From the NCBI GenBank assembly GCA_030607875.1, contig JAUWJD010000002.1, positions 62,001 through 126,000 of the forward strand: 64,000 nucleotides of DNA, in the 5' to 3' direction. How positions within the stretch are numbered: position 1 is the first letter of the stretch; each line of letters opens with the position of its first letter. Source of the DNA: Chloroflexota bacterium (lineage in GTDB: Bacteria > Chloroflexota > Anaerolineae > UBA2200). Positions 1 through 64,000 of the stretch are shown one piece after another. The position numbers and the translations under genes are program-made. The notes below the pieces were generated by a model, which worked only from the letters and a program-made list of their open reading frames with translations, did no database searches and was not told where the DNA came from.

Positions 1-126
1 CTTGGCTACCTTTGCGCCTATCCAATACTGGTAGTACGCCAACCATTCGTCTCCAAGAGCCTTGTTGAGCATCTCGATGAGTTTGTCTACGTCCTTGCCT
101 ACGATTTCCCTTCCTTTTGTACCCAT
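1..126 (-). CDS. Ferritin-like (Dps-like/DPSL) protein, N-terminal part
   Basis: Only the first 42 codons lie in the window; the gene runs off the left edge. The peptide starts MGTKGREIVGKDVDKL and continues with a helix containing ALGDEWLAYYQYWIGAK. The E-x-x-A-x-Y-Q-Y-W pattern is typical of the first metal-binding helix of ferritin-like DPSL/bacterioferritin proteins, which store iron or protect against peroxide in the cytoplasm. A GGAGG Shine-Dalgarno (138-142) stands 11 nt before the ATG. Neighbours are other iron/oxygen-defence genes on the same strand. The family assignment rests on a short segment, so function is an inference. Confidence 0.7.
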   Translation of the reverse strand, partial: MGTKGREIVGKDVDKLIEMLNKALGDEWLAYYQYWIGAKVAK

Positions 127-138
127 TCTTGATTTGAC

Positions 139-239
139 CTCCTTTTTTTTGCCTTGCCGGCGAAAACCAACAGCCGGTGGTGCGCCTTGGCCTCGCCGAC
201 GAAGGCTTCGTATGGGTCGTTGCGGGCCTTCTCGCCCAT
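139..239 (-). pseudogene. Rubrerythrin-like N-terminal fragment
   Basis: An ATG at 239 opens a frame reading DPYEAFVGEAKAHHRLLVFAGKA, which matches the start of the rubrerythrin found at 355-861 (AFAGESQAHMKYLIFSDKA). The frame then runs out of register over the ribosome-binding site and start of the next gene. Only about 30 residues of similarity remain, with no diiron ligand set, so this looks like the remnant of a second rubrerythrin copy. The 115 nt between it and the next gene hold no other coding signal that I can see. Confidence 0.45.
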
Positions 240-354
240 TGCTATTCCACGACCCTATTCACACGTGGCCAGCCCAAGTGGCAGGCCTTGACCTTCGGCC
301 GAGTAAAGCGGGGCGGAGCGCAGGAGACTGCTCCTCACCCATCCCCTCGGCCAG

Positions 355-861
355 CTAGAAGGTAACGAACTTCTCCTTCTTCACCTTGCACAGCGGGCAC
401 TCGTCCGGTGGTTCGCCCTCCCCTGTCCATCCGCAGACGGGGCAGACGTACACCTGTCCCACCTCAGCGTCCTTTCCGGCCTCCACGGCCGTCTTGGCTC
501 TGGCGTACATCTCGGCATGGATCTTCTCCGCCTGCAGCGCCCAGTTGTTGGAACGGACGGCGGCCTTCTCCTCCTGCAATTCGGCCACCGCCCTGAAGGC
601 GGGATACATCTCCTCAACCTAGCAGGTCTCGCCGCCGATGGCAGCTTCCAGGTTCGCCGCGGTCTGGCCAAGGTTCTTCAGCGTCTTGAAGTGATTGGTG
701 GCGTGCATCCGCTCGGCGTAGGCTATTGCCCGGAAGAGCCGCACCATGCTGCCAAACCCCTCCCGCTCTGCCTTGTCGGAGAAGATCAGGTACTTCATGT
801 GCGCCTGGCTTTCACCGGCGAAAGCCGCTTCCAAATTGGCCTGAGTCATCTTGTGCATCAT
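355..861 (-). pseudogene. rbr: Rubrerythrin interrupted by an in-frame amber codon
   Basis: Rubrerythrin is a cytoplasmic diiron peroxidase with a C-terminal rubredoxin-like iron centre. The frame from 861 covers 168 residues, a normal length for the short form. It begins TQANLEAAFAGESQAHMKY and ends with a CPVCGW...CPLC rubredoxin domain. Codon 81 is TAG (621-619): the reading is GGETC-stop-VEEMYP, where relatives have GGETYEVEEMYP. The lost residue is the glutamate of the ExxE pair that ligates iron in Desulfovibrio rubrerythrin (Glu94). The frame is otherwise open on both sides, so this is a nonsense mutation, a sequence error or a suppressed codon. It lies just downstream of rubredoxin, its usual electron donor. 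Confidence 0.85.
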
Positions 862-881
862 TATACCTACTTAGATTGACT

Positions 882-1104
882 TGTGGTAATAGTGACTTCA
901 GGTCAAAGTCGTCGTCCAACAGGCCATTGGCATAGGCGAAACGTCCACCCCCTGCTCGATGAGTTGAGCCATGGGTTGCACCCGCTCTCTGTCGTTGAGC
1001 AAGACCGCGCCCACAATGTGCACCGCGGCAGCCGGATCGGCTCGCCTGATGCCCTGAGCCACCGTCACACCGGCTACGCCGTTGCCGACGACGACGTGTT
1101 TCAT
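882..1104 (-). pseudogene. NAD(P)/FAD-dependent oxidoreductase remnant
   Basis: The frame begins MKHVVVGNGVAGVTVAQGIRR, a clear FAD-binding GxGxxG start as in rubredoxin/nitrite reductase-type flavoproteins. It then jumps to a C-terminal-like piece (VLLNDRERVQPMAQLIEQGVDV), so several hundred internal residues are missing. A second break moves the ending (GLLDDDFDLKSLL) into another frame. The ATG lies 3 nt after the rubredoxin stop, as in rubredoxin-reductase pairs, so the ancestral role was probably electron transfer to rubredoxin. The product cannot be functional. Confidence 0.65.
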
Positions 1105-1107
1105 GCC

Positions 1108-1269
1108 TCACGCTACCCTTTCGAACATGTCTTTGCCTGCACCGCACTCGGGACAGACCCAATCGTCATGCAGATCTTCGAAGGCGATGCCGGGCGGTAT
1201 CGCGCCATCCGGGTCACCTACTGCGGGGTCATAGATGTAGCCGCAAACTGGACACTCCCATTTCTCCAT
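1108..1269 (-). CDS. Rubredoxin
   Basis: This 53-residue protein carries both rubredoxin iron-binding loops: CPVCGYIYD near the N-terminus and CPECGAGK near residue 39, with the usual [19 protein letters not shown] linker between them. It is a one-iron electron carrier in the cytoplasm and donates electrons to rubrerythrin or similar peroxide/oxygen reductases. The start ATG follows a GGAGGTGATG-type Shine-Dalgarno. It is intact although the partners on both sides (flavoprotein remnant downstream, rubrerythrin beyond it) are broken. Confidence 0.95.
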
Positions 1270-1290
1270 GTCGCATCACCTCCAAGCGTC

Positions 1291-1318
1291 AACCACTAAC
1301 TGGTAACCACTCTACTCC
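1291..1318. repeat. Degenerate 7-bp tandem array
   Basis: Four consecutive heptads read AACCACT, AACTGGT, AACCACT and CTACTCC. The array sits between the PfpI remnant and the rubredoxin gene and belongs to the family of 7-bp periodic arrays seen in several other gaps of this window. Confidence 0.5.
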
Positions 1319-1515
1319 AGTGCACTGATTATTGTCCTGCAGAAGGCTGGCAGGTCCTCCGGGATGCGGGAGCTGATCAGGTTGCCGTCTTTGACGACTT
1401 CTGCATACAAGTGGGTGGCTCGCTTGCCTTTCACAATGCCCGCCGAGATCGGGACCCACGCGCCGTGGCAGATGTATGCCACGACGCCGCCCTTCTTACC
1501 GCGACCCGCCATCAT
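1312..1515 (-). pseudogene. PfpI/DJ-1 family C-terminal remnant
   Basis: The 67-residue frame contains VAYICHGAWVPISAGIVKGKRAT followed by VVKDGNLISSRIPEDLPAFCRTII. These match the nucleophile elbow (ICHG) and C-terminal end of PfpI/DJ-1-type cysteine hydrolases and glyoxalases. The N-terminal Rossmann half and about 25 residues between the two blocks are absent, so it reads as an eroded gene with an internal deletion. The nearby start (ATG 1515) has no convincing ribosome-binding site. Confidence 0.6.
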
Positions 1516-1560
1516 GATCGTACTGCCGACATCATCAGAATGGCGGGCCTGCCTCCTGAC

Positions 1561-1749
1561 TCAGTGGCAGCAGTGTTTGTGCTCTGCCTCTCCGTGTTCC
1601 TTCTTGACGTACTTCTCCGGGTCCTTATCAAACGCGACCTTGCAGCCGCGAGCACAGAAGTAGTACGTCTTGTCCTTGTACTCCGACGTGGCTGCCGCCT
1701 TGTCAGGATCAATCCACATCTCACAAACCAAATCCTGCACCTTCTCCAT
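1561..1749 (-). CDS. YHS domain metal-binding protein
   Basis: A 62-residue protein with the YHS signature: VCEMWIDPDKAAATSEYKDKTYYFCARGCKVAFDKDPEKY, followed by a His/Cys tail (EHGEAEHKHCCH). YHS domains bind copper or other soft metals through conserved cysteines and often accompany copper ATPases; CopA lies about 6 kb away on the same strand. I chose the ATG at 1749 because a GGAGG stands 7 nt upstream of it. An upstream in-frame ATG at 1764 overlaps that Shine-Dalgarno and is less likely. Confidence 0.85.
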   Translation of the reverse strand: MEKVQDLVCEMWIDPDKAAATSEYKDKTYYFCARGCKVAFDKDPEKYVKKEHGEAEHKHCCH

Positions 1750-1768
1750 CTCCAGTCCTCCCATTCTA

Positions 1769-1796
1769 CTCTTTACGTTTTGCTCTTTACGTCTTG
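1769..1796. repeat. Degenerate 7-bp tandem array
   Basis: Heptads CTCTTTA, CGTTTTG, CTCTTTA and CGTCTTG follow each other without gaps, overlapping the very end of the sulfurtransferase frame. Same family as the arrays at 4231-4268 and 16589-16623. Confidence 0.55.
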
Positions 1797-2676
1797 CGTC
1801 GCCTGCCTCGGATCCATCCCCATAACAGCAGCGTTATCCGCATAAGAGGTCCACTCAGTGTACGATCCCTCGTACAGCTTGACCCGCGGGTGGCCCAGGA
1901 AGTACTTGAACAGAATGTACTCGTTCGTCGCCTCGCGGCCAGTGCCACAGGAAGCGAGGATCAGCTTGTCCGGCGTGGCACCCTTGGCCTCAACAATCTT
2001 GAATCTCCTGTTCCGGCTTCAGAAAGGCTGGATTGTCCGCATCCATTTGCCCCTTCCAGGGCAGGTTCACAGCACCCGGGATGTGCTCGTTGCGGATCCA
2101 GGGGCCTTCTCCCTGATAGACGTTGGACGGCCGTGCATCCAACAGGATCACGTCGTCGTTGTCCTTAATCCGCTTGAACTCCTCGTAGCTCACGAACATC
2201 TCGGAGCGCACAGCGGCTTTGAAATCCGACGCCTCGACCTTGGGGAATACCTGGCTCGTCGGGCGCCCCTCGTGCAACCACTTGTCAAGGCCGCCGTCCA
2301 GCACGTAGACGTTGTTGTGGCCAAAGCGCACCAGGCTGTAAGCCACCATCGTCTGCTCCAGGCCATCGCCCCAGCCTTTGAACAGTCCCTTGTCCGTGTA
2401 GACTACCACGGGAACGTCCGCCCACAAACCCAGCCGACGCAACAGCAACTGCGCCGCTTCTTTTGGAATCCACTTGCCCGGCGTACCGTGCAAAGGTACC
2501 CGCAGCGTCTTTTCGCTCAGGTAAACGGCACCAGGAATGTGCACCTTGATATAGTCGTGGATGTCGGGCTGTGTGTCCAGGATCATCAGCCCTTCGTCTT
2601 CTAGATGTTCTTCCAACCACTCAGTGGTAACCCACTTCACTTGGCCCGATCCGTACGGTACTTTCTTCTTGTCCAT
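1773..2676 (-). pseudogene. Two-domain sulfurtransferase (rhodanese) with a frameshift
   Basis: The frame from ATG 2676 (Shine-Dalgarno AAGGGAG) gives a thiosulfate sulfurtransferase of the two-rhodanese-domain type: WVTTEWLEEHL...ILDTQPDIHDYIKVHIPGA, then LLDARPSNVYQGEGPWIRNEHIPGAV. It stops with TGA at 1992-1990. The natural continuation (IVEAKGATPDKLILASC, then GTGREATNEY and KVKLYEGSYTEWTSYADN-like sequence) lies in another frame down to a TAA at 1773. Total length is 904 nt, one base over a multiple of three. The catalytic loop CGTGREA is therefore cut off by a single-base shift near 1990-2000. It could be a sequencing error or true decay. Confidence 0.85.
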
Positions 2677-2822
2677 TTCTTCGCTCCCTTCTTGCCACGC
2701 ACTGGCTTCCTCTTTCGGATACAACAAAGCACCCCTAAGATACCATAGGAGTGCCTCTCTGTCTGTGACAAATGTCTCTTGTGACAACTGCCTGCTTGAA
2801 AAGCAGCGCATGCTGCGTAAGA

Positions 2823-2850
2823 GGTTACCGGTAACCGGTGACTGAAAACC
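2823..2850. repeat. Degenerate 7-bp tandem array
   Basis: GGTTACC, GGTAACC, GGTGACT and GAAAACC follow each other in exact 7-bp register, immediately downstream of the metallo-beta-lactamase/rhodanese gene. Confidence 0.5.
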
Positions 2851-2860
2851 GATCTCCCGT

Positions 2861-4219
2861 TCATGGCAACGGACAGCTCACCGAGCTCCAGCCGGCCAAG
2901 CCACCCAGCACCACGGTCAGGTTCTCCCAACCAGCACGCTTCAGCAAGCTGGCTGCCACCGTGGAACGCACGCCGCTCCCGCAGAATAGAAAAACGGGAC
3001 GGTCGCCCGGCACTTCAGCCACGTGCTTCGGTAGTTGGCTGAGGTGGATGTGATGTGCGTTTGGTATTGGGTTGTGCTTCACCTCTTTGTCACTGCGTAC
3101 GTCCAGAATCCATACGTCCTCCGCCTCATCCAGCAGATGGCACAACTCCTGAACGGTCACCGCCGCGATGGCTTCGCTGCTCAGACCGGCCATGTGCCAG
3201 GCAAGCATGCCGCCCGAAAGGAAGCCTTTTACCCGATCATAACCGATGCGCAGCAGAGCACGCACGACGGGCGAGACGTCGTTGCTTTCGCTCACCAGCA
3301 GGATGGGCTTGTCGTAGGGCAGGAACCAGCCCGCCCAGCGAGGCACTCTATTCTCCCAGATGGAGATGGCGCCGGGCACGTGCGCAGCGGTAAAGCCCAG
3401 CTCCATGCGCGTGTCCAGCACTATGGCATTCTTCGCCTGCTCAGCAAACTCATGGGGCGAGAGCGGCCTCGGAGAAGGCAATGGCCCAAGCAGCGGCGGT
3501 CCCACCAGATTCAGTTTCTCCATCATGCGGAAGTATGGCGGATACTCGAGCATCCGCGCCACGTTTCGCACAAACTCGGACCTGGCCCTGTATTGCAGAC
3601 TGGGATTGCGCACGCGCTCCAGTCCGATAGTGGTCCACGAGCGCTCAGCAATGGCCGTGCCGCAAGCAGAGCCGGAGCCGTGAGATGGAGCGACGATCAC
3701 CCCATCGCCAAGGGGCAAGATTCTCTTGAAAAGGCTGTCATAGAGCGGGCCGGTCATCTCCTCCAGCTTGTCCTCGCCGTAGAAATCGGTGCGGCCCACA
3801 TCTCCAGCAAAAAGCGCGTCACCGCTGAATAGCACCCAAGGTGCCCCCGTGGCATCGCGCAGCAGAAAGCTCATGTGCCCCAGCGTATGCCCTGGTGTGT
3901 GAATCGGCTGCAGGCGCAGTCGCCCGACCCTGAGCACCTCGCCCTCCGCCATGCTCCCGCCGTAGCCATAGTCCAGATCGTCGTAGGCCGAGTGCAACAC
4001 CTCCGCTCCGGTACGGTGAGCCAACTCCAGCGAGCCGATCACATAGTCTTCGTTGCGATGCGTCTCCAGAATATGTGTGATCGGCAGGCCCTCGCGCGTA
4101 GCAACTTCGATGTAGACGTCACAATCCCGCCGTGGGTCAATCACCACCGCGCGATCCCCGTCACCAATCAGGTAAGAATAGTGCGCCAACCCCTTGGACT
4201 CGATACGTTCAAAAAGCAT
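2861..4219 (-). CDS. Metallo-beta-lactamase/rhodanese fusion (persulfide-type hydrolase)
   Basis: The 452-residue protein has an N-terminal metallo-beta-lactamase domain (about 1-230) with THILETHRNEDYVIG, HTPGHT and SGDALFAGDVGRTDF. Two rhodanese domains follow (about 250-345 and 360-450). The second keeps a catalytic-type Cys loop FCGSGVRST; the first has no Cys there and is likely structural. The HRNED variant of the metal motif is common in such fusions, which relate to persulfide dioxygenases (ETHE1) and polysulfide-handling proteins. The start has a perfect AGGAGGT Shine-Dalgarno. With the neighbouring sulfurtransferases it suggests cytoplasmic handling of sulfane sulfur. Confidence 0.9.
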   Translation of the reverse strand: MLFERIESKGLAHYSYLIGDGDRAVVIDPRRDCDVYIEVATREGLPITHILETHRNEDYVIGSLELAHRTGAEVLHSAYDDLDYGYGGSMAEGEVLRVGRLRLQPIHTPGHTLGHMSFLLRDATGAPWVLFSGDALFAGDVGRTDFYGEDKLEEMTGPLYDSLFKRILPLGDGVIVAPSHGSGSACGTAIAERSWTTIGLERVRNPSLQYRARSEFVRNVARMLEYPPYFRMMEKLNLVGPPLLGPLPSPRPLSPHEFAEQAKNAIVLDTRMELGFTAAHVPGAISIWENRVPRWAGWFLPYDKPILLVSESNDVSPVVRALLRIGYDRVKGFLSGGMLAWHMAGLSSEAIAAVTVQELCHLLDEAEDVWILDVRSDKEVKHNPIPNAHHIHLSQLPKHVAEVPGDRPVFLFCGSGVRSTVAASLLKRAGWENLTVVLGGLAGWSSVSCPLP

Positions 4220-4230
4220 AGGCCACCTCC

Positions 4231-4268
4231 TAGCTTACGTTCTACGTTTTGCGCTTTACGTCTTACGT
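4231..4268. repeat. Degenerate 7-bp tandem array
   Basis: Five heptads follow one another: TAGCTTA, CGTTCTA, CGTTTTG, CGCTTTA and CGTCTTA. They lie just upstream of the metallo-beta-lactamase/rhodanese gene. This is one of the clearest examples of the 7-bp periodic family. Confidence 0.6.
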
Positions 4269-4296
4269 GGTCTGCTGCCCACCAAGCCCTCGGGTG

Positions 4297-4452
4297 TCAC
4301 GCCCTCCACCAGAGGCGGGTACTCGCCACCTCGTTCTGCACCTTCACGGCCTGCCGTTCGTTCCGCAGCACCACAATGCCCGCCCCAGCCAGGTTGTCGG
4401 CCACCTGGGCGGCATCGGTCCAGTTGTCATGGTTGCCCAGCACGGCATGACC
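4297..4452 (-). pseudogene. Metallophosphoesterase fragment
   Basis: The minus-strand frame contains HAVLGNHDNWTDAAQVADNLAGAGIVVLRNE, the GNHD metal-binding motif plus following helix of calcineurin-like phosphoesterases of the YaeI/YkuE type. Both sides are lost: upstream sequence does not continue the GD(xx)D part of the domain and the frame stops 17 residues after the match. Only about 50 residues of an ancestral 280 or so survive. Confidence 0.55.
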
Positions 4453-4785
4453 GGAATCGGAACCAAGCGGATGCCTACGATGTACGTCTACGTCGCCTTC
4501 CGGGGCAAGGGTGAACTGACCGTTGACGGTGAAGTAGTGGCCTCCAACCGGTTGGTCCACGGTATGATCAGCAATGTGGTGCGCGACGATGAGTACAAAC
4601 GCATCTTCGACGAGGGGGTTGACAACAGCAGGATCCACTTCCACCTCATACTTCCCAACATCGAAGCGACTCCGGAAGGTCCTCAGACAAGCCCAGTGCC
4701 GACAGACTCTGTAATGCCCAACGGCATGGAGCAGCCATTCCTGCACATCATGTACGAAGACGTAACCGTCTGTCCAGCAGGATGA
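4447..4785 (+). pseudogene. Fragment of an unrecognised protein
   Basis: A plus-strand frame reads MTGIGTKRMPTMYVYVAF and continues through KGELTVDGEVVASNRLVHGMI, IHFHLILPNIEATPEGPQ and VMPNGMEQPFLHIMYEDVTV to a stop. It has the amino-acid balance of real protein, with alternating beta-strand patterns and conserved-looking NGMEQPF. I do not recognise the family. It has no convincing ribosome-binding site and begins where the minus-strand phosphoesterase remnant ends, so I read it as a truncated gene carried next to another remnant. It could be a complete small protein of 112 residues. Confidence 0.4.
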
Positions 4786-5301
4786 CGGCTTGGGGACCAG
4801 GTAGTACGATTGAGACCATAGCCGCCGCGTGATATGCAAGAGGCGCCAGCAGCAGGCGCCCCGTGCTCTTTGAAACCTCCGTGAACCACGGAGGACCCTC
4901 CCTCTTCTGACCGGCAACCTGGGCGCGAGCTCCAACCACAACGTACTGGCCGCAGGCTGGTCCAGACCGTCAGTGGGCAGCAAACTGCCGAGGTCTTCAG
5001 GACCTCACGAAGAACCGCTTCGTGCTCTGCATGCCCTAGGTGTGGAAGGGGCAACCCAGCCGCGCGGACTCTGCCCCCCGCAAGAGCAACGCGCTGACGG
5101 CCCAGTGATGGCACCAATGACATCAACGGCGTGCTGCTCTGCCTTGGTGTCCGCCCAGCAGCACGCCACAGCCAAGTGTCAGGAACCTCCGGCGGAAGAG
5201 GCTCTGGCTTCCCTTGCTTTCTTCGGGCATACCCTGCCTTTCCGTAGACAACTTCTATGTGGAGCAAGTTAGCTGCAGCCTTCTGTCGCTCACTACGTCA
5301 A
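4786..5301. other. Gene-free stretch with degraded duplications
   Basis: I see no credible gene here. Around 5035-5070 the sequence resembles 7370-7412 inside the HELGH membrane-protein gene (AAGGGGCA-CCCAGCCGCGCGGAC with a few differences). The stretch TTCGTGCTCTGCATGCCCT at about 5018 recurs exactly near 63189. These look like eroded copies of repeated or duplicated DNA. Confidence 0.4.
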
Positions 5302-5892
5302 TCACGTGCCGCCAAGTCGCTTGTGTAGGAACACGAGCAACACGATGCCGGCCATCGCTGCCCAGATGACGCGCAATAAGCCGCTGGCCACATCGGTGCC
5401 GAGCAGCCAGGCATGGACGAAAACCAGCAAGAAAGCCAGGTAGTTCAACCAGTGGATGAATTTCCAGGTGCTCTTTATACTACTGCGAAGGCGGGCAGCC
5501 AGCGTAGCCAGAGCAAAAAGGTACAGGGCTGGCCGGCCCGCCCAAACCAGAAACTCACGAAATGGAGAGAAGATGGGCACGAAAACGGCCAAGCTGTTGC
5601 TCCGCAGGGCCACAGTAAGGGGATGGATCACGATCAGCAGCCACGCGATCACCATCAGGAAATGGTGCACCTTGAGAAAGGGCCGCCCGAAGAGCTTGCG
5701 CATCCCACGCATGTATTCTGAAGAAACGATGACCCAGAAGAGCATCACATACCCAAACAGAGCCGCTCCTCGCACAACCCTCGCCAAGGCCGGCGCTGGC
5801 GTCTGAAAGAGCGTATACAGAATGATTACAGCTAAGCAGAATGTGATTATGTAGACAACTAGGCGAAGCCTACGCAATGTGTCTGTATGCAT
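5302..5892 (-). CDS. Ferric reductase-like transmembrane protein
   Basis: About 196 residues with six predicted membrane helices. Paired histidines on helices (KVHHFLMVIAWLLIVIH and KFIHWLNYLAFLLVFVH) are the b-heme ligands of the ferric reductase/MsrQ/YedZ fold. These proteins pass electrons across the membrane to iron, or to a periplasmic methionine sulfoxide reductase. No MsrP-like partner is seen here; the next genes are a cytochrome c lipoprotein and CopA. I preferred ATG 5892 because AGGAGGG lies 12-13 nt before it; the in-frame TTG at 5904 almost touches that site. Substrate unknown. Confidence 0.8.
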   Translation of the reverse strand: MHTDTLRRLRLVVYIITFCLAVIILYTLFQTPAPALARVVRGAALFGYVMLFWVIVSSEYMRGMRKLFGRPFLKVHHFLMVIAWLLIVIHPLTVALRSNSLAVFVPIFSPFREFLVWAGRPALYLFALATLAARLRSSIKSTWKFIHWLNYLAFLLVFVHAWLLGTDVASGLLRVIWAAMAGIVLLVFLHKRLGGT

Positions 5893-6032
5893 GGTGACGT
5901 TCAACCCTCCTGTTATCCGCTTTCCCCCGACTGTGGCGCATCCTGCTCAACCAGACAAGCACGAAGCTGCCTGCCGTTGCCTGCCTTCCTGATCATAATA
6001 CACTATACTGAATCTTGCCAGCCGAAGCAGGG

Positions 6033-6130
6033 TACTGCGTCAACTGCTAGACTTGAGCATCTGTTCCCACATCGTTCATCCCGCTTCACGGGACGACAAG
6101 CGGGCCCAATAACTCATGCACGAAGCAGTA
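6033..6130. repeat. MITE-like repeat, copy A
   Basis: A 98-bp element bounded by TACTGC and GCAGTA. The left 30 bp and the right 19 bp (ending ATGCACGAAGCAGTA) closely match the element at 63392-63501, while the middles differ. It contains a CCCGCTT/AAGCGGG inverted pair. It lies in the gap upstream of the ferric-reductase-like gene, with no coding capacity. Confidence 0.5.
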
Positions 6131-6160
6131 GAATCCGTACGCCCTGCGTCAGCATGGAGC

Positions 6161-6952
6161 TTATTCCACCAGCCCCACCATCTCCCCCAGTTCGTGCTCC
6201 ACGTCATGAGCTCTGCCGGCCTTCAGGTCCGCCAACAGTCCCTTTAGCCGGGTCTGCTCCGCATCACTCGCAAGGCTGATGGCATCCTGTATATGGGCTG
6301 CTGCGTCGTCATTCTCGTCGCGCTCTAGCGCATCCAATGCCAGGACCAAATGCAGTTGTACCTCGCTCCATTCGCTCCCCTGTGCCTGGAGCAGTATCTC
6401 CTCTAGCTCGTGCTCGGCTGCGTGGGTTTCACCTTCCTCCAGTAGCTTCAGGACCTCCTGAGCCTCTTCCTCCAGCTCGCCCTCAGCCGCCGCAATCAAA
6501 TCTGTGAGATGCGCCTTGGCATCGGCTATGTCTCCTGCCCCGATCGCTACCAGCGCCAGGCGTAGATGCGCTGCTTCGGTCATGGATCCGGCGAACTCAC
6601 CTGCGCCTTCGGGTGGACCCAGACTCTGGATGAAGGCGACGATCTTCTCTAGTTCCTCGTCAGGCAGCCGCTTGGAATCGTAGGCGGGCATACTCTTACT
6701 AGGCGGACTCCGCACCTGTCGGAAGACAGCCTCCTTGGAATGCCCCGGCAAGGCTGGGCCAAGTCCGGCAATTCCCTGTGCGTTGGCCCCGTGGCAGGAG
6801 CCGCAGCCCGTGGCAGTGAATAGCGCTTTGCCCTCTTCCGAAGGGACCGGAGTCGCCTGGGAAGCAGGAGGGCCGCCACAGGCATTCAGGAGAGCAATAA
6901 ACAGAACGGTCAGCAAGCAAATTGCGATGTTCAAGGTGCGCTTCTTCATCAT
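6161..6952 (-). CDS. Cytochrome c lipoprotein with helical C-terminal domain
   Basis: Residues 1-25 form a lipoprotein signal ending in LLNAC, so the protein is probably lipid-anchored outside the membrane. A c-type heme motif CGSCHG is at about residues 50-55 and a likely Met ligand lies in KSMPAYDSKRL. From about 120 onward the protein is a Glu/Ala-rich helical region with repeat-like segments (HLTDLIAAAEGELEEEA, HAAEHELEEIL, HDVEHELGEMV), unlike ordinary small cytochromes. It probably shuttles electrons at the outer face of the membrane. The His/Glu-rich tail could bind metal, but that is speculation. GGAGGAGC precedes the ATG. Confidence 0.85.
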   Translation of the reverse strand: MMKKRTLNIAICLLTVLFIALLNACGGPPASQATPVPSEEGKALFTATGCGSCHGANAQGIAGLGPALPGHSKEAVFRQVRSPPSKSMPAYDSKRLPDEELEKIVAFIQSLGPPEGAGEFAGSMTEAAHLRLALVAIGAGDIADAKAHLTDLIAAAEGELEEEAQEVLKLLEEGETHAAEHELEEILLQAQGSEWSEVQLHLVLALDALERDENDDAAAHIQDAISLASDAEQTRLKGLLADLKAGRAHDVEHELGEMVGLVE

Positions 6953-7004
6953 GCTCCTCCTCTCGAACCTTCATAGAACTACCACACAAAACTGCACCAA
7001 CAGT

Positions 7005-7490
7005 TCATTTGTCCCTTCTGCCTCCCAACAACCACAGCGTCCCTGCGGCCGTCAGACCACTCATTCCGGCCCAGAAGAGTAGTCCCATAGGCAATCGGGG
7101 ATGCGCTTTGCGGTACAGCCGGGCATAGTCCTGCCCAGCCCGCCCCATCGTATAGAACTCAGCAGCCAGCTCCCAGCCGGCAAGCCAGGCCAGTGTGCCA
7201 ATGATCAGCCGCAGTGTCCAGGGCGTGTCCGCGCGCCGCCGTCCGGTCAGCCATAGGGCCAAGGCATGCAACAATGCTAGGGGCAGGGTCTCCAGGTGAC
7301 CTAGCTCGTGCCAGTAGGTCAGTTGCTCACGCTCGCGGCGTGGGATACCCTGGTGCAAGTGGATGTCCACCAGCCCTGGGTGGGGAAGGGGCAGCCCAGC
7401 CGCGCGGACCCAGTGCCACGTCCGGCCAACGACGATTTCGGCAGGCAGACCATACCAGCTCCGCACCTTGAAAGGTTGATCCTCTATCAT
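7005..7490 (-). CDS. Small membrane protein with an HELGH motif
   Basis: A 161-residue protein of unknown family. Residues 61-65 read HELGH, the zinc metallopeptidase HExxH motif, in YWHELGHLETLPLALLHAL. A candidate third ligand is the glutamate of WELAAEFYTMGRAG (about 107-111). Two or three hydrophobic helices follow (66-80, 92-110, 134-155). It could be a minimal membrane-embedded peptidase or a relic of one; no known peptidase family was recognised. Shine-Dalgarno GAGGAG precedes the ATG. It lies between the cytochrome lipoprotein and CopA, both on the same strand. Confidence 0.7.
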   Translation of the reverse strand: MIEDQPFKVRSWYGLPAEIVVGRTWHWVRAAGLPLPHPGLVDIHLHQGIPRREREQLTYWHELGHLETLPLALLHALALWLTGRRRADTPWTLRLIIGTLAWLAGWELAAEFYTMGRAGQDYARLYRKAHPRLPMGLLFWAGMSGLTAAGTLWLLGGRRDK

Positions 7491-7656
7491 TACCGTATCT
7501 CCTCGTCATTGCATCGCTCGCTGGACGGCGTCGTTATGTCGTGCTTAGCGATCCAGTTGTACCCGCCGTAGAAGCAGCGCGTTGGCCGCTACAGTAATCG
7601 TGCTCGCCGTCAAGTAATCGATCCTATCCCCCCTTGCGAACGGATGTAATCGCCCA

Positions 7657-10131
7657 TCAGTTCTCATGTGCGGGACGGATGTCCGCCCGCCGTAACAGGT
7701 TAGCATTGGTCACCACAGTGACCGAAGAGATGGCCATGGCAGCCTCTGCTAACAACGGGTGCATCCAGCCAATGATCGCGAGAGGGAGCATCACCATGTT
7801 GTAGAAGAAAGCCCAGAACAGATTCTGCTTGATCTTGCGGAAGGTCTCCTGGCTGAGCTTCAACGCGCTCACCACGCCGGACAGCTCGCCACGCACCAGC
7901 GTCACGTCGCTGGCCTCGATCGCGATGTCCGTGCCTGTGCCGATAGCAATGCCCACGTTAGCCTGTTTCAGCGCTGGAGCGTCATTGATACCGTCGCCGA
8001 CCATAGCCACCAGACCAAACCGCTCCTGGAGCTTCTGAATCTCCGCCACCTTGCCGTCCGGCAACACTTCGGCCAGCACGTGGTCAATTCCCACCCGCCG
8101 GGCCATTACCTCGGCAGTGCGCCGGTTGTCGCCGGTAATCATCGCTGTCTGCAGACCCATCTCGTGGAGTTCGCCGATGGCTGCCACAGAGTCCTCCTTC
8201 AACGTATCCGCCACGGCCACCAGACCGGCTGCCGATGACCGGCCATCGTCTACCGTCACCACGTACATCACCGTCTTGGCTGCACTCTCCAGCGCCTCCG
8301 CCTGAGAGAGGAGCGGCGTGACATCTACCCCGCGTTCCTGCATCAGTCGCCGCGAACCAACCAGCACCTGCTGGCCGTTCACCGTAGCGACGACTCCCTT
8401 GCCCCGCAGCGCCTGGAACTCCTTAGGCTCAGCCAGAGCCAGGCCCTCGGCTTCTGCCCGTTCGACGATGGCCCGACCCAGAGGATGCTCGCTGCCCCAC
8501 TCAACCGATCCTGCCATCTGCAGCACGTCCTGCTCACCGAAGCCGCTGGCCCCTACTACCACGTCCGTCACTTCTGGTTTGCCCTTGGTGATCGTTCCCG
8601 TCTTATCAAAGACGATCACCTTGACATCCTTGAGCGTCTGGATGGCTTCTCCAGATCGAATCAGGATGCCGTTCGCGGCACCCATGCCACTGCCTACCAT
8701 CAAGGCTGTGGGAGTAGCCAGTCCCAGAGCGCAGGGGCAGGCGATGACCAGCACCGACACCGCCGAGACAACCGCCAGGGTCACAACGCTCAGATCGGGA
8801 TTCACCCAGGGCAAGAAGGTACCTGCCCGGACCAGTGGCTTCATCAGCCCTGGAACCAAGACCCAGGCCAGCACGGCTAGCACAGCGATGCTGATGACCA
8901 CCGGCACAAAGACCGAGGTCACCTTGTCAGCAAAGGCCTGGATCGGCACCTTCGAGCCCTGCGCTTCGTCTACCAGCCGGATCACCTGCGCCAGGAAGGT
9001 ATCCTTGCCAATGCGGGTCGCCTTCACCTTGAGCAGACCTTCCTGATTCACCGTTGCGCCAATGGCCTCATCGCCAGGCCCCTTGTTGACCGGCATGGAC
9101 TCGCCGGTGGCCATCGATTCGTCCACTGCACTTTCGCCTGCGATCACCACGCCATCGGTGGGGATCTTTTCTCCAGGGCGGACGATCATGATGTCATCAA
9201 TCACTACTCGCTCGATGGGCACTTCCACTTCGTCCCCATCCACCACAATCCGCGCTGTCTTGGCGCCGAGTTCCAACAGCTTGCGGATGGCCTGCGAGGC
9301 ACGGCCCTTAGCTGTCTCCTCCACGTAGCGGCCGGTGAGGTGAAAGGCCATGATCATTGCCGACACTCCGGCATAGTTGGCCACAGGGATGAAGAACGAG
9401 GCCGGGCCGCTGAGCAGCGAGACAGCAGTACCCAGTGTGATCAGCGTATCCATGTTGGCATAGCCACGGAGCGCCGCGCGGACACCGCTGCGATACGTGC
9501 GCCGGCCCACCCAGAACAGCACGGACAAGGCCAGCACGATCATCCCCAGGTTGAAAAGCAGCTCGTTGGGCCACATCACGCCAAAGAGCATCTCCGGCAG
9601 CATCCACAGCATCAGAGGCACGGTGAACGCCCAGGCCACGAGCATACGGAAGCGGGCCTCGGCCATCTTGCGTTCTGCTTCGTCCACCTCCTCCTTCTGC
9701 TCAGTTCCGTCGTCTGTCACCAGCACCTCGTAGCCAGCATCGGCCACAACCTTGTGGAAATCCTCCAGGCTGGCCAACCCAGGAACGTATTCCACGGTGG
9801 CCCGCTCCGTGGCCAGGTTAACGCTGGCTTCCAGAACCCCCTCCAGCCCCTTCAGCGCCTCCTCGACATGCCCCGCGCAAACGGCACAGGTCATTCCGCC
9901 AATGGGCAGGATCACCTTCTCTGTCCCTACCTCGTAGCCCGCGTCATGCACGGCAATGACCATGTCGCCGAGCTTGGTTTCCTCGGGAGCGAATGCCACC
10001 CTGGCCCTTTCCGTGGCCAGGTTCACATTGGCCTCGCTCACCCCTTCTATCTCTTTTAGAGCCTCTTCGACATGAGCTACACAGGAAGCGCAGGTCATGC
10101 CCCGAATAGGTAGAATCATCTGCTCCGACAT
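7657..10131 (-). CDS. copA: Copper-translocating P-type ATPase
   Basis: About 824 residues. Two N-terminal heavy-metal domains carry GMTCASC and GMTCAVC. Then come eight membrane helices, the actuator motif TGES, the intramembrane metal site [11 protein letters not shown] (CPC), the phosphorylation site DKTGT, the SEHPL nucleotide-site motif and [10 protein letters not shown]. This is a class IB Cu(+) exporter of the plasma membrane. I start it at ATG 10131 ([14 protein letters not shown]) with GAGGATACT just before; the frame stays open further upstream but lacks a better site. A perfect 8-bp palindrome lies just upstream. The YHS protein and cytochromes nearby fit metal homeostasis. Confidence 0.95.
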
Positions 10132-10148
10132 AGTATCCTCACTTTCTC

Positions 10149-10167
10149 GGCATAGGCTTCCTATGCC
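10149..10167. promoter_or_regulatory. Palindrome upstream of copA
   Basis: GGCATAGG-CTT-CCTATGCC is a perfect 8-bp inverted repeat with a 3-bp centre, ending 18 bp upstream of the copA start codon. It may be an operator for a copper sensor or a leader hairpin. No regulator gene is adjacent. The remaining 230 bp up to the DsrE2 gene show no other gene. Confidence 0.4.
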
Positions 10168-10399
10168 CTCTCCAAAAGCCACGCCAAAAACACTTCCAGC
10201 GCAGAAGTTTCACCTCAGTGTACCACAGCGGTTCGCCCCGATCTAGCGCCAGAAGCTCATCCTGCGATAGGCAAAACAGCCTGCGCGCCTGCCGCGTGCA
10301 TGCGATGTCCCGTTGGCCTAGAGCTCTCCCAGGATATCCGCCAAGGCTACCCAGGGAAATGACAGTCCCGCTTGCTCGTTCGGCCTTACACTCCGTGTC

Positions 10400-10861
10400 C
10401 TATATGAACAGGTTTGCCGTCGAGCCTCGTGCCTCTTGGATAAAAGTGCCCACGCCGCAGTACTCTCCGATCAAGTCCTCGCGCAAGTCTTCTTTGCGGA
10501 TGCCCATGATCTCCATCGTCATGTCACAGGCCATCACCTTCCCACCCAACTCTACAAAATCGGACATCATCCTTTCCAGTGAAGCGACATTGGCCTTCTT
10601 CATGCGCTGGTTGATCATCCACTTGCCCACACCCAGCATGTGCATCTTGGAAAGGGGGCCCTTGTCCAGGCCGGCCGGGGGCATGGCCCACGAAGCGTCC
10701 TTCCTCAGCCGCTGCAAGCCCCAGAAGGTGAAGAAAATCGAAGCCTCCATGCCCATCGCCAGCGCCCCGTTTGCGATGATCAACGCACTGTACAGCTTGT
10801 CCATGTCGCCGCTGTGCAGCACTATGGTCAGGCGCTCCACCTTGCGCTCCTCCGCGTCCAT
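10400..10861 (-). CDS. DsrE/DsrF/DrsH-like protein (DsrE2 family)
   Basis: A 153-residue protein with ERLTIVLHSGDMDKLYSALIIANGALAMGMEASIFFTFWGLQ at the start and a single conserved-type Cys in GGKVMACDMTMEIMGI near residue 110. DsrE2-type proteins are cytoplasmic or membrane-associated sulfur carriers that work with rhodaneses and TusA, binding persulfide on that Cys. The rhodanese gene lies just upstream and two TusA-like genes lie further up the same strand, which fits a sulfur-trafficking set. AGGAGGCAGGA precedes the ATG. Confidence 0.9.
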   Translation of the reverse strand: MDAEERKVERLTIVLHSGDMDKLYSALIIANGALAMGMEASIFFTFWGLQRLRKDASWAMPPAGLDKGPLSKMHMLGVGKWMINQRMKKANVASLERMMSDFVELGGKVMACDMTMEIMGIRKEDLREDLIGEYCGVGTFIQEARGSTANLFI

Positions 10862-10929
10862 TCCTGCCTCCTATGTATCCGCACAAGTTTCCTACTCCAA
10901 ACGGATAGGCTTCTCTGTCTGTTCACACC

Positions 10930-11325
10930 CTAGTCGCCTTCCACGGGATAGCCGGCATCCTCCCAGGCATCCAGCCCGCCCAAGAGGGCCTTGGCCTTGG
11001 TGAACCCGTGCTCATATAGCGTCAGCGCCGCACGGGCGCTGGTCCCTTCCCTGGGTCAGGTTCAGTAGAAGACGATCTCCCCTCCCCTCGGCAGCTGGTC
11101 GTACCGGTCCTCCACTTCCTCCGGAGGCATGGAAAGAGCGCCCGCGATGTGGCTCTCTTCAAACGCTTCGCGGCTGCGGGCATCGACAACAACCACATCC
11201 TCGCCAGCATCCAACCGAGCCTTCAGCTCCTGGGGGCCGATGCGCGGCACCTCCTGGACCGTACTGGGGACGCGATTCTGGCAGCTCACCAGCAGAAGCA
11301 CGGCCACCAGTATGCTGCTGGTCAT
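10930..11325 (-). CDS. Rhodanese lipoprotein, probable selenoprotein with U-x-U
   Basis: One frame from ATG 11325 (GGAGAGGAGA before it) to TAG 10930 encodes a 131-residue single-domain rhodanese with two in-frame TGA codons. Residues 1-15 are a lipoprotein signal ending LLVSC. The body reads VPRIGPQELKARLDAGEDVVVVDARSREAFEESHIAGAL, then GGEIVFY-U88-T-U90-PREGTSARAAL and a normal C-terminal end (HGFTKAKALLGGLDAWEDAGYP). Related rhodaneses have YCxCP at this site, so both UGAs replace cysteine. A 7-bp perfect stem with a 5-nt loop follows. Coding similarity continues unbroken after the UGAs. The alternative is a double nonsense mutation. It would act outside the membrane on sulfur or selenium species. 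Confidence 0.8.
11023..11041 (-). promoter_or_regulatory. SECIS-like hairpin in the rhodanese mRNA
   Basis: In the mRNA sense CAGCGCC pairs perfectly with GGCGCUG around the loop CGUGC. The loop begins 21 nt after the second UGA and 27 nt after the first, inside the spacing allowed for bacterial SECIS elements, and has G in the first two loop positions. One hairpin would have to serve both UGAs. Confidence 0.65.
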
Positions 11326-11394
11326 TCTCCTCTCCAAGTCAGATGTCACAAACCCTCCTTCCCGTGGGGAAGCAGTTCCCAATGCCATTCTGAC

Positions 11395-12153
11395 CTACTT
11401 GTGCGCCTTTGCCTGGACGCTGGTGATCCTGCCTGGCAGCCTCTCGTCCATGCCTGGTTCACCATAGGAGTGCTGAGCAGCAATGGTCACCTCTCTGAAC
11501 CCTGCCTGCTTGATTGTATCCAGGTATTCCTGCCTCTCCAGTGCCCCGGCAATGCATCCCGCCCAAGCCTCAAAACTGCGCCGCACGTCCTCGGGAAGCT
11601 CTCCTTCGGTGACCAGATCAGAGATCATTATCCTGCCACCTGGTTTCAGAACCCGGTACGCCTCTCTAAAGGTAGCCAGCTTATCGGGTGAGAGATTGAT
11701 GACACAGTTGCTGATAATGACGTCCACGGACTCGTCATCCAGGGGCAGGTTCTCAATCTCGCCCATTCTGAACTCCACGTTGTGGTAGCCACGGCGGCTA
11801 GCAATGCGCTGAGCCTTTTCCACCATTTCGGCGGTCATGTCCACGCCAATCACGCGTCCGCTTTCCCCCACCCTCTGGGCGGCAAGGAATACGTCCACCC
11901 CTGGGCCGGAACCGAGATCCAGCACGACCTCCCCCTCCTTCAACTCGGCCAGGGCGGCTGGATTGCCGCACCCAAGTCCCATCAAAGCCTCGCTTGGAAC
12001 GCTCCCCAGTTCCTGTTCTGAGTACCCGACAGCCCCGGCCTGAGCCTGCAAGTCAGGCCCGCAGGAAGGACAAGAACAGCAGGAGCTACCTTGAGTGGCG
12101 AGTTCGCCATAGCGCTTCTTCACGAATTCCTTGATCTCGTCTTCGCGTTGCAT
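11395..12153 (-). CDS. arsM: Arsenite methyltransferase
   Basis: A 252-residue SAM-dependent methyltransferase: EVVLDLGSGPGVDVFLAAQRVG is motif I and VIGVDMTAEMVEKA follows. The ArsM-type cysteines are present in GLGCGNPAAL, ISNCVINLSPDK and EAWAGCIAGAL, with an extra Cys cluster SSCCSCPSC near the N-terminus. ArsM adds methyl groups to trivalent arsenic in the cytoplasm. GGGAGGTGTACG precedes the ATG. It sits between two probable selenoprotein lipoprotein genes, so the operon may deal with arsenic or selenium/sulfur redox stress. Confidence 0.92.
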   Translation of the reverse strand: MQREDEIKEFVKKRYGELATQGSSCCSCPSCGPDLQAQAGAVGYSEQELGSVPSEALMGLGCGNPAALAELKEGEVVLDLGSGPGVDVFLAAQRVGESGRVIGVDMTAEMVEKAQRIASRRGYHNVEFRMGEIENLPLDDESVDVIISNCVINLSPDKLATFREAYRVLKPGGRIMISDLVTEGELPEDVRRSFEAWAGCIAGALERQEYLDTIKQAGFREVTIAAQHSYGEPGMDERLPGRITSVQAKAHK

Positions 12154-12178
12154 CGTACACCTCCCTTGCGGTCACCAA

Positions 12179-12715
12179 CTACAGGATTTGATCCAGGTAC
12201 CTTGCGATACTGGATTCGCTCAATGGTCCGATGTGCTGGACACGAATCACCCCTTCGCGATCGATGAAGAAGCTCGCGGGGATGCCCCGCACACCATACT
12301 TTCTGGCCACAGCGGCATTTTGATCCAACAGAATCGGAAACGTCAGTTTTCGCTCCTGCGCAAAGGCCTGCAAGGGTCCTTGCTCTTCGCCAATGTCCAC
12401 AGACAAGACGATAAAACCCTGACCCCTGTATTGTTCGTAAGCTTGTTGCAGAGCGGACCGCTCGCTGCGACAGTATGGTCACCAGGTAGCCCAGAAATTG
12501 AGCAGCACCGCTTTGCCGCGTTGTTCACTCAGTGTCCACTCTTCACCACTCAGGTCGCTCAGCGTCAAGTCCGGGGCGTACGCTCCCTGGACTGGCGCGA
12601 CAGGCAAATCAGGCGTCCCTGATGCACTTCGCTCTGCAGTTGTCTGGCACCCAGACACCATCATCAGCAGCACTGCCAGGATAGCCATCGGCAGCCAGCG
12701 CAGAGTTCGAATCAT
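12179..12715 (-). CDS. TlpA-like thioredoxin lipoprotein, probable selenoprotein (UPYC)
   Basis: From ATG 12715 to the stop at 12179 is one 178-residue frame with a single in-frame TGA (12481-12479, residue 79). Residues 1-23 are a lipoprotein signal ending VSGC. The core is YAPDLTLSDLSGEEWTLSEQRGK, then AVLLNFWATW-U79-PYC-RSE, where TlpA/ResA proteins have WxxWCxxC. After the UGA the thioredoxin fold continues normally (GFIVLSVDIGEE, FPILLDQNAAVARKYGVRGIPASFFIDREG with cis-Pro). A hairpin with loop GGUCC lies 19 nt after the UGA. The start overlaps the previous stop (ATGA), indicating translational coupling. Expected role: extracytoplasmic disulfide/selenenyl reductase fed by CcdA. Confidence 0.88.
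12448..12468 (-). promoter_or_regulatory. SECIS-like hairpin in the TlpA-like mRNA
   Basis: GCA pairs with UGC, then a 2-nt bulge (GC), then GAGC pairs with GCUC around the loop GGUCC. The loop starts after 19 nt from the UGA. The E. coli fdhF SECIS has a bulged stem and a GGUCU loop at nearly the same distance. Confidence 0.7.
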
Positions 12716-13347
12716 AGTTTTAGCTCTCCCATCCCCCCACAGCCACCCTCCACAAATGGCAGTTCGCATTCCCCAGCATAGCAGGGATTCTCATGCGATA
12801 GGCCATACCTGGCCGGATTAATACCCCTGCTCTTGAGCTCCTCAATGACATAGTAGTCGCTGTGAATGAAGCGCAGCCACTGCAGTGCAGATTCCCTCAC
12901 CTGCTCCACGCCATAGTTCTTCTCCACGACGAGATACTTCGATAGACCCCACACCGACCGTGCGAGATTGCAGGTGCATCAGCAGCGGTACATCGAGTTA
13001 TCATCACAACAGGGTGCCTTCAGCGGCTGCAGGGCATCGCGTCTGATGCTCTCTTGTTCAGATGTCAACGTGATTGTGTTGTAGTAGTCAATCAGTCGTT
13101 GTGTGTTGTCGAGAGCTAGAGGAATGCCATAGGGTGTCGGATCACCCTCGTTCGGTATGATTTCCGCCGCTATTTCCTCGGGCGTCTTCACGTCGGGCTG
13201 CGGTGGTTGGGTCACACCACAACCTACCACGACGAGAAGGGCAAGTACCAGCAGCGGTATCGCCACGTACAGACGTTTCTTCCACCGCGGCTCTCTCGAA
13301 GTACGCTCTCCGTCTTTGCTTCCTCTCCGTTGTTTCCTGCTTGACAT
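12712..13347 (-). CDS. Cys-rich lipoprotein, probable selenoprotein (C-U-C-x-C)
   Basis: One frame of 211 residues from ATG 13347 (AAAGGAGGAATCTGGT before it) with an in-frame TGA at 12981-12979 (residue 123). A lipoprotein signal ends VVVGC (Cys43). The centre reads APCCDDNSMYRC-U123-CTCNLARSVWGLSKYLVVEKNYGVEQVRESALQWLRFIHSDYYV, then CYAGECELPFVEGGCGGMGEL. The frame is clearly coding on both sides of the UGA, which sits inside a run of cysteines. A 7-bp hairpin with loop GGUCG lies 19 nt after it. I do not know a named family; it looks like a soft-metal or redox protein. Its stop overlaps the start of the TlpA-like gene. Confidence 0.8.
12948..12966 (-). promoter_or_regulatory. SECIS-like hairpin in the Cys-rich lipoprotein mRNA
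   Basis: CUCGCAC pairs with GUGUGGG (seven pairs, two G-U) around the loop GGUCG. The loop starts after 19 nt from the UGA, the same spacing and nearly the same loop as in the TlpA-like gene next to it. Confidence 0.7.
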
Positions 13348-13416
13348 ACCAGATTCCTCCTTTGGAGTTATTGGCGCGGCTCGGTCGACACGCCGTTTCT
13401 ATGATAAACTGCTTTC

Positions 13417-14142
13417 TCACAGAAGTGGGCCAAAGTAACGTGATAGATAGGCACTGATCATCGAAAGTGCATCGGTGAAAATGAGAACACCCATCACCAC
13501 CAGCAGTATCCCACTCAAGACCGATACTGCGCGTCCGTGGCGTTTCAGACGCCTGAGCAGGCCGCTGCTCCAGGCCAGTGATGTGCCAGCCAGCAGGAAA
13601 GGCAGCCCCAATCCCAACGAATAGACAAACAATAACAGCGCTCCTCGCCCCACCGTGCCACTCGTGCCGGCCAGCAACAGAATGCCCGACAAGACAGGGC
13701 CCACGCACGGCGTCCAGGCAGCAGCAAAAATAGCTCCCACCAGAAATGACGATGCAATTCCCCACCGCCCGGCCGGATCCGCCCCCAACCGCAGCTCTCG
13801 GTACAGGAAGGGTATCTTCAGCAGGCCAATCGTGTGCAGGCCAAAGACAATCAAGATGATGCCCCCGATCTTCTCGAGAACAGGCAACAGACCGTAGAGC
13901 AGATATCCGACTAGGCCTATCGAAGCACCGAGAACGGTGAAAACGATCGAGAACCCCAGCACAAAGCTCAAGGCGTGCGAGAAAGTAGACCGGCGTTGAG
14001 CAACTGTCGCACCCTGCGGATTGATCGCCCTACCGGTCAGGTGGCTCAGATAGACAGGCACCAGCGGCAGCACACACGGCGAGAGAAACGAGAGCACACC
14101 GGCGCCAAAGGCCAAGAACAGCGAGATATTCAAGGTTTCCAC
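13417..14142 (-). CDS. ccdA: CcdA-type membrane thiol-disulfide transporter
   Basis: About 241 residues with six membrane helices and the two CcdA/DsbD cysteine motifs: SFLSPCVLPLVPVYLSHLTG near the N-terminus and AAAWTPCVGPVLSGILLLA in the middle. CcdA moves reducing equivalents from cytoplasmic thioredoxin to extracytoplasmic thioredoxin-like proteins. The GTG at 14142 has AGGAGG 11 nt upstream; an in-frame GTG at 14154 lies too close to that site. The next genes encode lipoproteins with a UPYC thioredoxin site and other Cys/Sec sites, which are the natural acceptors. Confidence 0.93.
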   Translation of the reverse strand: METLNISLFLAFGAGVLSFLSPCVLPLVPVYLSHLTGRAINPQGATVAQRRSTFSHALSFVLGFSIVFTVLGASIGLVGYLLYGLLPVLEKIGGIILIVFGLHTIGLLKIPFLYRELRLGADPAGRWGIASSFLVGAIFAAAWTPCVGPVLSGILLLAGTSGTVGRGALLLFVYSLGLGLPFLLAGTSLAWSSGLLRRLKRHGRAVSVLSGILLVVMGVLIFTDALSMISAYLSRYFGPLL

Positions 14143-14144
14143 TG

Positions 14145-14303
14145 TCAGCCACACCTCCTGAAGTTACCTTCGAGGAAAGTCATTCCGGGTAGACGTTGTT
14201 CAAACTCTACCAGTAGCTCGGCGTGCTTCCCTTCTGCAACATTCACGTGCTCCGTCGGATCGAGTATGGCATCGTCACAAGAGCAGCCCCTGGCTGGCAA
14301 CAC
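14145..14303 (-). CDS. Small Cys-containing protein, unknown
   Basis: A 52-codon frame from GTG 14303 to TGA 14145, ending 2 nt before the ccdA start codon. It reads GCSCDDAILDPTEHVNVAEG, then KHAELLVEFEQRLPGMTFLEGNFRRCG. The composition is protein-like and the C-S-C-D-D element plus a terminal Cys suggests metal or thiol binding. The ccdA ribosome-binding site is inside its last codons, so translation may be coupled. It could instead be the C-terminal remnant of a longer gene; no family recognised. Confidence 0.45.
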   Translation of the reverse strand: MLPARGCSCDDAILDPTEHVNVAEGKHAELLVEFEQRLPGMTFLEGNFRRCG

Positions 14304-14411
14304 TCATCCGCTGGGTGATCCACCCGGTCGGCAAGATGGCTATCAAGCTGGGAAAGCCCACGGGAGCAGACGGGGGCGTGCACAGCACCACGGTCATGCT
14401 CTCCATCATCC

Positions 14412-14693
14412 TCAACGCCAAATGTAGATCCTCCAGTCAGTATCCGAGCCCTCAACGTTCAGCAACTCGACCTTGAGCGCCTCGACCGCCATGGGGATTT
14501 CCTTTTTCGAGGCGGGGTGCGTGCCCACCACCTCGACGATGTCGCCCGGTGAGGCTCGGCGCAACGCCTTTCGCACCTCCACCAGCGGAACAGGACAGGT
14601 CTCGCCCCGGCAGTCCACCATGATGTGCGCCCTAGTCACAGGGCATGTCGCTTCCCGGGTGTCTACTGTGACCTCCCCCCCACGCTCCTCCAC
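14412..14693 (-). CDS. TusA-family sulfur carrier, copy 1
   Basis: About 93 residues. The core CRGETCPVPLVEVRKALRRASPGDIVEVVGTHPASKKEIPMAVEA is the TusA/SirA fold with the CPxP persulfide-carrying cysteine. An N-terminal element DTREATCPVTRAHIMVD resembles a shortened copy of the same motif. The apparent start is GTG 14693, inside the end of the FTR1 gene. A second copy (15663-15932) is about 85 percent identical and lies in the same orientation on the other side of FTR1. It is expected to pass sulfur in the cytoplasm, with DsrE2 and the cysteine desulfurase as likely partners. Confidence 0.88.
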   Translation of the reverse strand: MEERGGEVTVDTREATCPVTRAHIMVDCRGETCPVPLVEVRKALRRASPGDIVEVVGTHPASKKEIPMAVEALKVELLNVEGSDTDWRIYIWR

Positions 14694-15490
14694 ACAACCA
14701 CTACAGCTAACAGGTACGCAGCATGGCTAAGCACTTCCAGCAGCGACGGATTCCCGTCAAAGCCAAACAAGCTCTTGAGCATGCTCCCAATGTAACCCTT
14801 CTCGTGTAGCAGCGCATAGCGGCCGTCTGCACTCACCGGCGGGTTGATATCCCAAATGTGTTCGATCGCCGTCGGAAGGACACGTGCCTCCTGCAATTCG
14901 TGAATTCCCTGCGCCACTAACCCAGCAGCGAAGAGAATCAGCAGCACGCTGGTAACATTGAAGAAGGTCCTGATGTTCACCTTCCGCGAACTGACGAACA
15001 TCACATAACCAATCAGGACCGCTGCTGCGATCCCGATGAGTGCGCCCAGCAAGCTATTTTCATTGGCAGTGACACTTGCCGCGCTGAGGAAAATCACCGT
15101 CTCTATCCCCTCCCTTAGCACAGCGATAAAGACCAGTGAGAACAGGCCGAATCGGTGCGCCTCTGCAACCTCCGCAGCCACTCTACTCTCCAGTTCCCTG
15201 GAGATGTTCTGTTGCTTCAGCATCCACAGGATCATTGTGGTAAGAAGCAATGCACCGGCCAGCATGGTAACCCCTTCGAACACCTCCTCGGCTCTGCCGG
15301 TGAAACCACCTGTCACTTGGGTGAACAGCACGGCACCCACAATGCTGGCCAAGATGCCGGCAAGAATGCCTGCGTAGAGCACGCCTTTGTACTTCATCTG
15401 CCTGGTTCTGGAGAGGTAGCTCAACACGATTCCAACCACCAGGGCTGCTTCTAGTGTCTCCCTAAATGTGATAATGAGACTTGGTATCAT
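14663..15490 (-). CDS. FTR1-family iron permease
   Basis: A 275-residue protein with seven membrane helices. Two REXXE-type motifs needed for iron transport are present: RETLEAALVVG near the N-terminus and REGIETVIFLSA near the middle. FTR1/EfeU proteins import iron, usually with a ferroxidase or cytochrome partner outside. Neither EfeO nor EfeB is adjacent, but cytochrome lipoproteins and Fe-S assembly genes are nearby. GGGGTAAGA precedes the ATG. The C-terminal codons overlap the TusA copy 1 start, and the gene is bracketed by two TusA copies. Confidence 0.92.
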   Translation of the reverse strand: MIPSLIITFRETLEAALVVGIVLSYLSRTRQMKYKGVLYAGILAGILASIVGAVLFTQVTGGFTGRAEEVFEGVTMLAGALLLTTMILWMLKQQNISRELESRVAAEVAEAHRFGLFSLVFIAVLREGIETVIFLSAASVTANENSLLGALIGIAAAVLIGYVMFVSSRKVNIRTFFNVTSVLLILFAAGLVAQGIHELQEARVLPTAIEHIWDINPPVSADGRYALLHEKGYIGSMLKSLFGFDGNPSLLEVLSHAAYLLAVVVVWRSVGGRSQ

Positions 15491-15662
15491 TCTTACCCCT
15501 GATTTGCACCTAGGTTCCAGTCATCTTCGAACCTTTCCAGCCCCTCCCTAGTATCGGTCCACCGGGAAGTCCTTCCACGCCGCAGTAGCCAAGCTGGCAC
15601 AGCGAACACCCATGCCAGCAACGCGCCGTGGCGTGGACGAAACGCTAGTCATATCGTTGTCC

Positions 15663-15932
15663 TCAGCGCCGAATGAGTATCTTCCAGTCTGTGTCCGATC
15701 CCTCGATGCCCAGCAGCTCGGCTTTGAGCGCCTCGACCGCCATCGGGATCTCCTTTTTCGAGACGGGATGCGTGCCCACTACCTCAATTACATCACCAGG
15801 AGACGCCTTACGCAGTGCCTTGCGCACCTCCACCAACGGCACCGGGCAGGTCTCGCCCCGGCAGTCCACCATGATGTGCGCCCCAGTCACAGGGCATGTC
15901 GCTTCCCGGGTGTCTACTTTGATCTCCCCCAT
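15663..15932 (-). CDS. TusA-family sulfur carrier, copy 2
   Basis: 89 residues, MGEIKVDTREATCPVTGAHIM, then CRGETCPVPLVEVRKALRKASPGD and a conserved C-terminal half. CPVP carries the active cysteine. It is the near-twin of 14412-14693 and starts about 10 nt after the stop of the IscU-DUF59 gene, so it is probably co-transcribed with Fe-S assembly genes. About 170 bp between it and FTR1 show no gene. Confidence 0.9.
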   Translation of the reverse strand: MGEIKVDTREATCPVTGAHIMVDCRGETCPVPLVEVRKALRKASPGDVIEVVGTHPVSKKEIPMAVEALKAELLGIEGSDTDWKILIRR

Positions 15933-15941
15933 CGTGCTACC

Positions 15942-16577
15942 TCACTCCGTGAACTCGACGACGATCTTCTGCACATCCCACAAAGGCTGGATCTTCTCAC
16001 TGATCTCCTCGCGGATATTGGCGGCAAACTGATGGTCAGCAGGCAGGTCAATCGCTACGCGCACCACGCCGTCAGCAATTTCGATGTCCTTGACCACCTT
16101 GGTGCGCACCAGGTCGAGCCCAACCATCGGGTTCATGACCCGCTTGAGGCGTTTGCGTATCACCTCGATCGTCGTGGGCTTGTGCTCCCTGATCAAGCCA
16201 TGACGCTCCTCATAGTTCTCGATCGCCGCCCGCAGCCCATCCACCGCCAGGATAGAACAGTGCGTCTTGATCGGCGGCAGCCCACCAAGAGCTTCCGAAG
16301 CCTGCTTCCACGTGATATGCTTAGCCTCTTCCAGCGTCTTTCCCTTGGCCAGCTCGGTAATGATCGAACCAGTAGCGATGTTGGAAGCACAGCCGTAGGA
16401 CTCAAACTTGATATCGTCGATACGCAGGCTTTCCCGGTCCACTTTCAGATAGACCGCTACCATGTCACCACAGGCAGGGCTGCCCTCGATGGATTTGGCG
16501 TCGGCATCTTCGATCCGCCCCACGTTGCGTGGCTGGCGGAAATGTTCCATGACTTTCTCACTATATGGCAACGGCAT
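15942..16577 (-). CDS. IscU/NifU-type Fe-S scaffold fused to a DUF59 domain
   Basis: The N-terminal 130 residues are an IscU scaffold with all three cysteine ligands: SPACGDMVAVYL, FESYGCASNIATGS and PPIKTHCSILAVDGLRAAI. From about 135 a DUF59/MIP18-like domain follows (RVMNPMVGLDLVRTKVVKDIEIADGVVRVAIDLPADHQF), though it lacks the usual Cys. It builds Fe-S clusters in the cytoplasm on sulfur from the cysteine desulfurase two genes upstream. ATG 16577 is preferred, with GAGGTG 6-7 nt upstream; a GTG at 16586 overlaps that site. Confidence 0.9.
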   Translation of the reverse strand: MPLPYSEKVMEHFRQPRNVGRIEDADAKSIEGSPACGDMVAVYLKVDRESLRIDDIKFESYGCASNIATGSIITELAKGKTLEEAKHITWKQASEALGGLPPIKTHCSILAVDGLRAAIENYEERHGLIREHKPTTIEVIRKRLKRVMNPMVGLDLVRTKVVKDIEIADGVVRVAIDLPADHQFAANIREEISEKIQPLWDVQKIVVEFTE

Positions 16578-16588
16578 TTCACTCACCT

Positions 16589-16623
16589 CTTACATCTTGT
16601 GCTTTTCGCTTTACTCTTTACGC
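16589..16623. repeat. Degenerate 7-bp tandem array
   Basis: CTTACAT, CTTGTGC, TTTTCGC, TTTACTC and TTTACGC follow in exact 7-bp register, in the gap between the IscU-DUF59 and ferritin genes. Confidence 0.55.
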
Positions 16624-16630
16624 CCGACTC

Positions 16631-17125
16631 CTAGTCTGCTCCCCGCCGCCCCAGTTGACGATCGAGCATAACCAGTGCCTGGCCCTTGTCTCCGACCATC
16701 CTCAACGTCTCTACGATCTCGGTGGCATTTTTCTCTTCCTCCACCTGCTCGTCGATGAACCACTGCAGCATCACCTGCGAAGGATAGTCATTCTCCTCCA
16801 GCGCAAGCTCGTAGAGCTGGTGGATCAGGTGGGTCACTTTCTGCTCGTGTTCGAGGGTCTGCTCAAAGATGGCGCGCGGTGACTCGAACTCAACCGGCGG
16901 CTGATCAATAGTCTGCAGCATAACGCGCCCGCCACGGTCATTGACAAAGTCAAAGAATTTCAGGGCGTGCTCTTGTTCTTCTTCAGCCTGCAAGCGCATC
17001 CAGCGCGCAAATCCGGGCAGATTGTTCGCCTCGAAGTAGGCCGACATCGAAAGGTACAGATACCCAGAGTACAATTCGTTCTTGATCTGCTCGTTGATTG
17101 CCCCTTGAACCTTCTTGTTTAACAC
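16631..17125 (-). CDS. Ferritin
   Basis: A 164-residue four-helix ferritin of the bacterial FtnA type. The ferroxidase residues are visible: [17 protein letters not shown] with its Glu and Tyr, [15 protein letters not shown] with ExxH, and [12 protein letters not shown]. It stores iron as a 24-mer in the cytoplasm. The start is GTG 17125 behind a strong AGGAGGAAAACG. It sits among Fe-S cluster assembly genes. Confidence 0.95.
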
Positions 17126-17154
17126 CGTTTTCCTCCTCTGTAGTTATGTTATAT

Positions 17155-17256
17155 TGCGCTTTACGTTTCAAGCTTTACCCGTTACGTTCTCGCGTGTTCC
17201 GCGTTACTCACCACCCACTACTCACTGCTCGCCACTCATCACCCGTCACCCGCCAC
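17155..17256. repeat. Long degenerate 7-bp tandem array
   Basis: About 100 bp between ferritin and the cysteine desulfurase consist of drifting heptads. The clearest run is ACTCACC, ACCCACT, ACTCACT, GCTCGCC, ACTCATC, ACCCGTC, ACCCGCC, ACTCATC. The left part is of the CGTTACG/CGCTTTA type. It has no coding potential and is the best example of the 7-bp family. Confidence 0.7.
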
Positions 17257-18420
17257 TCATCGGTCTTTTCCCAGCGGGCTGATCTCACGCAACCGCTCGA
17301 TCACCTCAGTAATAGCTTCCGCCACAGCACCTACGTCCTCATCCTTGTTGAAGCGGCCAAAAGTGAAACGTACCGACCCATGTGCCCGTTCGTGGTTGCC
17401 GCCGATGCCCAATATGACATGGCTGGCCTCCAGCGAACGGCTAAAACAGGCCGAACCCGTGCTGACCGCAAAACCGCGCATGTCCAGATGCAGCAATACG
17501 GATTCGCCCTCAACGAAACGGAATGAGATGTTGGCATTGTGCGGCAAGCGCAGCGTAGGATGGCCATTGAGCTGCGAATACGGCACCTGCAGCAGTCGCT
17601 CGATCAATCGGTCACGCACGCCTTGCAGCCGTGCCGTCTCCTCTGGCGTAGCCAACTCCACGGCCTTGGCAAAGCCCACAGCACCCGGGATGTTTTCTGA
17701 GCCGGGGCGCAGGTTGAACTCCTGGAAGCCACCGTCCATCCACTTGCCTAGCGGTGTGTCCTTGCGCACGTACAGCCCACCCACGCCCTTCGGACCGTGA
17801 ATCAGGTGTGCCGTCACAGTCACCAGGTCAACCGGCACCTGGCGCACATCCAGGGGCACACGTGGGAAACTGTGCGTGGCATCGGTATGGAACAACACGC
17901 CGTGCTCCTGACAGAGTTCCGCGATCGCAGCCACATCCTGCAGCGTGCCAATCTCCTGGTTAGCCGCCTGGACGGAGACCAGAATCGTCTCCGGTGTAAT
18001 GGCTGAGCGCAAGCGGTCCAAATCCACTCGCCCCAACTTGTCCACGTCGAGATAGGTCACTTGGAAGCCCTGCTTTTCCAGGGCTCGTGCACTGTACAGC
18101 ACCGCAAAGTCCTCGATGCGTGTGGTGATGATGTGCCTGCCCTTCTTCTCCCCCAAGGCCATGGCCACACCCTTGATTGCCAGGTTGCTCGATTCCGTGC
18201 TGCCAGAAGTGAAGATGAATTCTTCTAGCGTGGCACCCAGCGCGGCAGCCATTCTTCCCCGCGCCGCGTCCAGGGCATCCTTAGCCTCAATACCCGGCAA
18301 GTAGCCGAACTGCGAGGTGGCCACGGCGTAGGTATCAAAGAGATATGGCTTCATCACCTCCAGCACGCGCTCGTCGAGGCGTGTGGCTGCGGCATTGTCG
18401 AGATAGACGATGTCTTCCAC
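17257..18420 (-). CDS. Cysteine desulfurase (NifS/IscS family)
   Basis: A 387-residue class V PLP enzyme. YLDNAAATRLDERVL is the typical start, and the PLP region shows TSGSTESSNLAIKG and TDATHSFPRV. The normal PLP lysine region reads VTAHLIHGPKGVGGLYVRK, where the usual SxHK pattern is replaced by TAHLIHGPK, so the catalytic lysine is displaced or is the K of GPKG. The mobile-loop Cys is in STGSACFSRSLEASHV. It releases sulfur from cysteine for Fe-S assembly and persulfide carriers. The GTG start follows AAGGAGGAATT, directly after the DUF59 stop. The lysine question is worth checking. Confidence 0.9.
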   Translation of the reverse strand: MEDIVYLDNAAATRLDERVLEVMKPYLFDTYAVATSQFGYLPGIEAKDALDAARGRMAAALGATLEEFIFTSGSTESSNLAIKGVAMALGEKKGRHIITTRIEDFAVLYSARALEKQGFQVTYLDVDKLGRVDLDRLRSAITPETILVSVQAANQEIGTLQDVAAIAELCQEHGVLFHTDATHSFPRVPLDVRQVPVDLVTVTAHLIHGPKGVGGLYVRKDTPLGKWMDGGFQEFNLRPGSENIPGAVGFAKAVELATPEETARLQGVRDRLIERLLQVPYSQLNGHPTLRLPHNANISFRFVEGESVLLHLDMRGFAVSTGSACFSRSLEASHVILGIGGNHERAHGSVRFTFGRFNKDEDVGAVAEAITEVIERLREISPLGKDR

Positions 18421-18421
18421 T

Positions 18422-18628
18422 CTATAATTCCTCCTTCAGAGCACTCACTGCCGGCTTCTCGGCAGACAACGGCTCATCCAGGAAGGTCACCTCAACTCGC
18501 TCGATTCCGTTGAAGCCCTTTACCTTGCGCTGGATCTTCTGCACAAAATACTCCATGAAAGGACACTGCGGCTCTGGTAGCGCCAGGCGCACCTCCACCT
18601 GGTTGGCGTCAGTGATTACGTCGTGCAC
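18422..18628 (-). CDS. Truncated DUF59/MIP18-type protein
   Basis: 68 residues, HDVITDANQVEVRLALPEPQCPFMEYFVQKIQRKVKGFNGIERVEVTFLDEP, match the middle and end of DUF59 (PaaD/SufT-like) Fe-S assembly factors. The beginning of the domain (usually a DPEI/VNVVDLGLV block) is reduced to RVVDLGFV and lies in the same frame as the upstream IscU2 gene, separated from it only by a TAG (18652-18650). So this looks like an IscU-DUF59 fusion, as at 15942-16577, that lost about 25 residues of linker and gained an amber codon. Alternatively it starts at GTG 18628 as a short protein. Confidence 0.6.
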   Translation of the reverse strand: MHDVITDANQVEVRLALPEPQCPFMEYFVQKIQRKVKGFNGIERVEVTFLDEPLSAEKPAVSALKEEL

Positions 18629-18649
18629 AAAGCCTAGGTCAACAACCCG

Positions 18650-19024
18650 CTACTTCGTCTGCTGTACCTGGTAGTCCGCAATAGCCGCCTGCAAGGCCCG
18701 TGGCCCCACGATAGAGTCCAGCTTGCGCTCGGGCATCTCACCCAGAACCTGTGCAACCTTCTCCTCAGTAATCTGCTGCGCTTCCTCCAGTGTCTTGCCC
18801 TCAGCCAGGACACTGGTCAGGCTGCTGGCCGCAATCGCTACCGGACATCCGCGCGTCTTCTGCTTGACCTCCGCTATGCGACCCTGGGTGACACGGATCC
18901 AGAAGTGGGCCACATCCTCAGGGCACTTCTTTCCTCCTGTGCCTTGGCCGAAACCATCGGCGTCCTCCATCGCGCCCACGTTCTGGGGGTTCTGAAAATG
19001 CTTCAGGATTTCTTCACTGTACAT
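18650..19024 (-). CDS. IscU-like Fe-S scaffold, second copy, with altered ligands
   Basis: About 124 residues: [23 protein letters not shown], then [16 protein letters not shown] and [29 protein letters not shown]. Two of the three IscU cysteines are present, but the usual LHCS is KLDSIVG, so the third ligand is missing. It belongs to a divergent scaffold group that may bind a cluster differently or serve a specific client. ATG 19024 has GGAG 5 nt upstream. It runs in the same frame into the DUF59 remnant after a TAG. Confidence 0.85.
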
Positions 19025-19194
19025 CTCCACTCCATGGTGAAAAGCGGGGTGCTGAGGTACCTTTCCCCTGTATCCGGGGCGGAAAAGACAACCACCTTGC
19101 CCTTGTTCTCCGGCCTGGCGGCTACCTGCAACGCGGCATGAGCTGCAGCACCGGCGGAGAACTCGGTCAGGATGTCCTAATAGACGCGCCCCAT
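19003..19194 (-). pseudogene. cysK: Cysteine synthase C-terminal remnant
   Basis: The frame reads [22 protein letters not shown], then [24 protein letters not shown], matching the C-terminal end of O-acetylserine sulfhydrylase (G[IV]SxGA, GERYLST). A TAG precedes it and the rest of the gene is absent. Its last codons overlap the start of the IscU2 gene. It is evidence that a cysteine biosynthesis gene once stood beside the cysteine desulfurase. Confidence 0.7.
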
Positions 19195-19203
19195 TTGAGA
19201 CTC

Positions 19204-19491
19204 CTATCGCACATTGTGCTGTACTTGTTCGCCCGCATCGTTCCGCGAGCAGGTTTCCTGGCCATCCTCCAGCACGATCTCAAAAACGCACTGGATCGCA
19301 CCGGTGGGACAGCCTTCCTCGCACAGGCAAGCGCACTCGAAATCCACTGGGCAGGCAGGATAGGATTCGTCTGCGCAGCGAAACACTGGCCCCTGTTCTC
19401 CCATCTCCAGGGAATGGCAGGAGCAGGCTTCGACGCACAGACCACAGCGCGTACACAGCTCCTTATCTACCTTCGGCAGCGGCTTGCACAT
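19204..19491 (-). CDS. Ferredoxin-type 4Fe-4S protein
   Basis: 95 residues starting MCKPLPKVDKELCTRCGLCVEACSCHSLEM. The first cluster motif is CTRCGLCVEAC; further cysteines follow in YPACPVDFECACLCEEGCPTGAI, ending in a CP-like second motif. It is probably a low-potential electron carrier or donor for Fe-S assembly. GGAGGAGATAGAG lies just before the ATG, so I reject the much longer upstream extension of the frame. Confidence 0.85.
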   Translation of the reverse strand: MCKPLPKVDKELCTRCGLCVEACSCHSLEMGEQGPVFRCADESYPACPVDFECACLCEEGCPTGAIQCVFEIVLEDGQETCSRNDAGEQVQHNVR

Positions 19492-19942
19492 CTCTATCTC
19501 CTCCACGATGCCACAGCCTATCATAGCACAGGTGCGCTCTTCTGTCTGTGACCAAAGTCCCTTTCGGCACGAATATGCACGCGTTGCGCGGCGCCCAGCT
19601 TGCTTTCTCAGGGCACAGGACGCAATGGATACGCTTCTTGCCACCGCTGGTACACTATTGGATGCTGAGTGAGTCCATCTACTGGCAAGATTCGCGCGCG
19701 GCAAGCAAAAAACGCCGTTGTGCAGTGGGTTCAAGTCCGACCACCGCCGCCGCGTACAGGCTGACGTCTGAACCACAAAGAGACAACCCGGCTGCCCACT
19801 GGCACCGCCCGACGGGGCATGTGCGGGACAGGCCGGATTGCTAGATTCCAAGCCAGACCCCAAGGATCTCGGAACTCTGGCATCGGCATAGGCCCTGGTG
19901 CCGCGCCGATCCGGGCTGCATCGATTCAGATGCGGATGGCCC
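19492..19942. other. Gene-free stretch
   Basis: No convincing gene on either strand. Near 19724-19750 there is a T-arm-like sequence (GGGTTCAAGTCC) without a matching 5' acceptor stem; I do not call it a tRNA. Confidence 0.4.
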
Positions 19943-20377
19943 TCACCCTCCAGCCCTCGACACCACCGATCCAGCGATGCGATCATGTAGAGCCTGCTTC
20001 TTTGGCGAGATTTCGGCCAGCATGAAGCCAATGCCCAGGGGGACAGCAGCCACCAATTTGGCCCAGCACCTCGCGCCCGCACGAGCAAAAGACAGACGCT
20101 GCCCATCGACGCCAGTCACCATCAGGCGCAGCACTATCTTGCCCAAAGTGGTCTGCTGTGCAGAGCTTTCCAATCCAGCGAACTAGAGCCAGACCAGGAT
20201 CAAAACCAACACAATACTCACATCGGAGCCAATGGCTTAGTTGCGTGGCTGTGCCACACCAAAGAAGAACACCAGCGTCGACACCAGATACCACAGGGAT
20301 GGACCCACCAGCGCGGATACAGGGAGCCTGACCAGCGCACTGCGGGAGACCTGCTTGCTTGAGGAAGTCATCTCCAT
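19943..20377 (-). pseudogene. RDD-family membrane protein with two stop codons
   Basis: One frame from ATG 20377 to 19943 carries TAA and TAG codons near residues 47 and 65. The C-terminal part, QQTTLGKIVLRLMVTGVDGQRLSFARAGARCWAKL, then PLGIGFMLAEISPKKQALHDRIAGSVV, is a clear RDD-domain end. The N-terminal part is hydrophobic. RDD proteins are small membrane proteins of mostly unknown or ion-transport function. The two nonsense codons make it a pseudogene. Confidence 0.75.
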
Positions 20378-20409
20378 CACGCTAGCCTCCTCCCTGGCGA
20401 ACTGCCCGC

Positions 20410-21078
20410 CTACGCCCGCCCCTCGGCCTCGTCCTCTAGCCCCTGGCGATTGACCACAACCACGCGCCCGCGCTCGCGGCGCATCAAGCCCTCATTGACA
20501 AAGGCGCGCAGCGTCCGCCCGACCATCTCGCGCACCGTGCCGATCTGCGCGGCAATCTCTTCCTGCGTCCAGCGTCCGTGCGATCCACTGCCCTCAGCGT
20601 GGTCCAGCAGAAAGCGGGCCAGACGGGAGCGCACGGGGTGCAGCGCCAGGGACTCGACCAGATCGCTGAGATGGCGCACCTCGCCCGCCAGGTACTGCGA
20701 CACCGCCAAGCCGACTTCCTGATGCTCAGCGACGATCTGGCGGAAGCTTTTGCAGGGGATGGCATAGACCGTCGCCTCGCTGAGCGCATCCATAGTTGCC
20801 ACATTGGTGCCGCCATCAAGCGCCGAAACTAGATTGAAGGAGCCGCCCGGCCCGACGTAGGCCAGCACCTGCTCGCGACCATCGAGCGACATACGGTGCT
20901 CGCGCAGCAGCCCGCGTATCACAAAGTACACTGCCCGGCAGGGTTCACCTTCCAGGATAACAACCTGGCCGGGAGAGACAATGTGCTCCAGCACGTGCAG
21001 TGCAATCCGCTGCAGCGCTTCCTCGTCCAGGCCAGCAAAGAAAGGCAATTGAGCTAAGGTCTCGAAACGAATGGTCAT
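20410..21078 (-). CDS. Crp/Fnr-family transcription regulator
   Basis: About 222 residues. The cyclic-nucleotide-type sensor domain comprises LAQLPFFAGLDEEALQRIALHVLEHIVSPGQVVILEGEPCRAVYFVIRG and following strands. The C-terminal winged helix reads WTQEEIAAQIGTVREMVGRTLRAF. No Fnr-type four-Cys N-terminus is present, so it probably senses something other than an oxygen-labile cluster. ATG 21078 (MTIRFETLAQLPFF) fits the family start. A near-consensus promoter lies upstream. It may control the adjacent iron/redox genes, but no sites were tested. Confidence 0.92.
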   Translation of the reverse strand: MTIRFETLAQLPFFAGLDEEALQRIALHVLEHIVSPGQVVILEGEPCRAVYFVIRGLLREHRMSLDGREQVLAYVGPGGSFNLVSALDGGTNVATMDALSEATVYAIPCKSFRQIVAEHQEVGLAVSQYLAGEVRHLSDLVESLALHPVRSRLARFLLDHAEGSGSHGRWTQEEIAAQIGTVREMVGRTLRAFVNEGLMRRERGRVVVVNRQGLEDEAEGRA

Positions 21079-21135
21079 CAGCAGTCCAGCAAGCCAGTCA
21101 TGGCACCTGTTCTCAGGATTTGTGCCACAGCGCGT

Positions 21136-21163
21136 ATTATACGCAAAACACAAGGATTCTCAA
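21136..21163 (-). promoter_or_regulatory. Promoter of the Crp/Fnr gene
   Basis: On the minus strand TTGAGA (21163-21158), a 16-bp spacer and a perfect TATAAT (21141-21136) lie 58 bp upstream of the start codon. The 240 bp further right, towards the DUF2905 gene, hold no gene; an imperfect hairpin built on GTCCTGTC/GACAGGAC lies around 21342-21361. Confidence 0.65.
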
Positions 21164-21401
21164 CCCCAGCGCCTGGAGGAAGAGTCTGTACACGAACTAC
21201 ACGAAAAGAGGCCGAATCACACGAACTCATACTGATCTATTGTTTTGCAGGTTCTGTGACGGGAAGCTGTCAACGGATTCGGGGGGCTGAGGGCCTCCTG
21301 GCGCAATCCGCCCCTGCTCGTAGTTGCGTACGCCTCAGTCCTGTCGTCCCGAGACAGGACGAGTGCGCCGGGGCAAAGCGCCCACAGCGAACCCCGGTTC
21401 C

Positions 21402-21632
21402 CTATCTACCCCACCAGCGAAACAGCAGACTGAGCACAAACGTCAGCAAGATGCTCAGCAGCACAGAGCTGACGATAGGCACATAGCAACTCACATTCCC
21501 ACGCCGGAATGTTATGTCGCCTGGAAGGCGTCCCAGGAACGGCACACGCCCCATTACCAGCAGCACCAGGCCCGTCAGCACCACCAACCCGCCTGTCAGC
21601 AGCAACATCTTGCCCAAATCGGTGAAATCCAT
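21402..21632 (-). CDS. DUF2905 small membrane protein
   Basis: 76 residues: MDFTDLGKMLLLTGGLVVLTGLVLLVMG, then RVPFLGRLPGDITFRRGN and a second membrane helix ending FRWWGR. The P-x-L-G-R-L-P-G-D-I block between two helices is diagnostic of DUF2905, a widespread small membrane protein of unknown function. The start is placed at the family N-terminus rather than at the far upstream end of the open frame. Confidence 0.88.
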   Translation of the reverse strand: MDFTDLGKMLLLTGGLVVLTGLVLLVMGRVPFLGRLPGDITFRRGNVSCYVPIVSSVLLSILLTFVLSLLFRWWGR

Positions 21633-21658
21633 CAGACCCCGAGCATTTCGTGTACGAC

Positions 21659-22066
21659 CTACCCCTGGCCGCCGATGACATTGCCGTCCGCATCGGTGAC
21701 CAACAGGCCCTTGCTGGTGTCCAGAAGCACCAGTTGGTTGCCCCACGGATCTTGAACCACCACGCACCGCCCTATCTGGATGTCAAAGGGTGGCACAATG
21801 ACCCTGCCTCCCGCCGCCTCGAAGCGCACTGCAGCAGCATCGGCTGAATCCACCAGCAGATCGATCTCCTGTCCTTCGTCTTCCACTTGCAGCACAATCT
21901 CCGCGTCCGTATCTGGCATACGCAGACCTACCGCCTGTTCTGTGTGCCAGATCAGCTCGTGCCCCAAGTGGTCACGATAGAAAGCAAGCCCAGCCCCCAA
22001 GTCGGACACGTACAACCGCACGCAATCCACTTTGCGCAGCAGTGGCTCAGGCAAAGAACGCTTCAT
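21659..22066 (-). CDS. VOC-family (glyoxalase-like) protein
   Basis: 135 residues with a single VOC module: VDCRLYVSDLGAGLAFYRDHLGHELIWHTEQAVGLRMPD, and VVVQDPWGNQLVLLDTSKG near the end. VOC proteins use a metal site in a beta-alpha-beta fold for glyoxalase, dioxygenase or resistance functions. A likely metal Glu/His set is incomplete, so the activity is unknown. AAGGAG stands before the ATG. Confidence 0.85.
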   Translation of the reverse strand: MKRSLPEPLLRKVDCVRLYVSDLGAGLAFYRDHLGHELIWHTEQAVGLRMPDTDAEIVLQVEDEGQEIDLLVDSADAAAVRFEAAGGRVIVPPFDIQIGRCVVVQDPWGNQLVLLDTSKGLLVTDADGNVIGGQG

Positions 22067-22120
22067 CGCTTGCTCCTTTTGTATTATCCATCGCTGTTCA
22101 GCCAGGCGATGATCCTTTGG

Positions 22121-23116
22121 CTACCTTCCCAGCTTGAACTGGTGGATTTGGCTGTGTTTCCTGTTCATGACCACCTGAACATCCCCGGTGCCCAAGTCAT
22201 AAACGATGGACCAGATGGTACTCGACTGCGAAACGTTCTTCAGCAGAGCCATCGCTTCTTGTGGAGACAGACTGCCGCTGGTTCCCTGCAGCGTTTGGTA
22301 CGCCCTGTTGTATCTCCAACACCCGGAGCTGGCCCCCTCAGGCATAGCCACGGAGATGACAAAGTTGGTTGCCACCTGCCAAGGCTGCTGGTTGCGCAGC
22401 ACTTCCATGTGTCCGTCCACGAATTCGACGACGGCAGAATGGCCAGCAACATCAGCAATCAGGTAGTGTAGTGGGGGGCCTCCATCCCAAGCGATGTTGT
22501 AGTTGTCCAGCAGAGAAATCGCTTCGTCCACGTTCTGGGCATCATCCAGTAACAAACGTATGGCCTGCAGGCTGCCGAGGGTTACCTTCTGCGGATCGTG
22601 TGGTGCGTCTGCCTCCGACACGGCCATCATGGCTACAACAAGCCCACGTTCATTCAGGCCATCAAAAGGCATGTAGGGGGCCTGCAGCAGCCGTCTGCGC
22701 GCACCCCACGAGGGATCCTCACGGCCAAAGCCCAGGTACGCTATGTCCACCATGGAGACAGATGCGTATCCACCGGGAGGATCGGTGAACAGCAGCAGAG
22801 CGGGATGGTCGTGCCAATCAAAGTTCCGACCGAATAGAGGCGCGCCCTCTTCGTTGAAAAAAGAAAAACATGTGCAGGCCCAACCGCAGGCCATTTCCAC
22901 GTAGGATGGTTGCCATTGTGTGTCCGCCCGCACGGATCTCTCGAAATCGTAATCGCCATAGTACGTCATTACATACAGGGGGTGATCATCTACTTTGTGC
23001 AGACTGGACAATGTCCGCCATTGGTTTAGCTGGCCAGAGGACATGGTAGCCACTGCTGACGCCGCCGCCAGCAGCACCCACAACACAGCTACGAAGACAA
23101 CCCACTTGTTCCTCAT
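22121..23116 (-). CDS. Secreted C45-type/choloylglycine hydrolase-like Ntn protein
   Basis: 331 residues with a signal peptide (about 1-24). The block WACTCFSFFNEEGAPLFGRNFDWHDHPALLLFT matches the nucleophile and GRNxDW motif of linear amide hydrolases of the C45/Ntn group. Later LNERGLVVAMMAV and the NFVIS region fit the same fold. The nucleophile Cys lies near residue 80, so activation would need cleavage there, or the Cys is used internally. Probable role: extracytoplasmic amide hydrolysis, substrate unknown. GGGGGAGGCCGA precedes the ATG. Confidence 0.8.
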   Translation of the reverse strand: MRNKWVVFVAVLWVLLAAASAVATMSSGQLNQWRTLSSLHKVDDHPLYVMTYYGDYDFERSVRADTQWQPSYVEMACGWACTCFSFFNEEGAPLFGRNFDWHDHPALLLFTDPPGGYASVSMVDIAYLGFGREDPSWGARRRLLQAPYMPFDGLNERGLVVAMMAVSEADAPHDPQKVTLGSLQAIRLLLDDAQNVDEAISLLDNYNIAWDGGPPLHYLIADVAGHSAVVEFVDGHMEVLRNQQPWQVATNFVISVAMPEGASSGCWRYNRAYQTLQGTSGSLSPQEAMALLKNVSQSSTIWSIVYDLGTGDVQVVMNRKHSQIHQFKLGR

Positions 23117-23193
23117 TCGGCCTCCCCCCTACTCCACCAGCCAACGCCATCGGCCGCAGCCTTGTCTTCGCCAAGATCTTCGACGAGAAGGGC

Positions 23194-23709
23194 ATGCAGA
23201 GGCTGTTGGCTCTCCTGCCCGTCCTCTGGGCGCGGTGGAGGATGCTGAGCAAGTCCCCCCCGGAAAAGCCCACCCCAACAGCAGCGCGTATAACAGAGCC
23301 TGCGCACGAGCCACGACCCACACCGGACTTTGTCGGGCTGGCCACCTGGTATGGCAATGTGGACAACGTTGGGCGCCAGACGCGCAGCGGCGAGCCGTAC
23401 GACCCGCACACTCTGACGTGTGCCGTTCCGCACGAGCTGTGGGACGATCTGGCCGGCAGGCTCCTGCGCATCCAGCGCATGGACAGCGACAGCTATGTGC
23501 TGGTGCGAGTGAGCGACGCTGGCTATCTGAGCGAGGCCGGGCGCTTTATCTGGGACGTGCGCCGTGTGGGCGAGCAGGACGTGGCGCGCTGGTGGCCGGA
23601 CGAGGAGGGCTTGCCCATTGTGGTGGACCTCACGCCCGCCGCCCACCGTTTCCTGTCACCGGACCACGATACAGTCCAGGTGCAGGTGTGGGTGGTGCAG
23701 GAACAATAG
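23194..23709 (+). CDS. RlpA-like double-psi beta-barrel protein
   Basis: 171 residues. GLATWYGNVDNVGRQTRSGEPYDP, then TCAVPHELWDDLAGRLLRI and VRVSDAGYL...VDLTPAAHRFLSPD follow the double-psi beta-barrel order of RlpA-type domains, but the classic catalytic Asp/His environment (D-RGP pattern) is changed. A hydrophobic N-terminal region suggests export. The start ATG has only a modest GAGAAGGG site, so the N-terminus is uncertain. It is convergent with the glycosidase gene on the other side. Confidence 0.75.
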   Translation: MQRLLALLPVLWARWRMLSKSPPEKPTPTAARITEPAHEPRPTPDFVGLATWYGNVDNVGRQTRSGEPYDPHTLTCAVPHELWDDLAGRLLRIQRMDSDSYVLVRVSDAGYLSEAGRFIWDVRRVGEQDVARWWPDEEGLPIVVDLTPAAHRFLSPDHDTVQVQVWVVQEQ

Positions 23710-23740
23710 CCCCCTGGGATTGCTGGAATCCTGGGGGGCT
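23708..23740. terminator. Bidirectional terminator-type hairpin
   Basis: AGCCCCCTGGGATT pairs with AATCCTGGGGGGCT around a 5-nt loop. It lies exactly between two convergent genes (RlpA-like ending at 23709 and the glycosidase ending at 23762). The T-run is short, so termination strength is uncertain. Confidence 0.6.
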
Positions 23741-23761
23741 GTTCACTCCAGCACGTCCTGG

Positions 23762-25297
23762 CTACTTCGCCTGCGGTCCGCTCCCATCCGACGGGGCACC
23801 CGAGATCACGATGTCCCCACACCGCGCAAAGTTGGTCGCCAAGAGTGAAAAGTCACTGATGTTGACAATCCCATCCTCGTTGAAATCGGCCCGTGCGTCG
23901 GAGCTCAGAAACACAATCCGCAAAACAGAAAAGTCGAGGATGTTCACACAGTTGTCACCATTGACATCGCCCTCTACCAACTCGCCCATGTCAATGGCAT
24001 TGACGCCCAAGACCAGGGTATGGCCACGCCGGATGTTGCCCAAGGTGTGCGTGTTCTTCACTACAATGTCGCACGTGCCCGGCATCAGTCCTGTGAGAGA
24101 GAATCTCCCCGATTCATCGCAAATCACTTGATGCGGTGTGCCGCAAACGGTCACCGTCAGAGGAACCGACCACCTTGGGTCGGGTGCCGGCTGGTCCGGA
24201 CGCTGCAGAGTCACCTTGCCCTGAATAGCGGTGCAAGGTGGGAGCGCGCTGGTGTACTCTCTGAAATTGATGCCGTGCTCCGTGATCACCCCAGGATACA
24301 CTGGATACCGGTAGTCGAACAATGGCCCATTGTACCCTTTGCCCGTCTGGAAATCATAGGTTTGCTCATTCAGGCTGTACCACAGCCAGCGCTGCACCAG
24401 ACGATTCTCATCAGCGGGGCAGCCTAGATCACCATCTCGAGCTGCCAGAAGATAGTCGAAGGTTGCATCCATGTACGCATTCACCCGTTCCGGCGTGAAC
24501 CCGTATTCCACGGGCATCAATACCCCGTACTCGCTGATGATCAGCGGCTTGTTCCGCTCACCCCGATCCCGCAGCCACGTGCGAAAGTCCACAATCAGCT
24601 GCTGGAAAATCTCGATGTTGTCGTTGTCCTGTACAGTGTACAGGCGTCCGCTGGTCGCATCCAGTCCACACGGTATCTCACAGCCCCACGAACCTTGCAG
24701 TTCTTGCAGAATTTGGATGTGGATGTTCCACACGTCCACCGGCATGTCCCGGCCATAGGTGGCCTGATAGTGATTCAGCACCCGATCCAGCCACTCCAGA
24801 CGCAGCGGCGTGGGCTCGACCACACCACCAATGGCAATCTGCGCTGTCGGATCTCGCCCCTTGATGAATTCGTACAACTGCTGATACACGCCGGCATACT
24901 GCTCAGGAGTGTTGTTGCTTTGCCAGATGCATTCCGGCTCGTTGCCAATCATCCACACAGACCCTGGGTTGGCGTCAACCATAGGTCCCAATTGAGCTAG
25001 AGATGGCGAGAAGGTACCCTGGCTGACCCAGATGAGCTGCGCATAGTCGATGCCATTCGGGCGAGGGGGATTGAGGCTGACCCCCCAGTCCGAATACCAG
25101 GCGACACGTAGGGAAGCAACGTCGTAGTCTGTGATCGCACCGAAATCCGGCTGCAAGCCCACGCCAAAACGATCCGTCGGACACGGATACAGCGGACCTT
25201 GAGCATGCATTGTTGACGATAGCGATAGCAATATCAAGAGCAACAGACAGACCCGGACGCGCCAGCAAGGGCCTCGCCTCTGTTCCTTTGTCAACAT
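23762..25297 (-). CDS. Secreted glycoside hydrolase-like protein with dockerin repeats
   Basis: 511 residues. A signal peptide (about 1-32) is followed by a TIM-barrel glycosidase-like domain: VWMIGNEPECIWQSNNTPEQYA with an acid in NEPE, and PLIISEYGVLMP with the second likely acid, both in positions of clan GH-A enzymes. Then comes a beta-sandwich region (about 350-430, SLTGLMPGTCDIVVKN). The end has two calcium-binding dockerin-type repeats, GDVNGDNCVNILDFSVLR and ADFNEDGIVNISDFSLLATNF. The Asn-Glu pair supports hydrolase function; substrate unknown. GGGGGAG precedes the ATG. Confidence 0.82.
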   Translation of the reverse strand: MLTKEQRRGPCWRVRVCLLLLILLSLSSTMHAQGPLYPCPTDRFGVGLQPDFGAITDYDVASLRVAWYSDWGVSLNPPRPNGIDYAQLIWVSQGTFSPSLAQLGPMVDANPGSVWMIGNEPECIWQSNNTPEQYAGVYQQLYEFIKGRDPTAQIAIGGVVEPTPLRLEWLDRVLNHYQATYGRDMPVDVWNIHIQILQELQGSWGCEIPCGLDATSGRLYTVQDNDNIEIFQQLIVDFRTWLRDRGERNKPLIISEYGVLMPVEYGFTPERVNAYMDATFDYLLAARDGDLGCPADENRLVQRWLWYSLNEQTYDFQTGKGYNGPLFDYRYPVYPGVITEHGINFREYTSALPPCTAIQGKVTLQRPDQPAPDPRWSVPLTVTVCGTPHQVICDESGRFSLTGLMPGTCDIVVKNTHTLGNIRRGHTLVLGVNAIDMGELVEGDVNGDNCVNILDFSVLRIVFLSSDARADFNEDGIVNISDFSLLATNFARCGDIVISGAPSDGSGPQAK

Positions 25298-25659
25298 CGC
25301 TCCCCCAGCTTCTCCAAACGACCAAACTGACCGAGCAGCAACCCGTTTCCCCTGTCAAAAACACCACTAAAGGCCCGCAAGCTGCAGGTAATGACATTAT
25401 ACCATTATTCGAGCCATCCAACAACTTACGATGTCCAGAGCCCTCCTCAGTTCCAGAACCTCAGACACCTGCTGCTTCCCAGCCAGACATGGAGTTTGGC
25501 ACAGGAGCTGCGACCTGCTACACTTCCTGCCCAGGGACCTTCTCGACGGCGCTTCAGCAGACTGGCCACAGGGCTGTGCAACACAAAGGTGCACACAATG
25601 CCAGGACAATGGGCAGGCCAAAGTCTGAACCGCTACACCACAATAAAGAGGACCTGGGC
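25298..25659. other. Divergent intergenic region
   Basis: About 360 bp between the glycosidase (minus) and the HAD gene (plus). No gene is seen. An AT-rich patch near 25394 (ACATTATACCATTATTC) is the likeliest promoter region. Confidence 0.4.
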
Positions 25660-26468
25660 GTGAGGAGAGTATCATTGGTTGCCATCGACCTGGATGGCAC
25701 ACTGCTGACCAGCGAAAAACTCGTGGCCCCCGAAGGCGCTCGTCTGATCAAGCAGGCTGTCCAGAGTGGCATCCACGTGGTCTTGGCGACAACCCGCAAT
25801 CCACACACCGTTCAATCGTTTTGTCGGTTGCTGGGAATCAGCACTCTGATGATCTGCACCAATGGAGCCCAGGTGTGGGGCTCGCCAGCCGGCCCAGTCT
25901 GGGCGCACCATTTCCTTCCCCCGGAGATTGCCCTGGCCATAGCCCAGTTGGCGGACAGGCACGATTGGGAGCTGAGCATCACCGTTGGCTCAATGACCTA
26001 TTGGCGGCAGCGGCCTGGGCAGGCACTCTGGCCAATTGGACCCAACAGGCTCGTTGTAGTGAGGAACGCAGACGCTGTCACAGGTGACGTGGTGCGCATC
26101 CTGGCCCCCAACCCGAAGCCATTGACAGCGTACGATCGCTCTGCCAATCGAGATTCCCTGGCCAATGCTTCACCGAGACCTTCTACCGGCCCGATAGCTC
26201 AGTAAACTCACTGGGAGTCTTTGCCCCACGAGCAAACAAGGGAACAGCCCTGGCTCTCGTGCTCGACCGGATGGGTATCGCGCCGGAGCAAGTCACAGCC
26301 ATCGGGGACAACATCAACGATCTGGCGATGCTTGCCCATGCTCGGGACTGCATCGCGATGGGCAACGCTCCAGATGAAGTGAAGCAAAGAGCGACTGCCG
26401 TAGCTCCGGCCAACGACGAAGAGGGAGTCGCCTGGGCTCTGCAGAGGTTTGTCCTTGGCCAATCATAA
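25660..26468 (+). pseudogene. HAD-superfamily (Cof-type) phosphatase with a frameshift
   Basis: From GTG 25660 (GAGGACC upstream) the frame reads VSLVAIDLDGTLLTSEKLVAPEG, a classical HAD motif I, then ATTRNPHTVQSF and a cap domain. Near 26105-26117 (CCCCCAACCCG) the frame shifts; the continuation PEAIDSVRSLCQSRFPGQCF, then NKGTALALVLDRMGIAPEQVTAIGDNINDLAML (motif IV) lies in the next frame to TAA 26468. The total is 809 nt, one base short of a multiple of three. The G-rich/C-rich slip site fits either real loss or a sequencing error; corrected, it would be a normal 269-residue sugar-phosphate phosphatase. Confidence 0.85.
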
Positions 26469-26486
26469 TCAGAGGTGAAACTGCAT

Positions 26487-27269
26487 ATGACAAAGGTTAT
26501 CGCCCCGAACTGGTGGCGTGACCCAAGATGCCACTTCGGCAAGCTGACGAAAGATAGCCCCCTGCTCACCCAACGCCAAGACCTCCAGCCGACCATAGAA
26601 TTCATCGTTACCGAACTAGCTCTGCCGGCCGGCGCGAGAATACTCGATCTGTGCTGCGGCCCGGGCCGATACTGCATTGAACTGGCACACCGAGGCTTTG
26701 CTGTAGTTGGCATAGATCTGAACGAGCGCTATGTCGCCCTGGCCAGCCAAGTCGCCGAGCAGGACGGAGTTCGAGCCCAATTCCTGGCCGGCGATATGCG
26801 TGAAATCCCGTTCGTTGACCATTTCGATGCCGTAATCAACGTCGGCACTTCTTTCGGCTTCTTTGCCGACCAAGCAGACGATCAGCGGGCCATCCACGCC
26901 GTAGCCAGGGCACTCAAGCCAGGGGGCACATTCCTGCTGGAGATGGCCAACCGCGACTACTACCTGAAGAACTTTCAGCGCAAAGACTGGCGCACGCTCA
27001 AAGACAGCAGCGTGATCACAGTGCGCAGGGAGTTTGATTATACCCGCAGTCGCATGAACGTCACCTTCGAGCGCTTTGGCAAAGGGCAGGTAAAGGAACA
27101 GTGGGCTCATTCCTGGCGGGCATACACCCTGGCCGAGATAGTGGCCGTGCTGGAGCGGAGCGGCCTCGTCCTGTCCCGCGTCTTTGGGAACTGGCAGCGC
27201 GCTGAATACAGCGTTGACTCCAGCAGAATGGTCGTCATCAGCAAAAAGCGTGCGGCTGTGTCGGCCTGA
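26487..27269 (+). CDS. Class I SAM-dependent methyltransferase
   Basis: About 260 residues. ARILDLCCGPGRYCIELAHRG is motif I, VVGIDLNERYVALA motif II, and FDAVINVGTSFGFF with LKPGGTFLLEMANRDYY complete the fold. It probably methylates a small molecule. ATG 26487 has GAGGTG about 9 nt upstream, so the GTG at 26475 is rejected. Only 18 nt separate it from the frameshifted HAD gene. Confidence 0.88.
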   Translation: MTKVIAPNWWRDPRCHFGKLTKDSPLLTQRQDLQPTIEFIVTELALPAGARILDLCCGPGRYCIELAHRGFAVVGIDLNERYVALASQVAEQDGVRAQFLAGDMREIPFVDHFDAVINVGTSFGFFADQADDQRAIHAVARALKPGGTFLLEMANRDYYLKNFQRKDWRTLKDSSVITVRREFDYTRSRMNVTFERFGKGQVKEQWAHSWRAYTLAEIVAVLERSGLVLSRVFGNWQRAEYSVDSSRMVVISKKRAAVSA

Positions 27270-27450
27270 CGCCAGGTGCCCCCATTGCACAATGCGCAGC
27301 GTGACTCATCGTCGCCCTGCCCCCTTCCCATCTCAGGTTCCGGGAGAGGAAGGGAGTTGCGGGACGCTCCGCAGCCCCGCCTAACTGGTGGCGGGGGTGA
27401 GGGCTACAAAGCCTGTCTTGAACTGGCACAATCACTGAGGAGACGAATGC

Positions 27451-28341
27451 ATGACCACACTGACCATTGCCCTGCTGCAAATGACGCCCTGCGGCACCGA
27501 CCAGAGCGCGAACCTGGCCAAAGGAGAGGCGTTCTGCCGGCGTGCCGCCGCGATGAGTGCAGACATTGCTCTCTTCCCAGAGATGTGGAACATCGGATAT
27601 GCATCCTATGACCCTGCTGAGCCAAGAGCACGCGAAAGGTGGCAGGCACAGGCCATCTATCCACACAGCAACTTTGTCGCTCATTTCGGCGATCTGGCCA
27701 AAGAACTGAACATGGCCATTGCCCTCACCTACCTCGAAAGGTGGGAGGGCGCTCCGCGCAACTCGGTGTCTCTGATCGACCGTCACGGTGCAATCGTGCT
27801 GACCTACGCCAAGGTCCACACCTGCGACTTTGACGAACCGGAGAATGCTTGCACTCCGGGAGACGACTTTTACGTCTGCACACTGGACACTGCGCAGGGA
27901 GAAGTCAAAATCGGCGCGATGATCTGTTTCGACCGCGAGTTCCCTGAAAGCGCCCGCATCCTGATGCTCAAGGGGGCAGAAATCATCCTCACTCCCAATG
28001 CGTGCACGCTGGAGGATTCCCGCATCGGCCAGTTCCGCGCACGAGCCTTTGAGAACATGGTGGGGGTGGCGATGGCTAACTACGCCGCGCCGCAGGAGAA
28101 CGGGCACTCGGTGGCTTTCGACGCTCTGGCCTTTGATGAAGCTGGTGAAGCCTGGGACCCACTGATCATCGAAGCTGGGCAGAGCGAGAGGATCTACCTT
28201 GCCAAATTCGACCTGGATCGAATCCGAGACTGGCGACAGCGTGAGGTGTGGGGCAACGCCTTCCGCAAGCCGCATCGCTATCGCCCACTAACCTCGCTGG
28301 ACGTCGAGCCACCCTTCATCAGGAAGAATGCCAGGCGCTAG
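27451..28341 (+). CDS. Carbon-nitrogen hydrolase (nitrilase superfamily)
   Basis: 296 residues with the catalytic triad of the nitrilase fold: Glu in IALFPEMWNIGY, Lys in LTYAKVHTCDF, and Cys in IGAMICFDREFPESARIL. Length and the FDRE motif are like N-carbamoyl- or beta-ureido-type amidases. It hydrolyses an amide or nitrile in the cytoplasm; substrate unknown. GAGGAGACGAATGC precedes the ATG. It follows the methyltransferase after a 180-bp gap with a GC-rich inverted repeat near 27350. Confidence 0.9.
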   Translation: MTTLTIALLQMTPCGTDQSANLAKGEAFCRRAAAMSADIALFPEMWNIGYASYDPAEPRARERWQAQAIYPHSNFVAHFGDLAKELNMAIALTYLERWEGAPRNSVSLIDRHGAIVLTYAKVHTCDFDEPENACTPGDDFYVCTLDTAQGEVKIGAMICFDREFPESARILMLKGAEIILTPNACTLEDSRIGQFRARAFENMVGVAMANYAAPQENGHSVAFDALAFDEAGEAWDPLIIEAGQSERIYLAKFDLDRIRDWRQREVWGNAFRKPHRYRPLTSLDVEPPFIRKNARR

Positions 28342-28527
28342 CAATCCGAGCGAGCTGCCAGATAGGCTGTCTGGCTGCCACACGCCGCATCCTACAATCA
28401 TTCGCCAGGAGACAGGGGTATCCATCTGATTGCTGTCAAACAACTGCCCAAAGAACAACTCTATCGACTCGGAGAGCTTGACCGATCGGAAAGGGTACGC
28501 CTCATCTACACGTACCACGATAGAGCC

Positions 28528-28953
28528 ATGCATGCAGAGAGAGTAGACATCCAAGTTCCACGCTGGAGCGACAACCAGGTCAGGAGATTTATCGAGAAAT
28601 TGTCCCCAGAGCTGGACCAAGGCGGCGTGATGCTCGGCGCGCTGGACAAAGACCTGCTAGTGGGGATTGCCGTGCTTGGCAACAGGTTCATCGGTGAGAA
28701 TCAAGGCCAGCTACAGTTGGCCTTCCTGCACGTGAGCAGCGGCTACCGCCGGCAGGGCGTCGCCGCCCACTTGCTGTCTGAGGTCTGCAGGTTGGCCACA
28801 GAAAGAGGTGCAAGCCAGCTCTACATCTCCGCTACCGAGTCGGAGTCAGCGGTGGGTTTCTACCTCAGCCAGGGCGCCAAGCTGGCAGAGAAGGTGGACA
28901 AGGAGCTGTACGCTCTGGAACCAGAGGACATCCACCTGACCTTGGATCTATGA
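28528..28953 (+). CDS. GNAT-family acetyltransferase
   Basis: The 141-residue frame holds the acetyl-CoA site GYRRQGVAAHLLSEVCRLATERGASQLYISATESESAVGFYLSQGAK. Coding sequence clearly extends upstream of the ATG in the same frame (IAVKQLPKEQLYRLGELDRSERVRLIYTYHDRA, from about 28429), but no ATG, GTG or TTG is present there. The true start may be a non-standard ATT at 28429, or the N-terminus was lost and translation now begins at ATG 28528. It transfers an acetyl group to an amine; substrate unknown. Confidence 0.8.
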   Translation: MHAERVDIQVPRWSDNQVRRFIEKLSPELDQGGVMLGALDKDLLVGIAVLGNRFIGENQGQLQLAFLHVSSGYRRQGVAAHLLSEVCRLATERGASQLYISATESESAVGFYLSQGAKLAEKVDKELYALEPEDIHLTLDL

Positions 28954-28959
28954 GGAGGA

Positions 28960-29146
28960 AAGCCCCCAGCGCATAGCGCCCTGGGCCTCCCCCGGCATCC
29001 AGGACTTGGCCACTCGGCGGCAGGTGCTTGCGCAGGCAACGCATCGTCACCAGGAGCTCCAGTGAATGATACGGGTCCCTGACCAGACGCTCCCATTCTC
29101 GCTCGGGGTCCCGCTTGTATGCTTCAGCCACCGGATTCGCCGCCAT
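28960..29146 (-). pseudogene. Methyltransferase N-terminal remnant
   Basis: The frame reads NPVAEAYKRDPEREWERLVR, then DPYHSLELLVTMRCLRKHLPPSGQVLDAGGGPGRYAL and goes no further: motif I is reached and the rest of the methyltransferase is missing. It overlaps the end of the acetyltransferase gene in reverse orientation. It resembles the methyltransferase at 41997-42848 (REWDRLARSPVDEVSLHIH). Confidence 0.65.
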
Positions 29147-29255
29147 GATTCCTACCACCCTTTCCTCTGCCCCAGCGACTCCCTCTGGTCAGCGAGGTTG
29201 GACTGCGACACGCTTGACTCTAGCGGGACCAGGTCGGCGCACTGTCCCTGGACCA

Positions 29256-29840
29256 TGATATACTGGTCGCCATGCGAGCCAGGTCAAATCGGACGCCCGC
29301 GATTGAAAGGCAAGCGCCTGCGCAAGCTGACTCAAGTCCTGCAGGACGCCAAGACTGTTTGGACTACGCTGATCATAGCAAACTGGTATGGTGAAGGACG
29401 TCGTAAGGTAGTCATCGTTTCGGGCACAGCGGTTTGGTATCACACCGGCATGCCGCCCGTGCCTATGCGCCGGGTACTGATTCGTGACCCCTGAGGCAAG
29501 CTCAAGCCCCAAGCCTTGTTGTGCACCGACCTGAAGGTCAAACCGCTGCAAATACTGCAGTGGTTCATGATGCGCTGGCGACTCAAAGTCACCTTCCAGG
29601 AAGTCAGAGCGCATCTCGGCACTGTTGGCTCATCGCTTGACATGTCGTGGCAAGCTGCCGGTTCGTCAAGCTGCTTGGTACGTCAAGCCGTTGCCAACCT
29701 TGTCTGATGCGTTGGCCGCCGTGCGCCATCAGTTGTGGCATCACCGGGATTTCCATATGTCGCTACCGGATGCGCACATGGCAAAAATACCACGCTCGCT
29801 GCTGAAATGCTTCCTTGATGGCCTTTGTTACGCAGCTTGA
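29256..29840 (+). mobile_element. Dead insertion sequence: transposase fragment (IS701-like DDE)
   Basis: Plus-strand pieces of one transposase: GRPRLKGKRLRKLTQVLQDAK, WYGEGRRKVVIVSGTAVWYHTG, PPVPMRRVLIRDP, then an in-frame TGA (29492-29494), GKLKPQALLCTDLKVKPLQILQWFMMRWRLKVTFQEVRAHLG, a frame change, and WYVKPLPTLSDALAAVRHQLW to TGA 29840. The order and the WFMMRW...VTFQEVRAHLG end match IS701/IS4-type transposases. The N-terminal DDE half is missing and no terminal inverted repeats are evident, so it is an old remnant. Confidence 0.8.
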
Positions 29841-29902
29841 TGCGACAGACTTGGATGAAGTCCAGCTCAATACCAATCTGTGAAATCTGCGCAATCTGTG
29901 GA

Positions 29903-31486
29903 TTACAGCCTGACCATCCTGGCAGAGCGGATGCTGGGCAAAGCTAATACCTGTGCCAACACCTCGGGCGTCAATGGATCATCCAAACCCAACACCAGCA
30001 GGCCCGGCCCTCCGCGCTGCTGCCTTCCTACTTGCACAAAGTGGATGTTGACCCCCGCGTTCCCCAGCACGGTACCCATGCGGCCCAGTATCCCAGGCTG
30101 CTCGATGTGCTGACTGACCAGGAGCAAGCCACCCGCTACAAAGTCCAGCCAGTGTCCGTCGATCTGCACGATGTGTGGCTCAGCACGCAGAATCGTGCCT
30201 GCCAGAACGCGCTCTTGTGAATCCGTCCTGAGGCGAAGCTCGATCAGGTTTGCCCAACCTGCCGTGCTGCGCAGCGGTTCGTGACGCGCAGCGATGGCAA
30301 TGCCACGCTCCTGGGCTACCATCTGCGCATTGATCCAGTTCACCGGCTCCTCCGAAGCACCGGCCAGCAAACCCACCAGCGCCGCAGACAAGATCAGGGT
30401 CACCCTTTGCGTGGCAACCTCGCCGGCGCACGCAACCTCAAGAGCCTCCAGGGGATTTCCACCTAACTGTGCATGGAGACTCCCCAATCGTTGTGCCAGG
30501 TCAAGATAGGGCCCCAATTGCTCCAGCTCATCTGCCGAAAGCGAGGGGGCGTTCACCGGGTATCGCGGAATGCGGCCTGCCAGCACGTCCAGTACCTGCT
30601 GGGCCACTTCGACAGCCGTATCACGCTGCGCTTCGGCAGTCGATCCCGCCAGATGCGGCGTGAGCACGGCGTTGTCACAGCGCAGCAGAGGGTGATCCGA
30701 AGGAAGCGGTTCCTCGGCGAATACATCGAGAGCAGCACCAGCCAGGCGGCCCTCTAGCAGTGCCTCCGCCAACGCCTGCTCATCCAGCAGACTGCCTCGA
30801 GCACAGTTGATCAAGTATGCCGATGATTTCATCAGGGCCAGGTCACGACGACCGAGCATCCCGCGGGTGTGCTCACTCTCAGGGAGGTGCAAAGAGACGA
30901 AATCCGAGGTGCGCAGCAGTTCTTCCCACGACACCCACTGTACGCCAAACTGCACCGCACGGTCCGGTGTCACAAAAGGATCATAGGCGATCACCTCCAT
31001 TTCCAGTCCCCGAGCGCGGCGCGCTACCGCCGTGCCCACGCGGCCCAGGCCCACGAGACCCAACCCCTTACCTCGGACTTGCACGCCTTGACAGCATTGT
31101 TTTTCCCAGCAGCCCCGACGAAGCGCGGAATCGGCACGAGGGATGTGGCGCACTAACGCCAATAACATGCCCAGCGTGTGCTCCGCCACGGACACCGTAT
31201 TGCCGTAAGGCGCATTGACCACCACGATGCCCCTGCGGGTAGCCGCGTCCAGGTCAACATTGTCTACACCCGTTCCCGCCCGTCCGACGACGATCAGGCG
31301 CGAAGCAACGGAAAAGACTTCTTCGGTCACCCGTGTCTTGCTGCGGATAATCAAACCTTCATAAGAACCCACAGCAGATGCCAGAGCGGATGGCACCAGC
31401 CCGGTCTGCACGTCAACTTCAGCTTCCTGACGGAGCAGTTGCAGCCCCTCTTGCGCTATGGATTCAGTCACCAGGATTCTGGGCAT
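29903..31486 (-). CDS. serA: D-3-phosphoglycerate dehydrogenase
   Basis: 527 residues. The catalytic and NAD domain (about 1-310) has AGTGVDNVDLDAATRRGIVVVNAP, VRGKGLGLVGLGRVGTAVARRARGL and LINCARGSLLDEQALAEAL with HLAGSTAEA. The long C-terminal region contains an ASB-like domain and an ACT domain (VSQHIEQPGILGRMGTVLGNAGVNIHFVQVGR). It makes 3-phosphohydroxypyruvate, the first step of serine synthesis, and is likely inhibited by serine through ACT. ATG 31486 follows AGGAGGATGCT. It is one gene downstream of an aminotransferase, giving a serine pathway pair. Confidence 0.95.
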   Translation of the reverse strand: MPRILVTESIAQEGLQLLRQEAEVDVQTGLVPSALASAVGSYEGLIIRSKTRVTEEVFSVASRLIVVGRAGTGVDNVDLDAATRRGIVVVNAPYGNTVSVAEHTLGMLLALVRHIPRADSALRRGCWEKQCCQGVQVRGKGLGLVGLGRVGTAVARRARGLEMEVIAYDPFVTPDRAVQFGVQWVSWEELLRTSDFVSLHLPESEHTRGMLGRRDLALMKSSAYLINCARGSLLDEQALAEALLEGRLAGAALDVFAEEPLPSDHPLLRCDNAVLTPHLAGSTAEAQRDTAVEVAQQVLDVLAGRIPRYPVNAPSLSADELEQLGPYLDLAQRLGSLHAQLGGNPLEALEVACAGEVATQRVTLILSAALVGLLAGASEEPVNWINAQMVAQERGIAIAARHEPLRSTAGWANLIELRLRTDSQERVLAGTILRAEPHIVQIDGHWLDFVAGGLLLVSQHIEQPGILGRMGTVLGNAGVNIHFVQVGRQQRGGPGLLVLGLDDPLTPEVLAQVLALPSIRSARMVRL

Positions 31487-31504
31487 AGCATCCTCCTGAT
31501 ACAT

Positions 31505-32584
31505 CTACTGCTGGAGCACGGAGCGTAGCGCTTTGAGCATGTGGTCAACGTCCTCCATGCTACAATAGCCCATGTGGGCGATACGCAACAACTTCTCCTT
31601 GAGTGCTCCCTGCCCTGTGGCGACAACCACGCCATGCTCGACCACGAGCCGCTGCTGCACCACAGTCGCCAACATCTCATGCGGCACGTATGTTGCCGTC
31701 ACCGTCGGGGAGGCCACTGCTTCACCAGCGAATAGGCGCAAACCCAATGCTTTCAGTCCAGCTCGCAGGTGCTCGGCAAGGCGATGATGCCGCACAACGA
31801 TGGCTGGCAGCCCTTCCTCGGCCATGGACGCCAGTGATGCGCGCAGGGCATAGAGGGTAGACACCGCAGGCGTGAAGGGAGTCTGACCCTTGGCAGCGTA
31901 CCTCCGCACCGAATCGAGATCCCAGTAGAATCGCGGGCAGCGGGCCTGGGCCCCGAACTCCCAGGCCCGTGCGCTGACCCCGATAAAGGCCAACCCGGGC
32001 GGTGCCATCCACGCCTTTTGCGAAGCTGAGATGACCAGGTCACAGCCCCATTTGTCCATGGGCAGTTCCACCGCACCCAGTGAACTGACCGCATCCACCA
32101 GCCACAGCGGGCGGCTTGTCCCCAGGGAACGCAGCACGCTCGCCAGGGGCGCCAGGTCATTGAGAACACCAGTTGACGTCTCATTGTGCGTCGTGAGCAG
32201 CACACGGGTGTCGGGATAGCGACGCAAGGCCTGCCCCACCGCATCCGCGTTCAGTGCCTGTCCCCAGGGGAAGTCAAGTTGCTGGACGTTGGCCCCGAAC
32301 GCGCGAGCGATGTCTGCAAAGCGCTGGCCGAAAACCCCGCAAGAGACCGCCAGGACGCAATCGCCCGGAGATAGCACGTTGACCAGAGCTGCCTCCAGGC
32401 CGCCGGTTCCTGAGCCAGTCAGCACGAATACATCGCCCTTCGTCTGCAAGAACCGGCGGAGCTGACGCGTCACTTCATCTAGCAAGGCCGCGAACTCAGC
32501 ACCCCGATGGCTGATCATGTCCTGGCCCAGTGCCTGCTGCACTTGCGGTGGCAAAGGTGTCGGTCCAGGAATGCGTAGGTTCAT
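31505..32584 (-). CDS. Class V aminotransferase (serine-glyoxylate/phosphoserine type)
   Basis: 359 residues. NLRIPGPTPLPPQVQQAL is the usual start of the alanine-glyoxylate/serine-pyruvate family, VLTGSGTGGLEAALVNVLSPGD follows, and the PLP lysine is in DLVISASQKAWMAPPG. In many bacteria this enzyme next to serA supplies phosphoserine or interconverts serine and hydroxypyruvate. The frame is open upstream of 32584, but ATG 32584 gives the family start. The gene overlaps neither neighbour and lies 18 nt before serA. Confidence 0.92.
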   Translation of the reverse strand: MNLRIPGPTPLPPQVQQALGQDMISHRGAEFAALLDEVTRQLRRFLQTKGDVFVLTGSGTGGLEAALVNVLSPGDCVLAVSCGVFGQRFADIARAFGANVQQLDFPWGQALNADAVGQALRRYPDTRVLLTTHNETSTGVLNDLAPLASVLRSLGTSRPLWLVDAVSSLGAVELPMDKWGCDLVISASQKAWMAPPGLAFIGVSARAWEFGAQARCPRFYWDLDSVRRYAAKGQTPFTPAVSTLYALRASLASMAEEGLPAIVVRHHRLAEHLRAGLKALGLRLFAGEAVASPTVTATYVPHEMLATVVQQRLVVEHGVVVATGQGALKEKLLRIAHMGYCSMEDVDHMLKALRSVLQQ

Positions 32585-32609
32585 CGCGTTCCTCTGCCTG
32601 CCGTGCTGG

Positions 32610-33968
32610 CTACTCAACCTGGGGCAGCTCTTCCAGAGCCTTGGCCACCTTGCTGGCCGGATACTCGTAGTCTAGCAGCTCTCCACCGAGATAGGCATCG
32701 TACGCCGCCAGGTCAAAGTGCCCATGCCCGCTGAAGTTGAACAGGATGACTTTCTGCTCACCGCTTTCCTTGCAACGCAGAGCCTCGTCAATCACAGCGC
32801 GCACTGCGTGTGCTGTCTCTGGGGCTGGGACAATGCCCTCGCTACGCGCAAACTGTACCGCGGCCGCAAACGCTGCATTCTGGAGATAGGCTGTCGGCTC
32901 GATGTATCCAGCCTCTGCCAATGCCGAGATAAGCGGTGCCATGCCATGATACCGCAGTCCACCAGCGTGGATGCCCGCAGGCACAAAGGAATGGCCCAGC
33001 GTGTGCATCTTCATCAAGGGCGTCGTCATCGCTGTATCGCCAAAATCATAGGCATAGACGCCCTTAGTCACGGATGGGCAGGCACTTGCCTCGACAGAGA
33101 TGAAGCGCGTCTTTGCACCCTCGGTGAACACCCTGCGTAAGAATGGGAAGGCAAGCCCCGCGTAGTTCGAACCACCGCCGACACACCCGATCACGATATC
33201 CGGCTCCTCGCCAGCCATCTCCATCTGCGCCACGGCCTCCTGACCAACAATCGTCTGGTGCAGCAAGACATGATTAAGCACGCTGCCTAGCGAGTACTTG
33301 GTGTCCTCGTTCGCGGCCGCCACCTCCACCGCCTCGCTGATGGCAATACCTAGAGAACCTAGCGAATCGGGATCCTGCGCCAGAATGCTGCGACCAGCCT
33401 CCGTTTCCTCGCTGGGGCTAGGCGTGACGCTCGCGCCCCATATCTGCATCAGTGAGCGGCGGTACGGCTTCTGCTGGTAGCTGATTTTGACCATGTACAC
33501 CTTGCACTCGATCCCGAAAAAGTTGCATGCCATGGACAGCGCGCTGCCCCACTGCCCTGCTCCCGTTTCCGTGATCAGCCGGCGTATCCCCTCCTTCTTG
33601 TTGTAGTAGGCCTGCGCCACTGCCGTATTGGGCTTGTGGCTGCCCGGAGGGCTCACGCTCTCGTTCTTGTAGTAGATGTGCGCCGGGGTGTCCAAGGCTC
33701 TTTCCAGGCGATGCGCACGAACCAGCGGAGTCGGCCGCCACAGCCGGTACACGTCGCGCACTGTCTCGGGGATGGCGATATAGCGCTCGGTACTCATCTC
33801 CTGGCCGATCAGCGCCATCGGGAAGAGAGGCGCCAGATCATCTGGCCCCACAGGCTTCAGCGTGGCCGGATGCAGCACCGGCGGCAAGGGCACGGGCAGG
33901 TCCGCCGCAATGTTGTACCACGCCTTGGGCAACTTTGCCTCATCCAGTATGTATTTTTTGTTGTCCAT
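32610..33968 (-). CDS. trpB: TrpB2-type tryptophan synthase beta subunit
   Basis: About 452 residues, longer than ordinary TrpB (about 400), with the N-terminal [13 protein letters not shown] and [40 protein letters not shown] typical of TrpB2. The PLP lysine is in [27 protein letters not shown] and the glycine loop is [12 protein letters not shown]. It joins indole and serine to make tryptophan. ATG 33968 is preferred because GGGAGAAGG lies at good distance; ATG 33971 is a close alternative. The serine genes and trpS beside it fit tryptophan supply. Confidence 0.93.
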
Positions 33969-34064
33969 CATCCTTCTCCCTTCTTTGTTTTGAGTAAGAA
34001 CCACGAAGATACCGAGTGGCACGAGGCACCCCACAGCGATATCTGCCTCTGTGGTGAAGAACCT

Positions 34065-35054
34065 CTATGCTGTCAGCAGTCCCATGGCCTGCTTCACTTT
34101 GAACATGGTTGCTTCGGCCATGGAGCGGGCGCGCTGCGCTCCATCGCGGAGCACATCCCGCATATAGTTAGGGTCTGCCGCCAACGCGCGTCGTCGCTCG
34201 CGGATCGGTGCCAGCCCTTCGCTGATCTCTTCTGCCAGGACGGCTTTGCACTCCAGGCAGCCAATCGTCGCTCCACGGCACCCCGCTGCGATCTCTGACA
34301 ACTGCTGCGGCAGCGTGTATAGCTCGTGCAGGGTGTAGACATTGCAGCGAGTTGGCTCACCAGAATCACGGAGACGCTGGCGCGCGGGGTCGGTGACGGC
34401 TCCAGCGAGCTTTTTCCCAATGACCGCTGGCTCGTCGGTCAGGGCGATGTAGCTGCCGGGGACGCTCTTGGACATCGCGCCCTGACCCAGCAAGCTGGGC
34501 ACAACTGCTCCTGGCATCAGGTGGGCCTGCGGCTCTGGAAACACGGGCTCGAACCTGCGGTTGAACGCGCGTGCCACCTCACGGGCGAACTCGATGTGCG
34601 GCAATTGGTCCTGGCCCACAGGCACCAGCTCTGCTTCGTACAACAGGATGTCCGCCGCCATGAGCACCGGATAGGAAAGCAGCCCCAGGCCGGCCACCCC
34701 GTAGCGAGCCACCTTGTCCTTGTACGTCGGCAGGTGGGACAGCTTGTTCACCGTGATCAGGCAGCCCAGGATCCAGGACAGTTCCACGTGCTCGTGCACG
34801 TCGGATTGCACCATCAGCACGGACTTTTGCGGATCGATACCCGCAGCCAGGTAATCCAGCGCTACGTTCAGCACCCGCTGCGACAACCGCTCTGTTTCGT
34901 ACGGCACGGTGATGGCGTGATAGTCCACCACAGAGAAGATGCACTCATGCTGCTCCTGCAAGTCCAGCATGCCCACCATCGCGCCCAGGTAGTTGCCCAG
35001 GTGCAGGCTGTCACCTGTGGGCTGGATCCCCGAAAACACTCTCTTTCTCTCCAT
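34065..35054 (-). CDS. trpS: Tryptophanyl-tRNA synthetase
   Basis: 329 residues, class I synthetase. HIGH-like HLGNYLGAM follows VFSGIQPTGDSLHLGN; the KMSKS loop is AMSKSVPGSYIAL. It charges tRNA-Trp. The gene is preceded by a T-box leader, so it is probably switched on when tRNA-Trp is uncharged. AGAGGGTGAAAA precedes the ATG. An insertion-free length close to the family average suggests an intact enzyme. Confidence 0.96.
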   Translation of the reverse strand: MERKRVFSGIQPTGDSLHLGNYLGAMVGMLDLQEQHECIFSVVDYHAITVPYETERLSQRVLNVALDYLAAGIDPQKSVLMVQSDVHEHVELSWILGCLITVNKLSHLPTYKDKVARYGVAGLGLLSYPVLMAADILLYEAELVPVGQDQLPHIEFAREVARAFNRRFEPVFPEPQAHLMPGAVVPSLLGQGAMSKSVPGSYIALTDEPAVIGKKLAGAVTDPARQRLRDSGEPTRCNVYTLHELYTLPQQLSEIAAGCRGATIGCLECKAVLAEEISEGLAPIRERRRALAADPNYMRDVLRDGAQRARSMAEATMFKVKQAMGLLTA

Positions 35055-35071
35055 TTTTCACCCTCTCACTT

Positions 35072-35113
35072 CAGTTCGCGGTTGGCAGTTTGCGGCAGGC
35101 AGTTCCCAGTCCA
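35072..35113. repeat. Degenerate 7-bp tandem array
   Basis: Six heptads in a row: CAGTTCG, CGGTTGG, CAGTTTG, CGGCAGG, CAGTTCC and CAGTCCA. The array lies between the T-box terminator and the trpS start codon, so it would form part of the trpS 5' leader. Confidence 0.6.
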
Positions 35114-35164
35114 GATCGACGTATCCCGCTTCCGAAGCTGTAGTCACACCCACTGCCAACTGCT

Positions 35165-35541
35165 TACCAAAAGCAAAAACCTCCCACCCCCAGGAGGGAC
35201 GGGAGGTTCTGCACCCGCGGTGCCACCCTCGTTAGGCCAATGCTCCAGATGCCACAAAGCAAAAAACCGCCGATGATGGCGGTATGTTTGCTGGAAGCCA
35301 GCCTCACTCAACGCAGGTACGAGACGAGCGCCAGGCCATCTCTGCCCACGCACATCCGATACCCTCAGCCATGATAACGGCGGCGACTCCGGCACAGGCT
35401 ACTCGACCTGCGGCCTTTCACCTAGCAACTCCCAAGTCCATTCAGCGTTCGCTTCGGTACCGGGCTCACACCTTGCCCCGGCTCTCTGAACCTACGATCG
35501 AGCGCCTACTAGTCTTGTTCGCAGTCTTTGCTGTCTGATTT
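35165..35541 (-). promoter_or_regulatory. T-box riboswitch upstream of trpS
   Basis: The minus-strand leader holds the T-box element AGGGTGGCACCGCGGGTGC (35229-35211), followed by a terminator hairpin ACCTCCC/GGGAGGT and a T-run (35207-35175). Upstream it has stem I features such as AGAGAGCCGGGGCAAGG, GGTGTGAG and CCGTTATC. Candidate UGG (Trp) specifier triplets lie near 35432-35440. An additional perfect 6-bp hairpin ACCGCC/GGCGGT followed by a T-run (35283-35260) precedes the T-box itself. Uncharged tRNA-Trp would favour antitermination and trpS expression. Confidence 0.85.
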
Positions 35542-35547
35542 GCCCGG

Positions 35548-35576
35548 AGTATAGCACAAAAACGCTGTGCTGTCAA
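35548..35576 (-). promoter_or_regulatory. Strong promoter of the T-box/trpS transcript
   Basis: TTGACA (35576-35571), a 17-bp spacer and TATACT (35553-35548) on the minus strand. This is a near-consensus sigma-70-type promoter, just upstream of the T-box leader. Confidence 0.75.
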
Positions 35577-35591
35577 ATGCCGCAACAATGT

Positions 35592-37391
35592 CTACGGCAC
35601 GAACTGAATGATAAAGCTGCCGTAGGTCGGCAGAGTATCGAGCGGTCGGAAGTCGTCAAACCCACCGGCGTGATTAACCGCAGGCGCATACAGCTCTCCC
35701 TCACCCAAAAGCAACACGGGTTGGAGGCCAGAATGGAGCGGGCCACTCGGCAGGCTCAAGAGGTACTCGCCAATCGCACGGCCACTCAAGTTCAGCAGCA
35801 CCAGGATCACTTCTTGATCACTGAAACGCAGCGAGGCATGAACCACATTCATCCCCGTCTCCACCAACAGCCAGTCGCCAACACGCAGCGCCTCGTGGGT
35901 GTTGCGCAAGCGAATCAAGGCCCGGTAGTGGTTCAGCAACGAGTCAGGATCCGCACTCTGGCCCTCGACATGCCGGGCTGGGTAGTCTGAGTAGTACAGA
36001 CGCCACGGCTGGCCTGTGGTGAAGCCACCGTCTGGCCTCCACTGCATCGGCCGGCGGATGTTCTCGTCCGGCTTGGTGCCCTGCATGCCAATCTCTTCGC
36101 CGTAGTAGACAAAAGGCACCCCAGGGAAGGTCAGTTGCAGCGTGGCCGCCAGCTTGGCCTGTTCATCGCTGATCAACTGCGAACGCGTGCGATTTTGGTC
36201 ATGATTGGCCTGGAAGGTGGCAAACTGGCCCGGCGGGTAGGTGTCAATCACCAACCGTTGTGCCCTCTCCACGTTTCCTTTGTGCATCCCTCCCGCACTT
36301 TCCAGGGTCGCAGTGGCCAGATAGAACTCAAAGGCCAGATCTACCTTGTCTCCAACGTATGCAGCGACATCATCGGTAAAGCCCCATACCTCGCCAACGG
36401 TCAGCGCACCGGGGTCAATGGCTTTGTAGAAGGCAAAGAACTCCTTCAGCCAGGAGCGGGTCGCCGGGGTATGCTCCAGGATGCGGCCCTCCTCGATCAA
36501 GTGCTTTACTGCATCCAGTCGAAACCCATCTACTCCCATATCCTCCAGCCAGAAGCAGACTACATCCTGCATAGCGGCGGTCACTTGGGGATTTTCGTAG
36601 TTCAGATCGGGCATGCCTCCCCAGAAATAGCCATAGTAGTAGCCACTTGCGCTTTCATGCCACCCCCTGCCCTCAGGCCTCTCATCGGACCACACGTACC
36701 AGTCGCGCCGCTCAGAATTGGGATCCAGGGCTTCCTGGAACCACGAGTGCTGGCTGGAGGTATGATTAAGCACCCAATCAACGATCACGCGGATGCCCCG
36801 AGCATGAGCCTCGTCCATCAGTCGCAGGAAATCCTCATTGCTGCCGTATTCGTCATCTACCTGATAATGGTCCACCACGTCGTATCCATGGTAGCTAGGG
36901 GATTGGGCAATGGGCATCAGCCAGATGCCGGTGACGCCCAGATCATCTGCGGTGCGGGGATCACCATCGTTCAGATAATCGAGCTTCTCAATCAGCCCGT
37001 TGATATCACCGACACCGTCCCCATCGCTGTCATAGAAACTGCGCACGAATACCTCATAGAACACAGTATCATTCCACCAGGGCAGGCCATCTGTGCCCAC
37101 AACGAGGGCCCCGTCCATGCCCACAGGAGAAACGACAATTGCGTCGCGATCCGCAGCCGGCATGCGCACAGAAGCAGGCATCGGAGACGGTTGCGCCTCC
37201 ATTGCAGTAGGCGCTGCTTGCGGGACTGCTGTGGCAGTCCCAGTAGCAGTGACTGCCGGGACTGTGGTTGTGACCTGCGATTGGCAGGCAAGCAGGATCA
37301 AGGACAGCAGGATCAGCCAGACAAGGCCAGGGTAGATCTTCACGTTCCGCGCTCTCTCTTCCCGGCAAGACCGGTGTAGGTTGCCCTTCAC
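35592..37391 (-). CDS. GH13 alpha-amylase-family lipoprotein
   Basis: 599 residues. A lipoprotein signal ends LLACQS (Cys about 36), followed by a Thr/Ala/Pro-rich linker. The GH13 barrel contains FYEVFVRSFYDSDGDGVGDINGL, VIVDWVLNHTS, the nucleophile Asp in GVDGFRLDAVKHL, the acid Glu in LTVGEVWGF and the third Asp in FQANHDQNR. It hydrolyses alpha-glucans outside the cell. The start is probably GTG 37391, overlapping the TldE stop by 2 bp; a later GTG (37343) is possible. The C-terminal beta domain is present. Confidence 0.9.
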   Translation of the reverse strand: MKGNLHRSCREERARNVKIYPGLVWLILLSLILLACQSQVTTTVPAVTATGTATAVPQAAPTAMEAQPSPMPASVRMPAADRDAIVVSPVGMDGALVVGTDGLPWWNDTVFYEVFVRSFYDSDGDGVGDINGLIEKLDYLNDGDPRTADDLGVTGIWLMPIAQSPSYHGYDVVDHYQVDDEYGSNEDFLRLMDEAHARGIRVIVDWVLNHTSSQHSWFQEALDPNSERRDWYVWSDERPEGRGWHESASGYYYGYFWGGMPDLNYENPQVTAAMQDVVCFWLEDMGVDGFRLDAVKHLIEEGRILEHTPATRSWLKEFFAFYKAIDPGALTVGEVWGFTDDVAAYVGDKVDLAFEFYLATATLESAGGMHKGNVERAQRLVIDTYPPGQFATFQANHDQNRTRSQLISDEQAKLAATLQLTFPGVPFVYYGEEIGMQGTKPDENIRRPMQWRPDGGFTTGQPWRLYYSDYPARHVEGQSADPDSLLNHYRALIRLRNTHEALRVGDWLLVETGMNVVHASLRFSDQEVILVLLNLSGRAIGEYLLSLPSGPLHSGLQPVLLLGEGELYAPAVNHAGGFDDFRPLDTLPTYGSFIIQFVP

Positions 37392-38686
37392 TCTTTGGCG
37401 ATGACGTTCATGTCGGACAGCAGTACGTAGGGCAGGCGGAAGCTACTGTAGACCCACTCCGTCTCGCGGCTGACAGCGGCAACTTGCTGCAGCAGGTCGT
37501 AGACATTGCCAGAGATAGACACGTCTTTCACACGCCCCACGATTTCGCCTTTCTCGATCTTGTAAGCCAGGCTCAAGGAATTGGAGAAGGCACCTGAGAT
37601 GACGTTGCCCTGTCCCAGTCCGAGTGCATTCTGAACCAACAGCCCCTGATCAATGCCCGCAATCATGTCGGCCAGAGGCGTTTCACCCGCCTCAAAGATC
37701 AGGTTGGTCGGAGAAGGGCTCGGAGGGCTGAACAAGCTGCGCGATCCGTTGCCGGTGGATTCGACTCCTGACTGAGCGGCAGTCTTCAGACCGTAGATAA
37801 AGCTCTTCAACACGCCACGCTCCACCAGCACATTGCGGCGATGCGGAACACCTTCATCATCATAGGAGGCACTGCTGAACTTGCCATCCAGAGTGGGATC
37901 GTCCACGACGGTGATTTTGTCATCAAACAGCCTCTGCCCAAGCTTGCGCGCCATCGGGGAAATCCCTCTGTAGACGTTCTTCCCATTCAGCCCCAGCATG
38001 AGCGGCAAACCCAGCACCAGGGCCCCAGTGGGTGCGAAGAGTACCGGCATCCTGCCAGACTGGATGCTTGTACTCTGCTTTGCCAGCTCGAGCTGCGCGC
38101 AGAGTCGACGGACCGGCGCCAGGTAGTCCTCATCCCAGACGGTCATGCCCACGACACCGAACATCATCAGCACATCATCTCCCTTGATTCGACTGATGTC
38201 GAACGACACTGACAGGGGCGAACGGTCGAACGAAACCTCTGTACCCGCCTGGTTGGTGATCGATAGATGGTCTACGCCGCGTGTCAGGTCGACGTTCACT
38301 TGCGCATCGGCCTCGACTTCCAGGATGAGCTCAATGATCTCCTGGCCAATCTTGACCATTCGTGGGATGGACAGTTCGGAGATCACTGGATCAAATGTAG
38401 TCACCTTGGGCGCGGATTGCGGTGCCGGAAAGGCAAGGCGAACCTCGTCGCCGTAGGTGGCCGACTCGAGCACGTTGGTCACCAGCCTCTCCGTTGCCGT
38501 CTCGTCACTCGAGGCGGCAAAGCCCAGCCGCCCATCCTTGACCACACGCAGGGCAATCCCAGTGGTTTCCTCAACCTGGCTGCGCTTGAGCCTGTTAGCC
38601 TCAAAGCCAACCGTGGTGGACTCGCCATGTACGTGCACAATCTCGGCCTGATCCGCCTCACTCAACAACTGCTTCAGAATATCCAT
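37388..38686 (-). CDS. TldE/PmbA-like metalloprotease subunit
   Basis: About 432 residues starting MDILKQLLSEADQAEIVHVHGESTTVGFEANRLKRSQVEETTGIALRVVKDGRLGFAAS, the TldE/PmbA start. The C-terminal part includes VVDDPTLDGKFSSASYDDEGVPHRRNVLVERGVLKSFIYGL and NALGLGQGNVISGAFS. TldD and TldE form a heterodimeric zinc protease that trims peptides; TldE has no metal site. It directly follows TldD on the same strand. GAGGAGACAGC precedes the ATG. Confidence 0.92.
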   Translation of the reverse strand: MDILKQLLSEADQAEIVHVHGESTTVGFEANRLKRSQVEETTGIALRVVKDGRLGFAASSDETATERLVTNVLESATYGDEVRLAFPAPQSAPKVTTFDPVISELSIPRMVKIGQEIIELILEVEADAQVNVDLTRGVDHLSITNQAGTEVSFDRSPLSVSFDISRIKGDDVLMMFGVVGMTVWDEDYLAPVRRLCAQLELAKQSTSIQSGRMPVLFAPTGALVLGLPLMLGLNGKNVYRGISPMARKLGQRLFDDKITVVDDPTLDGKFSSASYDDEGVPHRRNVLVERGVLKSFIYGLKTAAQSGVESTGNGSRSLFSPPSPSPTNLIFEAGETPLADMIAGIDQGLLVQNALGLGQGNVISGAFSNSLSLAYKIEKGEIVGRVKDVSISGNVYDLLQQVAAVSRETEWVYSSFRLPYVLLSDMNVIAKE

Positions 38687-38715
38687 ACTCGCTGTCTCCT
38701 CAACCGATCGCTTGC

Positions 38716-40083
38716 TCACTTTCCGCCGATGACCACCTTCTGAATGCGGATGTGCGGCGCGCCAAAGGTGACCGGCAAGCCCCCCTGCCCCTTGCCACAC
38801 CTCCCACCAGAATGGGACCACTCAAAATCGCTGCCGATAGCGTCGATGTTCATCAGTGTGGTGAACAGGTTGCCCGCCAGGATCACATCCCTGACCATCT
38901 CGGCAACCTGGCCATCGCGGATCATGTAAGCATATGCCGAACTAAAGGAAAAGCTCTCCAGCTCCGTCTGCCCACCGTATGCATCGCAAGCATAGACGCC
39001 CAGTTTGATCTCACCGAGTATATCTTCGAAGGAAGTTGTGCCACCTTCGATCGCTGTGTTGGTCATGCGCACAATGGGCGCGTAGCGGTAGCCAGTCGCA
39101 CGCGCATTGCCCGTGGGCTTTTCTCCCATCTTGGCCGCTGTCTCACGCGAGTGGAGCCGGCCGACCAGGATGCCATCCTTAATGAGATCGCTCCGACCCG
39201 TCAGAGTTCCCTCATCGTCATACTTGTGGGTGCCGCGAAGCCCTGGCAATGACCCATCGTCGAACACCGTCAGAAGATCCCGACCGAACCGCCTCCCCAT
39301 AGACATCATTTCCTGCGCCCTGGGGTTCTCGTACACAAAGTCCGACTCGGACAAGTGCCCAAAGGCTTCGTGGACAAACACTCCGGCCAAGCGCGGGTTG
39401 ACGACGACAGTGTACTGCCCACCAACCACCGTCTCTGCGCTCAGCAGATTCACCGCTCGCTGCGCAGCGGCCTGAGCCAGTTCATGACGGCCCTGTGCAA
39501 AGTCGAATCCAGCCTGCCCAGACACACTCTCGCTGGCTGTCTGCACGTTGTCGCCGTCACGTGCTACAGCAATGAGGTAGACGGTGATCATGGGACGCTC
39601 CTCTTCGATGAACGTACCTTCCGAGTTCGCGAAGACGACGCGGCTGAATGCATCCTGGTAGATCGCTGTCGTGTCCACGATCTTATTGCTGCGCCTCAGC
39701 AAGATGTTGTTGTACTCCTCGCTCAGCGCCTTTTTCTCCGCCATGGAGATGCCCCGGAAATCGTGCTTCAGTGCCACTGTGATTCGAGCTTCAGAGACAG
39801 GAATAGGTGCCAGTTCAATGGGCTCCTCGCTTTGGACCACCTGGGCGCTCTGACATGCCTGTTCCACCTTGGTCAGTAGATCGTCACGGTCGTTGAACGT
39901 AGACACGCCCCAACCACCACCTCGGCACAGGCAGCGCACAATGCCCCCCACATCAATGACCGCACTGGCCGTTTCCAGGTCTTTTCCACGGTAGACGATG
40001 GTGGTGGCCTCTCCTTCTTGCAGGCGTATTTCGGTATAGTCCGCTTTGCTGCTTCTGAGCGCAGCCTGAATCTTGTCACGCAT
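38716..40083 (-). CDS. tldD: TldD zinc metalloprotease
   Basis: 455 residues. The metal-binding HEXXXH motif is in AGVFVHEAFGHLSESDFVYEN. RDKIQAALRSSKADYTEIRLQEGEATTIVYRGKDLE is the typical N-terminus and GGRCGKGQGGLPVTFGAPHIRI the conserved end. With TldE it forms a protease for small unfolded or modified peptides in the cytoplasm. ATG 40083 has TTTTGGAGGAGAGCAACGT before it; the upstream open frame is ignored. It forms a tight pair with the TldE gene (29 nt apart). Confidence 0.95.
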   Translation of the reverse strand: MRDKIQAALRSSKADYTEIRLQEGEATTIVYRGKDLETASAVIDVGGIVRCLCRGGGWGVSTFNDRDDLLTKVEQACQSAQVVQSEEPIELAPIPVSEARITVALKHDFRGISMAEKKALSEEYNNILLRRSNKIVDTTAIYQDAFSRVVFANSEGTFIEEERPMITVYLIAVARDGDNVQTASESVSGQAGFDFAQGRHELAQAAAQRAVNLLSAETVVGGQYTVVVNPRLAGVFVHEAFGHLSESDFVYENPRAQEMMSMGRRFGRDLLTVFDDGSLPGLRGTHKYDDEGTLTGRSDLIKDGILVGRLHSRETAAKMGEKPTGNARATGYRYAPIVRMTNTAIEGGTTSFEDILGEIKLGVYACDAYGGQTELESFSFSSAYAYMIRDGQVAEMVRDVILAGNLFTTLMNIDAIGSDFEWSHSGGRCGKGQGGLPVTFGAPHIRIQKVVIGGK

Positions 40084-40302
40084 ACGTTGCTCTCCTCCAA
40101 AATCGTAGACACAATCGGCTCTCTGACAGAACGCCGAGCCCACCCAAAGACCCACGCCCGGGGCAAGAGAAATGGTCGGTACACTTCCCAAACGGGCGTA
40201 TGGAGCACGGCAATTCATGCCGTCGACGCAAATGGTTTGCTTCGTCGCGTGGACTCGGTTGTCAGTGGGCACACCGTCGCGCAGCTTGGACCGCACGACG
40301 AG

Positions 40303-41325
40303 CTATGCAACAGCGACTTCCATCTCCTTGGAGTATGTACCGTAGCGGGCCGCACTATTAAGCTTTGCCCGATGATAGAACAGTCTTTTGGCAGCGGGGA
40401 TATTTGCGGCCACTCCCCGCCACGCCTGAAGCGACGGCGCTTGCAGCGCCCGTCCGAAGGAGAAACTCACCTTCCAAGGATGGTCACCCAGGGCATTCAT
40501 GGCATTGAGATTCTCAGTGGCTTGCTCTGGGCTTTGTCCGCCCGACAGGAAGACAATGCCCGGCACAGCCGCTGGCACTGCCCGGCGGAAGCAGCGCACT
40601 GTAGCCTCTGCCACTTCCTCAGCGCTCGCCTGCTTCGGACAGTCTTTGCCAGAAATGACCGTGTTCGGCTTGAGCAGGATGCCTTCCAAGACCACCCCAT
40701 GCTGGTGGAGCTGGGAAAAGACAAGTTGCAGCGTGGCCGCAGTGACCTCTTCGCAGCGCTGGATGTCATGGTCCCCGGTCATCATCACCTCGGGCTCGAC
40801 AATCGGCACCAGCCCTGCCTCCTGACACAGAGCAGCATAGCGCGCTAGTGCGTGCGCGTTGGCCAACATGCAGAAGCGCGTGGGAATCCCTGCGCCGATG
40901 TTGATCACGGCCCGCCACTTGGCAAAACGCGCCCCGAGCTCTCTGTACTCCGCCAGACGGTCCCGCAAGCCATCGAGGCCCTCGGTAATCCTCTCACCAG
41001 GGAACCCGGCCAGATCTTTCGCACCGGCATCCACCTTGATGCCGGGGATGACGCCCTTCCCCGCCAATAATTGGGGGAATGGCGTGCCGTCGTCAGCTGC
41101 CTGGCGGATGGTCTCATCGTAGAGGATCACACCGCTGATGAACTCTTCCACACCCGGCGTGGTGAATAGCATCCCGCGGTAACTGCGGCGGTTCTCCGCT
41201 GTGGATTCGACATCGACGGCAGCGAACCTCTTCGCAATGCTACCGGTACTCCCGTCGGCAGCCAGTATGCCTTTACCCTTGGCCACAAGAGCCTGAGCCG
41301 TATCCATGAGCGCACTCTTGTTCAT
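40303..41325 (-). CDS. Class I fructose-bisphosphate aldolase
   Basis: 340 residues of the eukaryote-like class I aldolase family: KGILAADGSTGSIAKRF near the start, the Schiff-base lysine in VVLEGILLKPNTVISG, VPIVEPEVMMTGDHDI and GIVFLSGGQSPEQATENLNAMN. It cleaves fructose 1,6-bisphosphate in glycolysis/gluconeogenesis without a metal. AGGAGGTGTAAAGA precedes the ATG. Confidence 0.95.
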   Translation of the reverse strand: MNKSALMDTAQALVAKGKGILAADGSTGSIAKRFAAVDVESTAENRRSYRGMLFTTPGVEEFISGVILYDETIRQAADDGTPFPQLLAGKGVIPGIKVDAGAKDLAGFPGERITEGLDGLRDRLAEYRELGARFAKWRAVINIGAGIPTRFCMLANAHALARYAALCQEAGLVPIVEPEVMMTGDHDIQRCEEVTAATLQLVFSQLHQHGVVLEGILLKPNTVISGKDCPKQASAEEVAEATVRCFRRAVPAAVPGIVFLSGGQSPEQATENLNAMNALGDHPWKVSFSFGRALQAPSLQAWRGVAANIPAAKRLFYHRAKLNSAARYGTYSKEMEVAVA

Positions 41326-41426
41326 TCTTTACACCTCCTGCTTCTCACATGTATGGTTATGTGTACTCCCTAGCCGTAGCTCTCCCGGCTAGCGCCATGA
41401 TAACATAGTCTCCACGCTGGGTCAAG

Positions 41427-41885
41427 ATGGCCCAGTCCTTAAGCGCATCCGTCACAGGAATGCAGTGGCTGGTGTTGCGGCGGCACGTCCGTTGCGGCGG
41501 CTGGTGGGTGCCTGCAACCGTCCTGGGCGGGATCTTGCCAGTGGCCGTGCTGAAGAACGTAGGCAGCGGAGTCGATCTGGCAGCAGCATACGGCGCCTTA
41601 GGACCATTGGTGGGGATCATGCAGTGGTTGGTCCTGCGACAGCACATTCCCCATTCGGGTTTGTGGCTGCTGGCGAGCACAACAGGCTGAGCAGTGGGCG
41701 TGCCGGCAGCCCAGGCCATCAATGACGTGCTGGCGCTATTCATCGCCGATGAGATCGTGGGCTTTGCGGTGCTCTATGGTGTGATCGCAGCCATGGCTGG
41801 GGGCACCACAGGACTCGTGCTGACCTGGCTGATGCACAACGCCAGCTCGGAGCCAGAAGAGTCGGGGCAGACAGTCGCCTCCTGA
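41427..41885 (+). pseudogene. Membrane protein with an in-frame TGA
   Basis: One plus-strand frame reads MAQSLSASVTGMQWLVLRRHVRCGGWWVPATVLGG, with hydrophobic repeats and GIMQWLVLRQHIPHSGLWLLASTTG, then TGA (41688-41690), then AVGVPAAQAINDVLALFIADEIVGFAVLYGV. The internal repeat (MQWLVLRRHV...WWVPAT/MQWLVLRQHI...LWLLAS) predicts a Trp after ASTTG, so TGG became TGA. The family is unknown: a small integral membrane protein with repeated helices. Nonsense pseudogene. Confidence 0.7.
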
Positions 41886-41996
41886 CGCCTGCCTACAGAG
41901 GGCGACCTTTGGCGGAATGGATAGTCGCACTCTGCTCACCTGGCCCTGCACGTTGGCCATCCATCCGTGCTCTGAAGGGTAACCTGCACCGTAACT

Positions 41997-42848
41997 CTAT
42001 GATTTCCGTGCCACAGCAATCAGGTGCGTTCCCATGCCCAGACAAGCTTCCTCCGCACAGGCTTCCAGCTCCATGCGCAGCAGCTCGGTCCACTTCTCGT
42101 CGTCAGCACGGATCTCTTGCAGAAACTCGTCCCAGCCCAGCGACAGGCAATTCGACGCGGACATCGCGCTGAGGGTCAGGCCCGCTTGTGTTAGCAACTC
42201 GCAGAGTTCTCCCGCACGGAACATGTGGCAGTAGTGCCCGCCCTCTCCCTGAGTCTCGGGCAAGAGGTCGCCACTCTCAATGATCTGGCGGTTATTCTCG
42301 GCCGGTATCAACAGCACATCCCTCAGATGGCAGTGCGCGCTGCCCCAGAGAGACATGACGCTCAGCAGCAGCGTGCCATCCGGGCTCAACACGCGCATGC
42401 ACTCGCGCAAGGCCTGGTCACGCCGCTCCAGGACGTAGCTCAGCGGCCCGCCGTAGGCCACGACGCAGTCAAAGGACTCTGACTCAAAGCAAGCCATATC
42501 GCAGATGTCCACTTGTCGCCAATCTTCGACAGCGTGGGCGAACCCGTGCTGCTGGGCGTGCTGTCTGTTCAGGTCCAACTGTACCTGCGAAATGTCAGCG
42601 ACCACGACTCGTGCGCCCAGACCGGCCAGCACCTGCGTGAAACAGCCCGCACCGGCACCGACCTCCAGTATACGTGCCCCGGGGAGCGTGTACTCCTTTA
42701 GGTAGTGCGTGTGGATGTGCAAGCTCACTTCATCCACTGGCGACCGGGCCAGCCGGTCCCATTCGCGGATGCCGTACTCATCAAAGTAACTGGCCACCCA
42801 TTCGGCACTGTAGCTGGACGTGGTATTGGGTTGATCACTCCGTGACAT
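41997..42848 (-). CDS. Class I SAM-dependent methyltransferase
   Basis: 283 residues: REWDRLARSPVDEVSLHIHTHYLKEY, then ARILEVGAGAGCFTQVLAGLGARVVVADISQVQLDLN (motifs I-II), FDCVVAYGGPLSYVLERRDQALRECMRVLSPDGTLLLSVM (post-I/III). The C-terminal part is Cys-rich (CFTQ, EACAEEACLGMGTH). It is probably a small-molecule methyltransferase; substrate unknown. A related N-terminal fragment lies at 28960-29146. AAAGGACCCCC precedes the ATG. Confidence 0.88.
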   Translation of the reverse strand: MSRSDQPNTTSSYSAEWVASYFDEYGIREWDRLARSPVDEVSLHIHTHYLKEYTLPGARILEVGAGAGCFTQVLAGLGARVVVADISQVQLDLNRQHAQQHGFAHAVEDWRQVDICDMACFESESFDCVVAYGGPLSYVLERRDQALRECMRVLSPDGTLLLSVMSLWGSAHCHLRDVLLIPAENNRQIIESGDLLPETQGEGGHYCHMFRAGELCELLTQAGLTLSAMSASNCLSLGWDEFLQEIRADDEKWTELLRMELEACAEEACLGMGTHLIAVARKS

Positions 42849-42979
42849 CTGCGGGGGTCCTTTCTGAACTCGGCCAGATGCAATCTACAGGCATGACACC
42901 AAGCAAGCCTGCAGGTCGCATTTCCCGAGCAGCATCTCGCTCTGCGAGGCTGGGCGACGCCCTGCCGGCAGCGAGGCAC

Positions 42980-43534
42980 CTACGCCCAGCCATCAAACAG
43001 CAAGTGCGGTATAGCTAGCGCCACAGTGGCCGCCCACGGCAAGGCCTTGAACTCGCCAGTTGCCAGTGCCGCCTTCAGTTCGTCTAGGCTCAGGTAAAGC
43101 AGTTGCTGCTCCTCCAGGTCATCGCTGCAGGGTGTCGCTGCCTGACGCGCCCTTCGGGCCAGGTACAGGTAACCAATGCCGTTCCCTCGATTGGCGTCTA
43201 CCCTGTAGCTCCCCAGATCGATCCATTGCGACGCCTCATATCCAGTCTCTTCGAGCAGTTCCCGCCTTGCTGCGTCCAGTGGATCCTCACCTGGCTCTAT
43301 GTATCCACCCACAGGCGCCAACGAGGTGCCGTCCAGGCCGTACTTTGTCTGGCGAAAGCAAAGGAACTCCCCGCGCGTCGTCTCAGCCAGGACAATGACA
43401 TAGTCAGGCGTGATGATCCACGGCCAGTCGTGGATGACTTGTCCATCGGGCAACTGCACAGTGTGACTCTCAACTGTCAAGAACTTGCCACGCTCCAGTA
43501 TCGTGTGTCGCGCAAGAGTGCGCCAGGATTCCAT
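42980..43534 (-). CDS. NUDIX hydrolase (ADP-ribose pyrophosphatase-like)
   Basis: 184 residues. The Nudix box GGYIEPGEDPLDAARRELLEETGYEA has the glutamates needed for Mg2+ (REllEE). FCFRQTKYGLDGTSLAPVGGYIEPGE fits the ADP-ribose pyrophosphatase branch. It hydrolyses nucleoside diphosphate derivatives in the cytoplasm. GGAGGATAGAAGCTC precedes the ATG, and the same GGAGGATAG is the stop region of the upstream fragment, so a coupled gene may have been lost. Confidence 0.9.
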   Translation of the reverse strand: MESWRTLARHTILERGKFLTVESHTVQLPDGQVIHDWPWIITPDYVIVLAETTRGEFLCFRQTKYGLDGTSLAPVGGYIEPGEDPLDAARRELLEETGYEASQWIDLGSYRVDANRGNGIGYLYLARRARQAATPCSDDLEEQQLLYLSLDELKAALATGEFKALPWAATVALAIPHLLFDGWA

Positions 43535-43540
43535 GAGCTT

Positions 43541-43711
43541 CTATCCTCCAATACCGACCAGCCGAGCCGTCATTGGATCCACTGGATCCACTAGCAGCGG
43601 CCTGAACAAGTTCAAGGCGAACTCCGGCGCTACCGCAAGCGGCAGGCCAAAGAGGTAATCTACTACAAAGTAGACGACGAACCAGAAGCGAAAGCTCTGC
43701 GCTCGGGCTGC
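43541..43711 (-). pseudogene. C-terminal fragment of a small membrane protein
   Basis: The frame ARAQSFRFWFVVYFVVDYLFG, then LPLAVAPEFALNLFRPLLVDPVDPMTARLVGIGG ends at TAG 43541. It looks like the end of a conserved small membrane protein of unknown function (FRFW...FGLPL..AP..L...VDP.MTARLVG). The start is missing; earlier codons shift frame near 43712. It lies directly upstream of the NUDIX gene on the same strand. Confidence 0.5.
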
Positions 43712-43912
43712 CACGCCAGTCCAACAAAGACTACCCCAACAAGAGAGAAACTACAAGTCCCGTGGATAGTGATAGCATAGACTCTGTCGACTAGACCGTC
43801 GATCTTGGGCACATCCAAACACGAGGTGAGTGCCCTGAGGACAATACGTGATATGCTCTGTGCACCCTCCGGGCAATACGTAGCCGCCCATTCGGTGGCG
43901 GGAGACGCAAGG

Positions 43913-44676
43913 ATGAGCCAGGAGAAGGCTTTCAGCAATCAGGACGCGCGAGACGCATGGAACGATAGCGCCTGGGAAGACTTTGTCGAATCAGGCAAGG
44001 ACTTTTGCCGGCACAAGGTACATGGGCCGTGGCTGCTGGCTGCTTGCGAGCCGTTGCAGGGTCTGGGTGCACTCGATCTGGGCTGTGCACAGGGCTGGTT
44101 CTCCCGACAGCTCGCCAGGCGTGGTGCGCGAGTGGTAGCCATCGACCTGGCCGAAGAGCAGCTCGCCTTCGCCCACAAGCACGAAGAAGAGGAACCCCTG
44201 GGCATCGAGTACCACCACATGAATGCCAGCGAGGTGAACCAGCACTGGCCGGTGGGCAGCTTCGACCTGGTCAGCGGCATGAGCGAGCCCGCGCCATCCT
44301 CAAGAGCGCCTCCCAGGTCCTCAAGCCCGGAGGACGGATGGTCTTCTCCATCCCCTACCCTTGTACCAACACTCCCTTCCGCCAATGGGAGCTGCACGAG
44401 TCTGGGGAAAAGGGGGCGCTGAAGATTAACCACTACTTCGAGTCCGGGCCAGCGGTCTGCCACTGGAAAATGAAGCGCCTCATCTACCACTGGGACACAC
44501 CCTACGGGCGCTACACCCTCAGCGAATGGACAACCATGATCGCCGAGGCCGGCTTCCTCATCCGCCGCCTGCACGAACCCCGCCCGACCCCGGAGCAGGT
44601 ACAGCGCAATCCACACCTGGAGGATTCCTACTGCCTGCCCACGTTCCTGATTTTTGAACTGGTCAAGCCGCGATAG
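43913..44676 (+). pseudogene. SAM-dependent methyltransferase with a frameshift
   Basis: From ATG 43913 (GGGAG upstream) the frame reads NQDARDAWNDSAWEDFVESGKDFCRHKVHGPWLL, ALDLGCAQGWFSRQLARRGARVVAIDLAEEQLAFA (motif I) and FDLVSGMSE. Near 44285 it leaves frame; the continuation RAILKSASQVLKPGGRMVFSIPYPC, then HWDTPYGRYTLSEWTTMIAEAGFLIRRLHEP, ends at TAG 44676. About ten residues around SGM..MPD also seem deleted. The length of 764 nt is not a multiple of three. It is a broken small-molecule methyltransferase gene. Confidence 0.82.
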
Positions 44677-44703
44677 CAGGGGCGATGCATGCATCGCCCC
44701 TGC
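44676..44703. repeat. Perfect 28-bp palindrome
   Basis: GCAGGGGCGATGCA followed by its exact reverse complement TGCATCGCCCCTGC. It begins at the stop of the methyltransferase remnant and lies before the small gene on the other strand. It may act as a terminator-like hairpin or be a member of a dispersed palindrome family. Confidence 0.65.
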
Positions 44704-44746
44704 AGCGAGCTGCGTTTGTGCACCGGCAGGGCAACAGAAGCACTGG

Positions 44747-44872
44747 CTACCCCATCCACAACCATCGCCCCCATAGCCGCATGCGCCAGCGGAACGGGCC
44801 CCAGACAAACGGCCCGCGCCACGCGCGCCGGCCGAACGGGCGACGCATCCTGCCAAAACGTCGAACTCTCAT
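44747..44872 (-). CDS. Small Arg/Trp-rich protein
   Basis: A 41-residue frame, MRVRRFGRMRRPFGRRAWRG, then PFVWGPFRWRMRLWGRWLWMG, behind an extended consensus ribosome site (AAGGAGGTGAT, 4 nt before the ATG). The strong site argues for a real gene. The peptide is very basic and aromatic. It could be a small membrane-active or nucleic-acid-binding peptide, or the start of a longer Gly/Arg-rich protein that lost its frame. Family unknown. Confidence 0.5.
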   Translation of the reverse strand: MRVRRFGRMRRPFGRRAWRGPFVWGPFRWRMRLWGRWLWMG

Positions 44873-45110
44873 CCGATCACCTCCTTCCTCCTTCAGATCT
44901 ATGGCCATCATACGCGAAATATGTGAACAAATGATGGAGGAGTGGCGAAGGTTCTGCAAAATCCGGCCGCCAGGTAGTACTCTCTAGCGACGGAGAGAAG
45001 CGGCAGAGCGTTGTGGAGGCCCTGCCCACGTCAGGAAAAGGACAACCAGACTGCCAGCGCCACGTATCCGCCTGTCCGATTCGCCCCAGGCCTTCCCTAT
45101 CCCGCGTGTT

Positions 45111-45138
45111 TTGTTCCCCTGCCGAACTGTGCTATGAT
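45111..45138 (+). promoter_or_regulatory. Candidate promoter of the 45198 lipoprotein gene
   Basis: TTGTTC (45111-45116), a 16-bp spacer and TATGAT (45133-45138), 60 bp upstream of the start codon. Moderate match to sigma-70 elements. Confidence 0.4.
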
Positions 45139-45197
45139 TGGCGCTGAGACTGGGCTGCTTCGCCCAGCATCCGAGATGCTGTGGAACAGGAGGGGAA

Positions 45198-45737
45198 ATG
45201 AGCCGTCTGAAGATTCGTGTCTTTGCCTTGCTGCTGCTTGTGCTGGTTGTGCCACTGACTTGCTGCCAAAAAGCGGCAACCCCGCCACCTCCCCTGACCG
45301 TGGAGGCGCTCCGAAACGCAGAGTACAAGTCTGAGTGGCCCAGGGAGGGCGTGGCCAAGCTCAAGGATGGGCAGTATGAAGAGGAGATTGTGCCAGGTTC
45401 AGCTTCGAAGCTGGTCATCGTGGTTTACCCCAACATGCACGCCTTCGGCGATCTGAACGGTGATGGTGTTGACGACGCGGCGGTGATCCTGGCGACGTCC
45501 GGTGGTGGCAGCGGTACCTTCATCAGCCTGGAGGCAGTGATCAACGACCAGGGTGCACCCAAGCATTTTGCCAGCAGGTCGCTGGGTGACAGGGCACAGA
45601 TCAACTCGGTAGTCATCGAAGGGGGCGAGATCACCGTGGACATGGTGACCCACGGCCCAGATGACCCGATGTGTTGTCCCTCGCTTCAAGCCACCAAGAC
45701 GTTCACGCTGCAAGGGGATACGCTGATCGAGAAGTAA
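45198..45737 (+). CDS. Lipoprotein of unknown function
   Basis: 179 residues. A signal peptide ends VPLTCCQK, giving a lipid-anchored protein. The mature part includes PNMHAFGDLNGDGVDDAAVILATSGGGSGTFISLEAVIND, an FG-GAP/calcium-like D-N-D-G-D loop, then AQINSVVIEGGEITVDMVTHGPDDPMCCPSLQATKTF. The D-x-N-G-D-x-x-D-D motif suggests calcium binding. Start ATG 45198 has AACAGGAGGGGAA before it. Confidence 0.85.
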   Translation: MSRLKIRVFALLLLVLVVPLTCCQKAATPPPPLTVEALRNAEYKSEWPREGVAKLKDGQYEEEIVPGSASKLVIVVYPNMHAFGDLNGDGVDDAAVILATSGGGSGTFISLEAVINDQGAPKHFASRSLGDRAQINSVVIEGGEITVDMVTHGPDDPMCCPSLQATKTFTLQGDTLIEK

Positions 45738-45824
45738 GAAGGTGTCCCGCAGCTGCAAGGCCACTGGTCGCGGGGCTGGGAATTACCCCTGAGAAACCCG
45801 TTTCTTTCTGCTTCGCAGACGCGA

Positions 45825-46514
45825 CTAGAACCCAGCAGAGATGGCTGCTGCGCTGGCCACCCACGAACCGACCACCAGCATGGCGTTGGTCGCGTAGTAG
45901 GCCAGCGGCTGGCGTGCGCGCAGAGCCAGAGCGCCCTCGCGCAGCCACTCTCCAAGACGATACCCGACCGGGAACATCAGTGCCGAGGCAATCGCCCACG
46001 ACACGCCTTCTGTGCTGAGGAAGGCCAGCAACCCACCAGGGCGATTGAAGGACAGCAGGTAGTTGCACGGAGCAAGCCGGATGCCCAGATAGTGGAACGC
46101 TCCCGAGGCCACGAGTGCTGCGGATGCCGCACCAACGATGCGCACCCCAAGGCCTCGTTCCAGCCTCCGTCCCACGAGGGTTACGGTGCCCGCCAGGGCC
46201 AGACCCTCCAGGAGCACGGCCAGGCAGGAATTGGCCTTGCACGTCAGTGCGACGTGCAGGATAGGCACCACCAATTGCTTGCCCAGCATAGCCACAGCGG
46301 CTATGCCCACCAGCATCAAATGCTTTCTGAACATGGCCACAGCGATAGCCATCAGGCCAACTCCGACGCCGGTCAGAATGGCGGCTCGATAGGGCAGCCC
46401 TGCTGCCCGAATCGCGCCGTTCAACACCACCTCGGAAAAGCCGAATAGCGAACCCAATACCAAGATGGCCAACCACATGTCTGTTGGTGCCGCTTTTCTC
46501 TGCCTACTGCTCAT
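45825..46514 (-). CDS. Conserved membrane protein of unknown function
   Basis: 229 residues with about six or seven hydrophobic helices (LAILVLGSLFGFSEVVLNGAI, AAILTGVGVGLMAIAVAMF, LMLVGIAAVAMLGKQLVVPIL and others). A conserved-looking short loop is APCNYLLSFNRPGGLLAFLSTEGV. No transporter or enzyme family recognised. GAGGGAGGAAGAGAGGCAA precedes ATG 46514; the longer upstream frame is ignored. Confidence 0.75.
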   Translation of the reverse strand: MSSRQRKAAPTDMWLAILVLGSLFGFSEVVLNGAIRAAGLPYRAAILTGVGVGLMAIAVAMFRKHLMLVGIAAVAMLGKQLVVPILHVALTCKANSCLAVLLEGLALAGTVTLVGRRLERGLGVRIVGAASAALVASGAFHYLGIRLAPCNYLLSFNRPGGLLAFLSTEGVSWAIASALMFPVGYRLGEWLREGALALRARQPLAYYATNAMLVVGSWVASAAAISAGF

Positions 46515-46670
46515 TTGCCTCTCTTCCTCCCTCTGTTCTCGTATGGTTTCTAGCGTCATGCACGAGTAAAGTGGACCGGAACCGCTCCGTTCAAACAGCG
46601 GACACAGAACGGCGTGGCTCTATCGACTGCTATGTTCAGCCCAGATGAGAATCAGAGTCCGGCTGCTGGA

Positions 46671-47123
46671 CTATTTTGCCAGCGGGGTCTCTGACAGGTC
46701 CGACTCCTCCAGCACAGTGGAGGAGTAGACAAAGTTGTTCTGCAGCAGTATCCAGGCCAGAATCTGTAGGTTCTTTTCCTCACTCAAACTCCCTGGTGAG
46801 CCCCGAGGCATCGTTCTGCTAAAGTACTCCAGTAGCCCCAGCGCGTCGCCATATCTGTCCAGCCTAGCCCGTGCTCCAACGAGCGCCGGCGCACTCGCGC
46901 CCTCGCCCTGGCTGCCGTGGCAGCGCGCGCAGGATGCGTTGTAGACAGCTTTGCCCAGATCGGCCAGTTGCCCTGCTGTCGGTCCGCTCACTATTGGCTG
47001 CGGTGCCGACATAGCTGTTGGCTGCGGCCGCGATGTGGGCGTAGCCGTCGAAGCTGGCGCTGCGCATCCGCTGAAGGCAAGCAACAGTGCCGGTATGAGC
47101 GCAAGTGCTGTGAAGCGTCGCAT
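46671..47123 (-). CDS. Cytochrome c lipoprotein
   Basis: 150 residues with a lipoprotein signal ending AFSGC (Cys20), a Thr/Pro linker and a monoheme c domain: CARCHG at 65-70, with a Met region in FSRTMPRGSPGSLSEE. It is probably an extracytoplasmic electron carrier. AGGAGGTCTCTG precedes the ATG. It is a smaller relative of the protein at 6161-6952. Confidence 0.9.
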   Translation of the reverse strand: MRRFTALALIPALLLAFSGCAAPASTATPTSRPQPTAMSAPQPIVSGPTAGQLADLGKAVYNASCARCHGSQGEGASAPALVGARARLDRYGDALGLLEYFSRTMPRGSPGSLSEEKNLQILAWILLQNNFVYSSTVLEESDLSETPLAK

Positions 47124-47566
47124 CAGAGACCTCCTATTCCACTTGAAATGTCCGCAGTGGACGCGGCATCAGGACAAGGTTGAGGCACGAAAGTGTCCCC
47201 AGGCATATTATACACAGTACTTGCCAACTTCCAATATCCGGGCGCCCTGCAAACTCGGGGGCTTTCGGATGAGACGCACTCGTGCGAAGCGTCTTGAGCA
47301 GAACGAATGGCTGCGAAGAGCAACCCGTCAGCAGGCCGAGAGCTGCAGGGACCGGAACACGGCAGGTGTTACCATCCACAGGACGGCAGGCCCGCTCTGA
47401 GCGGACCATTCGAGACCGAAATGACAGCAGAGGTGTTTTCAATCACCTACAGTTCGTTACGATCAAGACATGCCAGTAACTTGCGCGGGCTCTGCTCCGT
47501 CATCATTGGCAGAGAAGAGCGAAGGAGCCGCTGCTGCAGGGATGTCTGCCAGCGGCCAACACGGGT
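47124..47566. other. Gene-free stretch
   Basis: I see no credible gene in these 440 bp. Confidence 0.4.
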
Positions 47567-47764
47567 TTGAAGAGAACTGTGACGATGGAAGTGCAATCAT
47601 TGAGCATCGCGACGCAAATGGAGCAACCTCTGAATCCGGGCGCGACTGTGCCTGGATCAGACGGTGGAGTGCGTGTAGTGGCGGTGGCAGCGTTGGGCGT
47701 TGTGCTCAGGGGCTCGGTCCTCGGCGCAGCCATGCTGCTGTTCGCCCTGTGGGGCCTGCACTAG
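47567..47764 (+). CDS. Possible small single-helix membrane protein
   Basis: A 65-codon frame from TTG 47567: MKRTVTMEVQSLSIATQMEQPLN, then GGVRVVAVAALGVVLRGSVLGAAMLLFALWGLH. It has one predicted membrane helix at the C-terminus. The start codon has only a weak ribosome site, and no family is known. Low confidence. Confidence 0.3.
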   Translation: MKRTVTMEVQSLSIATQMEQPLNPGATVPGSDGGVRVVAVAALGVVLRGSVLGAAMLLFALWGLH

Positions 47765-47884
47765 GTCTGTGCAGACTACAGACCGCATGCGAAGCACCCG
47801 CGAACGGCGGGGCGAGATGTTGACCTCGCCTCAGCGTTTGGTGCCTTGCTCCCATGCCTGAGGCAGCGCACCAGCACAGTGATG

Positions 47885-48036
47885 GCGCGCCCCTCGCGCT
47901 GCAAGCGGCCCTGAATCCATCCGCTCAATCTGCTTAATCTGCTGACCCGTGCCCCTCGCACTGCAGGCAACCCCGATTCCATCCGCTCAATCCGCTTGAT
48001 CTGCTCGCCCGTGCCCTTCGCACTGCAGGCAACCAC
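47885..48036. repeat. 62-bp tandem repeat, about 2.5 copies
   Basis: Units starting with TCCATCCGCTCAATC at 47916 and 47978 are spaced 62 bp apart. Each contains CCGTGCCC and CGCACTGCAGGCAACC. A weaker, incomplete copy precedes the first unit. The array lies upstream of the large lipoprotein gene at 48141. Confidence 0.6.
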
Positions 48037-48140
48037 GGGGGCTCTTGGCTCTCCTGAACGAGCGGAGCCATAGCGCGCTTGGTCATTTGGGGCTAGGCCA
48101 GTAGAATAGCGGGAAAGAAACGAGTGCCAGGACGGGTGCC

Positions 48141-50315
48141 ATGGAGAAAGCAGAAGAGGCCGCCAGAATAGCAACGGCCGGAGCAGGGATGGTCGACGCG
48201 AGCACTGCCCGCCTGTCGTCGATCCATAGGCCCCTCAGAGGCCTGCGGCTGCAACGTTGCAGGGGAATCCTCTCCAATACAAGACGGCGCGTGCTGGTCA
48301 TAGCGCTGGCCTGCGTGGTCTGGCTCTGCTCATGCACCACCGCGCCGCCACCCACACCAACCGCCTTGTCACCTTCGCCCACACTGCCAACGCCTACTCA
48401 CACACCATCGCCCACTCACACGCCCACATCGGCTCCCACCACGACGCCCACCCCTCGGCCAGCAGTGGAAGGCGCAATCGACGCCTTCGCCGTTACTTAT
48501 TTCCCCTGGGCCAACGCGCCAGTAGCCTTCCCCATGTACACTGGTGAAGGACAAGCGAGGGTGATCAACTCGATCTTCTTCCAGGCCCCGCCCTTCTTCG
48601 GTTTTGACATCCACCCGCCCGAGCAATGGTATCACGTCGTTGGCGTTGACAATTGGGCAGCGATGGACACGGAATGGATCAGCCCTACCTTCAACCGCTA
48701 CCGCCAACCCGGAGATGGAGATCGGGTGCTGCTCCATGGGCACATCTACGCGGAGTACCTCACCGCCAGCTACGTGGGTTTCAGCGACGGGACGTTCTAC
48801 TACTATCGCAGCCTGCTGCACGTCGACGAACTGCACTCTGGGCGATTGCCCCCAGCCTACGATGGGCTGGAGGTGTGGGTGCGCGGCGCGCTCGATACCA
48901 AAGAGGGGCAGGGCCAGTTCTACGTGCTTCCAGAAGGCGCCTCGTTCGATCCCAGCTACTTAGGCCGAGAGGCGCTGGTCGCCGGGCGGCTGTTTTTCGG
49001 TGAGAGCATCGCCGTGAAAGTGACCGGGGGCATCTATGTGAAAGAAGGCGGCCGCTACACCCAGATTGTGCAAGGCCAGCTACCCGCCGCTGCCAGACAC
49101 ACATACCAACAGGGCGTCATCCGCACGCTGGCCCCGTCTGGAGCATGGCTAGTCATCGAAGGCGTCGACGGCACATCTGTGGAGATCGGCATCAACGAGG
49201 ACACGCGCATCGAGTTTGCCGACGGCACGCAGGCTGATCCGAGCGAACTGTCACCTGGGCGAAACGTCGAGGTCATCGGGCAAACGTCGGAAAGAGACAG
49301 GTTGTTTGCCACCAGGGTGACCATCGTCCACACAACGACCGGTGGCGAAATGTTCGCCGCATACATCGCCGGTGACAACGGCGACCTGTGGAGCGTGAGC
49401 CTGAATGGGCGCGAGCGCCGCCAGATCACGCACCTTGACTCGGCCGCGCAAGGACTGGCCGATGCCGAGTTCTCGCCCGATGGGCTGCGCTTTGCTTTCG
49501 CCCGCCAGCAAGGGCGCGAGAGCACCCTGGTGATCGGCGACTTGCAGAGCGGCCAACTGCGCGACTGGCTGACCAGGGACGAGTGGCAGGAAAGCGACCC
49601 CGTCTGGTCGCCCGATGGCAGCCGCCTTGCCCTTTGCCGCTACCGCGTGGAAGGCGAGCAACTGGTAGATGGCGCTTTGTGGATCCTCACCCTGAAAGAC
49701 GGTGAGGTGAGGCGGGTGACCGGTCCGGCACCGGAAGGCTGGCGGACGGTTCAGCCGCGCTGGTCAGCGGATGGCAAATACATCGCCTTCGGGCAAGTGA
49801 CGGACGATCCAGCGCAGCCATCGAAGCTATACATCCTCTCGTTCCCGCCGCAGAGCCAGTGGATCTTTGAGTGGGGTCTTGACTGGCGCTGGTCACGGGA
49901 CTCTGCGCAGTTGCTCTGCACACGGCAGACACCCAAAGAGAGCCGCGCCCGCATCTGGGTCGTGCAGCGCGATGGCTCCTCACCCACCTGGCTGTCCACG
50001 AGAGGCGTGCACGACTACCACGGACGCTGGTCGCCTGATGGCACGGCCATCGCCTTCCTCTCGCGCCCATCAGGCAGCAGCGAACCCGATGATCTGTGGA
50101 TCATGCAGGCAGACGGCATGAGGCGCTTCCAGCCGCAGAGCCAACCGCCAGCCAGCGACGCGGCCTGGTCAGCGGACAGCCAGACGGTGGTCTTTCTGAG
50201 AGTGAGCTATGCTGGGGGGAATGCGGGCTTGTGGCTTGTGGGCCACGACGGGTCTGGACTGCACCAACTGGCCGCCGATGCCACGGCGCTGGTAGGCACG
50301 TACCGGGCACCCTAG
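48141..50315 (+). CDS. Lipoprotein with TolB-like beta-propeller
   Basis: 724 residues. A hydrophobic segment ends CVVWLCSC (lipobox-like, Cys about 65) and a Thr/Pro-rich linker follows. The middle (about 120-420) is a domain of unknown function with an OB-like element (RTLAPSGAWLVIEGVDGTSVEIGINEDTRIEF). The C-terminal 300 residues are WD40/TolB-like repeats: DAEFSPDGLRFAFARQQG, SDPVWSPDGSRLALC, VQPRWSADGKYIAFG, HGRWSPDGTAIAFLS. It is probably surface-anchored. ATG 48141 has a weak ribosome site; ATG 48189 (GGAG) is an alternative. Confidence 0.85.
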   Translation: MEKAEEAARIATAGAGMVDASTARLSSIHRPLRGLRLQRCRGILSNTRRRVLVIALACVVWLCSCTTAPPPTPTALSPSPTLPTPTHTPSPTHTPTSAPTTTPTPRPAVEGAIDAFAVTYFPWANAPVAFPMYTGEGQARVINSIFFQAPPFFGFDIHPPEQWYHVVGVDNWAAMDTEWISPTFNRYRQPGDGDRVLLHGHIYAEYLTASYVGFSDGTFYYYRSLLHVDELHSGRLPPAYDGLEVWVRGALDTKEGQGQFYVLPEGASFDPSYLGREALVAGRLFFGESIAVKVTGGIYVKEGGRYTQIVQGQLPAAARHTYQQGVIRTLAPSGAWLVIEGVDGTSVEIGINEDTRIEFADGTQADPSELSPGRNVEVIGQTSERDRLFATRVTIVHTTTGGEMFAAYIAGDNGDLWSVSLNGRERRQITHLDSAAQGLADAEFSPDGLRFAFARQQGRESTLVIGDLQSGQLRDWLTRDEWQESDPVWSPDGSRLALCRYRVEGEQLVDGALWILTLKDGEVRRVTGPAPEGWRTVQPRWSADGKYIAFGQVTDDPAQPSKLYILSFPPQSQWIFEWGLDWRWSRDSAQLLCTRQTPKESRARIWVVQRDGSSPTWLSTRGVHDYHGRWSPDGTAIAFLSRPSGSSEPDDLWIMQADGMRRFQPQSQPPASDAAWSADSQTVVFLRVSYAGGNAGLWLVGHDGSGLHQLAADATALVGTYRAP

Positions 50316-50350
50316 GTGGGGCCAAACAACAAAGGCAGAACCCGTTTCCC

Positions 50351-50416
50351 GTAGTGATGACTTCAGTCATTCGATACGCCAGTACCAGGCAAAACAACGA
50401 CTAAAGTCACCCCTAC
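50351..50416. repeat. Imperfect palindromic repeat (REP-like)
   Basis: The left arm GTAGTGATGACTTCAGTC and right arm GACTAAAGTCACCCCTAC form an 18-bp inverted repeat with a few mismatches around a 30-bp centre. It lies between two convergent genes and overlaps the sixA stop codon, so it may end both transcripts or be a mobile REP-type element. Confidence 0.6.
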
Positions 50417-50913
50417 AAAGACATTGACAACTCTCGCGGCCGCCAGGTGTGGACCCATTCGGCCTCCGTTTGGTGGGTCAGATCCGCCCAGCGTTCAATC
50501 GGCAGTCTCAGATGAACAACCGCCGCCGTGGGCAAGCGCTCCCGCTGATCGGTCAGCAGTTCCAGCAGATCCTCCATGCCGGGGTTGTGTCCGATCACCA
50601 ATACCGGGTCAACGCCGTCAGGAATCAGGTGCAGCGCATCCACGTAATCCTGCGGTTCCGCGCCATAAAGCCCATCGAGAAAGAGTATCTCCCCGTCGCA
50701 ACCAGATGCCTCGGCCACGGCCTCCGCCGTCAGGCGAGCACGCAGTGCGGTGGAAGAGAGGATGTACTGCGGCACCAGATCCTCCTTTCGAAGCAGGTGA
50801 CCCATTTTTGGTGCGTCCCTCCTGCCGCGCCTGTTCAGGGGACGCTCTCGATCGGTCAGGCCAGGCTGCTTCCAACTTGATTTGGCGTGACGCATCAGCA
50901 ACAACGTTTTCAC
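50413..50913 (-). CDS. sixA: SixA-type phosphohistidine phosphatase
   Basis: 166 residues of the histidine phosphatase superfamily: RHG motif as LLLMRHAKSSW at the start and GHNPGMEDLLELLTDQ near 115-130, with SSTALRARLTAEAV. SixA removes phosphate from phosphohistidine proteins. The start is GTG 50913 behind GGGAGAAGCCG. Confidence 0.9.
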   Translation of the reverse strand: MKTLLLMRHAKSSWKQPGLTDRERPLNRRGRRDAPKMGHLLRKEDLVPQYILSSTALRARLTAEAVAEASGCDGEILFLDGLYGAEPQDYVDALHLIPDGVDPVLVIGHNPGMEDLLELLTDQRERLPTAAVVHLRLPIERWADLTHQTEAEWVHTWRPRELSMSL

Positions 50914-51018
50914 CGGCTTCTCCCTCCCACCAGGGCCTCTGCCAAGCTGCCGTCAAACCGCGTTGCTCGCAGGATACACGAGGGCTGGGACTTGGTTTGG
51001 CATGCCTATTCTCCACTG

Positions 51019-53886
51019 TTACGGGGCCAGCCAGGCCCCCAGGTCATCATACGTAGCCGCGGCAACGCGGAGCGTCGCCCCAAACTGGCCGCTGGAGTAC
51101 GTGCTGTCAGTCGCCATCAACAGCTTTGCCCCATCCAAGTACCCCTCTATCGCGCTGCCTCTGGCGACTACCTTTATGCGGTAGGGGTGAGCAAGCTGTA
51201 CATTGATAGGATGGCTGGCCAACACCTCGTCCAGTGGACGCTTGGTGATCTTGAACACGTTGTCCAGGGCGTCCACGACCACATCATAGGACGACATGCC
51301 ATCTGGAGAGGAGCGGAAAGTCAGCCCCGCTGCAATGCCGTAGCTCAAGTTGACGGTGCCCTCGTACACAAAGTCGCTGCCAGCGGCGTTGTGTAAGTTC
51401 CAGGCGCGGCCCAGGATGTATTCTCCCCGCATGTAATCACCTCGGTTGGCCCACGCGCCGTGATTGTGCCTCCAGCCACCCAACGTGCCGTGATCGAAAT
51501 CATCCAAGAAGATCGGTACGGTGGCAGGCGTGAACTGCTTCATCACAATCGGCAAGTAGATGTGACGGGTACCGTCCACCGGGGGCCTGGTCAGCGTCGG
51601 CGTTGCCGGCCCTGATGGGGTTGCCGTCAAGCTAGGCGTTGCTGGCCGCCGTTGGGTTGGCGTCGACGTTGGCGTCGCTTCCTCAGCGATGATGCGCACC
51701 AGCACTTCATCCGCATCCCAGGCCTGATGGCCATGCTCATCAGTAGCCAGACCCTCCAGGCGATTGATGGTGGGGTCACAGCCAGAGCCCGCCTGGGCTT
51801 GAAACTGCGCTGAGGGGATACTCTGTACCGACCAACCAGGCCCCAGGTAGCTCAACCCCAGCCACTGGCTCCAGTTCAACTGGCCGTCGTCGGTTGGGTC
51901 ATCTGGCGCAATCAACCCAAAGCCGGTAGGCATGAAATGCAAGCAGCCAGTATCATACCTGTCGGCCAAGACGACATTCGTAAATGCAGTGGTTCCCGTG
52001 TTGGCGATTTCGAAGATGAACTTGACCGTGTCCCCGGCATACACAACACCGCCGAGAGGCTCATATACCGCTTTCCGCACCTTCAGTCCAGGCCCCGGCT
52101 CGTGGACGATAGGTACGCGGGCACAGTGCGGCGGCGTCTCGTGACCCGCACCGCCGTCCTGCTGGTACCAGGCAGTGGTACAATTCTGGGTCGGTTGACC
52201 GGGCGGTGCAAGAGTGCGGGCCTGGAAGCCAACGACCAAGGTCTCGACCTGACCAGGCAGCAGCAGGTGGCCGAAACCACGAGGGGCAGGACCAGTCAGG
52301 TTCGACCAGTCCAGCGCGCCATCATCGGCGGGGTCATCGGGGTCAAGATCGGCGCCCAGGAAAGACAGGTAGGCCGTGTCGTATTCGTCGTGCAGCCGCA
52401 ACACAGTGATGGGAGAGATCCCGGTGTTCTCCAGCCGAATCTCAAATCGTACCGTCTGGCTGACCACCGCCGGGCCACTGAGCGGCTGGATCAGTTGCTT
52501 GCTGACCTGCAAATCAACCCCGGAGTCACGGATGTTCACATCGGCACAATCCGCACCGCCCGCCTGGACCCCATCCCCTTCCGCTACAACGTAGGCGCAG
52601 TTCTGTGCGCTGCCGGTGTTGATTGCCCGGAAGCGCACCTGCACGTTGAAGTGGTCACCAGGCTCCAGAGGGCAACCGAAGCCGAACGGTGGTGCCGCAG
52701 TCAGGTCACTCCAATCCATCTGAGCCAACATTTGGGACGGTGTCGTCGAGGTGATGCTCACACTGGACGAGGGCGTCGAGGAGATGAAGTGGAGGCGGTA
52801 GCTGTCATGGCTGTCGCTTAGATACACAGTCGTGAGTCTGACATCGCTGATATTGGTGATGTCGATCTCGAAAGTGACGTCATCGCCCGTGTGCGCCACG
52901 CCGCCTGGCGGATCGATCAAACGCTTGGTCACCCGTACGCCGGGCTCGCCACAGGGCCCGATTTCGCTGTTCAGGTGCGCGACGTTGTTGTCCAGATTGG
53001 GATCTGGCGTGTCGCTGTGCACCTCTACCTGGTTGGTGACAAGACCACAGACATCTTCGTGCACCCTCACCTGCAGCCAGATGCCAGTACCCGGTGGCGA
53101 CGGGGGCAGATCACCCAGTTGACAGCGCACTACGTCGTGCGGCGGGCCAGCAGCAACCAACGTGCAGCCACTGCTGGCGGCATCGAAAGACACGCCTGGC
53201 GGCAGCACGTCCTCTAGCACCACGTTCCTGGAGGTGTCTGGGCCGTTGTGCCAAACGTTGAGGTTGTACTGTATCCTCGAGCCTGGCGGAACCGGCCCCT
53301 GCGATGGCACCACCATCTTCTTGTGGATTCCCAGATCCGCCACCTCTTCGGGAAGGCGTGTGGGCGTGGGGGTCGGTGTGGCCGGGGGTGGGACGACAGT
53401 AGATGTGGGAGTTGGTGTAGCAGCCGATGAGCGCTTGTTCCAGAATTGGTTGCCGGTCAACGTGCCGCCCAGAGCGTCAAGCGTGTACCGGATGCGGTTG
53501 AGGCCACACACTGTGCCGCCTACCGAGGTCGCACCGACCAAGTAGTAGCCTGGCGGGTCCACCTCGATGATGAAATAGAACTCCCAGTTGCCAAGCACCG
53601 GCAGCCCGTACCAGCCACTGGCATCGGTGGCGGTACTGGTGAGGAACTGCCATATTCCACCGGGGTCATTAGAGCCGTGCAGCTCCACCGTCACGCCGGC
53701 CAGCGGCGTGCTCCCCGGTGGCTCCACGCCCCGATCACCCTCGTAGACACGGCCTGACAGCGTCCAGGACGCTATCCCCACAGCAGGGCCACGGACCGTT
53801 TCCGGCACAGGAGCTGCCCACAGCCGGACATTAGCAAGCATGAGGGCGATGATGACCACAGCAAGCATGTGTTTCTTATCCGCCAT
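51019..53886 (-). CDS. Large surface protein with DUF11 repeats
   Basis: 955 residues with a signal peptide (1-24). An N-terminal Cna/SdrD-like domain follows (LSGRVYEGDRGVEPPGSTPLAGVTVELHGSN), then a Thr/Pro linker, then four DUF11-type repeats (LGIHKKMVVPSQGPVPPGSRIQYNLNV, GVRVTKRLIDPPGGVAHTGDDVTFEIDITN, LQVSKQLIQPLSGPAV, LKVRKAVYEPLGGVVYAGDTVKFIFEIANTG). A second Thr/Pro linker leads to HIYLPIVMKQ and a final LamG/Kelch-like domain (about 780-955). Extracellular; the four DUF11 units suggest an adhesin or cell-surface scaffold. AAGGAGCGGAGAACG precedes the ATG. Confidence 0.88.
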   Translation of the reverse strand: MADKKHMLAVVIIALMLANVRLWAAPVPETVRGPAVGIASWTLSGRVYEGDRGVEPPGSTPLAGVTVELHGSNDPGGIWQFLTSTATDASGWYGLPVLGNWEFYFIIEVDPPGYYLVGATSVGGTVCGLNRIRYTLDALGGTLTGNQFWNKRSSAATPTPTSTVVPPPATPTPTPTRLPEEVADLGIHKKMVVPSQGPVPPGSRIQYNLNVWHNGPDTSRNVVLEDVLPPGVSFDAASSGCTLVAAGPPHDVVRCQLGDLPPSPPGTGIWLQVRVHEDVCGLVTNQVEVHSDTPDPNLDNNVAHLNSEIGPCGEPGVRVTKRLIDPPGGVAHTGDDVTFEIDITNISDVRLTTVYLSDSHDSYRLHFISSTPSSSVSITSTTPSQMLAQMDWSDLTAAPPFGFGCPLEPGDHFNVQVRFRAINTGSAQNCAYVVAEGDGVQAGGADCADVNIRDSGVDLQVSKQLIQPLSGPAVVSQTVRFEIRLENTGISPITVLRLHDEYDTAYLSFLGADLDPDDPADDGALDWSNLTGPAPRGFGHLLLPGQVETLVVGFQARTLAPPGQPTQNCTTAWYQQDGGAGHETPPHCARVPIVHEPGPGLKVRKAVYEPLGGVVYAGDTVKFIFEIANTGTTAFTNVVLADRYDTGCLHFMPTGFGLIAPDDPTDDGQLNWSQWLGLSYLGPGWSVQSIPSAQFQAQAGSGCDPTINRLEGLATDEHGHQAWDADEVLVRIIAEEATPTSTPTQRRPATPSLTATPSGPATPTLTRPPVDGTRHIYLPIVMKQFTPATVPIFLDDFDHGTLGGWRHNHGAWANRGDYMRGEYILGRAWNLHNAAGSDFVYEGTVNLSYGIAAGLTFRSSPDGMSSYDVVVDALDNVFKITKRPLDEVLASHPINVQLAHPYRIKVVARGSAIEGYLDGAKLLMATDSTYSSGQFGATLRVAAATYDDLGAWLAP

Positions 53887-54082
53887 CGTTCTCCGCTCCT
53901 TCCGAGAAGACTAGTGTCCAATGCGACTGTACACCGTCTCCATCTCTCTCCAGGCCGAAGCGAGGTTCTGCAGCCTCCAAGCCGGACCTGTGGTTTGAGG
54001 GCTCCTGTCGGACTGCGCCGCGAGGAATGCGGCACAGCCGTCCAATGATAGCACAGCAGCAAGTGAACCACAAAATCGGCAC

Positions 54083-54111
54083 TTGGCGATACAGCCAGCT
54101 CGTGATACAAT
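54083..54111 (+). promoter_or_regulatory. Candidate promoter upstream of the kelch gene
   Basis: TTGGCG (54083-54088), a 17-bp spacer and TACAAT (54106-54111). It would give a leader of about 190 nt before the gene that starts at 54311. The region between shows no gene. Confidence 0.35.
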
Positions 54112-54310
54112 TGATATGGAGGACAGATGCGGGGCACACAGCCCATTGCATCGCAGCCCCGTCGTTCCCGCACTGCCGGATCACCTTGCCTTTGTTGCCT
54201 GCATCACTGTCGAATCCATCTGAGGTCGCTGGCCTGCGACTGGAGCGCTTTCTCCTAGCTCTGGTTCCGACCAACGGTTTCAACGACGAAACTGCACAAG
54301 GAGATCAGAC

Positions 54311-56668
54311 ATACGGAGACTATCTATTGGCTTGCTGCTCGTGGCACTGGTGGCAGCCTTGCTGCACTCTCCCCCCGGCCAGGCGCAAACACAGACTTTC
54401 AGCGAGGATTTCCACACCAGCACCTACATGGATGCGGCGCACACAACGGCGCACTGGGATACCTCCAGTGGCTTGCTCAAGTTGCCGCCCACAGAACCAA
54501 TCGCCTCACATTATCTCGGCAGGGGCGGCTACTCTCCCGCTGTCTACGTGCCTGAGACTGGCAGAGCCTACTGCTTGAGTAGCGCCATCTATGAGTACGA
54601 TCCTCAGCGCAACATCACAACTCCTCTGGACTATTCTGGCCCGCGACCGCACGATTACTTTGTGGCTGCGGCATACGCCTCAGCAGCGGGCAGAATCTAC
54701 CTGTTCGGCGGATGGGACCGTTGTCCATTCTTTGAGCCCTGCCCACCCCAGAAGAACATCTACGAGTTCGACCCCGTAGCCCGGACGACAACGATCCTCG
54801 CCACTGAGCTTCCCTATGGCCTCGATAGTGCAACCGCCGCCTACGTGCCTTCTACAAACAAGGTCTATATCTTTGGCGGTCGTACTCCGGACCGCCTAAG
54901 CGCAGAGATCCTGGAATTCGACGTCGCCACCCACAGCCTCCAGGTGCTTAGTGTAAGCCTGCCTACTGCCCGCTGGGCTGCGTCCGCCGCGTACGTTCCG
55001 GACACCAACCGCATCTACATCTTTGGTGGCTACAACGTCGATGACGTCACCCTGGATGAGATACTGGCCTTTGATCCCAGCACGAAGCAGCTCTCGCTGC
55101 TGCAAGCCCGGCTGCCCGTCGGCCTGCACAAGTCCGCTGTGGCCTACGTACCGCGTGCCGAGCGGGTGTTCCTCTTCGGTGGAGAAAGGCCAGGGGGATT
55201 ACCGTCGAAGCTGGTGCTTACATTCGATGCAGTTGCGGAGACCATCGAGGAGACTCCCTACACCTTGCCTGGCGATGGCGCGTGGGACGCGGCCGCCATC
55301 TACGCGCCTGAATCCGACTGGCTTGCTCTACTGGGAGGGGATACTTTCGGCGGATGGCCGAAGCAGTATGCCGGCATTCTCCGCCTGCGCTGGAACGGCT
55401 CGTCCTTCACGGAGTGGGATACCTTCCTCCCCGAGCCAACCGACACTATCGGTGCAGTGTACGTGCCAGAGGAGAACAAGGCCTATCTTTTCGGCAGCGG
55501 GAGAGCGGAGATACGCCAGTTCGACATCAACACCAGCATAGTCTACACTATGAGCGCCACTTTGCCTGTGACCTCGACCGATCCAGGGGTCGTATGGGTG
55601 CCCGCAGAGCACCTTGCCTACATCTTTGATCGCTCCGGCATATACACCTACGACCCGAACAGCGACACGCTGACAACGATGACCGCCCAGTTGCCCACTA
55701 GTTTCGACCCCCGCGTGGTCGCCTATGCACCACCCCGCAACGCCATCTACCTGTTCGACAGTGCCGATGGCAGCGGAGCCATCCTCAGGTACAACCTTGA
55801 TGATGGCACCCTGATCACCCTGGGGGCGCACCTGCTTCCGCCACGGCGCGGCGCTTACGCCGTCTACGTGCCCAATTGGAATCTCATTTTCATTATGGGG
55901 GGCTGGGGGTACCAAATCAGCAGCTACCTGGATGACATCTGGGTGTTCGACGTGGCCCGTGAGACGCTGACCCGACAACAGCGTTTGTTGATGCCTTTGC
56001 CTGGAGTGTACAAAGCATCGGTGCGCATGCCAACCGCCAACAACATCTATCTCTTTGGGGGATGGGGTGGCTGGTCGGAGACCTATGCTTTTGGCTTTCC
56101 GAACATCTGGCATTTCGACACCACTCCGATCCGTCACCTTGTCACGCACGCGTTGCCGGCACCACTCGGTGGCGCAACCATTGTCTGGGCCTCGGCTGAA
56201 GACCGCTTGTACGCATTCGGCGGAAGGTACAAACGAGGCGTGACACGCCTCAGCGCCGACTCAATCCAACGCTTTGACTGGGGCCACTCTGAGCACGGCA
56301 TTGCGCTGTCGACATGCATCAACAGCAATGGCGCAGACATACTGCGGGCCACATTGACAGTGGATCAGAAACTCAATGGCGGCACCGTAGACTACTTCCT
56401 GTCCAACAACGGGGGAGGATCGTGGGAACCCGTCACGCCGGGCGTGGAGCATACGTTCGCGGCACCAGGCTCCGATCTGCGTTGGCAGGCAGTGCTTAAC
56501 GGCGATGGCATCGAGACGCCGATGGTGGGCCAGTTGACCATCTACTGGTCGGGAGAAGAGCCAACGGCGACACCTACGGCTACGTACGCACCGACACACA
56601 CGCCCACAGCGACGAAGCCTGTGCATACCGTCTATCTGCCGATTATCCAGCGTCTGGTCCCAAGGTGA
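54311..56668 (+). CDS. Secreted kelch-repeat protein, apparently with an ATA start
   Basis: 785 residues if read from ATA 54311. The peptide from there (IRRLSIGLLLVALVAALLHS, then PPGQAQ) is a perfect signal peptide, and AAGGAG (54298-54303) stands 7 nt before the ATA, so the ATA is probably the start codon, or an ATG mutated to ATA. The next alternative start is TTG 54332. The body has about ten kelch blades (AAYVPSTNKVYIFGGRTP, YVPETGRAYCLSSAIYEYDP, VYVPEENKAYLFGSG, and so on). The C-terminus has a TPT linker and ends HTVYLPIIQRLVPR. Surface protein, function unknown. Confidence 0.85.
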   Translation: MRRLSIGLLLVALVAALLHSPPGQAQTQTFSEDFHTSTYMDAAHTTAHWDTSSGLLKLPPTEPIASHYLGRGGYSPAVYVPETGRAYCLSSAIYEYDPQRNITTPLDYSGPRPHDYFVAAAYASAAGRIYLFGGWDRCPFFEPCPPQKNIYEFDPVARTTTILATELPYGLDSATAAYVPSTNKVYIFGGRTPDRLSAEILEFDVATHSLQVLSVSLPTARWAASAAYVPDTNRIYIFGGYNVDDVTLDEILAFDPSTKQLSLLQARLPVGLHKSAVAYVPRAERVFLFGGERPGGLPSKLVLTFDAVAETIEETPYTLPGDGAWDAAAIYAPESDWLALLGGDTFGGWPKQYAGILRLRWNGSSFTEWDTFLPEPTDTIGAVYVPEENKAYLFGSGRAEIRQFDINTSIVYTMSATLPVTSTDPGVVWVPAEHLAYIFDRSGIYTYDPNSDTLTTMTAQLPTSFDPRVVAYAPPRNAIYLFDSADGSGAILRYNLDDGTLITLGAHLLPPRRGAYAVYVPNWNLIFIMGGWGYQISSYLDDIWVFDVARETLTRQQRLLMPLPGVYKASVRMPTANNIYLFGGWGGWSETYAFGFPNIWHFDTTPIRHLVTHALPAPLGGATIVWASAEDRLYAFGGRYKRGVTRLSADSIQRFDWGHSEHGIALSTCINSNGADILRATLTVDQKLNGGTVDYFLSNNGGGSWEPVTPGVEHTFAAPGSDLRWQAVLNGDGIETPMVGQLTIYWSGEEPTATPTATYAPTHTPTATKPVHTVYLPIIQRLVPR

Positions 56669-56774
56669 CTTATTCTCCGATGAAAGGAGGTGCAAGCACA
56701 GACCTGTCCACGAACAGCGAACACACACAGCATCATCTGCACCATGAATCAAACCCAACGAGGGAGGCTTCAAG

Positions 56775-58985
56775 ATGATGGCAAAGAGAAGCACAGATAA
56801 ACTCACGCTGGCCCTGTGCGCAATGAGCATTGTCACATTGCTGGCCGGGCTGGTGCTTGTCCCAGCCCTCAGGCCGAAGGTAGCGCGCGCAGGCGATAAT
56901 GCATGGACCCCCATAGGTCCTTGGGGCGGTCACGTCCGGAGCCTAGCCATGTCGCCTGCCTATGCAACAGATGGCACGGTTCTTGCCGCCACCGACCAAG
57001 GCATGTTCCTCTCCTACGACGGCGGAGCCTCGTGGCACGCGGCAAGCCCTGGTCTGCCCCGCGGTTCCCCCTGGACTGTTGCTGTTTCTCCAAACTACGC
57101 AGACGACGGTACGGTGTTCGCCGGTACCGTTGAAGGCTTGTTCAGATCGACGGATGGAGGCAATAGCTGGGCTGCCTGCAACACCGGGCTCCGTGCGCGC
57201 CACGTACGGGCCATCGCTTTCTCCCCGAACTATGCCCTTGACGGGACACTCTTTGTGGGAATGGCCAAGTCGTGGTATGGACGTTGGGGAGATGCCGGTG
57301 TCTACAGATCCACAAACTATGGCCAGAGCTGGGTTTGGTGCAGAGGTGTCCCAGGTAGTCATAGCGATCTTCGAGCCCTGGCCATCTCCCCGAACTTTGC
57401 CACAGATCAGACAGTGTATGCCGGTTCCTATGGACCTGGCATATTCAGATCCACCGATGGTGGCAACACCTGGAGTGCTGTCAACTCCGGCCTGCCATAC
57501 GTAGCAGTATCGGCCCTGGCTATCTCTCCCGACTTTGAACATGACGCGACAATCTATGTCGGGCTATACGATATAGGCGTATATCGATCTACGAACGGCG
57601 GCCTGACATGGTCCTCAGCCAGCCAGGGCCTGCACGGCATGGCTCTTCGCATGGAAGGAATGGCCATCTCTCCCGACTATGGCACTGACCAAAGCCTTTT
57701 CGTCGCTACTGAGCAAGGTGTGTACAAGACCGCCGATGGTGGCAGCCACTGGCAGCCGAGTGGCACGGTGCGTCACCCTGTCGAATGTGTTGTTATCTCG
57801 CCGGGCTTTGGCACAGATGGCTGCGCTTTCGCTGGGAGTGTTGTCGGGATACACAAGACCACAGACCGAGGCAACTCGTGGAGTGCAGCGAATTATGGTC
57901 TGCTGGCCTGGGGGATTCACAGCACGATCGCGTCGCCCAACTATGCCCACGATCGCACCATCTGGGCTGGCCGCACCTGTTATCCAAACCCGGCCCCGGT
58001 GATGCGCACCACTGATGGAGGCATGACCTGGAACGTCAGTTCCAACGGCCTGGACGCCAACGTGATCTACTCCCTGGCCGTCTCGCCGAACTTTCCCAGC
58101 AACCCCTTACTACTAGCTGGCACAGAGCAGGGGCTCTGGAAGTCGTCTGACGGCGGAGATTCCTGGCGGCATGTCAACATTGGATACACTGGCGGAGATA
58201 CAGCGGTAAGAGCTGTCGGCATCAGCACAAGCGGTGAGCTGTTCGCTGCCACCAACTCGTACTTCTATCACTCTACCGACGGCGGGGGCCATTGGCGTAG
58301 CAGCCACCTTCCAGGCAGAGATGATGTCTTGTGCCTCGCCATTTCCCCAAACTACGCCGCGGATGGAACGGTCATAATCGGGATAAGCTATGAAGGCTTC
58401 TTGGTTTCAATGAACAGGGGCATATCGTGGGATTGGTGCCGCACTGGGCTACCACTGCGCACCGCAGTTACCTCCCTTGTCTTCTCGCCAGGGTTTGCCG
58501 ACGACAGAATGTTGTTCGCAGGACTGTCCGGTGCCGATGGAGGCGTTTTCAAGTCCACGGACAGAGGCGCTACGTGGCATGCCATGAACAACGGCAACGA
58601 GTTCGGCGTAGAGGCATTGGCGATCTCAGCCAACTACCCTGCTGACCAAACAGTGTATGCTGGCACGTCTGGCTCTGGCGTCTTCCGCTCTACTGATGGC
58701 GGGGCAAGCTGGCACCGTGTGGGCGGTGACCTTTACGACCCGCACATACGTACGCTTTTCGTGACCGAGGGCGCGGACTCCATAGTCGTGGCCGGGACGT
58801 GGGGCAGTGGCATCTGGCACTATCGCTCCGTAGCAGCGACACCCACACCCACACACACCGCTACCCAAACCCCCACGAGCACGGCCACGCCAACTCACAC
58901 AGCAACCGCTTCGGCCACGCCTACGCAGACAGCCACACCAACAAAGCCTGTTCATAGACTCTATCTACCCATTGTGATCCGCTAG
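56775..58985 (+). CDS. Secreted Asp-box (BNR/YCF48-like) beta-propeller protein, copy 1
   Basis: 736 residues. A signal/anchor (about 10-30) is followed by KVARAGDNAWTPIGPWGG and about a dozen Asp-box repeats, e.g. LFRSTDGGNSWAACNTGL, IFRSTDGGNTWSAVNSGLP, VYRSTNGGLTWSSASQGL, each paired with an FSPNYATDxTVF strand. Such propellers are found in exo-sialidases, sortilin and photosystem assembly proteins; here the function is unknown. The C-terminus is Thr/Ala/Pro-rich and ends HRLYLPIVIR. GGAGGCTTCAAG precedes the ATG. Tandem paralogue of the next gene. Confidence 0.88.
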   Translation: MMAKRSTDKLTLALCAMSIVTLLAGLVLVPALRPKVARAGDNAWTPIGPWGGHVRSLAMSPAYATDGTVLAATDQGMFLSYDGGASWHAASPGLPRGSPWTVAVSPNYADDGTVFAGTVEGLFRSTDGGNSWAACNTGLRARHVRAIAFSPNYALDGTLFVGMAKSWYGRWGDAGVYRSTNYGQSWVWCRGVPGSHSDLRALAISPNFATDQTVYAGSYGPGIFRSTDGGNTWSAVNSGLPYVAVSALAISPDFEHDATIYVGLYDIGVYRSTNGGLTWSSASQGLHGMALRMEGMAISPDYGTDQSLFVATEQGVYKTADGGSHWQPSGTVRHPVECVVISPGFGTDGCAFAGSVVGIHKTTDRGNSWSAANYGLLAWGIHSTIASPNYAHDRTIWAGRTCYPNPAPVMRTTDGGMTWNVSSNGLDANVIYSLAVSPNFPSNPLLLAGTEQGLWKSSDGGDSWRHVNIGYTGGDTAVRAVGISTSGELFAATNSYFYHSTDGGGHWRSSHLPGRDDVLCLAISPNYAADGTVIIGISYEGFLVSMNRGISWDWCRTGLPLRTAVTSLVFSPGFADDRMLFAGLSGADGGVFKSTDRGATWHAMNNGNEFGVEALAISANYPADQTVYAGTSGSGVFRSTDGGASWHRVGGDLYDPHIRTLFVTEGADSIVVAGTWGSGIWHYRSVAATPTPTHTATQTPTSTATPTHTATASATPTQTATPTKPVHRLYLPIVIR

Positions 58986-59108
58986 TGGTCCAGAAGTGGA
59001 TCACATCCTTCAAGAGGGAAGGAAGCCACAGAACAGAGGTGTCCGTGGCAGCAGAACACGTTCAACTGCTATGCTTGATGACGGCACCATGCGAACGGAG
59101 GTCTCAAG

Positions 59109-61349
59109 ATGGGAGCAAACAGAAGTGCAGGCAAGCTGGCTTGGGCGCTGTCGGCGATAGCTCTGCTCGCCTCCCTGGCGGGACTGGTGTTGCTGCCAGC
59201 TCTCAAACCCAAGGTGGTCCGAGCGGGCGACAACACATGGACTGGAATAGGCCCACGAGGTAGCAGAGTACTCGACCTGGCCGTTTCCCCAGCCTATGCC
59301 GAGGACCAGACGCTGTTCGCAGCCGCCGGGCTGGGGGGGATTTTCGTCTCCAATACTGGTGGAGCCTCGTGGCGAACGGCGAACACAGGACTGCCCTATG
59401 GCACTGTCCGCGCCATCGCAGTGTCCCCGAACTACAGGAACGACCGCACGGTGTTCGCTGGCACAGAGGAGGCTGGCTTGTTCAAGACTACGGATGGGGG
59501 AAACACCTGGTTTGCCTGCAACAGCGGCCTGGACGGCACATGGGTCGAAGTAATCGCCGTGTCCTCCAACTACGCCCACGACCGCACTGTCTTCGTGGGC
59601 ATCCGTCACGACCACGGCGGCGTCTACAAGTCCACTGACCGGGGCCAAACCTGGGTTTCCCGCAACGATGGCCTCAGATATCGCGACGTAAGAGCGCTTG
59701 TCGTCTCGCCCGGTTTTGCCAATGATCAAACGCTGTACGTCCCCCTATGGCGGCCCAGCGCCCAGGTCACCGGGGGCATGTTCAGGTCAACCGACGGTGC
59801 AGACCGGTGGTATCGCATCCGCTGGTGGGCCTTTGAAATCACCCATCTCGCCATCTCTCCTGGCTTTGAGAACGATCAGGTAGTCTACGCCGGCACGGAA
59901 GAGAATGCCATCTGGAAGTCCACCGACCGTGGCGACAGCTGGTTCAGAGCTTGGGTGGGCTTTTGCCTACCCGAGCTCCGTGCAGTGCGGAGAATCACCA
60001 TATCGCCGGACTATGCAGCCGACCAAACGGTGTTCATCGTCACCAAGGCGGGCGTCCTCAAGTCCACCGATGTCCCAGAACTATGGAGGCCTAGTGGGTC
60101 GTTCTCTGAGGGGGTTGCCGCTGTAGCGATGTCGCCCGATTACTTTGCCGATGGCTCGGCTTTCGTCGGAGGTTCCTTCGGTGTGTCGAAGACGACCGAC
60201 GAGGGTAGTTCGTGGGCAGATGCAGACGATGGCCTGTGGTACCCTTCATACACCATCAATGGCGTGGCTGTCTCCCCTGAGTATGCCGACGACGGCATAG
60301 TTGTCGCCACGACTTGGTCCGCGGCCGCGCCCCTGAGAACCACGAACGGGGGCATCACCTGGCATGAAAGCGGGGCCGGCGTAGAAGGCACCTCCATGTC
60401 CTCGCTTGCCCTCTCGCCCGACTTTGCCCATGACCAACTGCTGCTGTGCGGCACAAACACTGGCGTCTTCCAATCCACGGATGCCGGAGACACTTGGCAG
60501 AAGGTCAGCTATGGGCTGGGCACGCTTGACGTACAGGCAGTTGCTGTCGCTGCCAGCGATGACCTGTTCGCCGCCGCTGCCACCGGTTACGTGTACCGTT
60601 TCACGAACGGGGCCACGTCGTGGCGGGGCAGCCGGGTGGGCGGCGCGGGCACCTTTCGCTGCCTAGCTGCCTCACCGGAGTATGTCAACGATGGCGTGCT
60701 CCTCGTCGGGACAGAATGCACGCCTCCAAGCTGTGGCACAAGTGGTGGCATATGGATTTCGCTGAACAGAGGCGTGTCCTGGCAACGCCTCCAGGCGGGC
60801 CTCCCAACCTGCGCCAATGTGAATGCCCTCGCCTTTTCGCCGCGGTTTGCCCACGACCGCACGGTGTTTGCAGGACTGTCAGAGCGCCCCGGGCGGAGCG
60901 GCGGAGTGTACAAGTCCACAGACGCAGGTACTACATGGCATGCCGTGAACAGCGGCATTGGATTTGACCCCAACGTGGGCCCAGACGTACGGGCGTTGGC
61001 CGTCTCACCTAATTTCGCTGCCGACCAAACGCTGTACGCTGGTACCGATGGCTTTGGCGTTTTCCGCTCCACCGATGGCGGCGCAAGCTGGACCAACGTT
61101 GGCGACAGCCTCTACAACCCGCATGTACGTACGCTTTCGATTCTGCCGGGCCCTGAGGCAGCCATCTTCGCTGGTACCGATGGCAGTGGCATCTGGCACT
61201 ATCGTTGGACAGCGGCGACTCCTACGCACACGCCCACGAGCACGGCTACGCCTACACACACCGCTACACCCACGAGTACGGCGACGCCGACGGCCACGGC
61301 AACCAAGCCGACCTATACTCTCTACTTGCCGATAGTGATCCGCAACTGA
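59109..61349 (+). CDS. Secreted Asp-box beta-propeller protein, copy 2
   Basis: 746 residues, the paralogue of 56775-58985: same hydrophobic start (LAGLVLLPALKPKVVRAGDNTWTGIGP) and the same repeat style (LFKTTDGGNTWFACNSGL, VYKSTDRGQTWVSRNDGL, VFRSTDGGASWTNVGDSLYNPHVRTLS). The C-terminus is a TPT linker with LYLPIVIRN. Even the ribosome-site region is alike (GGAGGTCTCAAG before ATG). Tandem duplication followed by divergence is the natural explanation. Extracellular, function unknown. Confidence 0.88.
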   Translation: MGANRSAGKLAWALSAIALLASLAGLVLLPALKPKVVRAGDNTWTGIGPRGSRVLDLAVSPAYAEDQTLFAAAGLGGIFVSNTGGASWRTANTGLPYGTVRAIAVSPNYRNDRTVFAGTEEAGLFKTTDGGNTWFACNSGLDGTWVEVIAVSSNYAHDRTVFVGIRHDHGGVYKSTDRGQTWVSRNDGLRYRDVRALVVSPGFANDQTLYVPLWRPSAQVTGGMFRSTDGADRWYRIRWWAFEITHLAISPGFENDQVVYAGTEENAIWKSTDRGDSWFRAWVGFCLPELRAVRRITISPDYAADQTVFIVTKAGVLKSTDVPELWRPSGSFSEGVAAVAMSPDYFADGSAFVGGSFGVSKTTDEGSSWADADDGLWYPSYTINGVAVSPEYADDGIVVATTWSAAAPLRTTNGGITWHESGAGVEGTSMSSLALSPDFAHDQLLLCGTNTGVFQSTDAGDTWQKVSYGLGTLDVQAVAVAASDDLFAAAATGYVYRFTNGATSWRGSRVGGAGTFRCLAASPEYVNDGVLLVGTECTPPSCGTSGGIWISLNRGVSWQRLQAGLPTCANVNALAFSPRFAHDRTVFAGLSERPGRSGGVYKSTDAGTTWHAVNSGIGFDPNVGPDVRALAVSPNFAADQTLYAGTDGFGVFRSTDGGASWTNVGDSLYNPHVRTLSILPGPEAAIFAGTDGSGIWHYRWTAATPTHTPTSTATPTHTATPTSTATPTATATKPTYTLYLPIVIRN

Positions 61350-61394
61350 GGCCTATGCCAGACAATCTGTAGATGCAGCGAGCAGGTCGCTGGG

Positions 61395-61910
61395 TTATGT
61401 CACCTGCGTGGCTTGCTCGCTCGCCCGACGAGCCTCCTCGGCCCAACGCTTGCGCAGCCGCTCCTCCTGCCGCAGCTTGCCCTCTGCCACACGCCGTTCC
61501 TCTTCGGGGGTCTCGGCCAGAAGCGGCGGCACTTCCATCGGCTGCAGGTTCTCGTCGAGCGCGACGTACACCAGGTAGGCAGAGTTGGTATGCGTGATCT
61601 CGCCGGTCAGCACATCCTCGGCCTCTACTCGCACGCCGACCTCCATAGAAGTCCTGCCCACATAGTTGAGCGAAGCCTTTAGCGTCACCAGGTTGCCGAC
61701 GTAGATCGGCGAGTAAAAGGCCATCGAATCAATGGCCACCGTAACCACCGGCCGCCCCACGTGTCTGGCCGCGGCAATGCCGCCGGTCTCATCGACCAGG
61801 CGCATGATGATGCCCCCTTGCACGTTGCCCACCGGGTTGGCATCGGTCAGTTGCATCAATTGGCTGATGACGGTCTGCGAATCGCGAATGCTCTTGGGCT
61901 GTGAAGCCAT
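61395..61910 (-). CDS. Acyl-CoA thioesterase (hotdog fold)
   Basis: 171 residues: TVISQLMQLTDANPVGNVQGGIIMRLVDETGGIAAARHVGRPVVTVAIDSMAFYSPIYVGNLVTLKASLNYVGRTSMEVGVRVEAED is the YciA/ACOT-type hotdog pattern with N/D in the active-site turn (PVGNVQGG...DETGG). It hydrolyses fatty acyl-CoA in the cytoplasm. The C-terminal 30 residues are a charged helix. GGGGGAGGGAC precedes the ATG. Convergent with the propeller gene. Confidence 0.92.
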   Translation of the reverse strand: MASQPKSIRDSQTVISQLMQLTDANPVGNVQGGIIMRLVDETGGIAAARHVGRPVVTVAIDSMAFYSPIYVGNLVTLKASLNYVGRTSMEVGVRVEAEDVLTGEITHTNSAYLVYVALDENLQPMEVPPLLAETPEEERRVAEGKLRQEERLRKRWAEEARRASEQATQVT

Positions 61911-62025
61911 GTCCCTCCCCCTGCACCAAGTCTTGGTGCGATTCTACGACTCATGCGGCCCAAAGCCAAATGGAGTGCGCAAGGGCGCAAAACGTGATGC
62001 GTAAGAAGCAATGGAAGGGACGCAG

Positions 62026-62060
62026 CGTGAACAGCCAACTGCCAACCGCAAACCGGTCTC
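62026..62060. repeat. Degenerate 7-bp tandem array
   Basis: CGTGAAC, AGCCAAC, TGCCAAC, CGCAAAC and CGGTCTC follow in exact 7-bp register, in the divergent gap between the thioesterase and moxR genes. Confidence 0.5.
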
Positions 62061-62126
62061 CTGTGTCCGCTACTGAACCAATTGTCCATTTTGCTTGTAA
62101 TATATACGATGCGCGCTTTGCACGCT

Positions 62127-62155
62127 TTTGACTTTTGTCTCCGAGCAATGTATGC
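62127..62155 (+). promoter_or_regulatory. Promoter of moxR
   Basis: TTGACT (62127-62132), a 17-bp spacer and TATGCT (62150-62155), 43 bp before the start codon. A good sigma-70-type match. Confidence 0.65.
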
Positions 62156-62198
62156 TAACATCACACATCTACTACACACGTTATTCTCAGGGGGTCAC

Positions 62199-63158
62199 AT
62201 GAGCAATGCACAGGCGATTGCCAGCAGGTTGGTTGACAACGTAGAAAAGGTTATCATCGGCAAGCGTCCAGCGATTGAATCGACCGTCATCTGCCTGCTG
62301 TGCCAGGGGCACTTGCTCATCGAGGACGTGCCAGGCGTAGGCAAAACGATGCTGGCCAAGTCTTTGGCCAAGTCCGTTGGCTGCACATTCAAGCGCATCC
62401 AGTTCACGCCAGACCTGCTGCCAAGCGATATAACCGGCGTCTCTGTGTTCAACGAGAAGACGCGCGAGTTCGAGTTCCGCCCAGGGCCCATCCTGGCGCA
62501 GATCGTCCTCACCGACGAAATCAACCGCGCCACACCAAAGACACAGTCCGCATTGCTGGAAGCAATGGAGGAGCACCAGGTAACCGTAGATGGTATCACC
62601 TATCTCACACCGAAGCCATTCCTGGTGCTCGCTACCCAGAACCCCATTGAATACGAGGGAACCTTTCCCCTGCCTGAGGCACAACTTGACCGCTTCCTGA
62701 TGCGCGTGAGCCTGGGACACCCTGCCCCGGCAGACGAAATCGCCATCCTGGAAGCACAGCAGTACGTGCACCCCATCGAAACGCTTGAGCAGGTCGTCTC
62801 CGCTGAAGAGCTGCTGGAGGCGCAGGAACAGATCAAGGCCACGTTCGTTGACGATCTGGTTAAGGAGTACATCGTTGAGTTGGTTGGTGCCAGCCGGAAA
62901 CACCCCGATGTCTACCTGGGAGCCAGCCCTCGCGGCTCACTGGCCCTGTTCAAGACGGCACAGGCCCGAGCGGGTCTCGACGGAAGGGACTATATCACTC
63001 CGGACGACATCAAGTCCCTGGCTGAGGCGACGTTGGCCCATAGGATGATCATCAGCCCAGCCGCACGCATTAAGAACGTTGATTCTCGCTCCCTCGTCGA
63101 TGAACTCCTGCGCTCTGTGCCCGTTCCTGGCACCAGGGTGCGAGCGGGCAGGAGCTAA
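62199..63158 (+). CDS. MoxR-family AAA ATPase
   Basis: 319 residues. Walker A is in [19 protein letters not shown], Walker B in [32 protein letters not shown], and sensor/arginine regions follow ([14 protein letters not shown]). The start ATG 62199 has GGGGGT just before it and matches the family start. MoxR ATPases are chaperone-like and usually act with DUF58 and VWA proteins encoded downstream; a DUF58 gene begins at 63630. Confidence 0.95.
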
Positions 63159-63629
63159 AAGGATCTACAATGTAACTGCGTCAACCGTTCGTGCTCTGCA
63201 TGCCCTGGCTATGCATGTGCTCTGCATGCCCCGTGGGCACCTGCGGGCGACGGGCGACCGCCGAAGGTCTTGGAGAAGACAAGGCCGCAGGCGACAGCCG
63301 AAGGGTCCAGCACCGACGGGATGGCTTGACGGGATTGCTAAACTCAGGCAGTCGTTTTCATGCGATAATCGAGCCAAAGGGATTTACAGAGTACTGCATC
63401 AATCGCTAGACCTCAATACCTGCTTTCACGCAACAAACCGACCGAAGAGGTTTGGCCACCTTCGGTGCACAAAGTAGTAGAAACTGATGCACGAAGCAGT
63501 AAAGGCCTCTGAGGTTTAGAACTGACGGTTGTGTGCAGTCCGTGCCCCGGATGGCAACACACCCCATGCGGGCATCGGGATTCTTGAAACCTCGGGGGTC
63601 TTGGTGAAGGCGAAGTCGGAAGGTAAGAA
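63159..63629. other. Gap between moxR and DUF58 filled with repeats
   Basis: 470 bp with no gene. It contains TTCGTGCTCTGCATGCCCT (also near 5018), a partial end-like sequence ACTGCGTCAACCG near 63175, and the MITE-like element at 63392-63501. MoxR and DUF58 genes are normally adjacent, so this is probably an insertion zone. Confidence 0.5.
63392..63501. repeat. MITE-like repeat, copy B
   Basis: A 110-bp element bounded by TACTGC and GCAGTA. Both ends match the element at 6033-6130 (left TACTGCATCAATCGCTAGAC, right ATGCACGAAGCAGTA). It has no coding capacity. Two copies in 64 kb suggest a repeated family in the genome. Confidence 0.55.
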
Positions 63630-64000
63630 GTGAAACGTAGCTGGATAATCGTGTTGCTGCTGCTGGTCCTGGTACTGGCTGGGGCGTTGGCTACTGGACG
63701 GGGGCTGTTCTTCAACCTCACCTACCTGCTCACCGCGCTGATCATCGTGTCGTATTTCTGGTCTTGGTCCAACGTGAACCACATCCAGATCGTCCGGCAC
63801 ACCAGCTCAAAGCGCAGCCAGGTCGGCGAAGCGGCTGAGGAGCGCTTTTTGGTGCGCAACGCCAGCGTCTTGCCCAAACTATGGGTGGAGGTGCGTGATC
63901 AGTCCGAGTTGCCCCACCACCATGCCAGTTGGGTAGTGAACGCGCTGGGCGCACATCGAGCGCGTGGCTGGTCGGTGCGCACGGTCTGCCGGCAGCGAGG
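63630..64000 (+). CDS. DUF58 protein, N-terminal part
   Basis: The window ends inside the gene. From GTG 63630 (GAAGG 6-7 nt upstream) the peptide reads MKRSWIIVLLLLVLVLAGALATGRG, then LFFNLTYLLTALIIVSYFWSWSNVNHIQIVRHTSSKRSQVGEAAEERFLVRN. Two N-terminal membrane helices followed by a beta-rich region with GE..ERFLVRN and LWVEVRD are typical of DUF58 proteins that follow MoxR ATPases. Function in cell envelope or stress biology is unclear. Confidence 0.85.
   Translation, partial: MKRSWIIVLLLLVLVLAGALATGRGLFFNLTYLLTALIIVSYFWSWSNVNHIQIVRHTSSKRSQVGEAAEERFLVRNASVLPKLWVEVRDQSELPHHHASWVVNALGAHRARGWSVRTVCRQR

Follow-up and report, generated by a model that had tools for sequence, protein, structure and literature searches.

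What are four in-frame UGA codons doing in three adjoining genes for apparent lipoproteins? Are they decoded as selenocysteine (Sec) and, if so, what process might the resulting proteins serve? The questions arise from the window, that is, the whole stretch of 64,000 nucleotides that was analysed, in which an earlier note had picked out three adjoining minus-strand genes with four in-frame TGAs. Re-translation of the frames confirms both the coordinates and the reading frames.

The gene cluster and its surroundings

The gene set is ccdA-P3-tlpA(U)-arsM-rho(UU), all on the minus strand. The ccdA gene (13417..14154) encodes a CcdA/DsbD-TM membrane electron carrier (PF02683, 2.7e-22). P3 (12712..13347) encodes a Cys-rich lipoprotein whose ORF translation contains, in turn, PCC, CUCTC, GLSKYL and GGCGGM, with the predicted Sec123 (UGA 12981-12979) lying in MYRCUCTCNLARS. 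The terminal UGA of P3 overlaps the ATG of the following gene (ATGA) and is therefore taken as a real stop. That gene encodes TlpA(U) (12179..12715), a TlpA/ResA-like lipoprotein identified by Pfam, NCBIfam and structure comparison, with predicted Sec79 (UGA 12481-12479) in WATWUPYC. The arsM gene (11395..12153) is without an in-frame UGA, and its product passes the cut-off for arsenite methyltransferase (NF008823, 342 bits against 263). Finally, rho(UU) (10930..11325) encodes Rho, a rhodanese-like lipoprotein recognised through Pfam and NF041203, in which the loop FYUTUP holds the predicted Sec88 and Sec90 (UGAs 11064-11062 and 11058-11056). The description of the three proteins as lipoproteins near CcdA also appears to hold, with lipoboxes VVGC, VSGC and LVSC, which were assigned by eye without a signal-peptide predictor.

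The cluster forms part of a block that is exchanged between relatives. The left edge of the block is marked by a TusA, FTR1-type iron permease, TusA group (14412..15932, minus strand), in which the two TusA copies are 85% identical, and the right edge by a DsrE2-like gene (10400..10861, minus strand; Pfam and synteny). Beyond this lies a CopA-like P-type ATPase (7657..10182, minus strand), an ORF named from inspection of its sequence and syntenic in relatives. The genes flanking the cluster comprise TusA, DsrE2 and NifS/NifU-like genes.

Decoding of the UGA codons

A bacterial selenoprotein requires a host with SelA, SelB, SelD and tRNA-Sec, and a search of the same genome for selA, selB, selC and selD, which the earlier note had proposed as a check, recovers them all: SelB at 354 bits, SelA at 573, SelD at 372 and a tRNA-Sec with a UCA anticodon. 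The SelD gene itself has an in-frame UGA, in AGUAAK, which we take to be the known Sec site. Across the class the presence of SelB is not discriminating, since it is common with or without a UGA-containing Rho (49 of 58 carriers against 17 of 22 others).

The codons also stand out within the window. There are 1864 TGAs over both strands, 533 of which have a frame open on both sides, and in a ranking of these by the codon bias of their two flanks all four cluster UGAs fall within the top nine, which is beyond chance. Inspection of the best 25 of the 533 gave no further convincing hidden selenoprotein; the other high-ranking TGAs look like the end of one gene followed by the next, or like antisense frames. 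That UGA is a normal sense codon in this organism would explain the in-frame UGAs, but scarcely any credence can be given to the idea when P3 itself ends at a UGA with the ATGA overlap, the Sec machinery is present, UGAs outside the three genes appear to act as stops and the best 25 of the 533 TGAs hold no other convincing read-through gene.

The claim that coding similarity continues after each UGA stands, as Pfam matches extend across the UGA in TlpA(U) and in Rho, and for P3 homologues from Acidobacteriota carry the similarity to the C terminus. A hairpin downstream of the UGA had likewise been claimed for each gene. Such putative SECIS hairpins do exist, on the minus strand, at 12946..12968 for P3 (9-bp stem, loop GGUCG), at 12444..12472 for TlpA(U) and at 11023..11041 for Rho, where one hairpin would serve both UGAs. 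Folding alone is nevertheless weak evidence, because 804 of 4000 random coding codons are followed by a structure that passes a loose SECIS-like criterion. A tighter one (stem of at least 5, loop 18-22 nt after the codon), which was chosen after the data were known, is met by 199 of 6000 random codons and by all three cluster hairpins; their folding energies do not stand out (z -0.4 to -1.6).

Evidence that two of the hairpins are under selection comes from comparison between genomes. The core of the TlpA(U) hairpin is the same in five genes, being common to the four other Sec-TlpA genes, and the Rho hairpin shows covariation at silent positions across 26 loci. The silent third-position pair 18-30 is CG in 20 loci, UA in 4, AU in 1 and UG in 1, and so paired in 26 of 26, and none of 500 shuffles reaches the 5 pairs that are changed on both sides. 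On the measure of further pair types 25 of 500 shuffles match the alignment, and the two outer helix pairs are not kept in roughly half the rows. Could the UGAs still have arisen through faulty assembly, or by mutation in genes that are decaying? The host genome is a draft, 84% complete and in 69 contigs, which leaves some room for such a reading, but the three frames are open apart from the UGAs, the Rho hairpin covaries, and UGA recurs at the same site in four other TlpA genes and 25 other Rho loci. Error or decay is thus already contradicted for TlpA and Rho, and for the cluster as a whole it can hardly be entertained. Decoding as Sec is very likely for all three proteins, in the absence of any experiment; the inference is close to certain for Rho and TlpA(U) and, a step lower, highly probable for P3.

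The three probable selenoproteins and their relatives

The earlier note had each UGA at the position of a redox Cys, a claim that is upheld for TlpA, for Rho and, in two homologues, for P3, but not for a more distant P3 relative. Among 30 TlpA loci the UGA column holds 5 U and 25 C and nothing else, and Sec replaces the attacking Cys. The five U-bearing proteins, the host and four others, group together with support of 94/88 when U is entered as C and 95/89 when the site is masked. Trees of TlpA and Rho with UGA entered as Trp give the same outcome as with Cys, the TlpA support being slightly higher with Trp. The five genes span three families (f1, f9 and f14). TlpA(U) best resembles ResA in both NCBIfam and the PDB; as it scores only 126 bits against the ResA model NF002854, under the cut-off of 170, it is named TlpA/ResA-like only. 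With TlpA/ResA and the known UxxC selenoprotein forms it shares the thioredoxin fold and Sec at the attacking Cys of WCxxC, and it differs in belonging to a WUP[YH]C group, four of whose five members lie beside hgcAB. The tlpA and ccdA genes also adjoin in G110 and G058.

Rho matches the rhodanese family PF00581 (60.5 against a gathering score of 22.2), and in an alignment with 3tp9 its first Sec falls on the loop Cys. Compared with NF041203 (rhodanese_LYCAU), Rho has the same fold, the same loop context Y-x-[TA]-U and Sec at the second position of the YCxU loop, but its first loop position is also Sec (UxU) and its score of 100.2 bits lies under the curated cut-off of 115. That cut-off is reached in none of 396 genomes, though a CxU or UxU loop is present in 26 of the best 30 loci. 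In these 30, the host included, the second loop position is U in 26 and Cys in 2; the other 2 have a longer loop in which the UGA is displaced. The UxU form is rarer than CxU and is found in six other genomes too; that it forms a single clade is unsupported (3 changes on the tree). The host Rho groups with those of G250, G007 and G002 (91/92), the last two being the two Rho genes that adjoin hgcAB. G250 has a UxU rhodanese yet no SelB match.

P3 is a member of an undescribed protein family. It belongs to no Pfam or NCBIfam family, the lone NCBIfam row (E 0.043) being below cut-off; its AlphaFold model is poor (pLDDT 63, pTM 0.52) and the best Foldseek match reaches only E 6.2. By eye its UCTC resembles the UxxC of the CYCXC family (NF041379/PF13798, OS_HP4), also small, Cys-rich, anchored proteins, but an assignment to PCYCGC (PF13798) was rejected: hhalign gave 2.3% probability with only the signal anchor aligned, and neither a profile match nor profile-profile homology to PF13798/OS_HP4 was found.

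Might the UGA in P3 then be an ordinary stop, leaving a protein of 122 residues and only TlpA and Rho as selenoproteins? The gene's own end is also a UGA, the distant relative L022 has Asn rather than Cys at the site, and neither 298 genomes of the class, nor 400 of the phylum, nor two wider contig scans yielded a second UGA-bearing P3. The first of those scans, with other patterns, gave no P3 relative, and the second, with a trimmed alignment, gave two homologues from Acidobacteriota (L133 and L134, 47% and 45% identical). Against a stop, both have Cys exactly at the UGA, and their similarity to P3 runs beyond it, taking in GLSKYL and GCGGM, as far as the true C terminus; codon bias is maintained on both sides, and the next start, at 12954, would give an 80-residue fragment with no signal visible by eye. 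A stop is improbable on balance, with the qualification that the Cys/Sec exchange in P3 rests on two homologues and a single UGA-bearing sequence.

A relay beside metal(loid) methylation?

If the three proteins are selenoproteins, what do they do? In the scheme that we favour, P3, TlpA(U) and Rho(UU) would be made with the host's own SelB and tRNA-Sec, and a hairpin starting some 7-20 nt downstream would direct the recoding of each UGA. The proteins are most likely exported and membrane-anchored and their genes cotranscribed with ccdA and arsM, both points being inferences. CcdA would pass reducing power through the membrane; TlpA(U) would accept it at its Sec-Cys pair and may in turn reduce P3 (CUCTC) and the UxU rhodanese. 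Their selenol and thiol groups could carry soft metal(loid)s or sulfane sulfur, substrates that are again inferred, and ArsM would take the HgcAB slot in a metal(loid)-methylation island served by the relay. A CcdA-fed relay is reasonably probable, its electron path being inferred; a metal(loid) role, deduced from the neighbourhood only, falls a little short of an even chance.

The neighbourhood itself is a matter of observation. HgcA (seven proteins called at 390-456 bits, cut-off 275) is encoded on the same strand as tlpA(U), at a distance of 0.6-4 kb, in all four other Sec-TlpA genomes, and near none of 21 Cys-TlpA genes, 10 of these control stretches being shorter than 12 kb. Where the host has its gene set, same-family G082, G106, G145 and G126 have hgcAB. 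Of five other same-family genomes sampled, G053 is without HgcA, and two more, G145 and G126, have hgcAB but no TlpA(U). The complete set was observed in a single genome.

A competing explanation accepts the selenoproteins but has the relay handle sulfur traffic, or reduce extracytoplasmic disulfides in general in the manner of ResA/CcdA, perhaps in cytochrome maturation, with arsM and hgcAB as chance neighbours. ResA is indeed the closest match to TlpA(U), the TusA, DsrE2 and NifS/NifU-like genes lie alongside, and of the 28 Rho stretches taken from other genomes only 2 have hgcAB nearby and 26 lack it. It does less well with the contrast between 4 of 4 Sec-TlpA and 0 of 21 Cys-TlpA, in a group that covers three families, and we regard it as a serious possibility of lower standing. 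Three genuine selenoproteins in a CcdA-fed relay serving a metal(loid)-methylation island remains the best overall explanation, held with moderate confidence. That the relay is portable, with CcdA, the Sec-TlpA lineage and its clients P3, CYCXC or UxU rhodanese partnering methylation systems in which HgcAB (mercury) and ArsM (arsenic) are exchangeable, is a tentative and rather doubtful extension.

How much of this is new? The earlier note knew of no description of such a compact set with ArsM, and in the literature searched, which excluded the SAO/Tso primary reports, none was found of this gene set, the UxU rhodanese or the P3 family. Novelty does not extend to the component types: the available part of a 2026 review (PMC13188914) tabulates "Rhodanese-like form 3, CxU" and, under cd02966 and PF00578, TlpA-like UxxC selenoproteins, and within that part the double-Sec UxU rhodanese is an unnamed form. 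The same source describes the multi-selenoprotein SAO and Tso operons (Haft and Gwadz 2023; Haft and Tolstoy 2025), which as far as can be judged from it also gather several selenoproteins in a neighbourhood, with HgcA/HgcB and thioredoxin-like members and, in TsoB, a rhodanese/DsbD fusion. The proteins here are different: TlpA(U) has no SaoT row, TsoB matches weakly (21-58 of 805 bits), no Sao model is among the matches listed for eight window proteins (for ArsM, the best 25 of 63 rows), and the criterion of membership, signature proteins over cut-off, is not satisfied. Adjoining arsM, acr3 and hgcAB have been reported (PMC7438021), an arrangement in which genes for methylating mercury and arsenic again occur together; the part available reports no selenoproteins in those regions, and arsM in the hgcAB slot is a feature of the host cluster. 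P3 adds a selenoprotein family unrecognised by any Pfam or NCBIfam model, and a specific Sec-thioredoxin lineage is now tied to hgcAB. To our knowledge the supply and removal of thiol-bound mercury around HgcAB are poorly understood, and a predicted outward-facing selenol reductase beside hgcAB offers a concrete, testable candidate for them.

Some minor observations follow. A truncated Acr3 in L128 was considered as a hidden selenoprotein and rejected, as read-through soon meets more UGA or other stops and the gene looks like a fragment. G048 has a CYCXC-type gene next to tlpA(U) and, some 7 kb away from hgcA, a second TlpA-like gene that lacks a UGA.

Selenocysteine machinery and the residues opposite the UGA codons

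The four in-frame UGA codons are spread over three minus-strand genes for probable lipoproteins, which encode the Cys-rich P3 (12712-13347), the TlpA/ResA-like TlpA(U) (12179-12715) and the rhodanese-like Rho (10930-11325). The check for the selenocysteine (Sec, U) machinery in the same genome found every component, with SelA (573 bits), SelB (354 bits), SelD (372 bits) and a tRNA-Sec with a UCA anticodon all present. SelD carries a UGA of its own, within AGUAAK, and UGA also serves as a stop, as at the end of P3. Co-occurrence of SelB with a UGA-bearing Rho is not discriminating. The comparison covered 80 genomes: 58 whose Rho match contains a UGA, with matches accepted down to about 1e-16 (weaker Rho matches and the genome G056 were left out), and 22 others. 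SelB exceeds its cut-off in 49 of the 58 and 17 of the 22. Nine UGA-Rho carriers lack a full SelB match, including G250, a genome assembled as one contig (about 5.4 Mb, 85% complete) that has a UxU rhodanese, with Sec at both loop positions (loci L046 and L065), and no SelB match at 1e-40. SelB passes the cut-off in all five Sec-TlpA genomes.

The earlier note had placed each UGA where a redox cysteine is expected, and for TlpA and Rho the homologues bear this out. TlpA is nearest to ResA, with Sec replacing the first Cys of WCPYC. Matches at 1e-35 occur in 110 of 396 genomes of the class, and five of these matches contain an in-frame UGA. The 30 loci that were fetched show only two residues at the site, U (5 loci) and C (25 loci). 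The five Sec-TlpA proteins form one group, whether U is entered as C (94/88) or the site is masked (95/89).

The PF00581 match of Rho spans both UGAs, the first Sec aligning with the loop Cys of the solved rhodanese 3tp9. Against NF041203, a family listed as CxU, Rho scores 100.2 bits (cut-off 115), and across the class this model has matches in 338 of the 396 genomes searched. None exceeds the cut-off, and many of the best contain a UGA. In the 30 best loci fetched, the second loop residue is Sec in 26 and Cys in two (L039 and L064), while in the remaining two (L057 and L058, from G024 and G087) the loop is longer, YGDRCUP and YCSDCUP, and the UGA lies further along, behind a Cys. Of the 26 Sec loci, 22 carry Cys at the first loop residue; the other four, among them the window's Rho, carry Sec there too. 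Three more UxU loci, preselected for having two UGAs, bring UxU to seven genomes here. The UxU rhodaneses do not form one clade in the trees, where Rho groups with those of G250, G007 and G002 (91/92, branch not starred). In locus L086 (G254:C123) a UxU rhodanese gene lies immediately 3' of an FTR1-type permease gene.

The case for P3, which matched no Pfam or NCBIfam family, is more mixed. Class and phylum searches gave a single distant relative of note, L022 (26% identity), which has Asn at the UGA column. However, a second scan of genome contigs gave two proteins from Acidobacteriota MAGs (OFTM223 and OFTM268; 47% and 45% identical) that share GLSKYL and a C-terminal GCGGM with P3 and place T-C-C-C-E-C opposite its R-C-U-C-T-C. 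The putative Sec of P3 rests mainly on these Cys-bearing homologues and on its hairpin.

Hairpins downstream of the UGA codons

A hairpin had been noted for each gene, and these do exist, although only that of Rho is supported by covariation and folding by itself would not have convinced. Folding z-scores are -0.4 to -1.6, a loose hairpin criterion is satisfied after 804 of 4000 random coding codons, and a tight one, chosen post hoc, by 199 of 6000. The P3 hairpin has 9 bp and a GGUCG loop. In the hairpin 3' of the Rho UGA five base pairs are kept in 26 of 26 loci, two of them linking third codon positions (CG 20, UA 4, AU 1, UG 1; and CG 25, UA 1). None of 500 shuffles gave as many pairs with both sides changed, and slid structures perform far worse. 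The outer two pairs are present in only about half of the loci, one of five covariation measures was reached by 25 of 500 shuffles, and kinship among sequences can outdo such shuffles. The coordinated silent changes are nevertheless hard to explain without selection on pairing.

Gene order and the hgcAB neighbourhood

The source genome (3.37 Mb, 69 contigs, 84% complete; window at C44:62001-126000) reads on the minus strand nifS, ferritin, nifU, tusA, FTR1, a second tusA, ccdA, P3, tlpA, arsM, rho, dsrE2 and copA, where nifS, ferritin, nifU and copA are named by reading of their sequences without a family search. Because intergenic gaps are at most 70 nt throughout ccdA-dsrE2 and P3 and tlpA share an ATGA overlap, this stretch is likely a single transcript. 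Third-position GC is lowest in P3 (0.61) and tlpA (0.62) among 13 genes measured, a mild hint that these were imported. The TusA copies (14412-14693 and 15663-15932; 85% identical) on either side of FTR1 are a duplication at the edge of an exchanged block.

In all four other Sec-TlpA genomes TlpA(U) shares its strand with the mercury-methylation genes hgcA and hgcB. The distance to hgcA is 0.6-0.7 kb in G106, G082 and G007; in G048 it is about 4 kb, and that to hgcB about 5 kb. As a control 21 of the 25 Cys-TlpA loci were widened, 11 of them to at least 12 kb; hgcA is absent from all 21 stretches, and from within 1.5 kb of all 25 loci. Counter to the association, G048 has a further TlpA-like gene without UGA about 7 kb from hgcA. 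The scores of seven HgcA proteins are 390-456 bits (cut-off 275), and that of the one HgcB tested is 97 bits (cut-off 99).

Five other genomes of the same family were sampled. In four of them, G082, G106, G145 and G126, but not in G053, hgcAB lies inside the conserved frame nifS-ferritin-nifU-tusA ... copA; G082 and G106, unlike G145 and G126, have tlpA(U) there as well. In the source genome the same frame holds FTR1, the second tusA and ccdA-P3-tlpA(U)-arsM-rho(UU); HgcA was not found elsewhere in the available 84%, the only match being CdhD-type, on C63. Rho is less tied to hgcAB: outside the source genome, 2 of 28 stretches have it. The two genomes concerned, G007 and G002, are those that group, with G250, with the window's Rho.

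Electrons from cytosolic thioredoxin reach extracytoplasmic TlpA-like partners by way of CcdA-type proteins, and placing Sec rather than Cys at the attacking position gives a more acidic and more nucleophilic residue. P3 (PCC...CUCTC) and Rho (UxU) resemble clients that might bind a soft metal(loid) or sulfane sulfur, and a relay beside the arsenite methyltransferase ArsM or HgcAB could strip or present a metal(loid), or hold the outer face reduced. This step is inferred from neighbourhood only.

Parts of this picture have precedents. A 2026 review names rhodanese CxU, TlpA-like UxxC, HgcA/HgcB and CYCXC selenoproteins (PMC13188914), 'UxU' not occurring in its main text, and hgcAB adjoining arsM or acr3 has been published (PMC7438021). 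No publication among those listed in the literature search was recognised as describing the cluster; Haft and Gwadz 2023 and Haft and Tolstoy 2025 may contain parts.

Several smaller features accompany these loci. The TlpA(U) gene of G048 comes after a DUF1573/CcmH-like gene and is itself directly followed by that of a CYCXC protein (L129, 8303-8875; 75 bits, cut-off 90) with Sec in EUSIC. An apparent N-terminal extension of HgcA in L067 (G007:C494, minus strand, upstream of about 7060) contains an in-frame UGA, ...PQSCUTPNR..., possibly marking a CU-type HgcA selenoprotein or possibly a stop ahead of the true start. HgcB in L127 (7020-7352) and L128 (11718-12086) has a Cys-rich tail ending in CC and then UGA (RCC-UGA), where an ordinary stop cannot be told from a C-terminal Sec. 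In G082 an apparently decaying Acr3/SBF arsenite efflux gene fragment (L128, 8486-9091) lies between tusA and tlpA(U).
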